Notes under the pieces: generated by a model
The model's database searches: none
What the model saw: the letters and a program-made list of their open reading frames with translations, nothing else
What the model was told of the DNA's origin: nothing
Assembly (NCBI RefSeq): GCF_000284315.1
Contig: NC_017094.1
Location: 1,581,486 to 1,645,485, forward strand
Reading direction: 5' to 3'
Source: Leptospirillum ferrooxidans C2-3
Lineage (GTDB): Bacteria > Nitrospirota > Leptospirillia > Leptospirillales > Leptospirillaceae
Length of the DNA: 64,000 nucleotides
Shown: positions 1 through 64,000 of the stretch, in pieces
How the letters are laid out: each line of letters opens with the position of its first letter
Numbering within the stretch: the first letter of the stretch is position 1
Position numbers and translations under genes: made by a program

Positions 1-26
1 GTCCCGATGGAAACAATGTTTTCCAA
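1..26 (-). CDS. acpS: holo-ACP synthase, N-terminal start only
   Basis: Only the first eight codons lie in the window. Reading the minus strand from a TTG at 26 gives (M)ENIVSIGT, which matches the usual AcpS opening (IVGIGTD-like). An AGGAAAAG ribosome binding site lies 8 nt upstream of the TTG. AcpS moves the 4'-phosphopantetheine group from CoA to apo-acyl carrier protein. The gene follows pdxJ by about 40 bp; pdxJ-acpS is a common bacterial pair, which supports the call. The rest of the gene lies outside the window, so the assignment depends on a short peptide plus context. Confidence 0.5.
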
Positions 27-68
27 TGGTCTTTTCCTAGCAAAGGATGGCCCGGCAGATCGGCACCT

Positions 69-788
69 TCACCGCTTCAATTGTTCCTGTAATTCGCCAA
101 TGGCCGCCGAAAGTCCGACAAAAACCGCCCGGGAAATGATACTGTGGCCAATATTTACCTCAGCCAAATTCGGGATTGAAAGGAGTGGCGATAGATTGAC
201 ACTATCAAGACCATGTCCCATCGCAAGTCTTACACCGCTCGAAGCAATATACAACGAACACTCGATTAACCGTTCCAGCTCATAGGAATCCGGCCCATTG
301 CCAAAAGAATTGGCATAGGGCCCTGTATGAAGTTCTATTTGTTCAACACCAAGATCGCAACCTTTCTTGACCTCTTCCATATCGGGATCCAAAAACAAGG
401 ACAACGGAATGTTTTTTCCGGAAGTCAGCTTATGAAATCCCTGAATCTTTTGGCTCAATTCAGGATCGAGAGAAAGCCCTCCTTCAGTCGTTCTTTCAAG
501 CCTTCTTTCCGGAACAAGAGTAATCAGTTGAGGGATTGAGTCCAGGGCTTTTTTCTGCATTTCCGATGTAAGCGCCATCTCCAGATTAATCGGCAACTTT
601 CCCCAGGAGAGAAGATCCACCAGATCCTGATCAAGAATATGTCGACGATCTTCCCGCAAGTGACAAACAACCTGACCTGCCCCTGAGGAATGGACGACTT
701 CCGCTGCTAAAAGAGGATCGGGATTTTTTCCCCCTCGGGCATTTCGTAATGTCGCGACATGATCTATATTGACCCCCAACACAATCAC
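69..788 (-). CDS. pdxJ: pyridoxine 5'-phosphate synthase PdxJ
   Basis: PdxJ condenses 3-amino-2-oxopropyl phosphate with 1-deoxyxylulose 5-phosphate to make pyridoxine 5'-phosphate, the last ring-forming step of the DXP-dependent vitamin B6 pathway, in the cytosol. The 239-residue product has the family length and the N-terminal NIDHVATLRNARGG phosphate/substrate signature (residues 7-20), the HLREDRRHI loop with catalytic His/Arg residues, INLEMA, and IELHTGPYA toward the C-terminus. Translation starts at GTG 788, one base after the TGA of the upstream M16 protease gene, so the two are very probably translationally coupled. acpS follows. Confidence 0.95.
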   Translation of the reverse strand: MIVLGVNIDHVATLRNARGGKNPDPLLAAEVVHSSGAGQVVCHLREDRRHILDQDLVDLLSWGKLPINLEMALTSEMQKKALDSIPQLITLVPERRLERTTEGGLSLDPELSQKIQGFHKLTSGKNIPLSLFLDPDMEEVKKGCDLGVEQIELHTGPYANSFGNGPDSYELERLIECSLYIASSGVRLAMGHGLDSVNLSPLLSIPNLAEVNIGHSIISRAVFVGLSAAIGELQEQLKR

Positions 789-789
789 A

Positions 790-2037
790 TCAGTGGCCTT
801 TTTTGGTTTTTGAGATCGGTCCCATCACAGAAATACCGTAATTCTTACCCCACTCAAGATCTCTAGCCAAAGACTGGATATCTTCCGGTGTCACTTCATC
901 AATCCATTGTTCGATTTTGGAAACAGGAATCTCTTCCCCCCAAGTCAAAAGATTGCGCCCCATCTTGCTCATCCGGCCCGACACACTTTCCAGTCCAAAA
1001 AGCAGAGAAGATTTCAACTGATTTTTGGATCGGGCCAACTCATCTTCAGTAAGAGGAACAGATTCAACTCTCTCAATCTCCGAAAGAAGGACACTCTGAA
1101 GTTCTTTTCTTTTGGATGGGCGTGTTGAAGCAACGACCCTTACTATTCCTCCATCAGAAAAAGACATTGGCGAAGCATAAACAGAATAGGCCAATCCTCT
1201 CTTTTCCCGAACTTCCTGGAAGAGTCTTGAACTCATTCCACCGCCAAGATGGGTTGTGAGCAACCTCAGAGCTGACTGTCTATGGTCACGCTGGGGAATA
1301 CCCCTGACGCCAATACTCATATGAACCTGTTCAAAGTCTTCATCCGATTCCCATATTCCAAAATTTTCGAATGGGGGATCCTGAGCGATTCGATCCAGTT
1401 TTTTCTTGGGAGACTTTCCAAAAGATTTTTCCAGTGTTTTCAGAATCAGTTTCCAATCAACATTGCCAGCGATGGTGATGAACATCGATCCAGAATGATA
1501 ATTTTCTTGAAAATACTCCATGACGGACCTCTGGGAAAACTTTTGAATAGATTCTTCTGTTCCCAGGATCGGACGGCCAAAAGAGTGATTGGCAAAATAC
1601 GATGAAAAAAGCTGTTCTGAAACAAGATCCTCAGGATCATCTTTTGCCTCCATCAACTCCTCCAGAACAACTCCTTTTTCTCTCTCAAGTTCTTCCTCAT
1701 CGAAAACAGATTCACACAGGAGGTCTCCAAGCAAAGAAACTGCCCTGGGCGCATTTTCAGAAAGAACCATCGCATAGAAAGACGTAATTTCCTGACTGGT
1801 AAAAGCATTCATTTCTCCACCGAGAAAGTCCATCTCATTAGCGATCTCTTGCGCATTTCTTGTTTTGGTGCCTTTAAAACACATATGTTCCAGAAAGTGA
1901 GTCATGCCTCCCTGGGAGATTTCCTCATAACGGCTTCCCGATCTAACCCATACCCCAATTGATGCGGCCCGGCTCTCGGGCATCGGATCCCAGTAAACCG
2001 GCAATCCATTCTTTAAAACAGCAGTTACGTATCCCAC
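790..2037 (-). CDS. M16 family zinc metallopeptidase (insulinase/processing-peptidase type)
   Basis: A 415-residue M16 peptidase, the size of single-unit bacterial members related to mitochondrial processing peptidase beta. The inverted zinc motif HFLEH is at residues 47-51 (His47, Glu50, His51), followed by the family LGGEMNAFT segment and a downstream Glu-rich helix that should supply the third zinc ligand. The C-terminal half has the GLAYSVYAS segment typical of the family. No signal peptide is visible. Start is GTG 2037 with GGAA about 8 nt upstream. In many bacteria this gene lies directly downstream of pnp; here a mobile block of about 9 kb separates them. The substrate is unknown. Confidence 0.9.
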   Translation of the reverse strand: MGYVTAVLKNGLPVYWDPMPESRAASIGVWVRSGSRYEEISQGGMTHFLEHMCFKGTKTRNAQEIANEMDFLGGEMNAFTSQEITSFYAMVLSENAPRAVSLLGDLLCESVFDEEELEREKGVVLEELMEAKDDPEDLVSEQLFSSYFANHSFGRPILGTEESIQKFSQRSVMEYFQENYHSGSMFITIAGNVDWKLILKTLEKSFGKSPKKKLDRIAQDPPFENFGIWESDEDFEQVHMSIGVRGIPQRDHRQSALRLLTTHLGGGMSSRLFQEVREKRGLAYSVYASPMSFSDGGIVRVVASTRPSKRKELQSVLLSEIERVESVPLTEDELARSKNQLKSSLLFGLESVSGRMSKMGRNLLTWGEEIPVSKIEQWIDEVTPEDIQSLARDLEWGKNYGISVMGPISKTKKGH

Positions 2038-2711
2038 CTGAAATTCCTTTCAAAAAAACATCATTGTCATCTTGCATTAAACTAAAAGGATATGGACTCA
2101 TTCTTCACCAGAATACATTGAACAATCCCTACAATCCAAAAAAGAAACAGAAGAGTGGCTCCTCTTGCCAGGAACGTTGAAATCAATCGGAGCATCTCAA
2201 GGGACTAAAACTTGAGTTTGATACGGTTGGGAAAGCGGATACAACTCCAATATTTATCCTCTTCAATCAGGAGAACGGAGCAAACTGAGCGTAAAAAAAC
2301 AACCCGTTTACTCCAGGGAGAGAGAAAAAAGGATCCTTGCCGGCTTCATGCACAGAATCCTTTCTGAACATTCCCTCCCTGAAGATTAAAAAGAACCCAG
2401 AACAGTATACACTGCCCATCCCTGGATTCCCCCCTCAATGAGAGGTTATATCATTGCCAATGAGAATGCCCCAGACAATCAGGAATTATCGGTTTGAAGA
2501 CCAGAGAACATGTCCCCGATAGTTGGCCAACTCTTTTTTGATCGTTTAAAACTTGAACATTTGCCCGCGCATAATGGAATGGTCCGTGCAGCCTGGGGTG
2601 GGATGCCGGCTCCCGATCGGGTATTCTTTCCGGGACAAAAATAGGGAGAGGCGCCAAGAACGCCTCTCCCCCACACGCAAAACACCCTTTTCAATTATGT
2701 AAGGAGAACGC
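2038..2711. other. intergenic region; left non-coding flank of the IS110 element
   Basis: No convincing gene is seen. The part next to the M16 gene (2038 to about 2430) is AT-richer and should carry its promoter, but no clear -35/-10 pair was recognised. From about 2450 to 2711 base composition becomes GC-rich like the IS110 gene, and there are several self-complementary stretches (TTGGCCAA near 2523, CCCGATCGGG near 2613, and a perfect hairpin at 2644-2670). This is probably the left end of the IS110 element. IS110-group elements encode their bridge RNA in this position, so a structured RNA here is plausible but unproven. Confidence 0.4.
2644..2670. repeat. perfect 10-bp stem hairpin upstream of IS110 transposase
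   Basis: GGGAGAGGCG (2644-2653) pairs perfectly with CGCCTCTCCC (2661-2670) across a 7-nt loop. It lies 41 bp before the transposase ATG. No T-run follows on either strand, so it is a poor terminator candidate. It could insulate the transposase from read-through or form part of a bridge-RNA fold. Confidence 0.6.
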
Positions 2712-3625
2712 ATGAAAGTCGAGACCCCGAAGAAGACGAAAATCACTCCGGAATCCACCCTTGTCACCGTTTGCGTCGATCTGTCCAAGAACACGTTCCA
2801 TGTGGTGGGTCTTGATGCCGAAGGGAAGAAGATCCTGCGGCGGAAATTCCATCGGGAAGGCTTCCGGGACTGGCTGGCTCGCCCGGAGCTTCCCCGTGTC
2901 ATCGTGGCGATGGAAGCCTGCGGCGGAGCCCAGTGTTGGGGGCAGGTTTGCCAGTCTCTGGGGCATACGCCGATGCTGATTCCTCTGCATCACGTCAAGC
3001 CCTTTGCCACCTCCCAGAAGAATGATTTCAATGTGCGACGTGAAAAGTCGCTTGCAGGAGCTGTTCTGTAGGAAGAACCCACTGTTCAGCCAGTGGAGCC
3101 CACCGACACATGCGGGAGGAGTAATCGTCCGGTATGAAGCTGTCGGAAACGTACCCGCGGGGAACCGTAGGACAAGTCGTGAGAGGAATCCGAACCTGGT
3201 AGCAACGACCGGGGAGGGGCAAGGGCTAGACGGGAAAGGTCAACCCAGGTGAATCGTCGCAAGCATCGTTACGTTTGACAAGCTCAAGTTGCTGGCCAAG
3301 GCTTGAACCAAAAGGTAAGCGGGTTGGTAGATCTTCTGTTGTATAGGATTTACGCTGACGACAACTCCCGCCGGTGTACAGACGAGACCTTCCCCCATCG
3401 CACGCTCATCAAGCGGAACACGACAACCCCGTATGCCTGCCCTTCGGGGCAAGCCAACCGCAAGGAAGGCCCTTGGGCATGCGGGCGAAGGAAGCCGGAA
3501 AAAGCGAAGGCCCGGCGGTAATCGCCGGGATAGGGGTTCATGCCCTGCCCCGAAAGGGGGCCCACGTCCGGCTGATGCTCAATCACAAATTCTTCTGAAC
3601 GTTTTGCAGAGAAAGGTTGACGTAG

Positions 3626-5083
3626 ATGACGGAAACCCCGCCAACGTTGCCCCATCGCTCCTTCACGCACTGGGGCCTTATCGACTGGTCCCGAGTCGAG
3701 AGGGTGGTAAAAGGACTTCAGACGCGCATTGTGAAGGCCACGCAAGAGGAAGACTGGGGAAAAGTCAAAGACCTCCAGCGTCTTCTGACACGCTCGTTCT
3801 TCGGTCGACTTCTGGCCGTGAAGCGAGTGACAGAAAACCAAGGAAAGGCAACGCCGGGTGTGGACGGAGTGATCTGGTCCACCCCGGAATCGAAGATCCG
3901 AGCCCTGCCGACCCTGAAACGGGAGGGATATCAATCCCAACCGCTCCGAAGGGTCTTCATTCCGAAAAGCAACGGCAAGATGCGGCCGCTTGGCATCCCC
4001 ACCATGAAGGACCGAGCCATGCAGGCGCTTCATCTGCTGGCTCTGGATCCGGTGGCGGAAACGCGGGCGGACGGAAGCTCCTATGGCTTCCGACCGGGGC
4101 GGTCGACCGCAGATGCGAGAGCACATCTCTTTCTTCTGTTGGCCAGTCGCAAACGCTCTCCCTGGGTCCTTGAAGGGGACATCGAAGCCTGCTTCGACCG
4201 GATCAGCCACGACTGGTTGGTGTCCAACGTTCCTATGGACAAGACCATGCTTCAACAGTGGCTGAAGGCAGGAGTGATTCACAAAGGAGAACTCCAACCC
4301 ACGAAGTCCGGGACCCCGCAGGGCGGAATTATTTCGCCTGTGCTCGCTAACTGGGCCTTGGACGGTCTAGATCTCTGGCTTAAAACATGGTCGGAAGGAA
4401 AGGGCCTCCATCTCGTGCGTTATGCCGATGACTGGATTCTGACCGGGCCTTCGAAAGACGTTCTGGAAAGGGCCAAGGAGCGCATACAGGAGTTTCTGAC
4501 GGAACGGGGAATGACCCTGTCTCCGACGAAAACCTTTATTGCCCACATCGACGAGGGGTTCAATTTTCTCGGGTGGAATTTCCGAAAGTATTACGGGAAG
4601 CTCCTGATTAAACCGTCGGAAAAGAATGTGAAAGCGATTCTGACGAAAATCCGGGATTGGGTTAAAGGACACAAACAGGCGCAGCAAATCGACGTGATTG
4701 GCTTTCTGAATCCGCTGATCCGTGGGTGGTCCAACTACCACCGCGGGGCCGTCGCCAAGGAAACCTTCGCCCATGTGGATTCCAAGATTTTCGAGCTGTT
4801 ATGGCAATGGGCCAAACGCCGACATCCGAGGAAAAGCGCCCGATGGATCAGGGAACGTTATTTTCACACCATCGGGACACGAATCTGGGTGTTTGCGGAC
4901 CAAGACGACAAGGGAAATTGGGTATCGCTGGTCAAAGCCAGCGATACGAAGATCGTAAGACACGTCAAGGTCAGGAAAGAAGCCAACCCCTACGATCCCA
5001 TCTGGAAAACATACTTCAAGGACCGCCACAAGCGGAAGCGAGAAGCATTCGGAGAAGAAAGATGGGGCATGGCTGAACTGTGA
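3626..5083 (+). CDS. ltrA: group II intron reverse transcriptase/maturase
   Basis: A 485-residue intron-encoded protein. It contains the RT0-RT7 blocks: TPGVDGVIW near residue 80, KMRPLGIPTMKDR (RT2-3), YGFRPGRSTADA, LEGDIEACFDRI (catalytic Asp), SGTPQGGIISP (RT4) and the RYADDW catalytic box at residues 265-270, followed by the FLGWNF block and a maturase (X) domain with FLNPLIRGWSNYHRG. It should assist splicing and reverse-transcribe the intron at the target. The protein ends at EERWGMAEL, just where an HNH endonuclease domain usually starts; no CxxC or HNH residues follow, so it appears endonuclease-less. Start ATG 3626 has no strong RBS. Confidence 0.95.
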   Translation: MTETPPTLPHRSFTHWGLIDWSRVERVVKGLQTRIVKATQEEDWGKVKDLQRLLTRSFFGRLLAVKRVTENQGKATPGVDGVIWSTPESKIRALPTLKREGYQSQPLRRVFIPKSNGKMRPLGIPTMKDRAMQALHLLALDPVAETRADGSSYGFRPGRSTADARAHLFLLLASRKRSPWVLEGDIEACFDRISHDWLVSNVPMDKTMLQQWLKAGVIHKGELQPTKSGTPQGGIISPVLANWALDGLDLWLKTWSEGKGLHLVRYADDWILTGPSKDVLERAKERIQEFLTERGMTLSPTKTFIAHIDEGFNFLGWNFRKYYGKLLIKPSEKNVKAILTKIRDWVKGHKQAQQIDVIGFLNPLIRGWSNYHRGAVAKETFAHVDSKIFELLWQWAKRRHPRKSARWIRERYFHTIGTRIWVFADQDDKGNWVSLVKASDTKIVRHVKVRKEANPYDPIWKTYFKDRHKRKREAFGEERWGMAEL

Positions 5084-5189
5084 AGAGGAAAGAGCGCACC
5101 TGCGCCTGAAGCCTTCATCCCATTGTCTTCAACAGCGCCACCAAGGTTGGAAAGCGCGACCGGCTCCCTCAAGGGGCTTATGAGTGTTC

Positions 5190-5224
5190 GAGCCACGGTG
5201 AAGGGAAACTTTCACGCCGGGTTC
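5190..5224 (+). ncRNA. group II intron domain V
   Basis: A 35-nt hairpin starting GAGCC and ending GGGTTC with an internal GGGAAA turn, the typical size and shape of the catalytic domain V. It lies about 105 nt after the maturase stop and 41 nt before the intron 3' end, the spacing expected for domain V followed by domain VI. The GC-rich stem at about 5228-5262 is the domain VI candidate. Confidence 0.85.
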
Positions 5225-5583
5225 CTCGGGGGCTTGGGACCTGAAAGGGTCCCCGGCTACCCTACGATGCGGAGGCTATTGGGGAAGCTTCTCTTCGCCC
5301 TCGCACCACAAGGGTTCCCGTCAAGACGCCCGAGCAGCAGGATCTGGCGATGCTGATCTCCGCCCGGCAGGGGCTGATCAACGACCGGACGGCTCTGGTA
5401 AACCGGACCCGGGCGTTTCTTCTGGAAAGAGGCTTCGTCCTTCCCCTGGGGATTGCGGCTCTCCAAAACCGGCTTCCAGAGCTTCTGGACGACGGAGCAA
5501 ACAGCCTGACGCTGGTCACTCGCACGCTGATCCGGGAGCTTCAGGCCCAGATCCGGTCTCAGACGGAAAAGATCGGGGAGATC

Positions 5584-5591
5584 GATGCGAT
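5584..5591. repeat. target site duplication, left copy (pair at 8049-8056)
   Basis: GATGCGAT occurs immediately before the left TGT terminus and immediately after the right ACA terminus of the IS21 element. Eight bp is within the 4-8 bp range known for IS21 insertions, and the exact duplication argues for a simple recent insertion. Confidence 0.92.
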
Positions 5592-5708
5592 TGTAAATCG
5601 TAAAATAGATTTGACCCTTTATTGAAAGATAAAACTGACCCCCCTTCGAAAAGAAAATTGTTAAAGTCCTCTCAGGAATATCTTGAGAGGAGGGAAGGGG
5701 TGGTCAGC

Positions 5709-7181
5709 ATGTATCTGTGGCAGAAGATTCGGATGATGCGGGAAAACAAGCAAGGGATTAAAGCGATTGCCCGGACATTGAAGCTTTCAAGGAATACCGT
5801 GAAAAAGTATCTCCGATCTGCGGAGCCTCCGGTTTTTCACAAACGAGAGTACGCCCGGAAGATTGCGCCGTATGAAGGTCGGATCGTCGAGATGGTTCGG
5901 AAGCGGTACATCGGGACCCGGATCTATGAGGAGCTGGTGGCGGAAGGATATCGGGGATCCCTGAAGACCTTGTACAACCATTTGTCCCGGATTCGATCTG
6001 AAGAGCGGGAGAAAGCCCGAAGCACCGTTCGGATGGAAACGGGGCCGGGAGAGCAGATGCAGTACGACTGGACCGAGTGGGAGATTGATTGGGGGGGAAC
6101 AGTCCAGACGGTTTATATCCATGCCGTGGTTCTGGGCTACAGCCGGCTGACCCATTTTTCCTGTTCCGCCACGATCCGCCAGGAGGATGTGATGAAAGCG
6201 CTGGAACGGGCCTTTGCCTTTTTCGGAGGAACCTGCCGAACGCTTCTGATGGACAACGGGAGCCAGATGGTGGTGGAGAACCGGAAGGAGAAAGGCGTCC
6301 GCTTCAACGAGTCCTTCCTGATGTTTTGCGGCCTGTACGGGATCGATCCGGAAGCCTGCCAGCCCTATCGCGCCCGTACGAAGGGAAAAGTCGAGCGGAC
6401 CTTCTTCTCGCTCAAGGAACGGGGGCTCCGGGGCAAGAAGGTGTCGGACTGGGGCAGCCTGGAGAATCTGCTCCAGACCTTCACCCGGACCTTCAACCAG
6501 CGCCGTCACCAGACCCTTCACGAAAAGCCGGTGGACCGCTTTGAACATGAGAAGTCCCTTCTTCGGCCCTTGGTCCCGGTCGATCCCCGGCGCCTCTACG
6601 AAGGCGAAATCCGGAAAGTCAGCTCCGACGGATATATTCGGTGGGATGGACACGCCTATCCCGTTCCCATGCGTTTCTGTGGACGGAGTGTCTGGGTGAC
6701 CGTGGAGTCAGGAATCCGGCTGACGGTATGGGGAGAGGGGGAGACCCCGCTCCTCACCCATCCTCTTCGAACCGGTTCCCCGGACCCCCTTCCGCCGCAC
6801 CCGGAGCATCAGGAGGCCGAACCCCGACGGAAGAAGCGCCGGGAAGGGCTCCGGGCCCGATGGGTGGGCCGGTTCCGGGAACGGTTCGGGGAAGAGGTCG
6901 AGCCCTTTCTGGAGGGGCTTCAGGAAGCGACCGGACCGAACTTCACGTGGCATGTCTCCGAGATCGTGGAACTTCTGGAGCGGTACGACCCCGAAGAGGG
7001 ACGGCGGGTCCTTCGGGAGGCCCAGGCATGTCAGGGGTTCCATAAAAACTTTCTCCGTCCGCTCCTCCGGCCGGAGTGTCTTCTTCCGGTGCCGGAAGGC
7101 ATGGCTCTGCCGATGGGAGCCTCTCTTACGCGTTCTCTCGACTGCTATGGGGGACTCGGAGAGGAGGTGTGCCATGACTGA
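5709..7181 (+). CDS. istA: IS21-family transposase IstA
   Basis: The 490-residue DDE transposase of the IS21 element. An N-terminal helix-turn-helix (IKAIARTLKLSRNTVKKYL, residues 17-35) is followed by a retroviral-integrase-like core with Asp120 (MQYDWTEWE), Asp182 (LLMDNGS) and Glu229 (KGKVER), then the Mu-type beta-barrel region around YIRWDGHAYPVP. I chose ATG 5709 because a GGAAGGGG purine stretch precedes it and family members start near MYLWQKIRMM; the frame is open further upstream to the element end. It works with the ATPase IstB, whose gene overlaps the istA stop. Confidence 0.95.
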   Translation: MYLWQKIRMMRENKQGIKAIARTLKLSRNTVKKYLRSAEPPVFHKREYARKIAPYEGRIVEMVRKRYIGTRIYEELVAEGYRGSLKTLYNHLSRIRSEEREKARSTVRMETGPGEQMQYDWTEWEIDWGGTVQTVYIHAVVLGYSRLTHFSCSATIRQEDVMKALERAFAFFGGTCRTLLMDNGSQMVVENRKEKGVRFNESFLMFCGLYGIDPEACQPYRARTKGKVERTFFSLKERGLRGKKVSDWGSLENLLQTFTRTFNQRRHQTLHEKPVDRFEHEKSLLRPLVPVDPRRLYEGEIRKVSSDGYIRWDGHAYPVPMRFCGRSVWVTVESGIRLTVWGEGETPLLTHPLRTGSPDPLPPHPEHQEAEPRRKKRREGLRARWVGRFRERFGEEVEPFLEGLQEATGPNFTWHVSEIVELLERYDPEEGRRVLREAQACQGFHKNFLRPLLRPECLLPVPEGMALPMGASLTRSLDCYGGLGEEVCHD

Positions 7182-7986
7182 CCTCCACCAGCGGATCACT
7201 CAGCAACTCCGGACCCTGAGTTTAAAGGGACTGATCGACCTTTACCGCCCTCTGGCCGAAGAAGCGGCCAAGAACCAGCTCCAGTACGAGGAATACCTGG
7301 CTCTTCTTCTGGATGAAGAAACCCGGGGAAAGACCGACCGGTCGGTCCGCACCAAAATAACTCTGGCCCGGTTCCCTTTCCTCCGCACCCTGGAGGAGTT
7401 CGACTTTTCTTTCCAGCCCTCCCTGGAGGAAAAAACCTTGGTCCGCTTGGGAACGCTCGACTTTCTGGAGAAGGCCGAGAATCTTGTTTTCCTTGGACCG
7501 CCTGGCGTCGGGAAAACACATCTGGCCGTGGCGATCGGCATCAAGGCCTGCCAAGCCAAAAAGCGCGTTCTGTTCCTCACCCTCCCCGCTCTCTTGCGGG
7601 ATCTGTCTCTGTCGGTCCGGAACGGCACCCTGCCGGCGAGCCTCCTGGCATATTCCCGGTACCATGTCCTGATCATCGACGAGGTCGGATACACCCCGAT
7701 TACCCGGGAAGAGGCCAACCTGCTCTTTCAGCTGGTCTCCATCCGTTACGAGAAAGGATCGATCCTTCTGACCAGCAACTACGGGTTCGAAGACTGGGGA
7801 AAGATCTTTCCTGACTCTGTCGTGGCGGCGGCCATTATTGACCGGCTGGTTCATCATGCCCGGATTTTCCCTATCCAGGGATCGAGCTATCGTGTCCGGG
7901 ACAAAATCCATCGGCGAAAGAGCGCAAAACCATCCCCATCTTCGCTTATCTCGCAAGGGGAAGGAGAAATCAAAGCCTCACTTTAA
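7174..7986 (+). CDS. istB: IS21-family transposition ATPase IstB
   Basis: A 270-residue DnaA/DnaC-like AAA+ ATPase that helps IstA select target DNA. Walker A is GPPGVGKT (residues 108-115), Walker B is VLIIDEVGY (near 170), and sensor residues lie in LLTSNYGFEDWG. ATG 7174 overlaps the istA stop by 8 nt and has a strong GAGGAGG ribosome binding site. About 60 bp of non-coding end sequence with TTGACC-type repeats separates its stop from the right terminus. The gene appears complete. Confidence 0.95.
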   Translation: MTDLHQRITQQLRTLSLKGLIDLYRPLAEEAAKNQLQYEEYLALLLDEETRGKTDRSVRTKITLARFPFLRTLEEFDFSFQPSLEEKTLVRLGTLDFLEKAENLVFLGPPGVGKTHLAVAIGIKACQAKKRVLFLTLPALLRDLSLSVRNGTLPASLLAYSRYHVLIIDEVGYTPITREEANLLFQLVSIRYEKGSILLTSNYGFEDWGKIFPDSVVAAAIIDRLVHHARIFPIQGSSYRVRDKIHRRKSAKPSPSSLISQGEGEIKASL

Positions 7987-8495
7987 CCGGGAGGAAGGGG
8001 GGTCAATTTTATTTTTCAAAAAGGGGTCAAAAGTAGTTGCAATCTACAGATGCGATGATGAAAATGCTTGTCCGTAGCAACGAGACGGGTCGGCGTCTTC
8101 AGACAGTTCCAGGAGTGGGGCCCTTGATTGCAGCCGCCCTGATCTCCGTCATCGGGGATCCGAAACGCTTCGGGAGTGGGCGGGATATGGCGGCCTTTTT
8201 AGGCCTTGTTCCAAGTCAGCATACATCGGGAGACAAGGTGCGTCTGGGAAGGGTCACTAAACGGGGGGACAGCGGGTTGCGAAGTCTTTTGGTGCAGGGA
8301 GCACAGGCTGCGCTTCGAGCGGCGGAGCTGAGTGGATCCGGAAAAATGAAGGACGGCAAGCTCCGAACATGGCTTCTGGATCTACTGAAGCGCAAGGATA
8401 CCCGCAACAAGGCGGTCGTGGCCCTGGCCAACAAGATGGCGCGCATGGCCTGGGCGATCTGGAAAAACGACACGGTGTACACGGCGGCCGCATGA

Positions 8496-9101
8496 GCAGC
8501 TCAAAGGTGAAAAACCGGCATGAACGCTCTCTTGCGTCACCACGGAGACCCTGATGAAGACATAACAGATCGGCAAGGCAAGAAAAACAAGTGAGTTTCC
8601 CTCCCGTAGTACGGTTGCAAAGGACCTGACGATGGCCGGAACGGACACCTCCTGCCGAGAGCCCTGAAAGCGAATGGCCCAAAACATCGAGGCCGCACTC
8701 ATATTGATGACTTCTGGTGCACGGCAGGCGCGAATCATCCATCGTGGCTACGGAATGCGTTCCGATAAGCCGAATATATTGGGGCGACCGATTCCTCCTT
8801 GTAGAGAATCGAGTCTCTAAAGAGGTCAGCGCAGTGAATCTTTCGACGCGTTCAACCGGGAAGAAAACACAAAAAGACAGACCCTCGTCAAAAGGGGATT
8901 CAGGGGAGAGTTTTGTCCTGATCCCAAAAAGAGGGAGCCGGAATTCTGCCCCAGGAGGAAAGTTCAGCGAGAGTTCTTGAGGGGAACAGGCTTTCGAAGC
9001 CGTGCGCATTATCGAATACGCTGACAGTCAAAGAGAGAAAACCTCTTGACTTTCTGCCCGGACCATATATTCCCCTTCTTCGACCACAGGCCGAGAGAGG
9101 G
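8496..9101. other. non-coding region between IS110 3' end and tnpA
   Basis: No gene is seen. The first roughly 300-400 bp keep the composition of the IS110 element and probably form its right end; IS1111-type relatives place their bridge RNA downstream of the recombinase, so this is a second candidate site for a structured RNA. At 8904-8930 there is a sequence closely resembling the right flank of tnpB (11010-11034). At 9027-9050 an imperfect hairpin GTCAAAGAG...CTCTTGAC may belong to the left end of the tnpA-tnpB element. Confidence 0.4.
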
Positions 9102-9548
9102 TCAAGCGGACGATTTTGTTTTTCTTCTTCCCGCTTTTTCAGTTGTTCCTTGAGCTTCCACATAGCGACGGACCGTTTCCAGTGTCGCTCCGCCCACACT
9201 CCCCACATAGTAGGCCCGATGCCAGAAATACGGTTCCCGGTAGAACGGCTTGAGATGCTCCGAAAATCGGTTGCGAACACGCCTGGAAGAGGCCGTTTTC
9301 AGATTGTTGATCAGGGTGGAGATGTTGAGTGCCGGGTGGATCTCCGCCAGAAGATGCACATGATCCGCTTCCCCTCCGAATTCCAGCAAGGTGCATCGCC
9401 ATTCCGCCAGAATCTCGCCGAAGGCGCCCTGCAAATATTCCAGAAGATCCGGAGCGAGCGTCTTGCGCCGATACTTTGTCACAAAGACAATGTGCAGCTT
9501 GAGAGAATAGACGGCATTGGATCTTGACTTGTTTGGTTGAGTTTCCAT
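9102..9548 (-). CDS. tnpA: IS200/IS605-family transposase TnpA (Y1 HUH)
   Basis: A 148-residue single-strand DNA transposase that excises and inserts the element as a circle using one catalytic tyrosine. The HUH pair is His63-Val-His65 in ADHVHLL and the nucleophile is Tyr129 in VRRYVEAQG; family length and the LHIVFVTKYRRKTL start also fit. The C-terminal tail is short and basic. It starts at ATG 9548, divergent from tnpB. All catalytic residues are present, so it may be active. Confidence 0.95.
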   Translation of the reverse strand: METQPNKSRSNAVYSLKLHIVFVTKYRRKTLAPDLLEYLQGAFGEILAEWRCTLLEFGGEADHVHLLAEIHPALNISTLINNLKTASSRRVRNRFSEHLKPFYREPYFWHRAYYVGSVGGATLETVRRYVEAQGTTEKAGRRKTKSSA

Positions 9549-9571
9549 GTAAGCAAAGTTATCATGCTCCC

Positions 9572-11005
9572 ATGCAGACCGGCAAGCGCCTTCGCGCCTA
9601 TCCCACTCCCGCCCAGGAACAGATCCTGCTCCAATGGATCGGACACCAGCGGTTCATCTACAACGCCAAGGTCTCCGAGGACCGGTATTACTGGGCCTTC
9701 GCCAAAAAAGCGGTCTCTCTTTCGGGAACGCCCGTTCCCGTCGATCAGGAGTATGCCCGTTTCATCGGCCCGGAGACCTCCTGGCTCCGGGAGGTTCCCT
9801 CCCAGATACTCCGTAACGGAGCGGTTCGCTGGAAACAGGCGATGGGACGATTCTTTTCCGGACTCGCCAGAAAACCCGTCTTCCAGAGAAAAGACGGACG
9901 GCAGTCGGTCTGGATCACCTCTGAACTCTTCCGCTTTCGGACCAACGACGAAACGCAATTCGAAGAACTGATTCTCGGAACAAAGAAGTTCCCGGTGGGG
10001 GTTCTGCCCTTCAAGGCCCATACCCCGTATTCCCGTCCCGCCTCGCTTCACGTCTCGGTCGAGGCCGGGAAGTGGTTCGTCTCCTTCTCCTCGGACGACG
10101 GACTCCCGGAGCCGAAGGAAGAGGACACGATCTCCTGGCTCCGGATGTTTTCGGAAGAGGAGCTTGAGGGCAAAACCCTGGGCTTCGACCGGGGCGTGAC
10201 GATTCCGGTGATGGCAAGCGATGGGCGAAGGATCGATTTCTCCTCCGTCCAGAAGATCCGGATGGAGAAGAAAGAACGGGCCAAAAAACGCTGGCAACGA
10301 AAACTCTCCCGACAGGTCAAAGGCTCGAACAACCGGAAGGAGAGCAAAACCCGGCTCTCCCGGACCTTCGAATATGCGAAGAACGTCCGCAAAGATGTGA
10401 TCCACAAGGCCACCCATGACCTCGTCTCCGATCCCGACCGGACCCTTTTCGTCGTCGAGGATCTCAAAGTCAAAAACATGACGAAGAGGCCGGAACCCAA
10501 ACAGGAGGATTCGGGAGGGTATGCCAAGAACGGAGCCCGCGCCAAGGCCGGACTCAACTGGGCGATCCTGTCGTCCTGCTGGGGTCTGTTCGTGGTGCTC
10601 CTGTCCTACAAAGCCCGGAGATCCGGAAAGCTCGTCATCAAGGTCTCTCCTCAATTCAGTTCGCAGGAATGCGCCCGGTGCGGGCACATTCATCCGGACA
10701 ACCGGCCTTCCCAGGCCGGGTTCGTCTGCCAGCGCTGTGGACTCGCGGACAACGCCGATCTCAACGCCAGCCGTGTCATCGCCAAGAGGGGCATTCGTCT
10801 TCTTCTGGAAGGGAAAGTCCCGCAGAAGACGATTCGGCGGTGCGGGATCGGAAAACTCAAAACACTAGGGCCGGAACGGTCCGAAGTCAAAGCCTCCGGA
10901 GAGGACGATAAGACGCGAAGGACCAAACGCCTTCGCGCATCCTCGGCGAAAGAGGAACTTCCGCTCGCGAGATCGGAAACCCCTCCTACAGCGCAAAGCG
11001 CTTAG
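9572..11005 (+). CDS. tnpB: TnpB, RNA-guided nuclease of IS605-type element
   Basis: A 477-residue TnpB. Characterised TnpB proteins are guided by an RNA made from the element right end (omega RNA) and cut target DNA, helping the element persist. The RuvC residues are all present: Asp206 (LGFDRG), Glu296 (FVVEDL) and Asp396 (NADLNAS). A four-Cys zinc ribbon is at Cys367, Cys370, Cys386 and Cys389. About 70 charged residues follow the last catalytic Asp, a long tail compared with compact TnpBs. ATG 9572 is preferred over an in-frame start at 9524 because it begins the conserved KRLRAYPTP region and avoids overlap with tnpA. The stop lies inside the right-end hairpin, so the gene 3' end also encodes omega-RNA scaffold. 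Confidence 0.95.
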   Translation: MQTGKRLRAYPTPAQEQILLQWIGHQRFIYNAKVSEDRYYWAFAKKAVSLSGTPVPVDQEYARFIGPETSWLREVPSQILRNGAVRWKQAMGRFFSGLARKPVFQRKDGRQSVWITSELFRFRTNDETQFEELILGTKKFPVGVLPFKAHTPYSRPASLHVSVEAGKWFVSFSSDDGLPEPKEEDTISWLRMFSEEELEGKTLGFDRGVTIPVMASDGRRIDFSSVQKIRMEKKERAKKRWQRKLSRQVKGSNNRKESKTRLSRTFEYAKNVRKDVIHKATHDLVSDPDRTLFVVEDLKVKNMTKRPEPKQEDSGGYAKNGARAKAGLNWAILSSCWGLFVVLLSYKARRSGKLVIKVSPQFSSQECARCGHIHPDNRPSQAGFVCQRCGLADNADLNASRVIAKRGIRLLLEGKVPQKTIRRCGIGKLKTLGPERSEVKASGEDDKTRRTKRLRASSAKEELPLARSETPPTAQSA

Positions 11006-11008
11006 GAG
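10983..11008 (+). ncRNA. right-end hairpin, probable 3' scaffold of the TnpB omega RNA
   Basis: CTCCTA-C-AGCGC / GCGCT-TAGGAG forms an 11-bp stem with one bulged C and an AAA loop. It overlaps the tnpB stop codon at 11003-11005. In known IS605 elements the omega RNA covers the tnpB 3' end and right-end hairpin, and the guide is the adjoining flank. Here that flank would begin soon after GAGAGTTCAT, near 11022. The RNA 5' boundary cannot be read from sequence alone. Confidence 0.6.
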
Positions 11009-11142
11009 CGGGAGAGTTCATTTCTGATCCCAGAATGGATCGTGATAGAAAATCATTGGGCGATTGAAAATTTTTCCTGAGCTTTCCTGAAAAGAACCTC
11101 AATATTCCCAACTGGCAACCGAGGTGTTTCATCAGGACAATG

Positions 11143-11174
11143 AAAAAAAGCCCAAGGGCAACCCCTTGGGCTTT
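11143..11174 (-). terminator. intrinsic terminator of the pnp transcription unit
   Basis: On the minus strand a 12-bp perfect stem (AAAGCCCAAGGG / CCCTTGGGCTTT, loop of 4) is followed by a T7 run. It lies about 58 bp after the stop of the small membrane protein gene downstream of pnp. It marks the end of the rpsO-pnp transcription unit and separates it from the mobile block. Confidence 0.9.
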
Positions 11175-11231
11175 CATAAAACCGGACATTATAATGGCAT
11201 TGCCCAAAACAGTGGTTAGGAAAAAATCCTT

Positions 11232-11351
11232 TTAACCACCGAGTGGGAGATAAAAGGGATCAGTCCCTACGTAGCTCAACATCCATGCCCAAAAAATTCC
11301 CAACATGAGCGCTACGACGATAAGCCCGTTCGCACCTTTATTGACGTCCAT
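11232..11351 (-). CDS. 39-residue single-span membrane peptide
   Basis: A short ORF between pnp and the terminator. It reads MDVNKGANG, then a hydrophobic span (about residues 10-28, LIVVALMLGIFWAWML), then SYVGTDPFYLPLGG. ATG 11351 has a strong GGAAGGGGG ribosome binding site about 8 nt upstream; an upstream ATG at 11369 has none. Predicted topology is N-in with a short periplasmic tail. Small peptides of this shape are found as accessory subunits of respiratory complexes, but nothing here proves that. The clean RBS, ORF and terminator make it likely to be a real gene. Function unknown. Confidence 0.7.
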   Translation of the reverse strand: MDVNKGANGLIVVALMLGIFWAWMLSYVGTDPFYLPLGG

Positions 11352-11387
11352 GCGATTACCCCCTTCCATTTTGGTTTAAGCGGACAG

Positions 11388-13520
11388 TTACTGCCCGCCC
11401 CCGCTCCGAACTTCCCTCCCGTCCCCGACTTCGGAGACAGCCTCTTTACGGGAGAGCCGGATTTTTCCTTGGCGATCAACCTCCAAGGCTTTTACCAGAA
11501 TCATGTCGCCTTCCGAAACAACATCCAGAACCTTTTCCACTCTGTGATCTGCCAACTGTGAAATGTGGCACAGACCTGTTGTACCAGGGAAAAGCTCCAC
11601 AAACGCACCATAATCGGCAATCGTCTTGACCTTGCCGAGGTAGATTCGACCAACCTCAACCTCTTCAACAATCTGGTTGATCATCTCGACCGCTCTCTGT
11701 GCGGCTGACTCATCCACAGAAGCAATCTGGATAAGGCCAGAGTCGTCTATCTCAATTTTGGCACCAGTCTTTTCGGTGATTCCGCGAATCACCTTCCCTC
11801 CAGGGCCGATAACCTCTCTTATCTTGTCCTGTTTTATCTTTAAGGTCAAGATCCTGGGGGCAAAAGGAGACATAACATCACGAGTTGCCGACAGTGTCTC
11901 ATTCATTTTTGCAAGGATATGCAGTCGCCCTTGTCGAGCCTGCTCAAGAGCTTCCTTCATCAATGCCAGAGTAATTCCGGATATTTTAATATCCATCTGG
12001 ACTGCAGTAATACCCTGAAGTGTTCCTGTCACTTTGAAGTCCATATCTCCAAGGTGATCTTCAACCCCAAGAATATCCGAAAGGATTGCAACGCGATCGC
12101 CTTCCTTGATCAATCCCATTGCTACTCCAGCAACAGGTGCCTTGATCGGGACACCGGCATCCATCATCGCAAGAGTACCACCACATACAGTTGCCATGGA
12201 TGATGAGCCGTTTGACTCCAAAATATCAGAGACCAGACGAATGGAGTAAGGGAAAGCCTCTTTGGTGGGAACCACAGGACGAAGAGCTCTCTCTGCCAAA
12301 TTTCCATGTCCAATTTCCCGACGGCCAGGACCTCTCATTGGCTTGGCTTCACCGACAGAGAATGGAGGGAAGTTGTAATGAAGCATGAACCGCTTGGTAT
12401 ACTCACCTTCGAGTGCATCAATGCGCTGCTCGTCGTCAGATGTCCCAAGAGTCGCAACAGACAGGCTCTGTGTTTCACCACGAGTAAACAGGGCCGAACC
12501 ATGAGTTCTTGGAAGAAGTCCAACCTCGATCGTAATGGGGCGGATATCGGTTAAACCACGTCCATCCGCACGGATCTTTTTCTCGAGAACAATTTCCCGC
12601 AATGTCAAACGCTCAACTTCATGGATGGCATTGGAAAGATCTTTTTCTTGAGCCGGAGTCGGAGCAACATCGCCAGATAAAAAAACCTCCCGAACCTGGG
12701 AGAAGATCTTGTCGACGGCATCCTGACGTTCCTGCTTACCAGACAAGACCATTGCCTGATCAAGTTCAGATCCAAAACGTTCACGAATCGCTGCAACGGT
12801 GTCCATGGGAATCGGATTTGCTGGAATTGGCCTTTTTTCACGACCGGCCAAGGCCCTGAGCTTTTCCTGAGCTTCAATGATCGGTAGGATTGCCTCATGA
12901 GCCAAGGCGATTCCCTTCAGAAATACATCCTCAGATACCTCAGACGCCTGTCCTTCTACCATCATGATGGCATCACGGGTTCCAGCGACAACCAGATCTA
13001 TCTGGGACTTCGTTTGCTCTTCCAGCGTTGGATTGACAATATAGTTGCCGTCCACCAGAGCCAAACGAACAGCACCGATTGGAGAGTGGAAAGGAACATC
13101 AGAAAGATAAAGGGCTGTCGACGCAGCAATAACGGCCATCACATCAGCAACGCCACCCTTGTCGATCGAAATCACCGAAGCAACAAGTTGCGTTTCATAG
13201 AAATAGCCTTCCGGCAACAGAGGGCGAATCGGCCGATCGATCAATCGGCTGTTCAGAACCTCACGCTCGGATGGCTTTCCTTCTCGTTTAAAAAAGCCGC
13301 CCGGAATCTTTCCCGCAGCATAAGCACGTTCCTGATAGTCAACAGTAAGTGGGATAAAATCAATACCGGGCTTCATGCTCTTGGCGGAGACTGCTGTAGC
13401 CAGAACAACCGTACCATCCGCCCATACTGTTGCAGAGCCACCAGCCAACTTGGCCATACGTCCAGTTTCAAGGCGGATATTTTTTCCACCAACCGAAACA
13501 TTAACAATAATTGGGTTCAT
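11388..13520 (-). CDS. pnp: polyribonucleotide nucleotidyltransferase (PNPase)
   Basis: A 710-residue phosphorolytic 3'-5' exoribonuclease and degradosome component, acting as a trimer in the cytosol. Order of domains: RNase PH 1 (from residue 1, with FFKREGKPSE), an all-helical linker, RNase PH 2 (FTRGETQSL, GPGRREIGHG), KH domain (IREVIGPGGKVIRGI, near residue 565) and S1 domain (GKVKTIADYGAFVEL, near 635), ending in a short charged tail. Length and order are standard. It follows rpsO; a long hairpin (13579-13641) between them is a likely RNase III/PNPase autoregulation site. A small membrane-peptide gene and a terminator follow. Confidence 0.98.
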   Translation of the reverse strand: MNPIIVNVSVGGKNIRLETGRMAKLAGGSATVWADGTVVLATAVSAKSMKPGIDFIPLTVDYQERAYAAGKIPGGFFKREGKPSEREVLNSRLIDRPIRPLLPEGYFYETQLVASVISIDKGGVADVMAVIAASTALYLSDVPFHSPIGAVRLALVDGNYIVNPTLEEQTKSQIDLVVAGTRDAIMMVEGQASEVSEDVFLKGIALAHEAILPIIEAQEKLRALAGREKRPIPANPIPMDTVAAIRERFGSELDQAMVLSGKQERQDAVDKIFSQVREVFLSGDVAPTPAQEKDLSNAIHEVERLTLREIVLEKKIRADGRGLTDIRPITIEVGLLPRTHGSALFTRGETQSLSVATLGTSDDEQRIDALEGEYTKRFMLHYNFPPFSVGEAKPMRGPGRREIGHGNLAERALRPVVPTKEAFPYSIRLVSDILESNGSSSMATVCGGTLAMMDAGVPIKAPVAGVAMGLIKEGDRVAILSDILGVEDHLGDMDFKVTGTLQGITAVQMDIKISGITLALMKEALEQARQGRLHILAKMNETLSATRDVMSPFAPRILTLKIKQDKIREVIGPGGKVIRGITEKTGAKIEIDDSGLIQIASVDESAAQRAVEMINQIVEEVEVGRIYLGKVKTIADYGAFVELFPGTTGLCHISQLADHRVEKVLDVVSEGDMILVKALEVDRQGKIRLSRKEAVSEVGDGREVRSGGGQ

Positions 13521-13578
13521 ATAAAAAAGTCCTTTTACCTGTTTAGCACAGGAGAATCAAAAAACAACTTAGATGAAA

Positions 13579-13641
13579 GGCGGTATTCAGATGGTCATGC
13601 AATGCTCAACAACAAGCACTCCATGCCCCTCTGAATCCGCC
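13579..13641 (-). promoter_or_regulatory. long rpsO-pnp intercistronic hairpin
   Basis: On the minus strand, GGCGGATTCAGA pairs with TCTGAATACCGCC (one bulge), then GGCATG with CATGACC and TGCT with AGCA, giving an extended imperfect stem over 63 nt. It lies after the rpsO stop and 59 nt before the pnp start. In enterobacteria a hairpin in the same place is cut by RNase III and lets PNPase control its own mRNA. The equivalent role here is inferred from position and shape. Confidence 0.7.
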
Positions 13642-13653
13642 CACCTCTCAGAA

Positions 13654-13923
13654 TTAGCGGCGCAATCCCAACTTCTGGATGACTTCCTGATATTTCGCAA
13701 CATTTACATTCTGCAGATATTTCAAATGGCGGCGGCGTTTGCTCACCATCAAAAGTAACCCCCGACGAGAATGAGTATCTTTTGGAAACTTTTTAAAGTG
13801 CTCCCCAAGCTGATTGATCCTGGCTGTCAAAATGGCTACCTGAACTTCAGCTGAACCAGTATCAACAGGATTAATTTGGAATTTTGAAATGACTTCTGTC
13901 TTTTGCTCTTTTGTTAAGCCCAT
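13654..13923 (-). CDS. rpsO: 30S ribosomal protein S15
   Basis: An 89-residue S15, the primary binder of the 16S rRNA central domain. The sequence shows the four-helix S15 pattern: [38 protein letters not shown] and [10 protein letters not shown], with the conserved His-Ser-Arg-Arg-Gly loop. It lies between truB and pnp in the very common truB-rpsO-pnp order, 30 bp after truB. Confidence 0.98.
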
Positions 13924-13953
13924 CGAAAAACCTTTCTGATATTTTCCAAACCT

Positions 13954-14946
13954 TCAGACACCTACCCTTTTGACCACCTTGGCCACAGGAAGCCCTTTTG
14001 GCATAATGGAAAAAGATTCACTTGATACCAAGCTCTGGCCCAACGCCAGGCATTTTCCACGTCGGTCGCTTATTCTAATAGTTTCAGAAAAATTAAACAA
14101 TCCTTCAAGCATGTAGACCTGAAATCCGAGGATACTCCCCCCTTTTTGAATCCCGGAGAGGTACTGATCAAGAATTCTCACCGTAGGAATATCCGGGAAA
14201 AGGGATTCAGGAGGCAAAAGAATCGATGACAAACTTCCTGATCGAATGGCTACAATGATTTCTGAAAGGGGCAAGGCATCCTTCTCAAGTGAAAAATGGC
14301 CATACCCTGTCCTGATCAAACGGCTGACATGGGCAGGAATTCCCAAGGAAAGACCAATATCTTCTGCAAGTGTGCGAATATAAGTGCCCTTTGAGCACCT
14401 GACATGTATGGTGGCCTTTGGCAGAGAAAACGCTTCGAGATCCAAGGAATGGAGAGTGATCGCTCTGGACTCTCGATCAACCTCTATCCCTTTTCGTGCA
14501 AGCTTGTATAAGGGAACTCCGTCACGCTTTATGGCTGAGTACATTGGAGGCTTCTGCTGTATCGTCCCCAGAAAGGGGATCAAAGCTTCCAATAACACCT
14601 CTCGAGTCAAAGTTGAAGGGGGAGTGATGGCTGAGACAACATTCCCTTCCGCATCGCCTGTGTCTGTCGAAATTCCAAAGACCACATCAAATCGGTAGGA
14701 TTTATCCCACCCCTGAAGCTGTTCTGCGAGCTTCGTCGAAGAACCTAGCAATATGGGGAGAAGACCTGTTGCCATTGGGTCAAGAGTTCCCCCATGGCCG
14801 ACTCTGGAGATTCCAGTCTCTTTCCGGATGATGGCTACAACATCGTGAGAGGTCATGCCTTGAGGTTTATCCACAAGTAGAATGCCGGAGAAGGATGGAA
14901 CGATTGGGGGAATCTGGCATTGATCTTTGGTATTCAAAGTTTTCAT
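13954..14946 (-). CDS. truB: tRNA pseudouridine-55 synthase
   Basis: TruB changes U55 of the tRNA T-loop to pseudouridine and acts as a tRNA chaperone. The 330-residue protein begins its catalytic domain at GILLVDKPQGMTSHDVV; the catalytic Asp56 lies in HGGTLDPMATGLLP. The PMYSAIKRDG and RCSKGTYIRTLAEDIG motifs follow. The C-terminal third (after about residue 240) is PUA-like. An unusual 20-residue polar N-terminal extension precedes the core. The start lies 15 bp after the rbfA stop. Confidence 0.97.
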   Translation of the reverse strand: MKTLNTKDQCQIPPIVPSFSGILLVDKPQGMTSHDVVAIIRKETGISRVGHGGTLDPMATGLLPILLGSSTKLAEQLQGWDKSYRFDVVFGISTDTGDAEGNVVSAITPPSTLTREVLLEALIPFLGTIQQKPPMYSAIKRDGVPLYKLARKGIEVDRESRAITLHSLDLEAFSLPKATIHVRCSKGTYIRTLAEDIGLSLGIPAHVSRLIRTGYGHFSLEKDALPLSEIIVAIRSGSLSSILLPPESLFPDIPTVRILDQYLSGIQKGGSILGFQVYMLEGLFNFSETIRISDRRGKCLALGQSLVSSESFSIMPKGLPVAKVVKRVGV

Positions 14947-14961
14947 GATATCCGGTCTGCT

Positions 14962-15315
14962 TTATTCTAAATCGATAGGAAGTGGGTTTTCCAAAAATTC
15001 TTCAGCCTCTTCTTGTGGAAAAAATTGAACTTTGGGAACAGACTTCATTGGAATTTGCCGGCCAATTTCTCGACGTACCCAACCTTGTGATCGTTCAACG
15101 GCTTCTGCAACTTGTTTTCGGTCTACTCCGGGGAAAACGGTATAATAGATTCTTGCGGACTTTAAATCATCGGATAAACTAACATTGGTTATGGTAACAG
15201 AAGACAAGCTGCTTTCTGATGCATAGCGTGAAAAAAGGATCGCAACAACCTCTTTGATTTCTTTTGAAACTCTATCTGCCCTACGAAATCCTTGTTTCAT
15301 ACCACCCGGTTTCAT
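14962..15315 (-). CDS. rbfA: ribosome-binding factor A
   Basis: RbfA binds the 30S subunit and helps mature the 16S rRNA 5' end, mostly at low temperature. The 117-residue product has the compact KH-like fold signature: RRADRVSKEIKEVVAIL, VTITNVSLSDDLKSARIYYTV and PKVQFFPQE. I start at ATG 15315 because AGGAAAGGG lies just upstream; a TTG at 15336 in the same frame has no comparable site. First gene of the rbfA-truB-rpsO-pnp unit, preceded by a terminator behind infB. Confidence 0.95.
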   Translation of the reverse strand: MKPGGMKQGFRRADRVSKEIKEVVAILFSRYASESSLSSVTITNVSLSDDLKSARIYYTVFPGVDRKQVAEAVERSQGWVRREIGRQIPMKSVPKVQFFPQEEAEEFLENPLPIDLE

Positions 15316-15764
15316 AGACAATCCCTTTCCTGCCAACTTAAAAAATTGATCTAGCCAATCGATTCATGCCTTTTTGGCATTCTAAGGAAGACTCCCTGAT
15401 TTCCTATCAAAAGTCATCATAAGAGAAGAATTCTTTTCACCTTTTTCATATGTCACTGCAAAAAATTCAACAAAACAACCGGAATCAGGCCCAGTAGGTT
15501 CCTATTTGGCCTTATTGGCAAGGGGAGCCTGCTTCCCGGAAGAATCGCATCAGATCCTTATCTTGAAATTTTCTTACCAGAGGCGGCAGTTGATCAAGAG
15601 GCACTGTGCTGATGGGAGATGAAAAGAGTCAAAATCGAGAAACCTTTTGAGAAGAGAGCAATGCGTTTACAGATTGAAAAAAAAGGACCCGAAGAAAACT
15701 CGAGTCCCCGATTTTTATTGAAGAATGCTCTCAGGCGCTGATCACTCAGTGGATCAAAACAACT
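15316..15764. other. intergenic region between infB and rbfA
   Basis: A 449-bp gap that is unusual because infB and rbfA are generally adjacent. It contains the infB terminator (15677-15707). The remaining roughly 350 bp must hold the promoter for rbfA-truB-rpsO-pnp, but no convincing -35/-10 pair was recognised. No short ORF with a good RBS was found. Confidence 0.6.
15677..15707 (-). terminator. intrinsic terminator after infB
   Basis: On the minus strand GGACTCGA pairs with TCGGGTCC (8 bp, one G-T pair) across a 7-nt loop, followed directly by eight T residues. It sits 57 bp past the infB stop. It ends the cheV-to-infB transcription unit and implies separate transcription of rbfA. Confidence 0.88.
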
Positions 15765-18350
15765 TCAGGAGTCAAGAGTCGCTGCAATTTGCTCTTGCAT
15801 GAAACACTCAACAATATCACCCATTTTAATATCCTGATAGTTTTCTATCGAGATTCCGCATTCATATCCGGTGGCAACTTCCCTCACATCATCCTTAAAG
15901 CGCTTGAGGGCAGAAAAACGACCTTCAAAAATGACTACACTGTCCCTTAATAAACGAACAGATGTTCCTGCCCTTTGCATAATGCCTTCGATGACATAAC
16001 ATCCACAAACATTTCCAACCTTCGAAATATTATAGACCTTCCTGACTTCTGCCCTTCCGAGAATTTTTTCCTTCAGGGTAGGAGCAAGCAAGCCTTCCAT
16101 CGCTTTCCTGATATCCTCGATCGCGTCATAGATGACCGAATAGAACTTAATATCAACTTTTTCCCGCTCGGCTATCTGTGCAGCATTTGAATCAGGGCGA
16201 ACGTTAAAACCAAGGATGATGGCACTTGATGCCTGCGCAAGGAGAACATCCGTTTCCTTGATGCCGCCAACACCTTCATGAATGAATCGAACACGCACTT
16301 TTTCATTTCCAAGCTTTGAAAGGGCATGTTTGATGGGTTCAATAGAACCCTGAACATCCACTTTAAGGATTAGATTAAGCTCCTTGATCTCTCCATCCTG
16401 AATTTGGGTGTATAGATCTTCAAGAGAAACTCTCTTTTGCCTGACCATCTGTGCAAGACGAAGCTTTTGAACCCGGCTTTGTGCGACCTGGCGTCCGGCT
16501 TTTTCATCATCCACAACAACAAAGGTATCCCCTGGGTTGGGGACACCATCCAGTCCTACAATTTCAGCCGGATGAGAGGGAAGAACCGATGTAACCCGTT
16601 GCCCCTTGTCATTGATAAGGGTTCGAACTCTTCCAAATTGCCCACCTACAACGACAAAATCACCGACCTTGAGTGTTCCCTTCTGGACAAGAACAGTTGC
16701 AACAGAACCTCGCCCCTTATCCAGTTTGGATTCAATAACGACACCTTGAGCTCGCCTGTCGGGATTTGCCTTGAGATCCAAAACATCGGCTTGAAGGAGA
16801 ATCATTTCAAGAAGATTATCAAGGCCACTTCTCTTCTTTGCTGAAACAGGGCAAAAGATTGTCTGACCGCCCCATGCTTCGGGAATCAATTCATGGACAG
16901 AAAGTTCCTGCATCACCTTTTCAGGGTTTGCCTCGGGCTTGTCAACCTTGTTTAAAGCCACAACAATTGGAACTCCGGCTGCTTTGGCATGGTGGATGGC
17001 CTCTATAGTCTGGGGCATCACACCATCGTCTGCAGCGACCACTAACACCACAACATCGGTTATTTGTGTTCCTCTGGCTCTCATTGCCGTAAAAGCTTCA
17101 TGGCCCGGAGTATCCAGGAATGTGATCTCCCTACCTTTTTCAGAAATGGTGTAGGCCCCAATATGTTGGGTGATTCCTCCAGCCTCTCCCTCAGCAAGCT
17201 TTGTTTTCCGAATCGCATCGAGAAGCGATGTTTTGCCATGATCAGTATGTCCCATGATTGTCACCACGGGAGGTCGTGAAACAAGATGCTCAGACTCATC
17301 CTCGTCGCTTTGCCCCAAAAGTTCATCTTCTGTTTCAGCGACCTGGACTTCGACCGTAACACCAAAACTCTCTGCTATCAAAACAGCAGCATCCAAGTCC
17401 ATAGGCTGATTAATGGTGGCCATTACACCCATACCCATCAATTTCAGGATCACTTCCTGCGCTTTCAAGCCCAAACGGTCAGCATATTCCTTAAGCGTAA
17501 TACCCTCAGAAATCCGTATGCTTTTCTTCCTGGCTTTTGTTCCTTCCGGGAGGACCTGCGTTCCGCGGTGGCGATCCTTTTTCTTATAACCACCTGACTG
17601 GGAGCGACGTTGCGGCTGGACCCTCGCCATAGGGGGTCTTGAGGCAGACTCCCTTGGTGGAGTTCCTGGCACAACGGCGGAACGCACCGGTTGTGAAGGC
17701 AGCGCTACCTTCGGAGGTTGTTGGGGCACAACAGCATCGGACTCACCCGATTCAAGATCCGGAGCTTCATCTCCTTCAAGAATCTCCTCTTGAGTCAGCA
17801 ACAAAAGTCTGTCCGTCTTCCGAGACTTATCTTTATTCAGCTTGGCCAGCTTGGCTTTCTTGTCGACTGCAGGCTTGACCTCCTTTTCTCCTTTTTTCTT
17901 TTCTTCCTTCTGTGGAGAAAGTGGGGAGGGAGCAGGTACTGCAGGAAAAGGATGCGGTTCATTGGTCAGAGGAATGGTCTCAAGAATAAGGGGGTTGGGA
18001 TGAACAACCTCTGGAGATGGCTCCTGATTGACAAGATTCAACTGGGGAACTTCACTCTGGGATGGTTTCTCAGATTCCGCAGAAACAGGCTGGGCCGATT
18101 CCACTGAAGAAGAGATCTCTTCCACTTGAAGCGACTCTGGAGAAGAAGACTTCCGTTTGATCAATATGGGCTTTTTCTTCTCATGCACAGGCTCTTCACC
18201 CTTTTTGATCCGGGCTCGAACTTGCGCAGCAGTCTTATCATCGAGAGCAGCCATATGGGTCTGGGCCTGGATACCCCACTGATGCAACTTTGTAAGAAGA
18301 AGTTTGCTTTCAAGTTTCAGTTCACGAGCTAGTTCATAGACCTTGATCAA
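15765..18350 (-). CDS. infB: translation initiation factor IF-2
   Basis: An 861-residue GTPase that positions fMet-tRNA on the 30S subunit and promotes subunit joining. The N-terminus holds an IF2_N domain ([18 protein letters not shown]) followed by a long Pro/Glu/Lys-rich linker and a second IF2_N-like segment ([19 protein letters not shown]). The G domain starts near residue 365: GHTDHGKTS (G1), DTPGHEAF (G3), NKVDKP (G4). Domain IV with FNVRPDSNA and the tRNA-binding C-terminal domain follow. The start is TTG 18350; no ATG fits. It begins 14 bp after nusA; no ylxR-type gene lies between them. Confidence 0.98.
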
Positions 18351-18364
18351 AAGTTAGGACTCCC

Positions 18365-19708
18365 TTATTCCTCTGTATCGTGAACATTCATCTCAGGCTT
18401 TTGAAGTCCAAGAAAATCCCTGGCCGTTTCAATAAGCTTTGCTGCTGTTTTTGGTCCAAACTTCGGAAGAGAGGAAACAGAGGCCAAATCAGCATTTGCT
18501 ATTTTTTCCACAGTATCGAAACCGGCACCTCTGAGAATTTCAGCCACAATTCCGCCCATTCCAGGCAGATCCTCTATCTCAAGAAGTTTCGGGGTTGAAT
18601 CAGAGCTCTCTGCATTATTACGCAACAGTCGTCCTGGATCGATCGACTGAGCAAGTTCGGAGTCCCCCGTTACCTGGCTGTCACTAAAAATATCAATTTT
18701 CCATCCGGTCAGTTTTGCTGCAAGCCTGACGTTATGTCCCCGCCTACCAATGGAGAGGGACAGCTGCTGGTCAGCAACGATAACGGTCGCAACTTTTTCA
18801 CCACCCAACTCACGGAACGCAACTTTTTGAATCTTTGCCGGAGACAGTGCTCTGGAAATGAAGGTTGCAGGATCCGGGCTCCACTCTATGATATCGACTT
18901 TCTCACCATGGAGTTCCCGTACGACAGCCTGAACACGAACACCCTTGACACCAACACATGAGCCGACCGGGTCCACATTTGGATCCTTTGAGAAAACAGC
19001 AAATTTGGCTCGCTCGCCTGGTTCCCTGACAACATTGCGAATTTCTATCACACCCTCAGAAATTTCTGGGACTTCCTTTTCAAAAAGCCTTGCCACAAAA
19101 TCAGGATGAGTGCGAGAAAGAATGATCTGAGGACCTCTGCTTGTCGTTCTCAAATCAAGCAAAAGACATTTGATCCGATCTCCTCTCCGGAAACTTTCCC
19201 GGGGCATTTGCTCCCGAAAAGGCAGGATCGCCTCTGTTTTCCCAAGATCAACAATGTAGTTTTTTCGTTCATGGCCGATGACAACGCCGTTAATGATATC
19301 CCCTTGGCGCCCACCAAACTCACGGGTGACAACATTCCATTCAGCTTCACGAACTTTCTGGAAGACAACCTGCTTGGCTGCCTGTGCAGCAATACGGCCA
19401 AAGTCGTCAATCTCAAGATAGCTGCCAATCTCATCACCGATCTCTGCTTCAGGATCTGAAGCTTTCGCCTCTTCAAGAGAGATTTCTTCGGCTGGTGACT
19501 CGACATGCTCAACAATCCTTTTGGTCTGCAGCACCTGGATTTCACCAGTGCGATGATTGACCTCAACCTGATAGTTGTCACCCCCGCCATACCGTTTTCG
19601 GGCTGCAGCAACCAATGCGGCTTCGAGAGCGCTGACCAACGTCTCCTGAGTGATTCCTTTTTCTCTTTGGAGCTGATCCAGAACACTTAGCAATTCCTGA
19701 TTAACCAT
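18365..19708 (-). CDS. nusA: transcription termination/antitermination factor NusA
   Basis: A 447-residue RNA polymerase-associated factor. The N-terminal domain (MVNQELLSVLDQLQREKGI, ALEAALVAAARKRYG) is followed by an S1 domain (near residues 135-200), two KH domains (GSCVGVKGVRVQAVVREL; LSIGRRGHNVRLAAKLTGWKI) and a C-terminal tandem helix-hairpin-helix segment (IEDLPGMGGIVAEILRGAG, LPKFGPKTAAKLIE). It is encoded between rimP and infB, the standard order. Gap to rimP is 39 bp. Confidence 0.97.
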   Translation of the reverse strand: MVNQELLSVLDQLQREKGITQETLVSALEAALVAAARKRYGGGDNYQVEVNHRTGEIQVLQTKRIVEHVESPAEEISLEEAKASDPEAEIGDEIGSYLEIDDFGRIAAQAAKQVVFQKVREAEWNVVTREFGGRQGDIINGVVIGHERKNYIVDLGKTEAILPFREQMPRESFRRGDRIKCLLLDLRTTSRGPQIILSRTHPDFVARLFEKEVPEISEGVIEIRNVVREPGERAKFAVFSKDPNVDPVGSCVGVKGVRVQAVVRELHGEKVDIIEWSPDPATFISRALSPAKIQKVAFRELGGEKVATVIVADQQLSLSIGRRGHNVRLAAKLTGWKIDIFSDSQVTGDSELAQSIDPGRLLRNNAESSDSTPKLLEIEDLPGMGGIVAEILRGAGFDTVEKIANADLASVSSLPKFGPKTAAKLIETARDFLGLQKPEMNVHDTEE

Positions 19709-19747
19709 GGCTTCAACGGTTAAAAAACAACCGTATTCCTCCTCCTG

Positions 19748-20242
19748 CTATTTTTCTTCCTTGGGTGGAGCATCCTCCCAAAACTGGGCCTGAACTTCCT
19801 TGATTTCTGACAGTGGTATCGATTCTGTAACAAACTTCTTCCCGGATGGTACGGTCAAACGAACACCGATAGAATCAGCTGATTCAATCTTGCCTCTAAA
19901 AACTTTTTGCCCATTCACCGGATTCACTGTTTTTATCTTGACGGTACGACCAACATTGACAAAAAGTTCTTCAGGCACCTTCAGAATTCTATCGAGACCT
20001 GGTGAGCCGACTTCCAATCGATACCGGAAAGGGATCGGATCGGTCAAGTCCAGGAGATCAGCGATTCTCCTTGATGCGATTTCAAGGCGATCAAGATTAA
20101 TGCCACCCGGCTCATCCAATGTGACTCTGACAACCCCCCCTTGCCTTTTTGGCAAATCCAAAGAGTGCAATTCAATGCCAAGGGGAGAAAGCAAAACACG
20201 GATTTCTTGTTCAAGATTAAACGTCGGATCAAGATTATTCAT
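19748..20242 (-). CDS. rimP: ribosome maturation factor RimP
   Basis: A 164-residue RimP, needed for 30S assembly. The N-terminal domain shows GIELHSLDLPKRQGGVVRVTLDEPGG and the DLLDLTDPIPFRYRLEVGSPGLDRIL segment with the highly conserved EVGSPGLDR core. The C-terminal Sm-like barrel begins after residue 90 (VKIKTVNPVNGQKVFRGKI). First housekeeping gene of rimP-nusA-infB, with the lipoprotein gene about 70 bp upstream in the same direction. Confidence 0.95.
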   Translation of the reverse strand: MNNLDPTFNLEQEIRVLLSPLGIELHSLDLPKRQGGVVRVTLDEPGGINLDRLEIASRRIADLLDLTDPIPFRYRLEVGSPGLDRILKVPEELFVNVGRTVKIKTVNPVNGQKVFRGKIESADSIGVRLTVPSGKKFVTESIPLSEIKEVQAQFWEDAPPKEEK

Positions 20243-20314
20243 CCGGTCTTTGTAACATGGAACAACTTGAAAGTCAAAAGGAGAAAAGGGGAAAACGAAT
20301 CAGAGTGACCTATA

Positions 20315-20557
20315 TTAATGCGTCTCGATGGGAGTCCCAACTGGTGGACGATTAAAATACGGAACCAAATTCTTGTCTGTTGCCTGCTTCGTCTCTTGAC
20401 TCTGCTGGGCTGACTTCGAATCGGTCGCATTTTGGGTTGTAGTCTTTTTTTGAGCAGATCCATCCGAATGGCTGCAAGCAGATACAACAACCAAAAAAAA
20501 CAGCCCTAAAGAAAGGGTTCTAGGGAGATACCGAAACACTCGTGGTTCTTTTATCAT
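20315..20557 (-). CDS. small putative lipoprotein
   Basis: An 80-residue protein with a basic start, a hydrophobic signal (about residues 13-27) and a lipobox-like VVSAC with Cys at 28, then a Ser/Thr/Gln/Lys-rich tail ending in VPYFNRPPVGTPIETH. Expected to be lipid-anchored to a membrane. ATG 20557 overlaps the end of the upstream DUF4337-like gene by 4 nt, so the pair is likely co-translated. Low-complexity composition leaves the function open. Confidence 0.7.
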   Translation of the reverse strand: MIKEPRVFRYLPRTLSLGLFFLVVVSACSHSDGSAQKKTTTQNATDSKSAQQSQETKQATDKNLVPYFNRPPVGTPIETH

Positions 20558-21183
20558 CTTGTCAATTTTCCCAAATGGAAGAACAGCACAAACCCGTTAA
20601 TAAATGCGATGATACCAAAAACACCGAGTGCCATACTGGTGTACCACAAAGAAGATCTCCGAAGCATCACCGCCATGGAAGTCAACACAATTGCAATCTG
20701 AAAACAAACTACACTCAAGGCAAATGCCCGATGATGGCGAAGAGCAGCGTCAGACTCCAGATTCAGCGCATCTCTCTGTTTTTCAAAATCCTGAGCATTG
20801 TGTTTGATTTGCTTCACTTGCTTATTATATTTATCTATAAGCTTCGTAAATTTCTCTTTCTCCACGGTTGCTTGAGATTTTTTGAGAACGAGAGTTTCCA
20901 TCCTTAGCTGATTTTCAGACATATGAAGCTTTATTTTTTTTGCTTGGTAATAAGACCATTGATCGGAAGATTTTGCCTGAAAAAAGATGGCCGAATTTTT
21001 CAGAAGGATCGCTTCGGAAGTCCATTGCTCGGATTCAAGATTTGAAAGTGCGGCAAAAACGGCCAACAACGAAGTTGTCAGCGCAACACGAATATTCCAT
21101 GCATCACGTTTATGTTCACGCTCTTCAAGTCCTTCAGTAACAGACTCAATAAGATCATGGGCCTCAACCGAACCATTATCCAT
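20554..21183 (-). CDS. DUF4337-like membrane protein with coiled coil
   Basis: A 209-residue protein resembling DUF4337 proteins. An N-terminal acidic segment is followed by DAWNIRVALTTSLLAVFAAL (first membrane span, near residue 35), SDQWSYYQAKKIK, a long charged coiled coil (about residues 80-145), and two C-terminal spans (FALSVVCFQIAIVLTSMAVML and MALGVFGIIAFINGFVLFF). ATG 21183 overlaps the cheV reading region by 5 nt less than a full gene gap; starts further upstream would run deep into cheV. Function unknown. Its place between cheV and rimP is unusual. Confidence 0.75.
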   Translation of the reverse strand: MDNGSVEAHDLIESVTEGLEEREHKRDAWNIRVALTTSLLAVFAALSNLESEQWTSEAILLKNSAIFFQAKSSDQWSYYQAKKIKLHMSENQLRMETLVLKKSQATVEKEKFTKLIDKYNKQVKQIKHNAQDFEKQRDALNLESDAALRHHRAFALSVVCFQIAIVLTSMAVMLRRSSLWYTSMALGVFGIIAFINGFVLFFHLGKLTR

Positions 21184-21187
21184 AAAA

Positions 21188-22165
21188 CTACTTTTTTCCC
21201 TTTGGATCAACAGTAGTCAGCAGTTTTTCAATCCTGTCCACAAAAATAACCGGGTCAAACTTGACAAGGTACTCGTTTGCGCCTGCCTCAAGTCCCTTTC
21301 TCACATTCTCGGTTCCCGACATGGATGAATGGACCAATACCGTCAAGGAATTCAGCTCAGGGTTTGCCCGAACCTCTTTTGTCAGGGTATAGCCGTCCAT
21401 GACTGGCATTTCCACATCGGTAATCAGAAGGGAGACCCTGTTTCCAATTTTACGCTCAGGATCAGCGGATACTTCTTTTTTCAGGATCTCGAGCGCTTCC
21501 TTGCCATTTTTTGCTTCCAGAACGCTAAAACCTTTCTTCTTCAATGCCTTCACGACCATTGACAATGCCACAGGACTATCATCAGCAGCTACAATATAAC
21601 GTTGGTCCAGGCTTTTGGTCTGGGGCATCTGCTCCAAATATTCTTCCTGCCGGGTAAAGATGCCCATCTCTTCAACAATCGACTCAAAGTCCAGAATCAG
21701 AAGAACTTCTTCCTCAGAAAGCTTTACCGTTCCGGTCACCTTGCTTTCCTTCGAACGGCCTGAACGAGCCATTGTGATCGGCACAATATCTTTCCAGGAG
21801 ATTCTTCTGATTTGAGCGGCCTTGTGAACGATAAAGCCCAAGCGAACGGCACTAAACTCCGTAACAATGATTTGTTTGGTCATTTGGGCCAAACAGGCAG
21901 GCTCTTTGATCTTCATCCATTTTGCCAAATTAATCACCGGAATAACTTGACCGCGGAGATTAATGATTCCTTCCTGATATTCGTTTCCGTCCGGAACGGG
22001 TGTAATAAAACCAGGAAGCTGGATAATTTCAATCACCTTGGATACGTTAACCCCATAAATCCCTTCACGCTGGGATCCATCAGCATCCTCCTGAAACATT
22101 CTGAAATCCACCAACTCCATCTGGTTTGTACCGACCTGAAGGATGAGACTATCAATCTGACTCAA
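21188..22165 (-). CDS. cheV: chemotaxis coupling protein CheV (CheW-REC)
   Basis: A 325-residue CheV. The N-terminal CheW domain (about 1-165; INLRGQVIPVINLAKWM, FIVHKAAQIRRISW) couples receptors to CheA; the C-terminal receiver domain has YIVAADDSPVALSMV, phospho-acceptor Asp250 in LLITDVEMPVMDG, and Lys in EYLVKFDP. It should act at the membrane receptor array as a phosphorylation-adjusted coupler. I place the start at TTG 22165, with GGAGA 6 nt upstream, rather than at the end of the open frame at 22231. No other chemotaxis genes are in the window. Confidence 0.95.
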   Translation of the reverse strand: MSQIDSLILQVGTNQMELVDFRMFQEDADGSQREGIYGVNVSKVIEIIQLPGFITPVPDGNEYQEGIINLRGQVIPVINLAKWMKIKEPACLAQMTKQIIVTEFSAVRLGFIVHKAAQIRRISWKDIVPITMARSGRSKESKVTGTVKLSEEEVLLILDFESIVEEMGIFTRQEEYLEQMPQTKSLDQRYIVAADDSPVALSMVVKALKKKGFSVLEAKNGKEALEILKKEVSADPERKIGNRVSLLITDVEMPVMDGYTLTKEVRANPELNSLTVLVHSSMSGTENVRKGLEAGANEYLVKFDPVIFVDRIEKLLTTVDPKGKK

Positions 22166-22607
22166 TGGATTCTCCTTATCTGCACTTTGTAACAGGATCA
22201 GAAAATCAAACGGGGAAAACCAGCAGAACATCCATAGACAAGGTTCAACTTAACACACCATGATGAAAACATTCGGCATTAACAATGCACTTTGATAAAT
22301 GGCAAAATCCCCGAAACACCATAAGCAAATCTCTTCTGAATCTAACACATGCCCGGCAGAGTTAGCAAAAGCCTTATTCCACTGCAGCAAGGAGATCGAT
22401 CAAGTCTTCTTGGAATCTCCCTCCCCCTTCATATCGGCATATTTGCTCTTTTTGTCCATGGACAAATATCAAAAATAAAAGGTCTTCACGAAAAAAGTCC
22501 GCAACCTAAGGGGTAGACCGATTGGAACAATCCCTCACGCTCCGGCTTTCTAACAGTTGACGTCGATATCAGAGATAAGTGTGGAATAAACTCTAAAAAA
22601 AGAGCTC
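22166..22607. other. intergenic region upstream of cheV
   Basis: A 442-bp AT-richer gap between the methyltransferase stop and cheV start, both on the minus strand. It should hold the promoter of the cheV-infB unit. A short palindrome AAGAGCTCTT followed by T residues on the minus strand (near 22595-22605) could be a weak terminator for the methyltransferase. No ORF or RNA gene was recognised. Confidence 0.5.
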
Positions 22608-23288
22608 TTATTGATTGATCTTCAACATTTGTGTTCCCCCCCTTTGAAATTCGTAATCGACTGGAACGATCGAAGTTTGATAACCTTGTTTTTCAAGAAT
22701 TCGCTGAACTTCATCCATGTGTCGAGAGGGAACGGCTCCCAGTTCGAGAAGGGGGAATATGCGGACCTCCCGAGCGATCCGGCACAATTCCCGGATTGAG
22801 CGAAGATGAAAATCGAGAGAGAGATGTGCACTATAAAGGAAAAGAAAATGGGAACAGAGGGCAATTCCAAATTCCCCATCATGAAAAGGAAGAGAAGGAA
22901 GCGAGGACTCAAGGTAGCGCCCTTCTGACAGACCTTTAGGGTAGTCTTCCAAAAAATCCTGCATGGCCGACAGGCGGGTCTGACCTAAAGCTTCAACCGA
23001 AGGAATCCTCTTCCACACAAACTCATGGGCGTTTTTACGCGTTTGATCGAGTACTGTTTCAAAAACCTGATCGATTCGTCCCTGGATCTCTTCCCGGGAA
23101 AAGCGATAAATCGGATCTACCGAAATCACCTTTCCTCCCCGCTTTGCCATCTCCGCATTGAAGCTTGCCGGCCCGTCAGCACAACCCAGAATCCGTTCAG
23201 CAAGATCTTTGTCCGAAAGATCAAACATGTTTCGGTATTCCTCAAAAGATCGCCCCCATGGAACGACCTCTTCCAGAGTAAAGGCCAT
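22608..23288 (-). CDS. class I SAM-dependent methyltransferase-like protein
   Basis: A 226-residue protein with a Rossmann methyltransferase core: motif I-like ERILGCADGPASFNAEM (residues 31-47), an acidic strand end in KVISVDPIY, and a motif IV-like region at FGIALCSHFLFLY. The substrate cannot be told; similar unannotated methyltransferases occur in cyanobacteria and Nitrospirota. It is a single gene flanked by the IS1380 element upstream and cheV downstream. Confidence 0.75.
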   Translation of the reverse strand: MAFTLEEVVPWGRSFEEYRNMFDLSDKDLAERILGCADGPASFNAEMAKRGGKVISVDPIYRFSREEIQGRIDQVFETVLDQTRKNAHEFVWKRIPSVEALGQTRLSAMQDFLEDYPKGLSEGRYLESSLPSLPFHDGEFGIALCSHFLFLYSAHLSLDFHLRSIRELCRIAREVRIFPLLELGAVPSRHMDEVQRILEKQGYQTSIVPVDYEFQRGGTQMLKINQ

Positions 23289-23424
23289 CTCTCCCCTCTC
23301 TATCGACTACAGCACGACTATTCCTACTGTCCCATTCCCTAATCCCAAAAATCAGGCTTCGATTCTGACCCTTAACCCCAAGAACCGCGATTGAAAGAGA
23401 AAAAGTGAGGAAAAAAACAAGAAA

Positions 23425-24965
23425 CCCCTTGTCGTTTCTGGTAAAATGGATGTTGTCAAAGACAACCATTTACCCACCCGAAGGGTGAAACGAAAGGGGC
23501 GACTTCATGGTACGACAAACCGTTCTTCCATTCAAACTCGAATCGACCGACGACACGATCACCTCTCAGGCGGGGCTGGTTCTGTTTGGGGAGTTTCTTC
23601 AGTCTCTCGGACTGAAGAAGAAGATTGACCGGGCCTTCGGGAAGCCCGGAAGCGGAGCGGGGTACAGAGCCTCGTCCTATGTGGTCCCCCTGTTGCTGAT
23701 GCTGCAAGGCGGAGGACGGAGCCTTTGTGACCTTCGGATGATCGCCCGGGACAAGGGACTGTTGGGGCTTCTTGGTATCGGAGAGGTGCCGTCGACGGAC
23801 GCGTTCGGCCGGTGGCTCCGGCGGATGGGGGCTTCCGACACCGGGTTGTCGGCACTGGAGTCGGTCATCGCCCGGGTTCTGTCGGTTCTGGGCAAGACAC
23901 TTCGGAAGAGGTGGAAGAAGGCCGGCCTGTCTTGGGTCCGGGAGGTGACCCTCGACATCGATGCCAGCCAGATCGTGGCGGAAAAGGCCGAAGCCCTGTG
24001 GACCTACAAGGGGGAGAAGGGGTACATGCCTCTGGTGGGGCACGTGAAGGAACTCTCCGGGATGGTGATACACGAAGAATTTCGGGAGGGGAACGTCTCT
24101 CCGGGAGCGGACCATGTTCCGTTTCTGAAGGACTGCCTCCGGCGTCTTCCGGCAGGGATCCGGATCGCCCGGTTTCGGGCGGACAGCGCGTCGTACCAGG
24201 CCTCCGTCATCAATTTCTGCCAGGAGCGGGGAATCCGGTTCGTGATCGGAGCCGATCTGGATGTGGCGGTGCGGGCGGCGATCGGAAGGATCCCCGAGAG
24301 CGACTGGAGGCCCTATCAGGACGGTCATATCGCCGAGACGGTGCACACGATGAACAAAACCCACAACGCCTTCCGGCTCATCGTGGTGCGCCGGCGGGTG
24401 CAGATCCCTTTGCCGGGAATGGAGGAGGAAGGAGAAAAAGAGGCTTCTCCCGATGTCCGATACAAGGTCCTGGCCACCAGCCACAAGGAGATCCCCGAAT
24501 GGGTCGTGGCCTGGTACAAGCAGCGGGGAGAGGATTCCGAGAACCGGATCAAGGAGCTGAAGATCGGGTTCGGGATGGAGCGGATGCCCAGTGGAGACAC
24601 GAAAGCCAACGGGATCTTTTTCCGGATCGGAGTGCTGGCCTACAACCTCTTTCTCCTGTTCCGGGGACAGATTCTGGCCGAGAGCTTCAAGCGGGCCCAG
24701 GTCCAGACGGTCCGATGGCAGATCTATCAGATGGCCGGGAAAGTGGTGCGTCATGCGGGCGTTCTCGTTCTCAAGGTGGCGGAGGATGTTCTGGCCCCCT
24801 TTCGGAGCTTTCGGGAGAGGTGCTGGCGGCTCTGGTGCCGGGAAGGAAGTCCGTAAGACTTCCCTCTTCGTCCACGCCTCCCTGAAAACGCACCCGACCG
24901 GATCGGATGGGGACCTGCGTCCAAAAGAGAGGGGAAAACCCGGAAAAAGCCGAAAACGACCCCGG
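23425..24965 (+). mobile_element. IS1380-type insertion sequence
   Basis: About 1.54 kb, with one transposase gene. Candidate imperfect terminal inverted repeats are CCCCTTGTCGTTTCTGG on the left (from 23425) and, on the other strand, CCGGGGTCGTTTTCGG on the right (ending near 24965). The shared core is GTCGTTT. No clear target duplication is visible next to these ends, so the borders may be off by several bases. The GC-rich coding sequence contrasts with the flanks. Confidence 0.7.
23507..24856 (+). CDS. IS1380-family transposase
   Basis: A 449-residue DDE transposase. Typical family features are the N-terminal FLQSLGLKKKIDRAFG region, LLLMLQGGGRSLCDLRMIARD, the first catalytic Asp in VTLDIDASQIV (near residue 151), a second Asp in IARFRADSASYQ (near 226), and the YKQRGEDSENRIKELKIGFGM segment holding the catalytic Glu (near 347). 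Length is normal and no stops interrupt it. ATG 23507 follows a purine-rich GAAAGGGGCG. Confidence 0.9.
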   Translation: MVRQTVLPFKLESTDDTITSQAGLVLFGEFLQSLGLKKKIDRAFGKPGSGAGYRASSYVVPLLLMLQGGGRSLCDLRMIARDKGLLGLLGIGEVPSTDAFGRWLRRMGASDTGLSALESVIARVLSVLGKTLRKRWKKAGLSWVREVTLDIDASQIVAEKAEALWTYKGEKGYMPLVGHVKELSGMVIHEEFREGNVSPGADHVPFLKDCLRRLPAGIRIARFRADSASYQASVINFCQERGIRFVIGADLDVAVRAAIGRIPESDWRPYQDGHIAETVHTMNKTHNAFRLIVVRRRVQIPLPGMEEEGEKEASPDVRYKVLATSHKEIPEWVVAWYKQRGEDSENRIKELKIGFGMERMPSGDTKANGIFFRIGVLAYNLFLLFRGQILAESFKRAQVQTVRWQIYQMAGKVVRHAGVLVLKVAEDVLAPFRSFRERCWRLWCREGSP

Positions 24966-25346
24966 TTTTCCCTCTTCTGGCCATTAGATCGGGATGCGGT
25001 GGGGAATCCTTCCCTTCAAAAATGAAGGCTCCCTCTCTTTACCCCTCTTGCGAGGGCCGGTTTTAAAATCAATTTCGGTTTTTGGGCTAACCCCACCCCC
25101 TGGCGAAAGAAATAACCGGATCGATACCCTTAATCATTCACCATACAGCTATAAAGGGTCGCACCCATAGGTCAAGTGCGCCAATAAATCCCATGCCGAT
25201 CAGACAGGACCTCATTCCAATATCGCTCAGAAGAAATCCATAAACCGCTCGATCAAGAGACGACTCCATGGCCGAACAGACAATCCTTAATAATTGTGAA
25301 AAAATCTGACTTGGATCCTGTCTTGTTACTTTGAGAAAAGAAGTCT
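24966..25346. other. intergenic region after the IS1380 element
   Basis: About 380 bp with no gene recognised. A GC-rich part resembling the element continues to about 25065, so the true right end may lie further right than annotated. The remainder is AT-rich and resembles the host. Confidence 0.5.
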
Positions 25347-25778
25347 TTACTCAGTTGCCTTAGGACCCTCATCAACCCGGATATACCACATGGGTCTCAT
25401 ACGACCGAAGTCCATCCTGATATTATTCCGAAGTCCTTTTTTGGAATCGAGGACAAAGGATCGCCCATCTTCTCGGACGAACACGACCCAGTGCCAGAAT
25501 GGACGCCCTTTCACCAAATGCCATTTGATTGCTAAAAGTGCAAGATCCGGAAGAGATTCCCAGGAGAAAAAAGGAACTTCTCCGGAATCAGCGTTCAAAC
25601 CGACCCGATCAAGCATTCTTCTGATATAGGATGTCTCCGACCACAAACGTTTATCGTTGGAAAAAATGCCGAGCTTATTGGCAATAGACTTCATTTCCGG
25701 ATAGGAGATTCCGGCAAGTGCGGCAACGGACGCAATTGCGCACCCTGTCCTTTCAATCTGAATAACCGGACTTTTCAT
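25347..25778 (-). CDS. C39-like cysteine peptidase family protein
   Basis: A 143-residue protein with a papain-like triad arrangement as in C39 bacteriocin-processing peptidases and their relatives: Cys13 in TGCAIASVAALAG, His96 in PFWHWVVFVR, Asp111 in FVLDSKKG. No transporter domain, signal peptide or leader substrate is seen nearby, so it is probably a free-standing cytosolic protein and may not be a true leader peptidase. It lies 21 bp after a GNAT gene and ends a run of six same-strand genes. Confidence 0.75.
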   Translation of the reverse strand: MKSPVIQIERTGCAIASVAALAGISYPEMKSIANKLGIFSNDKRLWSETSYIRRMLDRVGLNADSGEVPFFSWESLPDLALLAIKWHLVKGRPFWHWVVFVREDGRSFVLDSKKGLRNNIRMDFGRMRPMWYIRVDEGPKATE

Positions 25779-25799
25779 CTCATCTCCAAAATGGCATTC

Positions 25800-26252
25800 T
25801 CATCGGATCGGACGTTGGAGGTGCCAGGCAATTTTCTGGTAGCCTTCCCTTTCCCAAAAAGCGTTTCCTCTTTCGTTTGACATGTAGCAATTGAGTTCGC
25901 TTGCAATTGCACCCTGCGATTTGCCATATTCCTGCACCCAAGCCATGAGCCTCTTGCCGAACCCTCGGCCGCGATATTCCTCCAGAATGACCACATTGTC
26001 AGGTTCAATGTGTTTTCCCACATAATATTTTGTCAATATCCACAATCCGCAGATACCGATCAATCGCCCTTCATCATATAAACCTGCACATTGATACCCT
26101 TGCCCAACCATTTCGCTGAGTCGCTCCCGCAGTAAAGTCTCCGGAATCGTCTTATTCAGCACTCGCAACAAGGGAATGATCAAAAAGAGTTCCTCTCCTG
26201 GAATCATCCGGATAGTCGTGTTGTCATTCATGTTTTGGCTGTTCAAAGCCAT
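25800..26252 (-). CDS. GNAT family N-acetyltransferase
   Basis: A 150-residue acetyltransferase. Motif A with the acetyl-CoA pyrophosphate loop is VVILEEYRGRGFGKRLMAWV (core RGRGFG); a typical GNAT C-terminal NERGNAFWEREGYQKI segment follows. I chose ATG 26252 because GGAGG lies 8 nt upstream; the frame is open upstream to 26321. The substrate is unknown. Located between an NTF2-like gene and the C39-like gene on the same strand. Confidence 0.85.
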   Translation of the reverse strand: MALNSQNMNDNTTIRMIPGEELFLIIPLLRVLNKTIPETLLRERLSEMVGQGYQCAGLYDEGRLIGICGLWILTKYYVGKHIEPDNVVILEEYRGRGFGKRLMAWVQEYGKSQGAIASELNCYMSNERGNAFWEREGYQKIAWHLQRPIR

Positions 26253-26317
26253 GAGCTTCCCCTCCACCTTCCAAGATGATCCATGACTCTGCGATGAAAC
26301 ATAAAGGAAACAGGAAG

Positions 26318-26728
26318 TCATTTCAGGGAATAATGAGCATAGGCTTTGAATACCTTATGATCGGGACCGAAATAAAAAACTTCCGCAGCCAGCTGCCCGC
26401 CTGCACTCTTGTAGTAAAGAGTGATGCTTCCAACACCGATCAATGTTGTAACAAGCTCGAACCTGAGATCGGGAATAAGCTCAAGAGCCTTTCTCCAATA
26501 ACTTCCGACCGCCCTCTTGCCCTTGAGTGTTCCGGATGGCTCCCCTGCAATCTGGATGATTTTAGGGGAAGACATTTCGAACTGATCCGAATAATGAGAA
26601 AGGATCCGATCCAGATCGTGGCTATTCCATGACTCAATCCAGTCCCGTGCAAATTTTTCCGCAAAACCCTTCTCGATCATCGCCGCTCTCCAAATATTAG
26701 AAATGGCATCTTTAACACCAGCATTCAT
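26318..26728 (-). CDS. NTF2/SnoaL-like protein
   Basis: A 136-residue cone-shaped alpha+beta fold predicted from [23 protein letters not shown], a typical SnoaL-like opening, and the later [17 protein letters not shown] and [10 protein letters not shown] strands. Members range from ketosteroid-isomerase-like enzymes to ligand-binding proteins, so no reaction is assigned. ATG 26728 overlaps the stop of the preceding DUF1348 gene (ATGA), showing close coupling with another NTF2-like protein. Confidence 0.8.
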
Positions 26729-27204
26729 AGTCCAAGATCACTGAGTCCAGGATGATTGTCCGGACGTCGACCCTGAGGCCAATGAAACTTCCGCTCCTCC
26801 TCCCCGATGGGAAGATCATTGATGGATGCCAGTCGCCGGGACATCAGACCGTTCATGGTGAATTCCCAGTTCTCGTTTCCGTAGGAACGAAACCAGCTTC
26901 CCGAATCGTTGTGCCATTCGTAGGCAAATCGCACAGCGATACGCGACCCATCAAAAGCCCAAAGCTCCTTGATCAATCGATATTCAAGCTCTCTATTCCA
27001 CTTTCGGGCCAAGAACCTGACAATCTCTTCTCGTCCGACCAGAAACTCGGAGCGATTTCTCCATTGGCTATCGAGCGTATAAGCAAGGGCCACCTTCTCA
27101 GGAATTCTTGAGTTCCACCCATCTTCCGCCATCCGGACCTTCTGGAGAGCCGTTTCTTTGGTAAAGGGAGGAAAGGGTGGTCTTGCTTCATCATGAATGG
27201 TCAT
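26725..27204 (-). CDS. DUF1348 family NTF2-like protein
   Basis: A 159-residue protein with strong DUF1348 hallmarks: [11 protein letters not shown] at the N-terminus, [54 protein letters not shown] and [11 protein letters not shown]. The family has an NTF2-like fold and no established reaction. It starts 38 bp after the PNPOx-like gene and overlaps the next NTF2-like gene by 4 bp, so two NTF2 folds are encoded side by side. Confidence 0.92.
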
Positions 27205-27242
27205 TGAAATCCCTTTCTGGTCACAACAAGACCCGCTTCTTT

Positions 27243-27920
27243 TCAGCGAACTTTTGAGCGTTCCTTCAGTGTCTGGACGTAGAGAGCAGACCGTTCAGGC
27301 ATATTGTCATCTGTTTTATCTGGAACAGGCATTCCCGGAACGAAGGAAAGCGGCACCACTCCCGCCCAAAAAGGAAGGTCCAAGTCTTTCTCGGCATCTT
27401 CAGGAGGGCCGGACCGGATCTTCGCCGAAGCTTCATGAATGGGGAGGGAGATAATGGCCGTCCGACGAATTTCAGAGTCATCCGGTGGTCGACAATCGGC
27501 CGTTCGTCCCGGCAGAATATGCTCCACAAGAGATCCCATGGCAAGGAGCTTTTCCTCATTCTCCTTAACAAGAGAGCAGGGGCCCACAATCATCACAGAA
27601 CGGTAGTTCATGGAATGATGGAGAGCCGAGCGAGCCAGAACCAGTCCGTCAAGAAGCGTCACCGTGACGCAGATCTCCTGACAGGTCCGCGCCTCATCGG
27701 CAAGCCGGCTGGCATGGGAACCATGCAGATACAGCATATCTCCGATCCGGGCATAAGCCATCGGGATCACAAATGGCGCTTTTTCCCTCACAAATCCCAC
27801 ATGGCACAGGAACGCTTCATCCAGAATTGCGTAAATGGCATCCCGGTCGTAGGTTCCTCTCTGAGGCTTCCGTTTAAAAGTGATCCTGCCGGATGGTGCA
27901 AAATGATTCAGATCGGTCAT
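27243..27920 (-). CDS. pyridoxamine 5'-phosphate oxidase family, flavin-binding protein
   Basis: A 225-residue split-barrel protein (PNPOx-like family PF12900 type). Characteristic stretches are [29 protein letters not shown] and [13 protein letters not shown]. Such proteins bind FMN or related cofactors; the reaction is generally unknown. ATG 27920 overlaps the upstream GNAT stop by 4 nt. GNAT plus PNPOx-like plus DUF1348 genes are likely one operon. Confidence 0.88.
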
Positions 27921-28675
27921 GCCTTCTCCTCTTGACGGTCAATCCGGTCGATATTGGAATCCCTTTCCGGGGAATTCCTTCGAAGGTTAAGCCGGTTTTT
28001 TTGTTGCCCGAAAGAATCGAAATTCTCCGGGTCGAGCCATTTGAGAAACTTCACCCTCAAATCGGGCCATTCACAATCGAGAATCGAGTACCATTCGGTA
28101 TCACGATTATGTCCCTTGACGACAGTTGCCTGTCTGAAAAAACCTTCGAATATAAACCCGAGCCGTTCGGCCGCAGCGCGTGAAGGAGCATTGAGCGCAT
28201 TGCATTTCCATTCGCACCTCCGGAATCCGAGGGAGAAAGCATACTCCATCATCAGAAACATGGCTTCAGTCGCGATGGCAGTGCGCTGGAGCAACGGAGA
28301 AAAACAAAGACATCCGACTTCGATCGATCCGTTTTTTGGATCAATTCGCAAGAAGGCCGCGATCCCAGTCGCTTTTCCCGTAGCGGAATCCATGATGGCA
28401 AAATAGAGCGGGTCAGACGGCTTTGAGACTTCCTCCATCCACAGGGAAAAGTCCTTCAATGTCTCAAAAGGGCCATAGGGAAGATATGTCCAGAGACGAC
28501 CTTCCGAATCGAGTCCGTAGGCAAAAAAGAGATCGACGGCATGACGTCCGGTATCGAGCGGTTCGATCCGGCAATAGCGCCCCAAAAGGGGCGCCCGTGA
28601 CGGCGGATCCGGAGCTTGCCAGTTATCGACCGGAAATCCGACAGGTTGCCCAAGGTGATTGAGGAAAGAGTCCAT
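27917..28675 (-). CDS. GNAT acetyltransferase, RimJ/RimL type
   Basis: A 252-residue acetyltransferase of the RimJ/RimL subclass: LGRYCRIEPLD near residue 30, WTYLPYGPFETLKDFSLWM, the motif A region IEVGCLCFSPLLQRTAIATEAMFLMM, and FRRCEWKCNALNAPSRAAAERLGF. Motif A is degenerate (LQRTAIA instead of QxxGxG/A), as in many RimJ-like proteins. ATG 28675 is chosen for its GGAG at 7 nt. A perfect palindrome lies just upstream (28704-28732). The substrate may be a protein N-terminus or a small amine. Confidence 0.88.
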   Translation of the reverse strand: MDSFLNHLGQPVGFPVDNWQAPDPPSRAPLLGRYCRIEPLDTGRHAVDLFFAYGLDSEGRLWTYLPYGPFETLKDFSLWMEEVSKPSDPLYFAIMDSATGKATGIAAFLRIDPKNGSIEVGCLCFSPLLQRTAIATEAMFLMMEYAFSLGFRRCEWKCNALNAPSRAAAERLGFIFEGFFRQATVVKGHNRDTEWYSILDCEWPDLRVKFLKWLDPENFDSFGQQKNRLNLRRNSPERDSNIDRIDRQEEKA

Positions 28676-28703
28676 TTCCATTCTCCGTGACGGGTTGAGA
28701 TCG

Positions 28704-28732
28704 ATCCTCTTACCCGTTGCGGGTAAGAGGAT
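28704..28732. repeat. perfect 13-bp inverted repeat with 3-nt loop
   Basis: ATCCTCTTACCCG and CGGGTAAGAGGAT are exact complements across TTG. It sits in the 76-bp gap between the frameshifted hydrolase gene and the GNAT gene, both on the minus strand. No T-run follows on either strand, so it is not a classical terminator. It may be an operator, an mRNA-stabilising hairpin or an attenuator. No second copy was noticed in the window. Confidence 0.75.
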
Positions 28733-28751
28733 AAAGATTGATGAAGTATCT

Positions 28752-29664
28752 TCAGTGCTTTGGCGATCGAAGGGAATTCGAGAGCCGGGTATCAAGAAAG
28801 TCCTTTTCTGGCTTGCGCCAATCCTTCACTGGAATATGGTGGTTTGCCGTACCGTCAAGGATAAAGATATTCGGAGTGCCTTGCCCGTCCAGGAGACGGT
28901 GCAGCGTTTCACTTTGTCCGGCATCAATAATGCGATCCTGTCCCCCCGCAATCACAAGGACGGGCATTGTCAGATGTGAAATATGGGGAAGCAGGGAGCG
29001 AAGAGCCGTGGAGTTCTCGATCCCCCCATCCATCGCGATATTATGTTCCAGTTCTTTTTTGATGCCGGAAGGAATCTTCCATTTGGCGGTCTGCCATTTT
29101 TGAACCATCTCCTTAAAATCATAGAACCCGGAAATCAGCACCAAAGCAGCAACTTTGTTTCGTGAGGCCACCATCCCCGCAACAGTCGCCCCACAGCTGA
29201 TGCCGACGATCCCTATTCGCTTTGGATCAATATCCGGGCGCTGGCGAAAATACGTCAATCCTGCATCGAGACTTTTTTGTGAGGCCATTCCACAGAAATC
29301 CGGAGCACCATCCGATTGTCCATAACCGGGTAGCGATATCGCCACGGAGAAATATCCCCTCTTCGCATCAGAGCCAAGAATGCCCGATTTGACAAACACC
29401 AGTCCTCCTGGCTTATCCCCTTTTTGCATCCCATGCACATAGATAATGACCGGGTATTTTTGATTTTTTCCCCTCTTCGGCTTCTGCAGATGGCTCCTGC
29501 CAGTAAACCTCAACTCTATTTACTTGCCCGTTCATTCCATGAACAAGCAAAAATTGGTGATGCGTTTCCATGCGGCGGATCATGGGGATGGCAACGGTCG
29601 GAACGAGAACAAGCAAGACAGCCAGGACAGTAAGCAGTATCGTTATTTTCCGGGTCCGTCTCAT
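28752..29664 (-). pseudogene. alpha/beta hydrolase with signal anchor, frameshifted at a homopolymer
   Basis: Two overlapping frames make one protein. The first (29664 down to about 29469) has an N-terminal hydrophobic signal (ITILLTVLAVLLVLVPTVA) and NRVEVYWQEP; the second (to 28752) has VIIYVHGMQKGD, LPGYGQSDG, the nucleophile elbow GISCGA, an acid in GGQDRI and a His in TANHHIPV. Frame changes at an A6 run on the minus strand (29464-29469); removing one A yields EEGKNQKYPVIIYVHG, a natural hydrolase strand. It is either a real frameshift mutation, a sequencing error, or slippage. The intact protein would be membrane-anchored or secreted, about 304 residues. Confidence 0.8.
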
Positions 29665-29811
29665 CCCGAAATCCTTCCTGATGTCTTGTTTTCCTGGAAA
29701 ATCATGGCGTTCTGTTTTTTCATTTCTACTTTCAGCAATATCCTCTTATACGCCCAAGGACTGACTTGTTTCGGCTGAAAACATGATCCCATCCACCCTC
29801 TAACGGTTATT

Positions 29812-30375
29812 CTATAGGACTTGTCTTCGGATTATCCCCTCGATCCACTCGTCGGCTTTCATGACCTTGCTGAAGCGACTCGCCTGGATGACCAGGATTG
29901 ACCGATGCAGTTCTTCATCCGTTACAAAACCAGCTTCGTTTTTAAAGGATAAAGTTCCTGTAGCATCAGAAAGAAACTCGACAGAATAGCCTGAGTGGAA
30001 GGCGCGTCGCGCCGTTGTATCGCAACACATCTGCGTCATGTACCCGCACACGGTAATATGGTCGATCTTGTTGCTTTTGAGATACTCTTCCAGTGTGGTT
30101 TCAAAAAAACTGTCTGGCCAGTTTTTTTCGATCAACACGTCCCGGTGACGCTTTTCAACCTCGGGATGAAGCTCCCACTCAAGACTCCCTTTCAGGAAGA
30201 CAGGAGAAGATTCCGACTTGGCCGCATGTCGTATCACCACAACAAGAACATGATTTTCTGTCGCTACATCCATTACCTTCAAAATGTTTTCCAGGCCCCC
30301 ATGAGGGTAAGAAACCGGAAGTTTTCCGAAAAAATACTCGTTTTGAACATCAATCACCAATAATGCGCGGTTCAT
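29812..30375 (-). CDS. isochorismatase-family cysteine hydrolase
   Basis: A 187-residue hydrolase. The family triad is visible: Asp in ALLVIDVQNEYF, Lys in VLIEKNWPDSFF and Cys in CGYMTQMCCDTTAR. Relatives act on isochorismate, nicotinamide or carbamoyl compounds; the lack of siderophore or NAD genes nearby leaves the substrate open. ATG 30375 overlaps the upstream GNAT stop by 4 nt (ATGA), and an AGAGG site precedes it. Confidence 0.9.
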   Translation of the reverse strand: MNRALLVIDVQNEYFFGKLPVSYPHGGLENILKVMDVATENHVLVVVIRHAAKSESSPVFLKGSLEWELHPEVEKRHRDVLIEKNWPDSFFETTLEEYLKSNKIDHITVCGYMTQMCCDTTARRAFHSGYSVEFLSDATGTLSFKNEAGFVTDEELHRSILVIQASRFSKVMKADEWIEGIIRRQVL

Positions 30376-30860
30376 TCGGGCAACCTCTGTTTTTGATAAG
30401 ACACATTCGATATATCCATGACCAGAAACAGCGTCTCCTTCCCATCGATGTTTTTGGAACACTCCCCTCTCCCGACAAAACCAAGACGTTCGTATAATCG
30501 AATGGCTCCTGGGTTGATTTTTCTCACGATGAAATGGATTCTGAAAAGCCCGATTTCCGAAAAGCCTTTTGCAAGCGTCTGGGTTGCAATGGCTCTTCCA
30601 AACCCTTGCCCGATTTGATCGGCCCGCAAAGCAATGCGAAACTCGGCCTCAAGTGGTCCCGTTTTGGACAGAATTGTAAAAGCCACAAGTTCGCTTGCCT
30701 CTTCAGCGGCAAAACACCAAGTATCCGGCTTCGTCATATATCCAGCCAGCCAGCCTTTGCTTCTCAAGGCATAATCCATGCATTCAAAGCCCATCGGGTA
30801 AGGCGGCCAGCCCCTTATAGTCCCTATATCAGCAAAAACGAGCGGTCGAAGCTTTATCAT
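30372..30860 (-). CDS. GNAT family N-acetyltransferase
   Basis: A 162-residue acetyltransferase with motif A at RADQIGQGFGRAIATQTL (QGFGR loop) and the GNAT C-terminal NPGAIRLYERLGFVGRGE. ATG 30860 begins the conserved IKLRPLVFADI strand; upstream open sequence to 30914 lacks similarity. It overlaps the isochorismatase gene, so the two form a two-gene unit. Confidence 0.88.
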   Translation of the reverse strand: MIKLRPLVFADIGTIRGWPPYPMGFECMDYALRSKGWLAGYMTKPDTWCFAAEEASELVAFTILSKTGPLEAEFRIALRADQIGQGFGRAIATQTLAKGFSEIGLFRIHFIVRKINPGAIRLYERLGFVGRGECSKNIDGKETLFLVMDISNVSYQKQRLPE

Positions 30861-31256
30861 CCTACAAGCACAAAATGGCAAATGCCGGCAAGAAGTCGTG
30901 AAGTAGAGGAGCATCCAAGAAAAAGACAGTACCAGTTCAACGAATTCACCATCCGGACAAGATTCTCCATCGACAGGGTCCCATCATCAATATCGGAGAG
31001 GTAGCGAAGGATAAAGGGTCCTTTTTCATTATGGGGATCAAAGATCCCTGATATCGACCATGTCCGGATCTCTTCCGAAGGAATTTCCTTACCGGGTAGC
31101 GGGAAAGATTGGCATATTGATCTCTCCCGTCATGAACGTCACCGCATTTCCCGAGAGATTGACGCGGTCTCCCCTGATTTCACATGACATCTTGCCACCC
31201 TATCCAATCGTTCCCTTGGGATAAAAAGCGAGAGAGATTTCTCTTTTTATCCGGAC
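30861..31256. other. intergenic region with possible gene remnants
   Basis: No intact gene is seen. On the minus strand a 33-codon segment from an ATG near 31196 reads MSCEIRGDRVNLSGNAVTF and on to a TAA near 31096; LSGNAV is reminiscent of the C-terminal strands of PhzF-family isomerases. A +1 shifted frame continues from it (PGKEIPSEEIRTWSISGIF...) for about 75 codons toward 30857. The pair looks like a decayed gene but was not identified. Confidence 0.3.
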
Positions 31257-32141
31257 TCAGTGCCCATCATATCGAATGACATGAAACCCCTCGTCAGAAG
31301 ATGGAGCTACGAAATCACTGGCAATCGTATTGGACTCAGCTTCGCTTGTATTGAATCGATGAGAGCCGTCTTCATTACGACGACTCAGCCGTGTCTTGCA
31401 TTCTTCGTCAGAAACATCAAGATAGTGCAGACAATGCACCACACCGGCATTTCTGTATATGTCACTCATCCATTGCCGGCTATCAAGGGTATTTGCCGGA
31501 AAATCCAGCACGACAGAGTTCCCCGCACGAAGCAACGTTTCAACATGAATGCCCATCACATCCCGAAGTCTGGCCGTAAATCTCACATAGTCCGTCAGAG
31601 TGGTTATCTCACCCGGATAAAGCCGACTCAGCCATTCATCTTCACTGATCAGAACCGTGTTGGGCTCAGAGGCAAGTCTACCTGCCAGTGTTGATTTTCC
31701 AGAGGCCATTTTTCCACAAATCAAATGCAGAGTTGGGGGACTTGGGCTGCAAATCAACTCAGTACCGTAGGAGTTGTCGATCACACAACGCCAGTCATCA
31801 TTCCACTTCTTGAATACGTAAGTGGCATTTCGATTCACGGAAAAGGGAGAATCCGTTTTGTTATCTGCCTTGAGCCGCGTATTGGCAAGGACAAGTGCCG
31901 TGTCACCCGCCTCGATGACAGCCATTTTTTCTTGCGTCACCACCAGACTGTGATTGAAATACTCGGAGATAGAGACAAACGACCTTCGGATAGAATCCTT
32001 TCCGCTTACCTCTTTTCCGGGCATGACAACCAATGTCGCATCATCAGAATAGAACTTCATCAGCTCGTCGAAATCTTTCCGATTGATTGCATCGTCAGCA
32101 GACTCGATCAACTGCTGTAACTCTTGAGCATTCGTTTTCAT
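31257..32141 (-). CDS. fusion of SnoaL/NTF2-like domain and P-loop kinase
   Basis: A 294-residue two-domain protein. Residues 1-128 form a SnoaL/DUF4440-like domain (SADDAINRKDFDELMKFYSDDATLVVMPG, ATYVFKKWNDDWRCVID). Residues 135-294 form a small-molecule-kinase-like P-loop domain: Walker A GKMASGKST (143-151), then ISEDEWLSRLYPGE, LDFPANTLDSRQWM, LDVSDEECKTRLSRRN and FVAPSSDEGFHVI, like AAA_33/zeta-toxin-type kinases. ATG 32141 has AAGGA at 7 nt. The combination is unusual; the kinase substrate is unknown. No antitoxin-like gene adjoins it. Confidence 0.85.
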   Translation of the reverse strand: MKTNAQELQQLIESADDAINRKDFDELMKFYSDDATLVVMPGKEVSGKDSIRRSFVSISEYFNHSLVVTQEKMAVIEAGDTALVLANTRLKADNKTDSPFSVNRNATYVFKKWNDDWRCVIDNSYGTELICSPSPPTLHLICGKMASGKSTLAGRLASEPNTVLISEDEWLSRLYPGEITTLTDYVRFTARLRDVMGIHVETLLRAGNSVVLDFPANTLDSRQWMSDIYRNAGVVHCLHYLDVSDEECKTRLSRRNEDGSHRFNTSEAESNTIASDFVAPSSDEGFHVIRYDGH

Positions 32142-32313
32142 GAAAACATCCTTATTCATTCGGGGGGGTTCCGGGGAGATGAAAAAACAGCCCACCGAGT
32201 ATGCCATAACCGCAAAAAATACCCGCTAAAACAGGGGAAAACACAACTAAAGAACACCCTGATCCGAACACCGGAGGCTTTCAAAAAAAACATTCGCCCC
32301 TGTTCGGACTGGC

Positions 32314-32703
32314 CTAAACGTTTATGTTGTAACTCAACTGAACTTCATCTCCGTGCATCCCGCGAAAACCCCAGTTACAAGCAGAACTCTCATGAATACA
32401 AATTTCAATATCCTGATATCCGATGCCAACCCGATCCATAATCTTGTCAAAGAGCAACCTGATCAATTTCTTTTTCGTTTCAACGGTCCGACCTTCAATC
32501 ATTGAAATTTCTATGATGGTATAGGCGTCGCTGCGACCTTCCGGATAGAGCATATTTTCCTTATCCATGGGAAAAAAGCGATGTGCTCTCTTGTCAGGAG
32601 GGAAATGGAGTGCCTCCATCACACATTCGTGTATCACTTTCGACAAAACACCCCGAAGAGGAATCAGATGTTCCTTGATCCCGTAGATCTTTATTTGAGC
32701 CAT
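32314..32703 (-). CDS. tautomerase-family protein lacking N-terminal proline
   Basis: A 129-residue protein of the 4-oxalocrotonate tautomerase superfamily as judged from IKIYGIKEHLIPLRGVLSKVIHECVMEAL, MLYPEGRSDAYTIIEISMIEGRTVETKKKLIRLLF and the repeated beta-alpha-beta plan. Known tautomerases use Pro after the initiator Met as general base; here it is Ala (MAQIKIYG), so normal tautomerase chemistry is doubtful. It is a lone gene with 170 bp to the kinase fusion. Confidence 0.75.
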   Translation of the reverse strand: MAQIKIYGIKEHLIPLRGVLSKVIHECVMEALHFPPDKRAHRFFPMDKENMLYPEGRSDAYTIIEISMIEGRTVETKKKLIRLLFDKIMDRVGIGYQDIEICIHESSACNWGFRGMHGDEVQLSYNINV

Positions 32704-33052
32704 TGGTCATGCCTCCTTTTTTGATCAGTTATCATTGGATTTTCAATAAGCACGATTTGGTGAACCCCCTTGTCAAACAACAACGCACACTGGATCAATT
32801 GAATGTGAAAAACAGCCCAGTCAGACAGTATAGCGAGAATCTACTGGCAACAAATACACAGATCAGGACAATCACTGCACCACCCACTGAGACCGCCGTC
32901 CAATTTGGATCGCAACAACGTATCGATACGAGAAACAATACCTAGGAGTCGGACAAGCGAGAACGCTTTCACTCGTTGACAGGATTCCAGTTTTTCAGAG
33001 AGACACCTTGTTCAAAAACCCCAGCGGGACATCTGACCTCCTGTTATTTCCT
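32704..33052. other. intergenic region, nothing recognised
   Basis: A 349-bp AT-rich gap between the tautomerase-like gene and the truncated hydrolase. It should contain the tautomerase promoter. No ORF, RNA gene or strong hairpin was identified. Confidence 0.5.
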
Positions 33053-33375
33053 TCAACCAACGGGTGGGATGTATGGAGCGCCAACTTGAAGAAAGGATGT
33101 GATCTCGCGCAGAGCGTCGGCAGAGTGACCGACCAGTGCATGACCGCCGGTCGGAAATATGACAGCCCTGCCGTCGAGCACGCTCGTGGCGATATGCTTT
33201 GCCCGACTGGCCGTGCCGAACCTGTCGTCTTCGGCGCTGATTGTTAAGACCGGACAGGCAATCGTCTTGATCTGGCAAGACTCAGGCGTGGCAGCAGTCT
33301 GAATGTCGAACCGCATCCCTCTGAAGCGCAAGCTTACCGGCAGAAGGCGTTCCAGAACTTGTTGCACTCGCGCGG
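33053..33375 (-). pseudogene. alpha/beta hydrolase, C-terminal fragment
   Basis: About 105 residues of the C-terminal half of an alpha/beta hydrolase: TIACPVLTISAEDDRFGTASRAKHIA holds the acidic triad residue (EDD) and FPTGGHALVGHSADALREITSFL holds the catalytic His. The N-terminal half with the nucleophile is missing. The fragment begins where an IS3-family transposase remnant ends (about 33382), so an insertion or deletion event probably truncated it. Confidence 0.75.
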
Positions 33376-33381
33376 TAATTG

Positions 33382-33695
33382 TCAAGCAATCTGTCGCATT
33401 TTTTTGGACTTTTCCTCTTTCAAACTTGGGTCGTTACTGGCCACCTCTTTTTGAGGATTCAAAGTCACTTTTCCGATAGGAGTCCAGTCTCGAGTTTTCC
33501 CAAGCCATCGTTCAGGATTTTTCTTTTGTGCTTCCTGGTCAATCCGCTCTCTTCGATTCAGAATCTCTAGATCTTTCCCACTATGTCTTTGTGAAGGTGT
33601 CACAAACTTGATGGCACTGAGGCGGTGCTCTTCGTTGTACCACCCTGTGAAGGAAAAAACCTATTTTCGGGCCTCTTCCAACGAGTCGATTCCGA
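33382..33695 (-). pseudogene. IS3-family transposase (OrfB) C-terminal remnant
   Basis: The minus strand encodes FTGWYNEEHRLSAIKFVTPS, then QRHSGKDLEIL, NPERWLGKTRDWTPIG and VTLNPQKE, typical of the integrase-core C-terminus of IS3-type transposases. Just upstream, in frame, DSLEEARK is followed by TAG where relatives have Trp. There is no start and no N-terminal half. It is a decayed insertion sequence next to a truncated hydrolase gene. Confidence 0.75.
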
Positions 33696-33927
33696 AATCG
33701 TAGGGTTCAGTCCTTCAGCATAGAAAGGATCGAGAATATATTGCCGTTCGGGACCTGCCTCAAGCCTGATCAAAATCTCATTTTGCATCTTCTCTCCTGC
33801 TTCTCTCTGAAGTTGATCCGTCGACCGGCTCCTCCCTCAAGTCGATTAGAGCTGAATGAAACGGGCGGATTGCCGTCTCCCTCCCCACATCCCCAATTTC
33901 TCCCCCTCCGCAGCCTCTTCGATCCGG

Positions 33928-34488
33928 CTATCTTTCGTACGTTCCCACCAAGAATCCCTTTGACAGGACATGACCGCCCATCTCGAGAATAATATCCTTA
34001 CGATTCGGGGGCTGGCGAAAAGTCAGTACAGAATCAAGTGCAAAGACCTGAAAATAGTAATGGTGTGGTCCGTGGCCGGGGATTGGGGCTGGACCCAGAT
34101 ACACCGTCTGCCCAAAAGTATTCTTGCCCACATGGAGAGGGGGCTCACGCTCTTGAATGCTGGACGTATTTGGAATCGCGCCTTCCGGGATTTCAGCCAT
34201 CGGGGGATACAGGTTGTAAATGATGGCGTGAACGAACGGGTTTGGCAGCGGAGCGTCGGGATCCTCGACGATCACGACAATATCCCGGGTCCCGGACGGC
34301 AACTGTTTCCATTCGAGATTCGGCGATAGACTGTCTCCGGATTGAGTAAAGCGATCTGGTATCTGAGCCTTGTCTAAAAAACTTTTACTCGTCACCAGAA
34401 TGGTTTCCGGAACGTTAGAAAATTCTCCATGATACAGGGCAAGCTTTCTATCGCCAGCACGTATGCGCCTTAACAATCTCCCCAGCAT
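33928..34488 (-). CDS. YbhB/YbcL-type phosphatidylethanolamine-binding protein (PEBP)
   Basis: A 186-residue PEBP-fold protein. Signatures are FTQSGDSLSPNLEWKQLPSG, VEDPDAPLPNPFVHAIIYNL (DPDAP plus His of the anion-binding site) and YLGPAPIPGHGPHHYYFQVFALD. Bacterial members such as E. coli YbhB/YbcL bind small anionic ligands, with roles poorly defined. No signal peptide is seen. The start overlaps an unassigned reading frame upstream. Confidence 0.93.
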   Translation of the reverse strand: MLGRLLRRIRAGDRKLALYHGEFSNVPETILVTSKSFLDKAQIPDRFTQSGDSLSPNLEWKQLPSGTRDIVVIVEDPDAPLPNPFVHAIIYNLYPPMAEIPEGAIPNTSSIQEREPPLHVGKNTFGQTVYLGPAPIPGHGPHHYYFQVFALDSVLTFRQPPNRKDIILEMGGHVLSKGFLVGTYER

Positions 34489-34778
34489 ATCCCCCCTGTC
34501 GCCAAAGCCGATTTTTCAGTTGTCATCCATTCGTAGCGTCCCTTCCATAAAACCGGAAAGGATTCCCGCTTCGCCGCATGCTGGGTCATAGACCAGGGTC
34601 CGATTCTGAGGAGATCATTGTCCTGCAAATCGATTCCCAACTTCCTGGCAAACAAGAAAAACTTGGTCTGTCGAAACGTTGGTGATTCCGAAAGCTGTCT
34701 CTTCAGCGACAGATCGAAAGGTTAGAGTGAAATCTATATGGATCCGATAATAGCCTTGGAGAATATCAAAATGTGAAA
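34470..34778 (-). other. unassigned open segment, possible gene remnant
   Basis: One minus-strand frame is open from about 34719 to 34470 without an ATG near its start. It reads FRQTKFFLFARKLGI, LLRIGPWSMTQHAAK and FPVLWKGRYEWMTT, which look protein-like but were not recognised. It overlaps the PEBP start by 19 nt. It may be the tail of a broken gene; confidence is low. Confidence 0.25.
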
Positions 34779-35159
34779 TCAATCCCCTACAGGAACAAGA
34801 ACATGCTCCTCGGTAAAAAAGGCGGTCGATCGGGTGAAGTCCAGAAATTTTGCTTCATCTTCAAGAAAGACCGTTCGAAGCTTTTCTCCTTCGGAAGAAG
34901 AAATCGCTTCAATAAAATCTTTTTCGGACTTCCACCAAATTTCGGCGATGCCATCATATTCTTCTTCTGACATTCCTCTGACCTTCCTTACCTTGTCGTT
35001 GAATGGCGTATTGATCGTGTGACTCTGAATATACCGAATGGCCTTATAAGTCTCGGCAAATTTCCGGAAAAGAGGGCCGTGATGATTGAACCAGTAGTCT
35101 TGGAATTCGGCTCGGGAAAGATCTGGGCGACGACGAACGCACATAACCAGTTTGATCAT
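34779..35159 (-). CDS. EthD domain protein
   Basis: A 126-residue dimeric alpha/beta-barrel (ferredoxin-like) protein of the EthD family: IKLVMCVRRRPDLSRAEFQDYWFNHHGPL, RYIQSHTIN, and GIAEIWWKSEKDFIEAISS. EthD-like proteins accompany oxygenases or dehydratases in degradation pathways, and the HGP-His region may be catalytic. ATG 35159 has AAGGA about 9 nt upstream. No partner oxygenase is nearby. Confidence 0.9.
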   Translation of the reverse strand: MIKLVMCVRRRPDLSRAEFQDYWFNHHGPLFRKFAETYKAIRYIQSHTINTPFNDKVRKVRGMSEEEYDGIAEIWWKSEKDFIEAISSSEGEKLRTVFLEDEAKFLDFTRSTAFFTEEHVLVPVGD

Positions 35160-35529
35160 TGAGAGAGTCCTTCCAACAGTGAGGTACCGACGCAAAACCA
35201 GTCGCACCAATTGCCTTGCCTCCTTCCCACCCCCCCCACAAAAGTTGGATCGAGATTGACAATGTCCGTGCGAGTCATTGGCAGGGTGAGAATGAACCCC
35301 ATTACGCCAAGCATTCCAAATCAAACTCATCGTAGATGCTGTGCGAACACTCCAAATTGATCCTTCCTATCCTCCAGAGCAGTGGTGATCGGTGATTTTC
35401 TCAAAGCAATCAAGTGGATACCCCAAGATGATGCTTCCGACAGACTAATGACCTACGATTGAAAGGACAAGCTGTGAAAAATGACAGGTATTGATTCTCG
35501 GCTTCTTAGGCGTTGCGTTTGTCCGACAC
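35160..35529. other. intergenic region, nothing recognised
   Basis: About 370 bp between the EthD gene and the DUF3995 gene. It contains no convincing ORF. A run of C residues on the plus strand near 35230 is the only compositional oddity. Confidence 0.45.
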
Positions 35530-35970
35530 TCAAAAGTCATATCCCCTGCCAACAAGGAAAACACCGACGGATAATGCGAAACAAAGAGGTGAATATAGCA
35601 GTGTGTCGAGTCGTGCAAAGGAACTGCCACGCACCCTCTTGAAAAACCCGACAAGTCGAAAATCGCCAACGGCCCTCAAAAACAAGATAATAGCCAAGGC
35701 ATAGCAGAACCGAACCAGAATGTCGCCTGGAACATGGCTTACGAACAGTCTGGAGGAAGCCCCAACCAGACCGGCTGAAAAGAGAAGGGCTGTACCAATA
35801 AGCGCTGTTGCCAGAGCTTTTGGAGTGAAAGCCGGTCGACCGTTGATCTCTGAGATCGCTGCATTCCTCCCAAGGGAACCACCAATTGCCCAATAGAAGT
35901 GCCAAAGACCAAGCGTAATGAATATGATGCAAAGAGTGACCGAAAGAACGGCCATGATGACTCCAGTCAA
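35530..35970 (-). CDS. DUF3995-like integral membrane protein
   Basis: A 146-residue protein with four predicted membrane spans: about residues 4-28 (IMAVLSVTLCIIFITLGLWH), 50-70 (ALATALIGTALLFSAGLVGA), 84-100 (FCYALAIILFLRAVG) and 124-142 (LLYSPLCFALSVGVFLV). The LWHFYWAIGG motif after the first span matches DUF3995 proteins. Function unknown. It starts 45 bp after the cupin gene on the same strand. Confidence 0.8.
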   Translation of the reverse strand: MTGVIMAVLSVTLCIIFITLGLWHFYWAIGGSLGRNAAISEINGRPAFTPKALATALIGTALLFSAGLVGASSRLFVSHVPGDILVRFCYALAIILFLRAVGDFRLVGFFKRVRGSSFARLDTLLYSPLCFALSVGVFLVGRGYDF

Positions 35971-36015
35971 ATTGAGGAGATCCCAGCTTTGAGTACAGAT
36001 CCATCGCCCGAAATC

Positions 36016-36396
36016 TCAGGTGGTCCCACCATCAGAGACACGATTCGGAAAGGATACCTCGAAAACAACACAACCAACATCTGTACTGAAAGGCCCATGA
36101 AGCTCACCTGGCGGGCGGCTGGCATAATGGCCGGCTTCCAGCCAAAAATCAAAAGACTGATCATGAAGCCGACCACTGACAATGAAGACTTCCTCGGGAT
36201 ATGGATGCGCTTTCCCTCCAAACGCTTTTGTATCGGCTCCCGGGAGAAAGCGGGTCAGTCGGGTATACTCCCCGGTAACAGGATCGATACTCAATGTCAG
36301 CTCTTCGACCATTCCTTCCAATTCTTTGACGGGTCGCCACTGTCCCGAGCTTTCAACGCTCATGGGGTTCCAATATGTCTTCGTTGATTTGGACAT
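36016..36396 (-). CDS. cupin-domain protein (ChrR-like)
   Basis: A 126-residue single cupin. GGKAHPYPEEVFIVSGRLHD carries the cupin-1 motif (His and Glu ligands), and YASRPPGELHGPF is the second motif with a His. The overall form resembles the anti-sigma ChrR cupin domain, with no zinc-binding N-terminal domain. Probably binds a metal; reaction unknown. ATG 36396 follows an excellent GGAGG site at 6 nt. Confidence 0.85.
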   Translation of the reverse strand: MSKSTKTYWNPMSVESSGQWRPVKELEGMVEELTLSIDPVTGEYTRLTRFLPGADTKAFGGKAHPYPEEVFIVSGRLHDQSFDFWLEAGHYASRPPGELHGPFSTDVGCVVFEVSFPNRVSDGGTT

Positions 36397-36564
36397 GGAT
36401 TCCTCCAGTGTTATCAAGACAAATAATCCTGAAATGGCATGGTTGACACCTTATTTTGCCAAGCTTTTTTATGGAAAAAGAATAACTTCTTCCCACTGAG
36501 GGAACAAGCTGTCAGAATTGACAGCTGCGAGCCGGAGTGTAGTACCCAATCCGGTGATTCTCCT

Positions 36565-37326
36565 TCATTCAATCAGGCGAAGAGAAAGCGCTGTTGCCAT
36601 CGCCTGAACACGATTTCTGGCCCCCAGCTTCCGCATAGCGTTTTGCATGTGAAAAACGATCGTTCTCTCACTGACCTTAAGGATCTGGGAAATCTCCCAG
36701 TTTGTCTTTCCCTCTTTTATCCAGATCAAAACCTCTTTCTCCCGATTTGTCAGGGAAACGGCAGCGGATGAGCTCTGGAGGAAGATATTCGACAGAGCCG
36801 CGTGAAGATGGGGTGAAAGAAGATCGAGTATGGTCAGATGGCGGGAATGTCTGGAAATTTCGTTTCCGGCGAAGGAGAACGTGCTCCCACCTTTGCCGGA
36901 ATAGGATCTCTGCCCAAGTGTTACCCCATCGTCCAGATCGAAATCCAGGGAAGTTTCAATAAACTTCCTTTCGGCCATAGTGGAAACTCTTTTATAGGTT
37001 TCTGACCAGACTTGTCTTCCGAAATATTCGAAGTGATTTTGAAAAATGGGGTCAACAAGATGAAATTTGCGCTCCTGGTACAAAGTGAGCCAGGAAATGG
37101 AATAACTCACATTCATATAGCGTTCGGTTTCAATGATAGAATCGTGCCGGGGATCTTTTGACGGGAGTCCGGCCACAACGCCGGTCGTTGGGATGAGATG
37201 AGTGACCACACGGAGAAGATCGCCCAATTCCTCCTTTTTTCGAACGGAAGTGCTTAGGTAAACAATCTCCGAAAGGGATACCAGATCGGATTTTGAGAGG
37301 TCGGAAAGATTCGTGAGCACTTTCAA
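36565..37326 (-). CDS. LuxR-type quorum-sensing regulator
   Basis: A 253-residue regulator with an N-terminal autoinducer-binding domain and a C-terminal GerE helix-turn-helix (SLTNREKEVLIWIKEGKTNW, ISQILKVSERTIVFHM). The five ligand-pocket residues of TraR (Trp57, Tyr61, Asp70, Pro71, Trp85) are matched with exact spacing by Trp79, Tyr83, Asp92, Pro93 and Trp107, so it very likely binds an acyl-homoserine lactone. No luxI-type synthase lies in the window. The adjacent cupin and DUF3995 genes downstream are possible targets. Confidence 0.92.
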   Translation of the reverse strand: MKVLTNLSDLSKSDLVSLSEIVYLSTSVRKKEELGDLLRVVTHLIPTTGVVAGLPSKDPRHDSIIETERYMNVSYSISWLTLYQERKFHLVDPIFQNHFEYFGRQVWSETYKRVSTMAERKFIETSLDFDLDDGVTLGQRSYSGKGGSTFSFAGNEISRHSRHLTILDLLSPHLHAALSNIFLQSSSAAVSLTNREKEVLIWIKEGKTNWEISQILKVSERTIVFHMQNAMRKLGARNRVQAMATALSLRLIE

Positions 37327-37389
37327 TGTGTATCCCTTTCGACAATCAAATCATTGGGTTGTCCGTTTTCCATCCCAACAGAAAATTTT

Positions 37390-38010
37390 TCAAGAGCAAT
37401 ACGACTGATCACTCTGGATCATCATCCGGAGATATTGAGTCATTGTCCCGGAAATATCGGTCTTTTTTCCCAAAACTGTCCCTGCAGACTTTTGAAGAAC
37501 GAGGCCATGCGCAAGGGCTGTAAGGATATCGATCACTTCAGCAGGATCTGAACGAAGAGATGTATGGAAGCGGATCATGGCGTTTTGGAGTAATTCGATC
37601 AGAGTCGCTCGATGATGTGTCGACAATTCCTGGTAACGTTTGCGCACGATTTCGTTACGCATTGCGAGCAACTGAAATTCCACCGAAAGCACACACATCG
37701 TTGGATCGGTGAAAAGATTCGTATACAGTTCGTCGATTTTAGCAAGCAAATCGTCGACTGAAACACTTTCGCTGATCAGCCGGGAAAGTGCTGCGACTTC
37801 CGCATTCAGATGTTCTTCAAGTAGCGCAAGAAATATGTCCTCTTTCGACTTGAAGTTCGAATAAAACCCACCCTTGGAAAAACCGGCATTCTCGGCAATG
37901 ACATCAATTGAAGCAGCATTGATGCCCAACCTGACACACTCTTGGCGGGCCGAGACTAGGAGAAGCTCCCTCGTTCTTGCCCGCATTTCTGCCCTGCCTA
38001 ATCGGACCAT
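37390..38010 (-). CDS. TetR-family repressor, divergent to an SDR gene
   Basis: A 206-residue TetR regulator. The N-terminal HTH is at LGINAASIDVIAENAGFSKGGFYSNFKSKEDIF (residues 28-60), including the family GFSKGGFYSNF turn. The C-terminal domain resembles AcrR-like ligand-binding domains. It is transcribed away from the SDR gene at 38124; a 32-bp inverted repeat lies between them (38062-38093), so it probably represses both promoters. Confidence 0.93.
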   Translation of the reverse strand: MVRLGRAEMRARTRELLLVSARQECVRLGINAASIDVIAENAGFSKGGFYSNFKSKEDIFLALLEEHLNAEVAALSRLISESVSVDDLLAKIDELYTNLFTDPTMCVLSVEFQLLAMRNEIVRKRYQELSTHHRATLIELLQNAMIRFHTSLRSDPAEVIDILTALAHGLVLQKSAGTVLGKKTDISGTMTQYLRMMIQSDQSYCS

Positions 38011-38041
38011 CGTTATCTCACAGCTGGTGGATGGACTTTTC

Positions 38042-38072
38042 TTGACATTTACATACCGATAGGTTTTAAAAT
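38042..38072 (+). promoter_or_regulatory. candidate promoter of the SDR gene
   Basis: TTGACA at 38042-38047 matches the sigma-70 -35 consensus. A -10-like TTAAAA/TAAAAT lies 18-19 bp further (38066-38072), inside the left arm of the operator-like repeat. A repressor bound there would block RNA polymerase. The -10 match is weak. Confidence 0.5.
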
Positions 38073-38093
38073 ACTAAATAGTATTTAAAAACC
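38062..38093. promoter_or_regulatory. putative TetR operator (32-bp inverted repeat)
   Basis: GGTTTTAAAATACTA and TAGTATTTAAAAACC are inverted repeats separated by AA, with one mismatch between the 15-bp arms. It lies 51 bp from the TetR start and 30 bp from the SDR start, centred in the divergent intergenic region. Size and placement fit a TetR dimer-of-dimers site. Confidence 0.78.
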
Positions 38094-38123
38094 TTCCTCT
38101 ACCATCTTGCCCAGGAGTATCAC

Positions 38124-39143
38124 ATGAAGACCGTCTTCGTCACAGGTGCCACTGGCCTGTTGGGAAACAATCTGGTTCGTCTCTTGGTCGACAGAGGTTA
38201 TCACGTTCGTGCGCTGGTCCGCGATACCGAAAAAGCACTTGCACAGTTTAGTGGTCTTCCGTCTGACCGCCTTCAAATCGTTACTGGAAATATCAAAAAT
38301 TCGGAGATATTCCAGGAGGAGTTGGAAGGGACAGACATTCTTTTTCACACAGCAGCACTTTCCGGAGACAGTTATAAAGGTGGCAAACACTGGAAAGAGC
38401 TGTATGAAACCAATGTTCTCGGCACCGAGCGGCTTATGGCAACATCCTATAAAGCCGGCATACGGAACATGGTTCACATCAGCTCCGTTGCAGTTCTCGG
38501 TGAGAATCCGAATGGTCTTGTCACAGAGGAACATCTTCAGAAGAATCCCGGGAGGGTAGATGAGTACTACCGGAGCAAGATCGAAACCGAAGCCAGTGTT
38601 TACCAATTTCTAAAATCGCACCACGACATGAAAATCACATTGGTATTGCCCGGCTGGATTCATGGACCGGGTGATCGTGGGCTTACAACTGCCGGACAAT
38701 TCGTCCTCGATTATATGAATAATAAGCTCCCAGGCGTGCCGGATGCGGCGCTATCGTTTGTCGATGCCAGAGACGTCGCCCAAGTCGCACTTGCGGCGGC
38801 AGAACGGGGAAAAAGTGGACAACGCTACCTCGCGGCACCTCACCCCATAAAGATGAGAGATCTATTTCAGGCAATGGAGCGGGTCTCCGGGAAAAAAGCC
38901 CCTGTTCGAACCCTCCCTTCCTGGCTCCTCCTCGGAATCGCTGGCGTTCAGGAAGTCTATTCACGCATCACAGGAAAACCTGTTCTACTCAGTCTGGCGG
39001 CGGTGAGGGTTATGAGGAGTGACTACGGGCGTCAGTTTTCGTCGGAAAAGGTTCGCCGGGAATTTGATCTGACGTTTCGATCTGTCGAGGAGACCCTTGC
39101 TGATGAACTTGGCTGGTTTCGGGAAAACGGATATCTGGCCTGA
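38124..39143 (+). CDS. NAD-dependent epimerase/dehydratase (extended SDR)
   Basis: A 339-residue extended short-chain dehydrogenase. The cofactor loop VTGATGLLG is at residues 6-14, the catalytic pair is Tyr148 and Lys152 (YYRSK), and the Ser is in VHISSVAVLG. The form resembles dihydroflavonol-4-reductase/hopanoid-associated epimerases. RBS AGGAG precedes ATG 38124. The divergent TetR gene and palindrome suggest induction by a small molecule. The substrate is unknown. Confidence 0.93.
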   Translation: MKTVFVTGATGLLGNNLVRLLVDRGYHVRALVRDTEKALAQFSGLPSDRLQIVTGNIKNSEIFQEELEGTDILFHTAALSGDSYKGGKHWKELYETNVLGTERLMATSYKAGIRNMVHISSVAVLGENPNGLVTEEHLQKNPGRVDEYYRSKIETEASVYQFLKSHHDMKITLVLPGWIHGPGDRGLTTAGQFVLDYMNNKLPGVPDAALSFVDARDVAQVALAAAERGKSGQRYLAAPHPIKMRDLFQAMERVSGKKAPVRTLPSWLLLGIAGVQEVYSRITGKPVLLSLAAVRVMRSDYGRQFSSEKVRREFDLTFRSVEETLADELGWFRENGYLA

Positions 39144-39210
39144 AGCGGTGTCAAAGATCGTGATCAGCGAGAGAAAACATGGAACAAGGGCAAGAGATCT
39201 TCCTCTTCAA

Positions 39211-40038
39211 CTATTCACCCCTTGCCGCTTCCCATGCATGAATGGCATGTTTCCGGACGGCTCCCCAACGATATCCCCCAAGCTCACCGGACTCCCGAAT
39301 GACTCGATGGCAAGGAATAAGGAAAGCAACCGGGTTCGCACCCACAGCCTGTCCCACGGCCCGGGCAGCGGCTGGGTGACCAACAGACTTTGCCACATGA
39401 GAATAGCTTGCAACCATTCCCGGAGAGATTTGCAATAGCGCTTTCCATACATTGATTTGAAAATTTGTCCCGGAGACATACAAAGACAATGGGCGGTCCA
39501 ATGCTTTTTCTTTCCCGAAAATGGCCTCGACGATCGATTGCGCCCGCTTCTTGTTTTCAATCACCATCGCATATGGCCACCTTTTATATAAATTGGTCAG
39601 AGGCTCATCTATATTTGCTGCTTCCAGGAAAGAAAAGTTAGAAATCCCTCTATCCGTGGTGGCAATAAAAACTTTTCCAAAAGGGGAATCCTGCACAGCA
39701 TATTCAATCGTAAGTCCCTTTCCCGCCATCTTGTACTCGCCTGGGGTGACGGCTTCCAAACAAACGAAATGGTCATACAAACGCGAACCGCTACTCAATC
39801 CCAGAGAATCTGATACTTCAAGCAAAGGCTTGCATCTATCGAGTAATACTTTGGCTCGCTCCACCGTGAGCACCTGTAAAAATCTTTTGGGAGTGACTCC
39901 CGTCCAACGGCAGAATAGTCTCTGAAAATGAAAGGGACTCAAATGCAGATGGTCTGCGATTTCTGCCAGATGAGGCTGACGATTGACTCGGTCGACAATA
40001 AAGGAAATGGCTTCAGCTATGCGTTCATAGTCTGACAT
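39211..40038 (-). CDS. AraC-type HTH fused to O6-methylguanine-DNA methyltransferase
   Basis: A 275-residue Ada-like protein. Residues 1-105 form an AraC HTH domain (HLAEIADHLHLSPFHFQRLF, VTPKRFLQVLTVERAK). Residues 110-275 form a DNA-repair methyltransferase with the acceptor Cys243 in the PCHRV motif, followed by GGYRWG. The N-terminal zinc Ada domain, which senses methyl phosphotriesters in E. coli Ada, is absent. It should remove O6-alkyl groups from guanine; the HTH may autoregulate or serve DNA binding. Confidence 0.95.
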   Translation of the reverse strand: MSDYERIAEAISFIVDRVNRQPHLAEIADHLHLSPFHFQRLFCRWTGVTPKRFLQVLTVERAKVLLDRCKPLLEVSDSLGLSSGSRLYDHFVCLEAVTPGEYKMAGKGLTIEYAVQDSPFGKVFIATTDRGISNFSFLEAANIDEPLTNLYKRWPYAMVIENKKRAQSIVEAIFGKEKALDRPLSLYVSGTNFQINVWKALLQISPGMVASYSHVAKSVGHPAAARAVGQAVGANPVAFLIPCHRVIRESGELGGYRWGAVRKHAIHAWEAARGE

Positions 40039-40071
40039 TTCAATCTCCTGCAGACACTTTGTGTCATTTCC

Positions 40072-40734
40072 CTACAACACTTCACTTGCTTCGTCCGGAC
40101 TCCGGTACATGGATTCCGGAATTTGCGAGAGTCTGGACGAAGACACTTGACCTCCGAGACCATAGAACTTCTGAAAACTCATGATGAGCGGCCGCCACTT
40201 GTCAGGGTCGATTTGATTGGGTTCTCCATTCACCAGGATCGATTCTTCGACATGTACAAGTCGAATCCGCATATCGAAACAAATAAATTTTCCACGATCT
40301 CCCGGATTCTTTTCCGCTATGTCACGAAACGATTCAACGATTGCTTCGAGCTGGACAGGACATTCCAGAGCTCGCTGAGAACCAACTGCCAAGGAAGCCA
40401 CTGGAGTCAATTTTGCCGTCCCGAACTTATCGGGTTCAAATCTGTACCCCCTGAGTCTTTTTCTCTCCGGAACAGGGCTGGAGCCAGTCGTAAGCGCAAG
40501 CCGATCAACTGCAGAGACCTCTTGAATGGACGGGAGATTGATAACACATTCACCCGTACGGATAAGATTTTGTGAGGTTTTCGAGTTCGCACCCAATCCG
40601 AGCAGACAGTGCCATCCCAACCAGAACACTGACGACATGGGTGCAAGGTTATGGCTTCCATCTTCATTTAGCGTACTGATCAGAACAACGGGTGTTCCAA
40701 AATACAAAATCGAAGGCTCACATATTTTGTGCAT
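40072..40734 (-). CDS. flavin reductase-like domain protein
   Basis: A 220-residue FMN-binding split-barrel protein of the flavin reductase family: ILYFGTPVVLISTLNEDGSHNLAPMSSVFWLG opens the domain; SQNLIRTGECVINLP and CPVQLEAIVESF are typical. Members reduce flavin for monooxygenases or act as flavoprotein oxidoreductases. No monooxygenase adjoins it. It lies 33 bp upstream of the AraC-MGMT gene on the same strand. Confidence 0.88.
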   Translation of the reverse strand: MHKICEPSILYFGTPVVLISTLNEDGSHNLAPMSSVFWLGWHCLLGLGANSKTSQNLIRTGECVINLPSIQEVSAVDRLALTTGSSPVPERKRLRGYRFEPDKFGTAKLTPVASLAVGSQRALECPVQLEAIVESFRDIAEKNPGDRGKFICFDMRIRLVHVEESILVNGEPNQIDPDKWRPLIMSFQKFYGLGGQVSSSRLSQIPESMYRSPDEASEVL

Positions 40735-40988
40735 GACTCCTCCTCAATAATCTTCTCGACAATACAGAGAACATTATCGATGGTTGAGAACACACCCACA
40801 ACCCGGATCTTGCTGTAATAACTGATTTGAGCTTGGAATCAGGGGGGAGGAACTTGCAAAGGACACTTCACGCACACGAACTATCTCAAACACCACAGAT
40901 TGTTTGGATAACCGGATTTTGACAGGCTAATGATAAAACGGGAAGCGGATGTGTCCAAAAATCATCAAGAATTCTTGAACAGCTCCGT

Positions 40989-42161
40989 TCACCCCTCCGA
41001 CATCACCTCTTCCAGAATCGAGAGCATCTGTTCGATTTCATTCATGCTCACATTGAGTGCCGGCATGAACCGGAGAATATTCGGCCTCGGAGCATTCAGC
41101 AGAAGACCTCGCCTGAAAGCGTCCTGAACGATCTGACCAGCATTGGCACGGGTTAATACCCAGCCAATCAGCAGTCCTTCCCCCCGAACTTCCCCCTCAC
41201 CCAAAGAGAGAGAAAGCTCCGAGAGACGACCTTTGAGAAATTCTCCCTTTCTCCGAACCTCATCGAGAAAGGAGGGGCGCATGACCGTATCGAGAACAGC
41301 AGAGCCCACGGCAGTCATAAGCGCATTCCCATTGAAGGTTCCGCCCTGTTCGCCTGGACCGAAGCAGCAAACAGACTCCTTTGCCCCAAGAGCCGCCAGA
41401 GGCACCCCTCCCCCCAATCCCTTCCCCAACGTGAGAATATCGGGTTCGATCCCGGCATGTTCGTAGCCGAAGGCTTTTCCCGTCCGTCCGATCCCCGTCT
41501 GGATCTCGTCAAGAATCAAAAGAATCCCCTTCCGTTGCGAAAGCTCTCTCACCCCCGTCAGGAAATCCCGGCTTGCGGGAACGACCCCGGCCTCCCCCTG
41601 GATCGGCTCCAGCATGATTGCCACCGTCCGGGAAGTTATCGCCCGCTCGATCATTCCAAAATCATTGAAGGGAACCTTGACGAACCCCGAACCTTTCGGT
41701 TCGAACAGGGGTTCCCACTGAGGTTTGCCTGAAGCGGACATCGTGGCGAGCGTCCTGCCATGAAATGCATTTTCCGTCGTTATGATCTCAAAAGCTCCAT
41801 CCCGATAAAGAGAGCCCCATTTTCTGGCGAGCTTGATCGCTCCTTCATTGGCCTCGGCCCCACTGTTGGCAAAAAATACCCGGTCGATACAGGAGCACTC
41901 CACAATTTTGTCAGCCAGCTCCAGTATTCTGTCGGTGTAGAAAGCCGGGCTGGCATTAATAAGCGTCTTCGCCTGAGATGTGATCGCTCCAACAATTTCC
42001 GGAGGGCAATGGCCGAGACAATTCACCGCCCATCCCTGAATAAAGTCCAGATAACGGTCTCTTTCCTGATCGATCAACCACGACCCTTCCCCCCGCACAA
42101 AAACTACAGGTGGCCGCTCCGTTATTTTCATCAAGGATTGACCAAGGACGTTCTCTTTCAA
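40989..42161 (-). CDS. argD: class III aminotransferase, probably acetylornithine aminotransferase
   Basis: A 390-residue PLP enzyme of the ArgD/ornithine-transaminase group. Features: YLDFIQGWAVNCLGH, FFANSGAEANEGAIKLARKW, AFHGRT, MLEPIQGEAGV, LILDEIQTGIGRTG and the PLP lysine in ILTLGKGLGGGVP. ArgD transfers the amino group from glutamate to N-acetylglutamate semialdehyde in arginine synthesis. I use TTG 42161 with GGAGAG at 6 nt; MKITERP at 42131 is an alternative. The gene stands alone, without other arg genes, so succinylornithine or GABA-type activity cannot be excluded. Confidence 0.88.
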   Translation of the reverse strand: MKENVLGQSLMKITERPPVVFVRGEGSWLIDQERDRYLDFIQGWAVNCLGHCPPEIVGAITSQAKTLINASPAFYTDRILELADKIVECSCIDRVFFANSGAEANEGAIKLARKWGSLYRDGAFEIITTENAFHGRTLATMSASGKPQWEPLFEPKGSGFVKVPFNDFGMIERAITSRTVAIMLEPIQGEAGVVPASRDFLTGVRELSQRKGILLILDEIQTGIGRTGKAFGYEHAGIEPDILTLGKGLGGGVPLAALGAKESVCCFGPGEQGGTFNGNALMTAVGSAVLDTVMRPSFLDEVRRKGEFLKGRLSELSLSLGEGEVRGEGLLIGWVLTRANAGQIVQDAFRRGLLLNAPRPNILRFMPALNVSMNEIEQMLSILEEVMSEG

Positions 42162-42401
42162 TGAATTCTCTCCAAAAAGATCTTCAACAAGTATAATCCT
42201 GCCCAAGAAGCAGACTTTTAAGGAGAGCTCTCTCTGAAGAGCTGCCTCACCATTCCGTCCACTATCTTTACCATACACAAAGATTCCCGTACATTAAATC
42301 ATCCATCAAAAAGACTCCGAAGAAAATGGCTTCACTCCGCGGAGTCCGCTCCCTCCGGTTCATCAACCTCTCATTAGCCACCTGAGGCATGATGCATTCG
42401 G

Positions 42402-43607
42402 TCACCCCTCGTTATGAAGGATAACGGGAACAGACATTTTTACTGTCTCTTCCACGTCTTTCTCAGGAATGATCCATTTTGACATAATTTCTATTTTCAA
42501 TTCTTTTGCAGAAATTCCTGTCATTTTCGGAAATCGCCCCCACCCGGATGTCAAGAGGGCTTGTTCGGACCCCAAGTCAAGGCATGTGACATATCTCGGT
42601 TGGGAATAGGGAATCAAATCACAATCAAAAAGAGCATTAACGGCATTGTTCCCCGCAAACTTGCCCTGTGGTATCGCATGCTGACATGACATGACAGAAG
42701 TATGACCTTCATCATCAACACACGCCTGAGCCACGTCACCCGCAGCAAAAATGGTCTTTTGGCCATCTATTCTCAAAAATTGATCGACCTTAAGTCGTCC
42801 CTGACAATCCCGATCGATTGGAAACATAGAGGTTAGCGGGTTCGCCTTCAATCCTCCACACCAGATAATGGTTCTAGTTTCAATGCACTTTCCTGATTTG
42901 AAGCGGATATGCTCAGGACTTATGGAATCCACTTCTTCCCCTGCAAAAAACTGGATGCCCTCTTTCCCAATTTGCCGGGAAATAATCCCCCGCCCTTCAG
43001 AAGAATACTCTGGGGCGATTGAGAAGCTCCGGTCGGTCAAAATGAAATCGTAATGGATATCTGGTAGATCAAACGATCGTAAACGCTCCGGAAGTCCTGT
43101 AATGACTTCAAGACCGGTAAAGCTCGCCCCCACGACAACGAATGTCCGTGAAGATGCTGAAAGAAAACGGGAAGCCGATAATTCTTTAAGGTGATCCTCC
43201 AGCTGGACCGATTCTCTAAATGTATCTACGTTAAACGCATGTTCGAATCCGGGAAGAGGAGGGCGATTGAGCTGACTTCCAGCCGCAAGAATTAACCCAT
43301 CAAAAGAAAGGACTTCTTCCTGACCATTCGACCTTACCATAAAAATATTTCTCTTTTTGTGATCAATCCTTTCTACTTTAGCAACATGAAGAACAATACC
43401 CAGAGGATCAAGATATTTTTTCAGGGGAACCCTCATGTCTTTGAATTTGTTTTCATAAAATCTTGGACGAATTGAAAGATATTCGTCCAAAGAGATCATC
43501 ATAATTTTAAGAGCGCTATCCTTACGTAAAAACCTTGCTTGCCTGACTGCACTCATTGCGCTCCAGAACCCAGCGAAACCCCCTCCAATGACCACGAGAT
43601 TTTTCAT
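42402..43607 (-). CDS. FAD/NAD(P)-dependent oxidoreductase, NDH-2-like
   Basis: A 401-residue flavoprotein. The FAD-binding loop is GGGFAGF (residues 8-14); the second nucleotide-binding loop is FVVVGASFTGLEV (near 155); and the FAD motif IFAAGDVAQ is near 300. Arrangement matches type II NADH dehydrogenases and sulfide:quinone-reductase-like enzymes, but no SQR redox Cys pattern was confirmed. The C-terminus lacks an obvious membrane helix. It lies 77 bp downstream of an Rrf2 regulator gene, likely its controller. Confidence 0.87.
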   Translation of the reverse strand: MKNLVVIGGGFAGFWSAMSAVRQARFLRKDSALKIMMISLDEYLSIRPRFYENKFKDMRVPLKKYLDPLGIVLHVAKVERIDHKKRNIFMVRSNGQEEVLSFDGLILAAGSQLNRPPLPGFEHAFNVDTFRESVQLEDHLKELSASRFLSASSRTFVVVGASFTGLEVITGLPERLRSFDLPDIHYDFILTDRSFSIAPEYSSEGRGIISRQIGKEGIQFFAGEEVDSISPEHIRFKSGKCIETRTIIWCGGLKANPLTSMFPIDRDCQGRLKVDQFLRIDGQKTIFAAGDVAQACVDDEGHTSVMSCQHAIPQGKFAGNNAVNALFDCDLIPYSQPRYVTCLDLGSEQALLTSGWGRFPKMTGISAKELKIEIMSKWIIPEKDVEETVKMSVPVILHNEG

Positions 43608-43684
43608 GACTCCTCCCTTAAATTAGAGTTTTAAAAAAAGATAATTTAGATACTATTTGTCTTAATTAAGAAATAAAAAAAGAC

Positions 43685-44200
43685 TCATTTCCGATCATCC
43701 ACAGATTGAATAAACCATTGAATGGCCGCATTCTTTTCTTTCTGGGAGAGTTTCTGGCCTACAACCTTACTTAACCAAGCGATGTTTTTTTCTTTAAGTG
43801 AATTTGCGATCTGAGTTTCCACATCCATCATGACTTTGTGAATCGTGCAGGGACCCCGGCTTTCCCAGTCCGGATTTTGGCAGCTCTCTTTGTAAATTGC
43901 GATTTTCTCACGGATATTCCGGCATTCAAAAAGACGGAACTCTCCTTCCACTGCAACGACGACATCCCAGAACGTGATTTGATCGGGTGGTTTTGCAAGT
44001 TCATATCCCCCATTAACCCCAATGGAAGACCGGAGAATCCCGGCCTTTTTCAAACGGGTAAAAATCTTTGCAAGATAAGTTGGGGATACCCCCTGAAACT
44101 CCGCAATATCGCTAACGCCCAAGGGGGAGTCCTCTGGCGTGTTGATCAGAGAAAGAAGACTATGCAATGCGTATTCAATACTTTTTCCGAGATAGGCCAT
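43685..44200 (-). CDS. Rrf2-family Fe-S transcription regulator
   Basis: A 171-residue regulator with the Rrf2 winged helix (SIEYALHSLLSLIN; SDIAEFQGVSPTYLAKIFTRLKKAG; GVNGGYELAKPP). Three Cys (93, 107, 118) are placed where IscR/NsrR carry cluster ligands, though spacing (x13, x10) is wider than in IscR. ATG 44200 is chosen over longer open frames as it begins the conserved domain. The NDH-2-like gene follows on the same strand; a palindrome (44216-44228) lies 15 bp before the start. Confidence 0.9.
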   Translation of the reverse strand: MAYLGKSIEYALHSLLSLINTPEDSPLGVSDIAEFQGVSPTYLAKIFTRLKKAGILRSSIGVNGGYELAKPPDQITFWDVVVAVEGEFRLFECRNIREKIAIYKESCQNPDWESRGPCTIHKVMMDVETQIANSLKEKNIAWLSKVVGQKLSQKEKNAAIQWFIQSVDDRK

Positions 44201-44215
44201 AAGAGATATTCTAAA

Positions 44216-44228
44216 CCGAACAATTCGG
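44216..44228. promoter_or_regulatory. palindrome upstream of the Rrf2 gene
   Basis: CCGAA-CAA-TTCGG lies 15 bp upstream of the Rrf2 start codon and is bracketed by ATAT on both sides. Size and symmetry suit an autoregulatory operator. A second palindrome, TCTTAATTAAGA (43660-43671), lies between the Rrf2 and oxidoreductase genes. Confidence 0.5.
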
Positions 44229-44483
44229 ATATGTAAAGTCGCAATTAAATCAACTCTCCGACTTAAAACCAAGCTGTTGCTTACCGCACAGGGAAAAGGC
44301 AATAGGACTCACCAGAGTTTCTCATTCGAGCGCAAGTGATTCTTAAAAGATTATTCTTTGGAAAAATCTTAAGCTGATAAAAAAAGATAGAAGTGTGACC
44401 TAAAAACAGAATCATTCTGATTCATTTCAAAAACACCAATTCAAATTTTCCAGTATCCTTTCACAATCAAAATTTTCATTACA

Positions 44484-45170
44484 TCATAGGTTAACTTCAA
44501 ATATTTCCGTAAGATTTCGCCTACCATCATTGGTAAGATAAACAGCCCGGATTTCCTGACCACGACGAATCCAGTTGAGTTCCATAAAACGGTTCGCCAT
44601 GGCTGCCCCAAAAGCCCCGCCTATGTGAGGTTTCCTCTCACTCCAGTCAATACAGCGCCTGGCAAAAAGTCGACGGGAATGTCCAAGTGCTGTCCATTCG
44701 ATCCCTAAGACTTCCAAATGATAACGACCACTGTCCGTGATTTGAAAATCTCTTTCTTCCAGAAAAACCCATTTTTTTTCCTGCATTTTCTCCGCCAAGA
44801 CGACTCCAAGTCTCCCTGCCAAATGGTCGTAACACATCCGGGCCTGTCTAAGTGGAAGAATGCGGGAAATATCCGACCTTTCGCCAACTCTGATTTCAGA
44901 TGAAGCGGCAAGGTAATCTTCGAGTGCTTCCATCATCCGTGCATTGATGACCCTGTAATAGCGGTGTCGTCCACACTGTTCGACGCATAAAACCCCCATC
45001 TTCTTCATCAATGTCAGATGTTCGCTGGCGGTCTGATTCGATATCCCTGCCCGGCAAGCCAGCTCACTTGCAGGAAGTGCCCGGCCATCCGCAAGGGCCA
45101 GAAGCATCGCAGCACGTGCCGGTGAGGAAATCATTTGGGCCACCTGTGACAGTTTCAGAACTTCATCCAT
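44484..45170 (-). CDS. ArsR-family winged-helix regulator with C-terminal extension
   Basis: A 228-residue protein. The first 90 residues are an ArsR-type winged helix (MISSPARAAMLLALADGRAL, ELACRAGISNQTASEHLTLM, RHRYYRV). The C-terminal 130 residues (MCYDHLAGRLGVVLAEKM, IDWSERKPHIGGAFGAAM) are the extension seen in a subset of ArsR regulators with unknown ligands. It is divergent from a cupin gene; GGTTG (45224) and CAACC (45240) between them form a spaced inverted repeat. Confidence 0.9.
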   Translation of the reverse strand: MDEVLKLSQVAQMISSPARAAMLLALADGRALPASELACRAGISNQTASEHLTLMKKMGVLCVEQCGRHRYYRVINARMMEALEDYLAASSEIRVGERSDISRILPLRQARMCYDHLAGRLGVVLAEKMQEKKWVFLEERDFQITDSGRYHLEVLGIEWTALGHSRRLFARRCIDWSERKPHIGGAFGAAMANRFMELNWIRRGQEIRAVYLTNDGRRNLTEIFEVNL

Positions 45171-45270
45171 ATTTCGTCCACTCCCGAATCATTCACATCA
45201 TAAAGGATGTTAGGGTAGTTTCAGGTTGTCACTCAAAGGCAACCACAACCCTTCAAAAAAGGAGAACACT

Positions 45271-45687
45271 ATGACATTATCTGCCATTTTTCAAAAAACA
45301 AATGAAATGCCCTGGATCCCGGGAAGCGTTCTTTTTGGCGAAAAATTATTGGTAGAAGGACAGGATGTTATTTTTCTCAAGATCCTGAGCGATCGAAGGG
45401 ATCAAGGCGGAGGCGTTGCCGAAATCACAAGGTTTGCCCCCCCGCCCGGGAAACGGATCCGGATCAAAGCCATCGCCGAATCCGATGAACACGTCTATGT
45501 TCTGGAAGGGGGGCACGATGATGGGATCGGCAAACAAATCCGCTTCCCCGGAGACTATCTTCTTCACCCCAAGGGTCTTCCCCATAGCGCCATCCTGTCA
45601 CGGGAAACAATCGCTCTGGTCATCTATGCAGGAGAAGCAGACCGGGTGACCGAATTTCGTGTGGAAGATTGCAAACAGGGCGATTGA
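45271..45687 (+). CDS. cupin-domain protein
   Basis: A 138-residue cupin. FAPPPGKRIRIKAIAESDEHVYVLEGG resembles the first cupin motif, but one of the usual His ligands is absent; FPGDYLLHPKGLPHSAIL is the second motif with a His. ATG 45271 has a strong GGAG site 7 nt upstream. It is transcribed away from the ArsR-type regulator, its likely controller. Probably a sensor or small enzyme; reaction unknown. Confidence 0.82.
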   Translation: MTLSAIFQKTNEMPWIPGSVLFGEKLLVEGQDVIFLKILSDRRDQGGGVAEITRFAPPPGKRIRIKAIAESDEHVYVLEGGHDDGIGKQIRFPGDYLLHPKGLPHSAILSRETIALVIYAGEADRVTEFRVEDCKQGD

Positions 45688-45805
45688 AGAGAGATCAGCA
45701 TTCTCCCTGCATGAGAAAAAGAACTTTACCGGAAAATGGGCCCGAACCAGTGATGGAAAACAGTCATCCTGATTCGGGTCACTATTATGATGCAAGAAAA
45801 CTCAT

Positions 45806-46516
45806 TTACAGGATAACCCCGAATTCGACGCCAGACTCAAAATCAAGAGTCATGTTGCTGATGCCAGGATGGTTGTCCAGAAGGTTTTTAAATGGCAAAA
45901 CCTCATCGGATGACGTATACATGTTGTCGGCCAGGATGATCGCTCCAGGCTTCAGCAGTTTTTCAACTTTCTGGAATACATCGAGATATCCACTTGCCCA
46001 GATATCGATGAAGACCATATCGAATGATTCATTCATGCTAGCCACCGTTGAAAACACGTCGCCCCGAAACAAATCGACATAAGAGGCTAGCCCCATGGAT
46101 TGAACGTTCTCCCAAAGAGTGTCGCACTTGCTATCGTCCATTTCCGTTGCGACCACTTTGCCTTTTCCCAGTACCCTGAGCGCCTCGGCGAAATACAATG
46201 TCGAAACGCCTCTTGAACTCCCAAGTTCCAGAATGGCCTCCGGTCTTTTTACCAGAGTCAGATTGAACAGAAACTCTCCCATCTCCGGAGAGATGGCAAG
46301 CGACAGAGCAGAATCCTGAACCAAGATGCCATGAGTCTTGAGAAACAACCCTTTTTCAAAAGGCGCAAGAGTCCCGTATTGTTTTACAAGTTCGGAAAAT
46401 GCCTTGTCCGAACCCTTAAACTGAGCACGCGCCTTGCCATGGATTTCATCATCACTCTTCTTATGCAGGGATGACAGGCAATCACTCAACCCTTTATTTT
46501 TTTTTAAAAGATTCAT
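45806..46516 (-). CDS. O-methyltransferase-like SAM-dependent methyltransferase
   Basis: A 236-residue methyltransferase of the catechol-O-methyltransferase-like group. SAM motif I is ILELGSSRGVSTLYFAEAL (near residue 94); KVVATEMDDSKCDTLWENV is motif II; DMVFIDIWASGYLDVFQKV is motif IV; and GAIILADNMY follows with the metal/active-site Asp-Asn pair. Substrate unknown. The start ATG 46516 has GGAGG 6-7 nt upstream. Confidence 0.88.
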   Translation of the reverse strand: MNLLKKNKGLSDCLSSLHKKSDDEIHGKARAQFKGSDKAFSELVKQYGTLAPFEKGLFLKTHGILVQDSALSLAISPEMGEFLFNLTLVKRPEAILELGSSRGVSTLYFAEALRVLGKGKVVATEMDDSKCDTLWENVQSMGLASYVDLFRGDVFSTVASMNESFDMVFIDIWASGYLDVFQKVEKLLKPGAIILADNMYTSSDEVLPFKNLLDNHPGISNMTLDFESGVEFGVIL

Positions 46517-46848
46517 TTTTCCTCCCTAAAAAATAAAACTATAGAATATTTCAATAAAGTTTCGACTCGGGAATCCAGTTCTCTTCCAAAGTCCCGCTTT
46601 TTTGATAGAAAAAGAATCAGTTGCATAAAATCAGACGATGAAGTTTTCGGGTAAAGACATCCGATTACACCCCTTCACACCCCCCAAAAGTCCGGAACTT
46701 CTTTCACAAACGGGAGATATGCCCATTCCATCTCCTGGATTTCTGGAGAGTCGATTACCGTTGATACAAACAGACCCATTGCTCAAAAGATAAAGACAAA
46801 TTGGCTTTGCCTTCGCTTTTCCAAAATTTCGCTCTTTTCCCGGATCCA
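46517..46848. other. intergenic region with a possible small remnant
   Basis: A 332-bp gap. A minus-strand mini-frame (46779-46675, 34 codons) reads MGLFVSTVIDSPEIQEMEWA and on to VPDFWGV, which looks coding-like but has no RBS. It may be a scrap of a broken gene. No RNA gene was recognised. Confidence 0.3.
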
Positions 46849-47292
46849 TTATTTTTCAAGTGTTTCTGCACGTTTTTTCAGTGCATGGTTCATGGATTCG
46901 AAGCCTTGACGAACACGCTCGTACCAATGAAGTCCCATGAATAGGGGCAAAAAACCTGTAAAGCGCTCGGAATGCTCGAACCGGATCGCTCCATTGCTCT
47001 CTGGAATCAGCCGGAATGAGTGCTCTCCAGCGAAGAGAGCAGAAATACCAAAGGTTCCAACCCACCGGAATTCCCGTTCGGGTGTCATCGCGATGAGAAT
47101 AGGAGAGAAAGACATCGGCCGGCGTCCAGGCAAACGCACAGCGACGTCCAATCGTTTCCCGACCGTAAGAGAGCCAGATACCCGTACTACCAGGGGATTC
47201 CACTCTGGGTACCGGGGAAGATCAATCAATATCCGCCAGATATCAGCGACAGGAGCGTGGATGTCGATCATTGTCTCAATGTCTCGTGCCAT
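46849..47292 (-). CDS. SRPBCC (START-like) family protein
   Basis: A 147-residue ligand-binding helix-grip protein: ETMIDIHAPVADIWRILIDLPRYPEWNPLV at the start is typical of SRPBCC domains; FRWVGTFGISALFAGEHSFRL and the C-terminal long helix complete it. Could be a polyketide-cyclase-like or lipid-binding protein; no reaction is evident. It follows the hydrolase and TetR genes on the same strand with 57 bp spacing. Confidence 0.88.
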   Translation of the reverse strand: MARDIETMIDIHAPVADIWRILIDLPRYPEWNPLVVRVSGSLTVGKRLDVAVRLPGRRPMSFSPILIAMTPEREFRWVGTFGISALFAGEHSFRLIPESNGAIRFEHSERFTGFLPLFMGLHWYERVRQGFESMNHALKKRAETLEK

Positions 47293-47349
47293 GCAGGATC
47301 TCCTTACATCTTTTAAAAGTTGATTGGTAAGCAATTGATAACTTTCAGG

Positions 47350-48336
47350 TCAAAAAATTTTCGGCCTTTCCATGCGAGCCTTGATTTCCCTAAGAATAAC
47401 CGCAAACCGCTCTGGCTCCTCATCATGTGGCAGGTGAGCGGACGATTCGAACCAGAAGAGTTCCTTTCCGAGAGGTGCTTTCAATAAAGCATGGTAGCGC
47501 TGCAAAATAACCGGAGGGGCAACAGCATCACGTCGTCCCTGACAGAAAAATACGGGAACATCCAGAGAAGGAACCTGACGGAAAAGGTCCAGGTCTTTCA
47601 TCGATGGAAGAAGAGAATCCTGGGTAAGGGAGATCCCACTGAGTGCCTGCAAAGCCTCGCGCCATGTATAGTTCGGAGAAGAAAAAAGACGCCAGAGATT
47701 TTTCCTGAGGAGCGAAGAAAAGTGTTCACGACGGTGAATGCCCCCGAACTCGGTCATCCATTTCGCTCGTTCCATGAAATCCTTGCTCTCCATGTAAGGA
47801 GGGGGGCCAATACGTTCCAGCGCTTGCAAAGCTTTCCGGTTCTTTCTCACACTCGCCTGTTGCCAGACAAAGTCATGGGCCATCGCATCGCTTTCCTCGA
47901 TCCGGACATCCATACCTACCCCGATCAGGGCACGGATCCCTTCCGGAGCCCGATACGCTGCAAGGGCGGCAAGACTTGCCCCCAGAGAAAATCCGAGCAG
48001 ATAGACAGACTCGACTTCCAGACGCTTTCGAAGCACAACAACCATCTCCTCTACATCGAGGACAAGACGATCCAGGGGCTGAGACCCGAAAGAGACATCC
48101 CGGTGGAACGATTTCCCGCACCCCCGCAGATCCCAGTAGACAACCCGGAATGACTCTTCCCATTTCAACCGCTCTTCCAAAGCATCGGCTTCATGGATTA
48201 CAGGGAATCCCGGGCCGGCCTGAATGATCAGGAGAACCGGGAGACTCGGCTCCTTTCCCCGCACAAGGATCCACTGATCATCGTCTCCCAAACGCACTCG
48301 CTCGAATAGACGGACAGAATGCTCGGCTCCAGTCAT
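47350..48336 (-). CDS. alpha/beta hydrolase, prolyl-aminopeptidase-like
   Basis: A 328-residue alpha/beta hydrolase. It shows QAGPGFPVIHE (oxyanion region), VYWDLRGCGKS, the nucleophile elbow GFSLGASLAAL, a catalytic acid region in CQGRRDAVAP and His in ESSAHLPHDEEP. This layout is like proline iminopeptidase-type hydrolases. The start overlaps the TetR stop (TAATG at 48336), so both are expressed together; TetR probably senses a substrate or product. Confidence 0.9.
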   Translation of the reverse strand: MTGAEHSVRLFERVRLGDDDQWILVRGKEPSLPVLLIIQAGPGFPVIHEADALEERLKWEESFRVVYWDLRGCGKSFHRDVSFGSQPLDRLVLDVEEMVVVLRKRLEVESVYLLGFSLGASLAALAAYRAPEGIRALIGVGMDVRIEESDAMAHDFVWQQASVRKNRKALQALERIGPPPYMESKDFMERAKWMTEFGGIHRREHFSSLLRKNLWRLFSSPNYTWREALQALSGISLTQDSLLPSMKDLDLFRQVPSLDVPVFFCQGRRDAVAPPVILQRYHALLKAPLGKELFWFESSAHLPHDEEPERFAVILREIKARMERPKIF

Positions 48337-48959
48337 TAGAATCTCCCTTCTTTTTGGCTGAGGGCCCGTTCAAGAAGATCTTTTATAGATTCCCTCCATT
48401 TGAGCGCAGGGGGTTCGCATTCCTGAAAATACAGCATGCGGGCAAACTGGCTCAGAAGACCAATCGTCAGAGAAGCCAGAAGATCGGTACTCTCCTCCGG
48501 ATCGACAGTCCCTTCTGCCTTCCCCTTCTCGATCCATTGTCTCAGCAATCCGAGAAGGGGATTGAGCCGCGTTTTCGAGCTGGCCTGCGGCCAGAAAAGA
48601 CGCAGGTTCTCATGAACATAGATCACGGCATCAAGGTTCTGGTCCAAAAACCGAATGTAGCGGTCCACCAGAGCGTTAAGGTCTTCATGGAAAGTTTGTT
48701 GAGGATCCATGGATTCCTGTACGCTCATGACCAGCGTTCCGTAGCAGCGTTCGAAAAGGTGGATCGCCAGGGTGTTCTTGCTCTCGAAGAACTTATAGAG
48801 CACGGTATTGCTATAACCCGTAGCTGCCGCAATATCCCTGAGACTGGTCTCGCAGAGACCATCCCGGACAAACAGGCGCAAAGCCTCCAGCAAGATGGCC
48901 TGTCTTGAAGGCGGATCATCGGGCGATGCGAGAGGTATAAGGGAGTATTCTGTGACCAT
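48336..48959 (-). CDS. TetR-family regulator
   Basis: A 207-residue TetR regulator. HTH: AILLEALRLFVRDGLCETSLRDIAAATGYSNTVLYKFFESKNTLAIHLFE (core ATGYSNTVLYKFFESK). C-terminal ligand domain unclassified. It is the first gene of a unit with the alpha/beta hydrolase and SRPBCC genes, a form typical of autoregulated detoxification operons. Confidence 0.92.
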   Translation of the reverse strand: MVTEYSLIPLASPDDPPSRQAILLEALRLFVRDGLCETSLRDIAAATGYSNTVLYKFFESKNTLAIHLFERCYGTLVMSVQESMDPQQTFHEDLNALVDRYIRFLDQNLDAVIYVHENLRLFWPQASSKTRLNPLLGLLRQWIEKGKAEGTVDPEESTDLLASLTIGLLSQFARMLYFQECEPPALKWRESIKDLLERALSQKEGRF

Positions 48960-49044
48960 GTCGTTAGGTTATCAGATGCTAACTCAAAGAACAAGAGAGC
49001 GGTTAACAATCACAACCGCATCGGCTCATTATTGAAAGAACGGC

Positions 49045-49506
49045 TCAGGCTTTTGTAATCAAACGGAGCAATTCCCTGTTTAAAGCCTTGCGCCCCTCTC
49101 CTTTCTCACCAAAAAATGTGTCATCAACATCTTCAACGACCGGGAGGGCAGCTACCGTCACATCCCGCCCGGTTTGAGTCAATTCCAATATTTTGGCACG
49201 CGTATCGGTCGGATGAGAACGGCGAAGGAGGAGCCCGCGCACTTCCAGTGCACGCAAAACCTGAGAGGTCATCATGACGTCCAGTTTCGAATGGTGGGCA
49301 AGCATGACCTGCGTGACATGCTTCTCTCTGGCAGAAAGCCATAGAAGGCCCGCCAGCAAGACAAACTGGACCTGAGTGAGCCCATACGGTTTCAATTGCC
49401 TAGCGATGGCTCGTTGCCATAGCGTCGTAATCTGCCAGATCAGAAAACCTGTACTGTCATTGGCTTCTTTTTCAGAAAACGGCCACTCTGCTTTTGTACT
49501 ACCCAT
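49045..49506 (-). CDS. MarR-family regulator
   Basis: A 153-residue MarR regulator: IWQITTLWQRAIARQLKPYGLTQVQFVLLAGL, VTQVMLAHHSKLDVMMTSQVLRALEVRGLLLR and RSHPTDTRAKILELT (wing). ATG 49506 overlaps the EVE gene stop by 8 nt. It is the last gene of a three-gene unit with EVE and SRPBCC genes; an AT-rich inverted repeat upstream of the unit (50374-50406) is a likely binding site. Confidence 0.93.
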   Translation of the reverse strand: MGSTKAEWPFSEKEANDSTGFLIWQITTLWQRAIARQLKPYGLTQVQFVLLAGLLWLSAREKHVTQVMLAHHSKLDVMMTSQVLRALEVRGLLLRRSHPTDTRAKILELTQTGRDVTVAALPVVEDVDDTFFGEKGEGRKALNRELLRLITKA

Positions 49507-49930
49507 CCAGTTTAACCTCCATGGCTTTTGCAATCAGCAGAAAATCCTCTTCAGTCATTTCGATGTGCCCAGTGCGGAAAGGATACCCCCAATGCTCGGT
49601 GTCCCGGATAAAAGACAGATTCGCTATCAGGGAATGAATATGGACAGGCCTGCATTTTAAATACTCGACATCGCGCCGAAAGGGAAGAAAGTCGTGAGAC
49701 ATGGGATATTGGTAAATATTCTCCCCTATGATTCTGCCTATAGCGGTGAACATTTGCAGAGGTTCCCTTTCATTGGTCTCCGTTTTCGGGGAATAATAGA
49801 CAAGCCAGTCACCCACCCTCATCCGATGAAGCGGAGCGGCCTTGCCGTGGCACAACTGAGCAAATCCCTCCGCCCTTCCCCATTTCACGTGAGACCAAGA
49901 TGCCACCCCGATCCAGTATCGCACCCTCAT
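49499..49930 (-). CDS. EVE-domain protein
   Basis: A 143-residue EVE-fold (PUA-like) protein: YWIGVASWSHVKWGRAEGFAQLCHG, MRVGDWLVYYSPK and FTAIGRIIGENIYQ, close to the EVE subfamily with a DUF55-like core. EVE domains bind modified bases in DNA or RNA, and some act with restriction enzymes; no nuclease adjoins it here. ATG 49930 overlaps the preceding SRPBCC stop by 4 nt. Confidence 0.92.
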   Translation of the reverse strand: MRVRYWIGVASWSHVKWGRAEGFAQLCHGKAAPLHRMRVGDWLVYYSPKTETNEREPLQMFTAIGRIIGENIYQYPMSHDFLPFRRDVEYLKCRPVHIHSLIANLSFIRDTEHWGYPFRTGHIEMTEEDFLLIAKAMEVKLDG

Positions 49931-50361
49931 TCAAGCTGCCCGGCAAGGCTTGAACATTTCTCAAGGGTCTCCTTCAATGTTTTTTGGATACCACGTCCAA
50001 TCAGTAGGGCAAACAAAGGACTTAACCACCCATGCATCTCGATACGAACGCTGATTTTCCCACCCTTCCCCGGAGAGTCTTCGGGCGAATAGGTGTGTAT
50101 AAAATCCATACAGGTCAGGGGCAGAAAGGAGCGGTTCGTGAAACCCCGTTTTTTTTGGACCTCCAGCATGACAAAATTCACCATGGGCTCACCAACTGGT
50201 TTCAATTGCCCCCTGCTTCCTGCCTCAAACGGCCCATCCAGAGTGACCCATTCCAATCCTTCGTCCCAATGATTCCACTCGTGGGGTCGGGACCAGAGTG
50301 CCCAAACCTGTTCTGCATTAGCTGTAGTCGGAATCGTTTCTTCATACCTCCATGTCAGCAT
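49927..50361 (-). CDS. SRPBCC family protein (polyketide cyclase-like)
   Basis: A 144-residue SRPBCC protein: WRYEETIPTTANAEQVWALW, then SRPHEWNHWDEGLEWVTLDG and GSRGQLKP, and a C-terminal amphipathic helix (GRGIQKTLKETLEKCSSLAG). Ligand unknown. It heads the SRPBCC-EVE-MarR unit, all joined by short overlaps. The start is 13 bp from an AT-rich inverted repeat that could be the MarR operator. Confidence 0.9.
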   Translation of the reverse strand: MLTWRYEETIPTTANAEQVWALWSRPHEWNHWDEGLEWVTLDGPFEAGSRGQLKPVGEPMVNFVMLEVQKKRGFTNRSFLPLTCMDFIHTYSPEDSPGKGGKISVRIEMHGWLSPLFALLIGRGIQKTLKETLEKCSSLAGQLE

Positions 50362-50373
50362 CTGATCCTCCAG

Positions 50374-50406
50374 TAGTAATTACATATATTATATATATGA
50401 TTACTA
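50374..50406. promoter_or_regulatory. AT-rich inverted repeat, putative MarR operator
   Basis: TAGTAAT (50374-50380) and ATTACTA (50400-50406) are exact inverted repeats; the sequence between them (ACATATATTATATATAT) continues the symmetry imperfectly. It lies 13 bp upstream of the SRPBCC start and within the promoter region. MarR proteins bind such AT-rich palindromes. Confidence 0.65.
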
Positions 50407-50511
50407 TATCTCAGTGGGACCTTTGTTTCAACAGGAGATCATTGGGCCAGGAGAAAATCTTTCTTGGAAGCAAATCCCCCTTGGTCACAATCGTTTTTTT
50501 ACCTATTGAAT

Positions 50512-50525
50512 ATAGACCGGTCTAT
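50512..50525. promoter_or_regulatory. perfect 14-bp palindrome, putative TetR operator
   Basis: ATAGACCGGTCTAT lies 5 bp upstream of the TetR start. The core TAGACC/GGTCTA recurs in operators of NemR-like and related TetR repressors. Its position over the translation start region fits autorepression of the tetR-MFS unit. Confidence 0.78.
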
Positions 50526-50530
50526 CTATT

Positions 50531-51151
50531 ATGATTGCACTCATGAAAAAGCCCATTCATCCAGGAAAGACTCCCTCAAATGTTGTCCGGACCCGTATTC
50601 TCGAAACGGCCGCCAATCTTTTTTATCTTCATGGGATCTCCAATGTCGGGATTAATGAGGTCATCGGAAAAGCCGGTGTAGCCAGAATGTCCCTCTACCA
50701 TCACTATTCTTCCAAGGACGATCTTATTCTGGCTGTGCTCGACCATATCTCTGCCCAAAGGGCCGAGATAATCGGGAACGCCCTTTCCGGATACCACACC
50801 CCGGAGACCCGGCTTATGGCTATATTCCTGATCCTGAAGGAAACCGTCCATGAAGAGACCTTCCGGGGATGCGCATTTATCAACGCGGCAATAGAAAGGG
50901 CAAAACAGGAAGATCCCATCCACGCAAGGGTTGCCAAACACAAGAGAATGATTCAGGAAATCTTTCTCAAACTGGCAAAGGAAGCGGGAGCAGACAATCC
51001 GGACCTTCTAGCCCGGCAATTGATGATCCTTTGGGACGGTGCGATCACACAGTCCTACATTCATCAGGATCCGGAAATCGTTTCTTTTGCAGTGGATGCC
51101 GCCAGAAAACTGATTGCAGCGAGCCTTCGGGAAAAACAGGAAGATTCATGA
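50531..51151 (+). CDS. TetR-family repressor controlling an MFS exporter
   Basis: A 206-residue TetR regulator. HTH: ILETAANLFYLHGISNVGINEVIGKAGVARMSLYHHYSSKDDLILAVLDH. The C-terminus resembles TetR_C_11-type domains (FRGCAFINAAIE) with a Cys that could sense electrophiles, as known for NemR-type repressors. The stop overlaps the MFS start (ATGA). A perfect palindrome lies 5 bp before the start. Confidence 0.93.
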   Translation: MIALMKKPIHPGKTPSNVVRTRILETAANLFYLHGISNVGINEVIGKAGVARMSLYHHYSSKDDLILAVLDHISAQRAEIIGNALSGYHTPETRLMAIFLILKETVHEETFRGCAFINAAIERAKQEDPIHARVAKHKRMIQEIFLKLAKEAGADNPDLLARQLMILWDGAITQSYIHQDPEIVSFAVDAARKLIAASLREKQEDS

Positions 51152-52353
51152 AACCTACCTCCTTCACAGACTTTCTCCCGTCCGGGCTTCTGGGGCTCGG
51201 AACGGCCGTCGCTCTCGGGTTTTCCCGATTCGATTACGCTCTCATTCTTCCTTCCATGAAAAGAGATCTTGCTCTAAACTTCACTGAAGCCGGATGGTTG
51301 AATACAAGCAATGCGATCGGGTATCTCTTGGGATCTATCGTAGCGAAACCGCTGATCGGGCACTTTGGAGTTCGGATGATTTTCCGTTTCGGATTGATCC
51401 TGACTTCAAGTGCTGTTCTGACAACAGGGCTTTTCCATGCCTACATCCCACTTCTTCTTCTCCGGGTTCTGGCCGGAGTCTTCGGAGCGCTCTCCTTTAT
51501 CTGCGGGGGCGTTTTGGCCGCGGGCTTGTTTCCGGGGAATGCAGGGCGGACGGCCGTCTCGATTTCAATTTACATGGCGGGAGGAGGTCTCGGGATCCTG
51601 CTGTCCGGACTGACAATCCCAATGGCCCTATCCCGCTGCGACGATAATTGCTGGCCGTGGATTTGGATAGGGTTAGGAGTCGCGAGCTTTTTATTCACCG
51701 TTTTTTCTTGGTCCAGTGCCCACAGATCACAACTGCAAGGAGCCGTTCATCAAGGAAAGTCCTCCTGGAAAATCGGCTCCTTTGTTCCGCTTTTAACCGG
51801 ATATTTCCTATTTGGGGCCGGTTACATCATTTATATGACCTACATTATCGCCTGGGTCCGGGAAAGTGGACGTTCGGTAGAAGAAGTTTCCTTTTTCTGG
51901 GCACTCCTGGGTGTGGCAGTCATCGTATCTCCGCCCATATGGAAAAGAGTTCTGAGCGGTTGGAGGGGGGGCAGGCCGATGGGAGTAGCTATAGGCATAA
52001 CGGCATTGGGAAGTCTGATTCCTCTTTTTTCGACCTCCTTTTTTTCAATGATCGTTTCGGCTATATTTTTCGGTCTTGCCTTCCTCAACGTCCCGGCAAC
52101 GATGACGACCTTTCTGCAAAGATCCCTTCCTCAGTCGCATTGGGGAAGCTCGATCGCATTTTTCACCTTGATTTTCTCTCTGGGTCAGATTATTGGTCCA
52201 GTTGTTGGAGGGTGGATCGCCGATCGGGAGGGAATACTTTCCGCAGGCCTGATGTTTTCTTTTATCAGCCTGTTTGCGGGGGCATCTGTCGCCGTTTTCC
52301 AACAGGAGATTCAGCAGCGGCAGGGGGAGGCGACAGATATGAAAACCCTTTAA
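51148..52353 (+). CDS. MFS transporter, YbfB/YjiJ type
   Basis: A 401-residue major facilitator with about 12 membrane spans. LGLGTAVALGFSRFDYALILPSM is typical of YbfB/YjiJ-type MFS proteins; a cytosolic basic loop (SSAHRSQLQGAVHQGKSSWK) divides the two halves. Likely a proton-driven exporter of small molecules. It overlaps the TetR gene by 4 bp, so expression is tied to that repressor. Confidence 0.93.
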   Translation: MKPTSFTDFLPSGLLGLGTAVALGFSRFDYALILPSMKRDLALNFTEAGWLNTSNAIGYLLGSIVAKPLIGHFGVRMIFRFGLILTSSAVLTTGLFHAYIPLLLLRVLAGVFGALSFICGGVLAAGLFPGNAGRTAVSISIYMAGGGLGILLSGLTIPMALSRCDDNCWPWIWIGLGVASFLFTVFSWSSAHRSQLQGAVHQGKSSWKIGSFVPLLTGYFLFGAGYIIYMTYIIAWVRESGRSVEEVSFFWALLGVAVIVSPPIWKRVLSGWRGGRPMGVAIGITALGSLIPLFSTSFFSMIVSAIFFGLAFLNVPATMTTFLQRSLPQSHWGSSIAFFTLIFSLGQIIGPVVGGWIADREGILSAGLMFSFISLFAGASVAVFQQEIQQRQGEATDMKTL

Positions 52354-52970
52354 CTGGATAATTTATGTGATAGGAATTCCCTCAAGGCTGTATTAAAATC
52401 TTACCACCAAGAAGGACTCCTTAACTCGTGAAACTAAACGCCGTGTCAAGTTATTCCTCAATTCGCTGCAACTGGTAGTACTTCACCCGCAGTTCAACGC
52501 GTGCCGGAACTGGATTAAAGATATTTGAAATGATGGAATGCAAAGGCACACCAACTATGTCATTGCACCATACGCTAAAAGACAATTGTATCGCTCACCG
52601 TGACAATTTGGTTCAGCTTGAAGGGGTCAGGATGGCGGCATTCTCTTGAGTGTCTCGGACAATGCTTGGGGTTATTGAAAAGATATCGTCTCATACAAAT
52701 TCAAGGACACATCTTCAGAAAAGTTAAAAAACACCGAATACATCATTCACTCAAGCATTCTGGACCGAAGTTTCGGCTTCGGAATTGGAGGTGTAGGTCC
52801 AAAAAGAAAAGGAAAGCCCTTCTATCGAAATTTCAATATATTACAGAAACGTTCAGCGATTGATAAGCATTGAAATGGCGCTAGGATTTTCGAAAACCTT
52901 ACCCCAAGATTATCGATAGGAATCAACTAATAAAATAAATGGGGCACAAACAATAAACATCAGGCAATAT
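52354..52970. other. intergenic region between the MFS gene and tRNA-Thr
   Basis: A 617-bp AT-rich stretch without a credible gene; the only long frame (52600-52863) lacks an RBS and has an unnatural composition. It lies directly beyond the 3' end of tRNA-Thr, a usual place for integration junctions, but no integrase or attL/attR-like repeat was found. Confidence 0.5.
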
Positions 52971-53046
52971 TGGAGCTCCTGTCCAGAATCGAACTGGAAA
53001 CCTTCCGCTTACAAGGCGGGTGCTCTGCCAATTGAGCTACAGGAGC
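52971..53046 (-). tRNA. tRNA-Thr (anticodon TGT)
   Basis: Minus-strand sequence starts GCTCCTGTAGCTCAATTGG and folds as a cloverleaf: acceptor GCTCCTG/CAGGAGC, D arm AGCTC...GAGC, anticodon stem CCGCC/GGCGG-like with loop CTTGTAAG (anticodon TGT), T arm CCAGTTCGATTCTGG. CCA is encoded. The 76-nt length is normal. Its 3' end faces the accessory region. Confidence 0.93.
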
Positions 53047-53379
53047 GGCAGGGAGGCAAAAACCAATGTATTCTATTTGGAGAAGAAAAAAAACGCAATA
53101 CTCATTTGGAGACAGGATCCAAACACAATTCCCCCCAATCAGAAAACCCATATAAAAACGTTATTTTTTAAGCGGAGGCTCGATAATTAAAGCCCATTTC
53201 CCTTGACCCATTATCATTCTTTGGGTTACGCTCCATAAGTATGCGCTGCAAACAATATCAGGGATCCTTTTCCCGGAGGATTGAAGTTAAAGGGCTGAAG
53301 CAACCCATTCAGATTCCACACTTCAAATTGTAACGTCAAGATCCAATTTGGTCAGACATAGAATGAGAAGGTCAATAAT
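53047..53379. other. intergenic region upstream of the DsbA-like gene
   Basis: A 333-bp gap between divergent tRNA-Thr and the DsbA-like gene. It must hold both promoters, but no strong consensus pair was recognised. No ORF was found. Confidence 0.45.
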
Positions 53380-54378
53380 TTGAAAAGACTATCCTGTCTT
53401 CTTTTTTGCTTGATTGCTGTTTCAATCATGTTCCCTACTCTCTCTCTGACTCCCGCAAAAGCAGATACGAATACCAAACAGCCTGACACCAAAAAAGAAC
53501 CAAAAGAAGTCGGGATGACCGATGCCGATCGGGCAATGCAAGCAAAATTTCAAAAGGTGCTCGAACAATCCATGGCTTTGCAAAGAGTACCAGCCAAAAG
53601 CCTCACATGGATGGCACCCAAACAAATCTCAAAAAGTATCAAGGCTTTTCCTTTTTCGATCGATATAGGAAACAACCGTATCTTCTCAACTGTCTATCTG
53701 ATTGATAACCAGTATTTTGTAACGACACCGATTCTCGATACAAAAGATAGCTTTCGACCTGTTCCAGACATATCTCCACCGATGCCTATAGACTTATCCC
53801 TATCTCCAAGCCTCTTTCCTCTGACTCACTTCCCATCCATTGGTTCCATTAACGCACAGAATACCCTCATCGAGTTTGCGGATGACCAATGCCACACCTG
53901 TCGAAAGTGGAACAGGGAAGTGCTGCCTTTGATCCGCAATGAAAAAAATATTCACTTTGTCTATATCCCGTATCCGATCGTGGTTCTTCACCCAAATGCA
54001 CTTGATGCAGCCATTTTTGAAATGTGCGCCGAGCAAACCCTTCCAGGAAGTTTTTGGGATGTCCACGATCTGCTGAACAATCGGATTGAACTGGGAACCT
54101 TGTCCAAAGACCAAATGGATTCCGCTTTCAAAGGGATCATTGCAACCAAAAATCTTCCGGCCGCCAAGATGAATGCCTGTACAAAAACACAAGGTCCCCT
54201 GGCAGAAATTCAGGGAGCGGATGACACGCTACTCTCCCATACAGGAATACCCAACGTACCAACTTTTGTCGCAGATGGACATGTTGTGACAGGATATCAG
54301 TCCCTGGAAAATATCAAGAAGCTGTTTGCCCCCAAAGCGCCATTGCCCGCGGCGGGAAGCGCAAAGAAGTCTCCTTGA
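53380..54378 (+). CDS. exported thioredoxin-fold (DsbA/DsbC-like) protein
   Basis: A 332-residue protein with a signal peptide (residues 1-28; LSCLLFCLIAVSIMFPTLSL). After a Lys-rich linker and a DsbC-like N-terminal domain (SIKAFPFSIDIGNNRIFSTVYLID), the thioredoxin fold has the redox CHTC motif (Cys171-Cys174) in EFADDQCHTCRKW and a cis-Pro loop in TGIPNVPTFV. It should form or isomerise disulfides in the periplasm. Start is TTG 53380 with GAGAAGG upstream. No DsbB/DsbD partner in the window. Confidence 0.87.
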   Translation: MKRLSCLLFCLIAVSIMFPTLSLTPAKADTNTKQPDTKKEPKEVGMTDADRAMQAKFQKVLEQSMALQRVPAKSLTWMAPKQISKSIKAFPFSIDIGNNRIFSTVYLIDNQYFVTTPILDTKDSFRPVPDISPPMPIDLSLSPSLFPLTHFPSIGSINAQNTLIEFADDQCHTCRKWNREVLPLIRNEKNIHFVYIPYPIVVLHPNALDAAIFEMCAEQTLPGSFWDVHDLLNNRIELGTLSKDQMDSAFKGIIATKNLPAAKMNACTKTQGPLAEIQGADDTLLSHTGIPNVPTFVADGHVVTGYQSLENIKKLFAPKAPLPAAGSAKKSP

Positions 54379-54531
54379 GAATCCCTTCTGGGGAAACACA
54401 TTCATGCTGACTTGAAAGGTCCACTCAAGACAGATTAAAATCTGCCTGTCTACGTGTCTACCCAAAAACTGACCGGCCTTATGGAGTCGTCACTAAATTC
54501 GTTTGTCTTGAAAACTAAGGAGAAAGCAAGC

Positions 54532-54843
54532 ATGGCACTCATCAAGTGGGTGGATATTGACAGATGGACTGAAATTGATATGGAAGAATTGACCAAACAG
54601 GCTGAGTCACTCTCTACCGAGGAAACCAAGGCCGCAATCAAGGATGCCGTCAGTACGATCAAAAACTCCCTGAACCTTCTTGAAAAGAAAAAAACGACAA
54701 AAGAAAAACGTGATCGGATGACAAAGGAACGCATTAACATTCTTCTGAGACTTGGGTTTGAAATCCGGTTCAAAGATCCCGAGAAGCAGCCAGTGGCATC
54801 GGATCAAGAGTCAAAAGAGTCCCTGACACCCAATCCGTCATAA
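54532..54843 (+). CDS. small charged coiled-coil protein, unknown
   Basis: A 103-residue soluble protein: MALIKWVDIDRWTEIDMEEL, then a long Lys/Glu-rich helix (ETKAAIKDAVSTIKNSLNLL, KKKTTKEKRDRMTKERINIL) and a disordered tail. I choose ATG 54532 because AAGGAG lies 10 nt upstream; an in-frame start at 54454 has none. No family recognised. It is 45 bp from the prepilin peptidase gene on the same strand. Confidence 0.65.
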   Translation: MALIKWVDIDRWTEIDMEELTKQAESLSTEETKAAIKDAVSTIKNSLNLLEKKKTTKEKRDRMTKERINILLRLGFEIRFKDPEKQPVASDQESKESLTPNPS

Positions 54844-54887
54844 CAGTCTGACTGGAAGATCTCCCAAACAAAAGAACTGAGTCAAAC

Positions 54888-55652
54888 TTGATCTGGACGG
54901 ATTTCGGATTACTGGCGTCACTTTTTTTCCTGGGGACCGTTTGGGGAAGCTTTCTGGGAGTTCTTGCAGACAGGATTCCCAGGAATGAATCCATCCTTTT
55001 CCCTCCTTCCCACTGTAATCACTGTAACAGGAGGCTCACTCTCCTTGACCTGTTACCTCTTTATGCATGGATTATCGGGAAGGGTCGATGTCGCGTCTGC
55101 CAATCCCCGATAGACAAGCAAACACTTTACTCGGAACTTTTAACTGCCGGTTTCTTCATCCTTTTGGGGATCATTCACCTCAATGGTGGGAACGTCCTCA
55201 AGCCATTTGTTTTCGGATCATTTGCGATCCCATTATCCCTTATCGATCTGCGCCACTACAGGTTACCCCATAAGTTAACCATAACCGCCATGATTTCTGG
55301 CATTCTCCTCTCTTTTCTTGATCCAGGTGGCTCTTTCAAAACAAGCATTGAAGCATCACTTTCAGCTCTGGCATTTCTTGTTCCCATTGCTTATCTAAAG
55401 CCAAACGCATTGGGAATGGGCGACGCCATTTTCTTTGGTGCCATTGGCAGCTTCACCAGCTTTCAGGGAATTCTGGTAGCGCTGATTTTTGCCTCCGGAA
55501 CAGCCATTCTTGCAAGCCTCGCATGGAGTGTATGGGAAGTGTCCAACGGCAGGAAAGCATCTATCAAAACTCTACGGATCCCTTTTGGACCTTTTCTATC
55601 CATCGGTGGTTTGACCGCGATTTTACTCCCCTTTCCTCAATTTCTGATCTGA
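54888..55652 (+). CDS. pilD: prepilin peptidase (A24 family)
   Basis: A 254-residue membrane aspartyl protease that cleaves and N-methylates type IV prepilins or pseudopilins. The cytosolic zinc loop has Cys43, Cys46, Cys68 and Cys71 (CNHCNRRL, CRVC); the catalytic Asp residues are Asp120 (SLIDLRHYRLPH) and Asp179 (ALGMGDAIFF, GxGD). Seven or eight hydrophobic spans. Start TTG 54888. No pilin genes are adjacent. Confidence 0.94.
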   Translation: MIWTDFGLLASLFFLGTVWGSFLGVLADRIPRNESILFPPSHCNHCNRRLTLLDLLPLYAWIIGKGRCRVCQSPIDKQTLYSELLTAGFFILLGIIHLNGGNVLKPFVFGSFAIPLSLIDLRHYRLPHKLTITAMISGILLSFLDPGGSFKTSIEASLSALAFLVPIAYLKPNALGMGDAIFFGAIGSFTSFQGILVALIFASGTAILASLAWSVWEVSNGRKASIKTLRIPFGPFLSIGGLTAILLPFPQFLI

Positions 55653-55750
55653 ATGTCTTGCGGGCTCGATTCCCATAAGACAGGTCCGCAAAACAATTGA
55701 AACAACCGGACCATTTTGATTGTCCAGCCTTCTTGTGCTAGGATTTGTCC

Positions 55751-56290
55751 ATGGGAAAAAATGAAGAGAAAGTCCTATTTCCAGTTGATCTTCTTCCTCT
55801 TGATGACCTTGTCATGGATCAAGTGGTAAGAGCGTGCAAGGATTATGGTGCCGGTCTTCATCTGTACCATGCTCTTTCAACCTTTTCAGATCTTCCCATG
55901 GGCTTTCCGGTTCCGCTTCAAATCTATGAGCAGATTGGGCTTCTCGCGTCCCAGCAGCTCGAAAAAATTGCTCAGGGTTTTCTTGACCGGGGGGTTCCTG
56001 TCAGCATTGCTCTTTATCGCGGTGAAGCAGATACGATCACTCTCTCTCTGGCTTCATCCGGAGAAAAGGATCTGATCATTCTTGTATCCCGGGGTAAAGG
56101 AGCTTTGGGTCGCATTTTCCTAGGATCGACCTCAACATCAATCATTCACCACAGCCCTTTGCCGGTCCTCCTCTTAAAAGCAAAAGACATTCTTCTCTCG
56201 GCAAAAGAATCCTATCAAAACATCCCAATGCCCCAAAATATTTTTTCACCCAGCGCTCCGACGTCTGGGCCATCAACACCCCTCCATTGA
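55751..56290 (+). CDS. universal stress protein family
   Basis: A 179-residue UspA-like protein. It begins KVLFPVDLLPLDDLVMDQVV, and the ATP-binding signature G-2x-G-9x-G(S/T) is present around VSRGKGALGRIFLGSTSTSI, so it may bind ATP. A C-terminal extension of about 30 residues is Pro/Ser-rich. ATG 55751 is used; its stop overlaps the phoH start by 4 nt. Confidence 0.9.
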   Translation: MGKNEEKVLFPVDLLPLDDLVMDQVVRACKDYGAGLHLYHALSTFSDLPMGFPVPLQIYEQIGLLASQQLEKIAQGFLDRGVPVSIALYRGEADTITLSLASSGEKDLIILVSRGKGALGRIFLGSTSTSIIHHSPLPVLLLKAKDILLSAKESYQNIPMPQNIFSPSAPTSGPSTPLH

Positions 56291-57279
56291 TGGATAGAAT
56301 CCAGAAAGATTTCCACCTCCCGGAAAATCTTGATCCCAAAGTCTTTTTGGGGGAAATGGATTCCCATCTCCATTTATTCGAAGAGGCTTTTTCCATTCAT
56401 CTCGCAACATCCGGGCACCGAATTACCGCCACAGGTCAAAAAGACAATATCCTGCAGGGGGAAAAGGTCATTCTGGATCTGGCAGCCCTGATGGCAAGCG
56501 GGTATGCAATCAGGGAAGATGAAATTCGTCAGGCAATTGCCCTGACCAGAAACGACCCGGGGATTACGCTAAAGAATCTGCTCACAGAATATATCCCCAT
56601 CAATAGCAGAAAACGCGTTATATTTCCCAAATCCGCCCATCAGCTCGAGTACATACAGGCCATCAAGAAAAATGACATTGTCTTTGGAATCGGGCCAGCT
56701 GGAACAGGAAAAACATATCTCGCCATGGCGATGGCAGCCTACCATCTGCTGAAGCATTCCTGCAGAAAGATCATTCTTGTCCGGCCTGCAGTTGAAGCCG
56801 GAGAAAAGCTCGGATTTCTCCCTGGTGATATTGCAGAAAAGATCAACCCTTACTTGCGCCCTCTTTATGATGCACTTTTTGATATGATTGATGCAGACAA
56901 AGTTCAAAAAATGATGGAAAAACAGGAGATAGAAATTGCACCACTGGCTTTCATGAGAGGCAGAACCCTGAACGATGCCTTTATTATTCTCGATGAAGCC
57001 CAAAACGCAACACGTGAACAAATGAAAATGTTTCTCACCAGAATAGGGTTCAACTCCAAAGCCGTCATCACCGGAGATGTGACACAGGTTGATCTGCCAA
57101 GTGACCGATCCAGCGGATTGGTGGAAGCGACCAAGATATTAAAAAATATCGATGGGATCAAATTTCTTCACTTTAGCGAGGTGGATGTCGTCAGACATCG
57201 TCTCGTACAGGAAATCATCAAAGCCTATGAAAAACATGCCCCGGAGGAAGGTACTGGCAGACCTTCTTCCAATAAATAG
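56287..57279 (+). CDS. phoH: PhoH-like ATPase
   Basis: A 330-residue PhoH protein. The N-terminal KH-like region (DSHLHLFEEAFSIHLATSG) is followed by the P-loop GPAGTGKT (residues 136-143), Walker B FIILDEAQNAT, and motif VITGDVTQVDLP. PhoH lies before ybeY in most bacteria and probably works with it in rRNA/mRNA quality control. The gene end overlaps the HD phosphohydrolase start by about 50 nt. Confidence 0.95.
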   Translation: MMDRIQKDFHLPENLDPKVFLGEMDSHLHLFEEAFSIHLATSGHRITATGQKDNILQGEKVILDLAALMASGYAIREDEIRQAIALTRNDPGITLKNLLTEYIPINSRKRVIFPKSAHQLEYIQAIKKNDIVFGIGPAGTGKTYLAMAMAAYHLLKHSCRKIILVRPAVEAGEKLGFLPGDIAEKINPYLRPLYDALFDMIDADKVQKMMEKQEIEIAPLAFMRGRTLNDAFIILDEAQNATREQMKMFLTRIGFNSKAVITGDVTQVDLPSDRSSGLVEATKILKNIDGIKFLHFSEVDVVRHRLVQEIIKAYEKHAPEEGTGRPSSNK

Positions 57280-58840
57280 AACCCCACAAATATCCATTCC
57301 TAAAAATAAAAGACGTTGGGATATATGGCTTTTGGCAGGGATTAGCCTTGTTCTGGCACTTGTGAGAATCAATCTCGGACTTTTTCCTCCAACGCTCTCC
57401 CCTGAATCACTGAAAAACCAATCCTTGCCACTGACCGGAGTTCCTATGGATTCCATCCATGTCTTTTTGGGAACATCCCTGCTGGTCTTTCTGGCGATTG
57501 TATCCATAATGGTTACCTATAGAACCTTCATGGATCCTCCCAATGAGTTTGAACGAATCAATCAGACGCATTTTCTGCAGATCCTTCTGGGAAGCATCCT
57601 TCTCTTTCTCATCATTCTCAGCACTCTGTCGATATTGATCGGACAGGGAAGTACCGCAAGCATCTTGTCCGAACATCATTTTTTGATCACACAGAATATC
57701 GAACTGATCGCAATTATCCTTATCGGAAATATCATCACACTCCTTCTTGGGAAAAAATCGGCTACACTTTTTTTCCTGATCTCCAGCATGATCATTGCCC
57801 TCTTGCCAACTTCCCGCTATGAAATGATTGTACTGCCACTTATTGCAGGGCCGATATCCAGCAGCTTGGCACTCATCCTCCCGGGTCGAATTGGCTCCCT
57901 GAAATCTGGTCTCCTTTCGGGCTTAATCACAGGACTGCTCTTTTTGGGAATGGAACTCTCGGTCAAAGATCCAACAGTTTTTACCTTACAGACAGAAGCC
58001 ATCGCCGTTATTGCAACAACGCTTTTATTTCCCATGCTCGAAAACGTTGCAATGCCTTTGTTGGAAAAAAGCCTCGGACTTTTATCAGAGGCTTCCCTCA
58101 CAGAACTTCTGGACCTGAATCACCCTCTTCTGCGTGAATTTTCAAAAAAAGCTCCAGGATCCTTTTTTCATAGCCTTGCGGTCGCCCAAATTGCTGAAGC
58201 GGCAGCTCTTTCTATCGGGGAAAACACGAAGCTCGCACGCGTTTCAGCCTATTTCCATGATATAGGCAAAATGGACAAACCCCAGTACTTCATTGAAAAT
58301 CAGTCAACATTCAATAGACATGAGCTCCTGACCCCAAGAATGAGTTCCCTGATCCTCATAGACCATGTCAGAAAAGGCATTGAAATCGGTAAAAAATATG
58401 ATCTCCCGGAAATCATAATCAGTGCCATTCCCGAACATCACGGAACAAGAGTCATGCAATATTTTCTTCGAAAATCCCGGGACGGAGCCAATAGCCCGGC
58501 AGATTTTCCATCAGAATCAGATTTTCGTTATCCGGGACCAAAACCACAAAACAAAATTACAGCAATCCTCATGATGGCCGATGCCATTGAAGCGACCGGC
58601 AGGGCAGTCAAAATCCAGGATGCCTCCCCCGCGAGAGCCATTTCCGTCATTGATGAAACACTTATGGAAATACAAAAGGATGGTCAGCTGGATGAATGCC
58701 CCTTGACCATTTCCGAAATTGCCACACTGAAAGAGGTCTTTGTCCGGACACTGTTGCAGACACAACACAAGCGAATAGCCTATCCCGGAGCAAAAACAAC
58801 TGGCATCGCACCCTCATGGAAACCCAAAGATGCCAGTTGA
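57227..58840 (+). CDS. membrane HD-domain phosphohydrolase (PgpH/YqfF-like)
   Basis: A 537-residue protein. Residues 25-275 hold about seven hydrophobic spans; the C-terminal half is an HD domain: FFHSLAVAQIAEAAAL, SAYFHDIGKMDKP (HD pair), IPEHHGTRVMQYF and MADAIEATGRA. Relatives degrade cyclic di-AMP (PgpH). The usual large extracellular 7TMR-HDED domain is missing, making it shorter than Gram-positive PgpH. It begins within the phoH end (ATG 57227) and overlaps ybeY by 11 nt, the standard phoH-HD-ybeY order. Confidence 0.93.
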   Translation: MKNMPRRKVLADLLPINRTPQISIPKNKRRWDIWLLAGISLVLALVRINLGLFPPTLSPESLKNQSLPLTGVPMDSIHVFLGTSLLVFLAIVSIMVTYRTFMDPPNEFERINQTHFLQILLGSILLFLIILSTLSILIGQGSTASILSEHHFLITQNIELIAIILIGNIITLLLGKKSATLFFLISSMIIALLPTSRYEMIVLPLIAGPISSSLALILPGRIGSLKSGLLSGLITGLLFLGMELSVKDPTVFTLQTEAIAVIATTLLFPMLENVAMPLLEKSLGLLSEASLTELLDLNHPLLREFSKKAPGSFFHSLAVAQIAEAAALSIGENTKLARVSAYFHDIGKMDKPQYFIENQSTFNRHELLTPRMSSLILIDHVRKGIEIGKKYDLPEIIISAIPEHHGTRVMQYFLRKSRDGANSPADFPSESDFRYPGPKPQNKITAILMMADAIEATGRAVKIQDASPARAISVIDETLMEIQKDGQLDECPLTISEIATLKEVFVRTLLQTQHKRIAYPGAKTTGIAPSWKPKDAS

Positions 58841-59420
58841 AATAATCAATCTCCAGAGAAAGTTCCCAATAGACCATTTCTGTTTTGGAAAGATTGCTGA
58901 ACTCGGACTGTCCTCCCTGAAGCAATCGAAGAATCAAGTTGTCCTGATATTTGTCAATGATCATCGGATGCGGCACTTGAATAAAACATTCAGGGGAAAA
59001 AGGAAAACAACCGATGTTCTCTCTTTTTCCTATCAAAAGGAACGATTCCTAAAAGGACTGGGATCTCCTGATGGGGAAGTTGTGATTTCATTACAACAGG
59101 CAAAACGTCAGGCAGATCGCGCAGGGATTCCATTTTTTGATGAAATCGTTAACCTCATCATTCATGGACTCTGTCACTTGAAAGGGTACGATCACGAGAT
59201 CGGCGAGCAGGAAGCTTCCCTTATGAAGAAAGTGGAAAGGAAAACCGCCAGATTCATCGATCAAGGCTATCACCAGTGGCTCAACACACAACCAAAAAAT
59301 CTTTCCAATACAATGCTTCAGGAATCGTCTCCATCATTTCAAGGGAAAATCCCTGATGACTTCCTTCAACCCACGAAGAAATCATTGAAAACCAATAAAG
59401 GAAAGGAGCATAGCAGCTGA
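58830..59420 (+). CDS. ybeY: rRNA maturation endoribonuclease YbeY
   Basis: A 196-residue YbeY. Zinc-binding HGLCHLKGYDH at residues 112-122 supplies His112, His116 and His122; TTDVLSFSY and LGDV-like DGEVVISLQQAKRQA are conserved. The protein acts in 16S rRNA 3' maturation and 70S quality control. A C-terminal tail of about 45 residues (after residue 150) is polar and extra compared with E. coli YbeY. Confidence 0.96.
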   Translation: MPVEIINLQRKFPIDHFCFGKIAELGLSSLKQSKNQVVLIFVNDHRMRHLNKTFRGKRKTTDVLSFSYQKERFLKGLGSPDGEVVISLQQAKRQADRAGIPFFDEIVNLIIHGLCHLKGYDHEIGEQEASLMKKVERKTARFIDQGYHQWLNTQPKNLSNTMLQESSPSFQGKIPDDFLQPTKKSLKTNKGKEHSS

Positions 59421-59460
59421 TCTCCCCCACTGTACAAGATGAACAGGTGAGCGGGATCTT

Positions 59461-60390
59461 TTGCGCTTTGAAATGAACCTTTTTCAAAAATTTACGGACG
59501 GACTCAAGAAAACGAGAGCCAACCTGACAGAAAAGATTGACTCTCTTTTCAAGAAAGATCGCTCTTCAAACTTTCATCAGGAGCTTGAGACAATCCTTCT
59601 CACATCTGATATGGGTCCAAAGGTGGTGTCCAGTCTTATTACAGACCTGAAAGAATGGGAGAAGTCCCCCGGAACGGACCAGTTCCCTGATGCCAGAAGT
59701 TTTATGATCGATCGTATCGAAAAACTTTTTCCCGACACCACTCCCATCTGGGAGAATCCCGAACGATCCTCACCATTGGTCATTCTTGTCGTGGGGGTCA
59801 ATGGAGCCGGAAAAACGACAACCGTTGCAAAACTTGCGGCCCTATTCAAAAGCGAGGGGAAATCCGTGATTCTTGGTGCGGGAGATACTTTCAGGGCAGC
59901 CGCCATCAAACAGCTTGAACTTTGGGGAGAAAAGCTCTCCATTCCGGTTGTCCATCAAAAAGAAGGAGCAGACCCGGCGTCTGTCGCCTTTGACACAGTC
60001 AAAGCTGCCATTTCAAGAAAAATTGATGTCGCCATCATTGATACGGCAGGAAGACTTCAAACCAAAAACAACCTGATGAGTGAACTTTCAAAGATCCATC
60101 GCCTTGTCATCAGGGAAGTGGGGAACAACCCCATTGAAACGCTCATTGTTCTTGACGCCACCATTGGGCAGAACGCCGTTTCACAGGTCAAGCATTTTGG
60201 AGAATCCGTTCCATTGACAGGTATGATTCTTTCAAAGATGGATGGAACCTCAAAGGGAGGAATTGCGGTGGGCCTAGCAAAGGAGTTCAGTCTTCCAGTC
60301 CGATTTATTGGGGTGGGCGAACAAAGCTCCGATCTTTTGCCATTTGATCCGTCCCTTTTTGCCCGGTCCATCCTTCAAACAGATAGCTGA
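59461..60390 (+). CDS. ftsY: signal recognition particle receptor FtsY
   Basis: A 309-residue SRP receptor GTPase that docks ribosome-SRP complexes at the inner membrane. The N domain (LFKKDRSSNFHQELETILLTSDMG) is followed by the G domain: P-loop GVNGAGKT (near 112-119), DTFRAAAIKQL, DTAGRLQTK, and SKMDGTSKGG. The long acidic A domain is reduced to about 20 basic/amphipathic residues, a common short form. Start may be TTG 59461 or ATG 59473. The 3' end overlaps the convergent aroE by 16 bp. Confidence 0.96.
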   Translation: MRFEMNLFQKFTDGLKKTRANLTEKIDSLFKKDRSSNFHQELETILLTSDMGPKVVSSLITDLKEWEKSPGTDQFPDARSFMIDRIEKLFPDTTPIWENPERSSPLVILVVGVNGAGKTTTVAKLAALFKSEGKSVILGAGDTFRAAAIKQLELWGEKLSIPVVHQKEGADPASVAFDTVKAAISRKIDVAIIDTAGRLQTKNNLMSELSKIHRLVIREVGNNPIETLIVLDATIGQNAVSQVKHFGESVPLTGMILSKMDGTSKGGIAVGLAKEFSLPVRFIGVGEQSSDLLPFDPSLFARSILQTDS

Positions 60391-61250
60391 TCCATCAGAT
60401 CTTTTCTATAGGGAAGAGCCTTCGCCATGGCTTTCGCCATTTCTTTTACAGGAGCGGGGATTCCTGTCCATATTTCAAAGGACAATGCTCCCTGAAACAA
60501 AAGCATGGGCAAACCGTCCGAAAAGGGAACTCCACGTTTTTTTGCCCAAGCCACACACTCAGTCTCCCCTTCCCTCCCATAAGAAAGATCGAAAACAGAC
60601 GCAACAGAAGACTTCTCTATCGTCTCCAGTGGAGGAAAGGCCCCCTGGACAGGAAATGCGTTTCGAGAAAGTGTGTTGATAATATGCCATCTTTTTCCGT
60701 CAAGAGACGCCTTTATTTTGGACAACTCATTCAATGTTATATATTTTTCACTTGAAAATTCTTTCAAAAGTGATTGGACCCTTTCCAACGAACGGTTGAA
60801 CACACTGACACTCGACACCCCCATCGATGCTAAGCCTTCAAGAACCGCCCGAGCTGACCCACCTGCTCCCAAAACAATGAAATGGTCCGCCGGCTCAGAG
60901 GATTTCTCCAAAAAAACGGAATAGGACTTCACGAATCCTGAAACATCCGTATTGTACCCTTCCCATTTTCCATCTTTTAAAAAGACCGTATTCACCGAGC
61001 GTATTTTGGACGCAATCCCCAACACCTGATCGACCTTCCTGTAGGCCAGTTCTTTAAACGGAAGAGTCACATTAAAACCGGACACCCCCAGCTCCTTCAG
61101 GCAAAAAATCGTATCTTCCGCCCGAAGTGGGTCAAGGTTCATGGGGACATAGGCAGCATCTATCCCACAGGCATCAAACGCGGCCTGCTGGAAACAGGGA
61201 GAGAGAGAATGCTCCACAGGGTGGCCGATAATCCCGAAAAAGGCTTTCAT
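60375..61250 (-). CDS. aroE: shikimate dehydrogenase
   Basis: A 291-residue NADPH-dependent enzyme making shikimate from 3-dehydroshikimate. It contains GIIGHPVEHSLSP, GFNVTLPFKELAY (catalytic Lys), NTDVSGF (catalytic Asp), the Rossmann loop VLGAGGSARAVLEGL and SDGLPMLLFQGALSFEIWTG. ATG 61250 begins the conserved MKAFFGIIGHP. It overlaps the 3' end of the convergent ftsY by 16 bp and the start overlaps the small membrane protein stop by 4 bp. Confidence 0.96.
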   Translation of the reverse strand: MKAFFGIIGHPVEHSLSPCFQQAAFDACGIDAAYVPMNLDPLRAEDTIFCLKELGVSGFNVTLPFKELAYRKVDQVLGIASKIRSVNTVFLKDGKWEGYNTDVSGFVKSYSVFLEKSSEPADHFIVLGAGGSARAVLEGLASMGVSSVSVFNRSLERVQSLLKEFSSEKYITLNELSKIKASLDGKRWHIINTLSRNAFPVQGAFPPLETIEKSSVASVFDLSYGREGETECVAWAKKRGVPFSDGLPMLLFQGALSFEIWTGIPAPVKEMAKAMAKALPYRKDLMDQLSV

Positions 61251-61501
61251 GCAATCTCTTTTAAAACGTAGCGGAAGATTACCCAAAGAAGAACACCGGC
61301 GAGAAGGGAAACACCCCCGATCAAGGCTCCCTTGGGCCCAGATGCAATCATGTAAATAAAAACTCCGATAAAAAAAAGGACTCCGAAGAAGTATTGGATG
61401 ACCTGAAACCAGTCAGACCGGCTCATCCCTGTGGGGACAGGATCCCCGGGATCCTCTCTCTCATGAGGAACATCGCCCTCTTTTGTTTTTGGATCCTCCA
61501 T
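61247..61501 (-). CDS. small two-span membrane protein
   Basis: An 84-residue protein: an acidic/Pro-rich N-terminus (MEDPKTKEGDVPHEREDPGD), then two hydrophobic spans (about 39-55, VIQYFFGVLFFIGVFIYMI, and 61-78, ALIGGVSLLAGVLLWVIF). ATG 61501 has AGGGGG 6 nt upstream. It precedes aroE with a 4-bp overlap and is divergent from uvrC. Function unknown. Confidence 0.75.
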   Translation of the reverse strand: MEDPKTKEGDVPHEREDPGDPVPTGMSRSDWFQVIQYFFGVLFFIGVFIYMIASGPKGALIGGVSLLAGVLLWVIFRYVLKEIA

Positions 61502-61604
61502 CACGTCCCCCTCATTTCCTGTTTGCAAAACCTTTGGCATCAACGGCACTCAGCCCCCGATTTGTATTATAGTGCTAGGAGCAGGCAGGAACAATCCAAC
61601 ATGG

Positions 61605-63464
61605 ATGGATGAAATGGCTGAGATCATAAACACCGGGACGGAAAATGTTTTTTCTCCCGAGATTCTGGAAAGAATCCGGATGGCTCCATGCGAACCAGGC
61701 GTCTATATCATGAAAGACGCCGATGGGCATGTCCTTTACGTAGGAAAATCACGGAACCTTAGAGACCGAATAAGATCCTACTTTACCACCCGAACCGGTC
61801 GTGGGAACCGGATCGCCATGATGGTCACGAAAATCCGGAATATTGATACCATCGTAACGCAAACCGAAGTCGATGCACTCATTCTCGAAAACAGCCTCAT
61901 CAAAAAATACCGCCCAAAATACAATGTCTTGCTGAGGGATGATAAAACCTATCCTCTCTTAAGGTTTACATGGCAAGAATCCTTCCCAAGACTTTCTGTC
62001 GTCAGAAAAATCCAGAATGATGGCGCACTTTACTTTGGTCCATTTGTTTCCCCTGGAGCTCTCAAGGATACATTAAGGCTCGTAACCCGAACATTTCCCC
62101 TGGCTTCCTGCGAAATCCCGCTGGACGGATCGACCGAAAGACCTTGTGTCGAGTACCAGATACAGAGATGTCTCGGACCATGCGCCGGCCTTGTTTCCAT
62201 TCCGGACTACCGGAAAGTCGCCAATGAGGTCCGGCTATTTCTCGAGGGAAAAAATGATGACCTGCTCAGGGCCCTTCATCAGGAAATGACAACACTTGCA
62301 AAAGATCTGCGATTTGAAGAGGCTGCAAAAATACGGGACAGATTCCTAAACGTTTCAATGATTCAGGAAAAACAAGGCATTTCCTTCGACATTCAACATT
62401 CTGTGGATGTCGTGGCAATCGTTCGGGACGTCCCTTTTGTTCTCATAGAGGTTCTTCAGCTTCGGGGAGGATCGGTGAGTGGAAAACGGGAGATTGATTT
62501 AAAAAATGGTGAAGAAGCCACCGATTCTGAACTTCTTGGAGCTTTTTTCGATCAATATTATGGCAAGGACCTCTCGACCATACCGGACGAGATTCTCATT
62601 GGAAGTCCCCTGTCTGAAGAAGAGCTCATGAGTCTCAGCTGGCTCACCGAAAAGAAAGGTGGGAAAGTAAGAATCCACCATCCACTTCGTGGAGACAGAA
62701 AAATCCTTCTGGATCTTTCCATCAAAAATGGTCAGGAAGCACTTATTGAACAGAAAAAACAAAAAGGGGCTTTCAAGGAAGCACTTATTGAACTTGCAGA
62801 AATTCTGGGGCTCGAAGCTCCTCCATCCCTGATGGCTTGTGTTGACATATCCAATATAGGGGATGCTTTTCCCGTCGCATCGTACGTTACTTTCCGGGAT
62901 GGCAAACCAGAAAGGTCCGGCTATAGGAAATTCAGGATCCAGCTTGAAAAAGGACAGGATGACTTCAAAATGCTCGCACATGTGATGGAACGCCAATTCA
63001 AGGAAAACCCGCTTCCGGATCTCTTGGTCATCGATGGTGGACCGGGACAGCTTGGTGCCTGTGTTGAAAGGCTCCAGGAAATGTCGGTTCTTCCTGTCTC
63101 CCGGGGCGTTGTCTCCATTGCAAAAGAACGCTTCAGAACAGGAAAGCTTGAACGCATTTTCATCCCGGGAATGGAAAACCCGGTCATTCTCCCTCCACAC
63201 AGTAAAGCAACCCATATTCTGGTCCACATGAGAGACGAGGCCCATCGATTTGCCATTACCTACCATCGATCCCTCAGGGAAAACATCCTGAGAGAGTCAA
63301 GACTTCTCAAAATTCCCGGAATCGGACCCGAGCGTGAAAAAAAGTTGCTGAAAGAGTTCCGCTCGTTCAACGCGATCATGGCCGCTCCCGTCGAAGAGAT
63401 CATGCGCGTTGCCGGAGTCTCCCAAAAGGTGGCCCAAGCGATCCTTGATATGGGGAAAGACTGA
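61605..63464 (+). CDS. uvrC: excinuclease ABC subunit C
   Basis: A 619-residue nuclease that makes both incisions in nucleotide excision repair. Domains: GIY-YIG (PGVYIMKDADGHVLYVGKSR, near residues 30-50), Cys-rich segment (CEIPLDGSTERPCVEYQI, CLGPCAG), UVR motif (KDLRFEEAAKIRD), RNase-H-like domain (ACVDISNIGDAFPVAS, LLVIDGGPGQL) and a C-terminal HhH pair (LLKIPGIGPEREKKLL, VAGVSQKVAQAIL). Start uncertain: ATG 61605 or 61614; an upstream GTG at 61572 is less likely. Confidence 0.96.
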   Translation: MDEMAEIINTGTENVFSPEILERIRMAPCEPGVYIMKDADGHVLYVGKSRNLRDRIRSYFTTRTGRGNRIAMMVTKIRNIDTIVTQTEVDALILENSLIKKYRPKYNVLLRDDKTYPLLRFTWQESFPRLSVVRKIQNDGALYFGPFVSPGALKDTLRLVTRTFPLASCEIPLDGSTERPCVEYQIQRCLGPCAGLVSIPDYRKVANEVRLFLEGKNDDLLRALHQEMTTLAKDLRFEEAAKIRDRFLNVSMIQEKQGISFDIQHSVDVVAIVRDVPFVLIEVLQLRGGSVSGKREIDLKNGEEATDSELLGAFFDQYYGKDLSTIPDEILIGSPLSEEELMSLSWLTEKKGGKVRIHHPLRGDRKILLDLSIKNGQEALIEQKKQKGAFKEALIELAEILGLEAPPSLMACVDISNIGDAFPVASYVTFRDGKPERSGYRKFRIQLEKGQDDFKMLAHVMERQFKENPLPDLLVIDGGPGQLGACVERLQEMSVLPVSRGVVSIAKERFRTGKLERIFIPGMENPVILPPHSKATHILVHMRDEAHRFAITYHRSLRENILRESRLLKIPGIGPEREKKLLKEFRSFNAIMAAPVEEIMRVAGVSQKVAQAILDMGKD

Positions 63465-63466
63465 AC

Positions 63467-64000
63467 ATGTTTACAAAACTTCTTCTTGTCGGGTCAGGAC
63501 TGCTCATTGTCAGTCTTGGCACCATCCTGAGAAAATACGTTGACCCTCTTTTTGACGACTACCCGCTTCTTGCGACTCTTGCGCTAGGACTCGTCATACT
63601 GACCTTTATCACAGCGATCATGATCACCAGCACAAACTACGCAAAGCCTTTGCCCGTTCGTTCGAAAAAGAAAAGACCCGGAGACACTCCCCCTCCGCCC
63701 ATCTCATTTTTTCTGGAATGGGGAATCATTGCCTCAATCATGACCATGATAGGGATTCATTTTTCAAGTTCTCAGTCAACCCTCGCATGGGGACTCTGGA
63801 TAACAAGCGGAACAATTTTCATTTCCTGCCTGTTTTTCCTGATGATTCCCTCAACAATCCCCCAACAGCTTCCCGGAGGAGAAGTCGGAACCCAGCAAAA
63901 CATCCTGCATCTTCCTCCTGGAGCCTTTGCATTCTGGACAACCTCCATTTTTACCGGTGTATTTTTCCTTGTGATGGGTGCCGTTCTGAAGCCCTACGCA
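63467..64000 (+). CDS. multi-pass membrane protein, 3' end beyond window
   Basis: Open from ATG 63467 to the window end (178 codons). It has four or five hydrophobic spans: LLLVGSGLLIVSLGTIL, LLATLALGLVILTFITAIMI, LEWGIIASIMTMIGIHF, LWITSGTIFISCLFFLMI and FAFWTTSIFTGVFFLVMGA. A basic Pro-rich loop lies near residue 65. It starts 2 bp after the uvrC stop. No family recognised. Confidence 0.7.
   Translation, partial: MFTKLLLVGSGLLIVSLGTILRKYVDPLFDDYPLLATLALGLVILTFITAIMITSTNYAKPLPVRSKKKRPGDTPPPPISFFLEWGIIASIMTMIGIHFSSSQSTLAWGLWITSGTIFISCLFFLMIPSTIPQQLPGGEVGTQQNILHLPPGAFAFWTTSIFTGVFFLVMGAVLKPYA

What the first reader, a model, noticed from the sequence alone, without database searches (positions are those of the whole stretch)
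2712..8495. Nested mobile elements: IS110 gene holding a group II intron and an IS21 element
Three unrelated elements sit in one 5.8-kb gene. Both insertions have sharp, sequence-readable borders (intron GTGCG...CTAC; IS21 with GATGCGAT duplication), and their removal restores a single 361-codon DEDD transposase frame. This records at least two separate recent events and shows that the IS110 copy was intact when hit.
Basis: seen in the sequence. Interest (0 to 1): 0.72.

Follow-up and report, generated by a model that had tools for sequence, protein, structure and literature searches.

The report
Four mobile elements nested together
A bacterial jumping gene of the IS110/IS1111 kind landed in the end of an older IS605 element, then took in a self-splicing group II intron between the codons of two likely catalytic residues, and was finally broken by an IS21 element; each part is of a known kind, but the guide RNAs behind two of the insertions can be read directly from the DNA.

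Summary
An IS110-family gene (2712-8495) holds a group II intron (3033-5265) and an IS21 element (5592-8048, 8-bp duplication). Removing both restores a 361-codon DEDD transposase that aligns end to end with an uninterrupted relative. Intact IS605 copies in the same genome show the empty site, and orthologous loci in three relatives lack the whole block. The element's downstream non-coding region carries two short segments matching the two sides of its target; the same correspondence holds in sister elements with other targets, so insertion was probably guide-RNA-directed. The intron lies between the codons for two likely catalytic aspartates and lacks the HNH endonuclease. It occupies the same site in diverged IS110s of two related genomes, but intron and exon relationships conflict (100% bootstrap each way), so the intron moved between IS110s by itself. 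Only the IS21 insertion is demonstrably recent. Precedents exist: RmInt1 in ISRm2011-2 for intron-in-transposase, IS4321/IS5075 in Tn21 termini for IS1111 in element ends. New member of known kinds, unusually legible.

The parts
2553..2571 (+). Left end of the IS605-like element, left of the IS110 insertion point (TTGAACATTTGCCCGCGCA)
   Evidence: Identical 19-bp stretch directly followed by TTCCCCTTCTT in uninterrupted copies in the same genome, L194 and L195
2572..9069 (+). Complete IS110-family (IS1111-type) element including its two insertions; about 1.8 kb without them
   Evidence: Left boundary shared by 18 distinct left ends and right boundary by 5 distinct right ends in related genomes; joined flanks equal the empty site
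2578..2590 (+). Left sub-terminal inverted repeat ATGGTCCGTGCAG, 7 bp inside the left end
   Evidence: 12 of 13 bp match the right repeat (sequence printed)
2712..3032 (+). IS110 transposase, exon 1 (codons 1-107)
3033..5265 (+). Group II intron, phase 0, sense orientation, between codons 107 and 108 (KNDFN | DAEAI)
3338..3343 (+). Inferred EBS1 of the intron, GTTGTA (pairs 5/6 with its own 5' exon TTCAAT, 6/6 with TACAAC of the G005 IS110)
   Evidence: Position fixed by perfect 6-mer complementarity to the 5' exon at the same place in 23 related introns, some near-duplicates; alignment
3626..5083 (+). Intron-encoded reverse transcriptase/maturase, 485 aa, YADD present, no HNH endonuclease
   Evidence: PF13655, PF00078, PF08388; relatives carry a C-terminal HNH, this protein and its G005 homologue do not
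5188..5265 (+). Intron domains V and VI
   Evidence: RF00029, 44.5 bits
5266..5591 (+). IS110 transposase, second segment (codons 108-216), ending with the first copy of the IS21 duplication
5584..5591 (+). IS21 target-site duplication GATGCGAT, first copy
5592..8048 (+). IS21-family element, ends TGTAAATCG / CAATCTACA
   Evidence: Second copy at G000:328639-331095, 3 differences in 2457 bp, with its own 5-bp duplication GTTCC
5709..7181 (+). IS21 istA transposase
   Evidence: PF00665, PF22483
7174..7986 (+). IS21 istB ATPase
   Evidence: PF01695, E 1e-77
8049..8056 (+). IS21 target-site duplication GATGCGAT, second copy
8057..8495 (+). IS110 transposase, last segment including most of PF02371
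8610..9069 (+). Downstream non-coding region of the IS110 element, candidate seekRNA/bridge RNA source
   Evidence: Conserved in 5 copies; predicted consensus fold has 12 of 83 pairs with changes on both sides, but the summed covariation term is unfavourable, so structural support is weak
8980..8986 (+). Guide segment for the right side of the target: AGGGGAA = reverse complement of TTCCCCT
   Evidence: Own-target match is the longest in all 5 elements with a known right flank
9004..9009 (+). Guide segment for the left side of the target: GCGCAT
   Evidence: Own-target match is the longest in all 3 elements with a known left flank
9054..9066 (-). Right sub-terminal inverted repeat (ATGGTCCGGGCAG on the - strand), 3 bp inside the right end
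9070..11021 (+). Rest of the IS605-like element that holds the IS110
   Evidence: Homologous copies of about 1.95 kb in the same genome at 83-91% identity over full length
9102..9548 (-). IS605-like tnpA (Y1 transposase)
   Evidence: PF01797, E 6e-37
9524..11005 (+). IS605-like tnpB
   Evidence: PF07282, PF01385, PF12323

Best explanation
This is a four-element nest built in a fixed order. First an IS200/IS605-like element (tnpA/tnpB) inserted between the M16-peptidase and pnp genes. Then an IS1111-type member of the IS110 family inserted about 20 bp inside the IS605 left end, most likely directed by its own non-coding RNA, whose two guide segments match the two sides of that target. Next a group II intron without endonuclease domain entered the IS110 transposase gene in sense orientation between codons 107 and 108, by base pairing of intron RNA with the DNA encoding the conserved KNDxxDA motif; splicing would restore the transposase mRNA, so the IS110 could remain functional. 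Last an IS21 element inserted further downstream and destroyed the transposase. Shown from sequence: elements, borders, empty sites, guide-target correspondence, and that intron and IS110 have different histories. Inferred: RNA-directed insertion, splicing and the retrohoming route.
For: IS605 first: G005, G001 and G002 have the flanking genes side by side with 264-390 bp between the matched stretches, where the window has 9.06 kb. IS110 in IS605: two uninterrupted IS605 copies in the same genome read GCCCGCGCA|TTCCCCTTCTT where the window has the IS110; about half of 18 distinct IS110 left ends in the family abut the same TTGAACATTTGCCCGCGC-like stretch. Guides: in all 5 elements with a known right flank and all 3 with a known left flank, the longest guide match is to the element's own target (5-8 nt and 6 nt; random chance of 6 or more about 0.8% each). 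Intron: Rfam and protein domains; same codon junction in G005 and G016 IS110s. Separate history: intron ORF 93% nt identical between G000 and G016 while their IS110 exons are 75% identical, with identity dropping at the splice site; intron closest pair G000-G016 and exon closest pair G005-G016, each 100% of 10,000 bootstraps. EBS1 of this intron pairs 6/6 with the G005 IS110 exon but 5/6 with its present host. IS21 last: 3 differences from a second copy, perfect duplication, absent at this place from the other IS110s.
Against: No expression or splicing data. The intron EBS1 has a mismatch with its present exon, so splicing here may be poor. The order intron before IS21 rests on comparison, not on an intermediate in this species. 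In G016 the 5' exon is not on the contig. The predicted fold of the non-coding region is weakly supported. G000 and G017 share one target, so the guide test has four independent targets, not five.
Confidence: 0.87

Rival explanations
1. The intron entered an ancestral IS110 once and has been inherited with it ever since; no independent homing is needed to explain the shared site in G000, G005 and G016.
For: Same phase-0 junction in all three; intron-bearing IS110s occur in related genomes.
Against: Exon and intron distances conflict with 100% bootstrap in both directions, and fourfold-site differences G000-G016 are 12% in the intron ORF but 38% in the exon. Recombination exactly at the splice site would be needed to save it.
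Confidence: 0.08
2. The IS110 inserted into the IS605 end by ordinary weak sequence preference or by chance; the guide-like matches are coincidence.
For: Matches are short (5-8 nt) and no RNA has been shown to be made.
Against: Five elements match their own targets at the same aligned place, with four different targets, on both sides wherever both flanks are known; the arrangement is what seekRNAs of IS1111 elements show (PMC11187229).
Confidence: 0.07
3. The whole block is an inert relic: intron and IS110 were already dead before nesting, so the nest records nothing about function.
For: IS110 is single-copy apart from fragments in this genome; the intron has one full copy and one 90-nt remnant.
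Against: All reading frames (transposase segments, intron RT, istA, istB, tnpA, tnpB) are open and the intron borders and domain V are intact.
Confidence: 0.15

Closest known systems
RmInt1 group II intron in ISRm2011-2 (Sinorhizobium meliloti; PMC4238363, PMC5894124)
   Same: Group II intron whose protein lacks the endonuclease domain, homing into an insertion-sequence transposase gene in sense orientation; splicing decides whether transposase is made; relatives of the same IS are also hit.
   Different: Host IS is IS630-Tc1 family, intron is class D/IIB3; here the host is an IS110/IS1111 DEDD transposase, and most homologous introns in the collection carry HNH.
IS1111-type elements that target other mobile elements: IS4321/IS5075 in Tn21-family terminal repeats, others in attC or REP (PMC11187229 and its references)
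   Same: DEDD transposase, sub-terminal inverted repeats with 7-bp and 3-bp extensions, long downstream non-coding region, target read from short RNA segments, no target duplication.
   Different: Target here is the left end of an IS605-like element.
[quoted passage not shown]
   Same: A mobile element exploiting the conserved catalytic codons of a transposase as a dependable target.
   Different: There the guest is an IS110; here the guest is a group II intron and the IS110 is the host.
Bacterial twintrons (Thermosynechococcus elongatus, PMC2882425)
   Same: Group II introns nested in group II introns, comparable with the G016 relative seen here.
   Different: In the window itself the intron is not a twintron.
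IS21 family (istA/istB)
   Same: Both genes, TGT...ACA ends, short target duplication.
   Different: Nothing unusual; duplications of 8 bp here and 5 bp at the second copy.

Membership tests
IS110 family, IS1111 group | DEDD transposase with PF01548 and PF02371 domains | tested here: met
IS110 family, IS1111 group | Sub-terminal inverted repeats of 11-13 bp, 7 bp from the left and 3 bp from the right end | tested here: met
   12 of 13 bp; 7 bp and 3 bp; definition from PMC11187229
IS110 family, IS1111 group | Longer non-coding region downstream of the transposase gene | tested here: met
   about 574 bp downstream against 140 bp upstream; conserved across copies
IS110 family, IS1111 group | RNA segments matching both strands of the target | tested here: met
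   (sequence match only; RNA not shown)
IS110 family, IS1111 group | Phylogenetic placement with IS1111 rather than IS110 transposases | not tested
   no tree with ISfinder reference sequences was made
Mobile group II intron | Ribozyme with conserved 5' GUGYG, domain V and 3' AY | tested here: met
Mobile group II intron | Intron-encoded RT with maturase domain | tested here: met
   PF13655, PF00078, PF08388
Mobile group II intron | EBS1-IBS1 pairing with the 5' exon | tested here: inconclusive
   5 of 6 with own exon, 6 of 6 with sister exon
Mobile group II intron | Self-splicing and retrohoming | not testable with these tools
   needs RNA and mobility assays
HNH-bearing group II intron lineage (its nearest relatives) | C-terminal HNH endonuclease in the intron protein | tested here: not met
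   present in L066 and many others, absent here and in G005
IS21 family | istA integrase and istB ATPase, overlapping, with inverted-repeat ends and target duplication | tested here: met
IS200/IS605 family | Y1 tnpA and tnpB, several copies with common ends | tested here: met

The most novel reading that the evidence does not exclude
A small lineage of endonuclease-less group II introns in the Leptospirillum family has specialised on IS110/IS1111 transposase genes, using the codons between two catalytic aspartates as a dependable landing site and passing from one diverged IS110 to another, so that production of an RNA-guided transposase depends on intron splicing.
Probability: 0.35. Interest if true: 0.55.

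Novelty: new member of a known kind. Interest (0 to 1): 0.42.

Why it matters
Each part is of a known kind, but the nest is unusually readable: order of arrival, empty sites for the outer layers, and the RNA segments that appear to have chosen two of the targets can all be taken from sequence. It gives a natural example of an IS1111-type guide aimed at the end of another IS family, and a second transposase family, after IS630-type ISRm2011-2, in which an endonuclease-less group II intron sits in the catalytic core and would make transposase production depend on splicing. The set of sister elements with different targets would let guide rules for this branch of IS1111 be tested directly.

Tried and rejected
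Tested whether distant relatives of the intron protein also sit in IS110: they do not. The clean cases sit in sense orientation in many other conserved genes (for example SNF2-like helicases, HU-like proteins, IS3-type transposases, other intron proteins), read by eye from junction peptides without a database test; some automatic 3' borders there are false. An early EBS2 candidate (ATCGTT) was dropped because that stretch is conserved in all introns whatever their exon. The ORF-deleted intron copy in G016 (L146) sits at a site that does not match its EBS1; unexplained. The shared GATGCG at the intron's 3' exon and the IS21 duplication was taken as chance, since the second IS21 copy has a different duplication. 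A plasmid search for other intron-split IS110s gave only intact transposases among the rows listed. Literature searches found no earlier report of a group II intron in an IS110 gene, but the library lacks most subscription journals. A Pfam comparison for HNH was first run on a cut-off protein and repeated on the full one.

Full report
Observation. The intron starts GTGCG at 3033 and ends CTAC at 5265; Rfam finds RF02012 at 3078-3220 (105 bits) and RF00029 ending exactly at 5265. The IS21 runs 5592-8048 between two copies of GATGCGAT, and its ends are fixed independently by a second copy in the same genome with 3 differences in 2457 bp and its own 5-bp duplication GTTCC. Removing both gives a 361-aa frame with DEDD_Tnp_IS110 and Transposase_20 domains, collinear over residues 1-360 with an uninterrupted homologue in G017 at 59% identity and with plasmid IS110 transposases at about 45%.

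Genome. The window lies at 1581486-1645485 of a closed 2.56-Mb genome. A same-genus genome appears to be the record named Leptospirillum sp. (contig of 6198 bp with the same coordinates), so a Leptospirillum-like host is likely.

Outer layer. Multiple alignment of ends shows that the IS110 element runs 2572-9069. Immediately right of it lies an IS605-like element with Y1 tnpA and tnpB. Two uninterrupted copies of that element in the same genome read ...TTTGCCCGCGCA|TTCCCCTTCTT..., where the window has ...TTTGCCCGCGCA-[IS110]-TTCCCCTTCTT.... The IS110 therefore sits about 20 bp inside the left end of an IS605-like element, without duplication. In G005, G001 and G002 the flanking genes are side by side with 264-390 bp between the matched stretches instead of 9.06 kb, so the whole block is an insertion in this lineage.

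Type and guide. The element has sub-terminal inverted repeats (12 of 13 bp) 7 bp from the left and 3 bp from the right end, and its longer non-coding region is downstream; both are IS1111 features (PMC11187229; PMC11208160). In that region a short hairpin (GGCTTTCGAAGCC) is preceded by AGGGGAA, the reverse complement of the right target side, and followed by GCGCAT, identical to the left side. In sister elements these segments change with the target: CTGAA/GAGAGT in G005, CGGAAT in G016, GAAAT in a remnant copy, AGGGGAAT/CGCGCT in G017; own-target matches are the longest in every case. The consensus fold of the wider region has some compensatory changes but an unfavourable summed covariation term, so the guide claim rests on the target correspondence, not on the fold. 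About half of 18 distinct IS110 left ends in the family abut the same IS605-like end.

Intron. The intron protein has RT and maturase domains but ends where relatives have an HNH endonuclease. Insertion is phase 0 and in sense, between codons 107 and 108: KNDFN|DAEAI. Two of the DEDD residues are expected at D105 and D108; this assignment rests on the motif and on the weak alignment with the IS621 structure, where KTDTVDA aligns with KNDFNDA, so it is likely rather than proved. Unspliced RNA would give a protein lacking D108 and the whole second domain; splicing would restore it.

Independent movement of the intron. The same intron occupies the same junction in IS110s of G005 and G016. Between window and G016, intron ORF identity is 93% and exon identity 75%, fourfold-site differences 12% against 38%, and identity falls at the splice site. 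The closest pair is G000-G016 for the intron ORF and G005-G016 for the exon, each in 100% of 10,000 bootstraps. The EBS1 position, fixed by perfect complementarity to the 5' exon in 23 related introns (some near-duplicates), reads GTTGTA in the window. It pairs fully with TACAAC of the G005 IS110 but has one mismatch with TTCAAT of its present host; the G005 EBS1 GTTGGA pairs fully, with two G-U pairs, with the window's exon (pairings counted by eye). The simplest reading is that the intron reached this IS110 from another one. Distant relatives of the intron sit in many other genes, so preference for IS110 is at most a property of this small lineage.

Order. IS605, then IS110, then intron, then IS21. 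The last step rests on near-identity to the second IS21 copy and on absence of IS21 at this place in other IS110s. The intron step cannot be called recent.

Known context. RmInt1 in ISRm2011-2 is the direct precedent for an endonuclease-less group II intron in a transposase gene, with splicing limiting transposase (PMC4238363; PMC5894124). IS4321/IS5075 in Tn21 ends are the precedent for IS1111 elements in ends of other elements, and ISEc21 for use of catalytic transposase codons as target (PMC11187229). The parts are therefore new members of known kinds. No earlier report of a group II intron in an IS110 gene was found, within the limits of the library.

Limits. No RNA or mobility data. G016 lacks the 5' exon and left flank. 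Four independent targets support the guide reading. The replication-strand preference expected of endonuclease-less introns was not tested.

Noticed in passing
L145 (G016:C111:8000-16546, reverse strand): The intron in the G016 IS110 is itself interrupted within the reverse-transcriptase YADDW codons by a second group II intron, and an IS21 94% identical to the window's lies in or next to that second intron: apparently IS110 > intron > intron > IS21. The contig ends before the left borders.
   Followed up: partly
L146 (G016:C2:1-3500, reverse strand): A copy of the intron with most of the ORF deleted (positions 1-719 joined to 2117 onward) at a site outside IS110 that does not match its EBS1.
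   Followed up: partly
L150 (G000:1327000-1332000) and L151 (G004:C42): A 90-nt 3' remnant of the intron, 93% identical, lies about 30 bp from an inverted IS110 right-end remnant, at the same arrangement in two species; origin unexplained.
   Followed up: partly
G005 intron, L147:1395-3657: The G005 intron begins TTACG instead of GTGCG and its first 230 nt and last 70 nt are much more diverged than its ORF, which suggests recombination between introns; it may be splicing-defective.
   Followed up: no
18 IS110 left ends in 6 genomes: About half of the IS110 left ends in the family abut IS605-like left ends, so IS605 ends may be a standing target for this IS110 group.
   Followed up: partly
L066-L144: Loss of the HNH domain appears several times among relatives of the intron protein (for example Chlorobiaceae and Rhizobium copies).
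   Followed up: no
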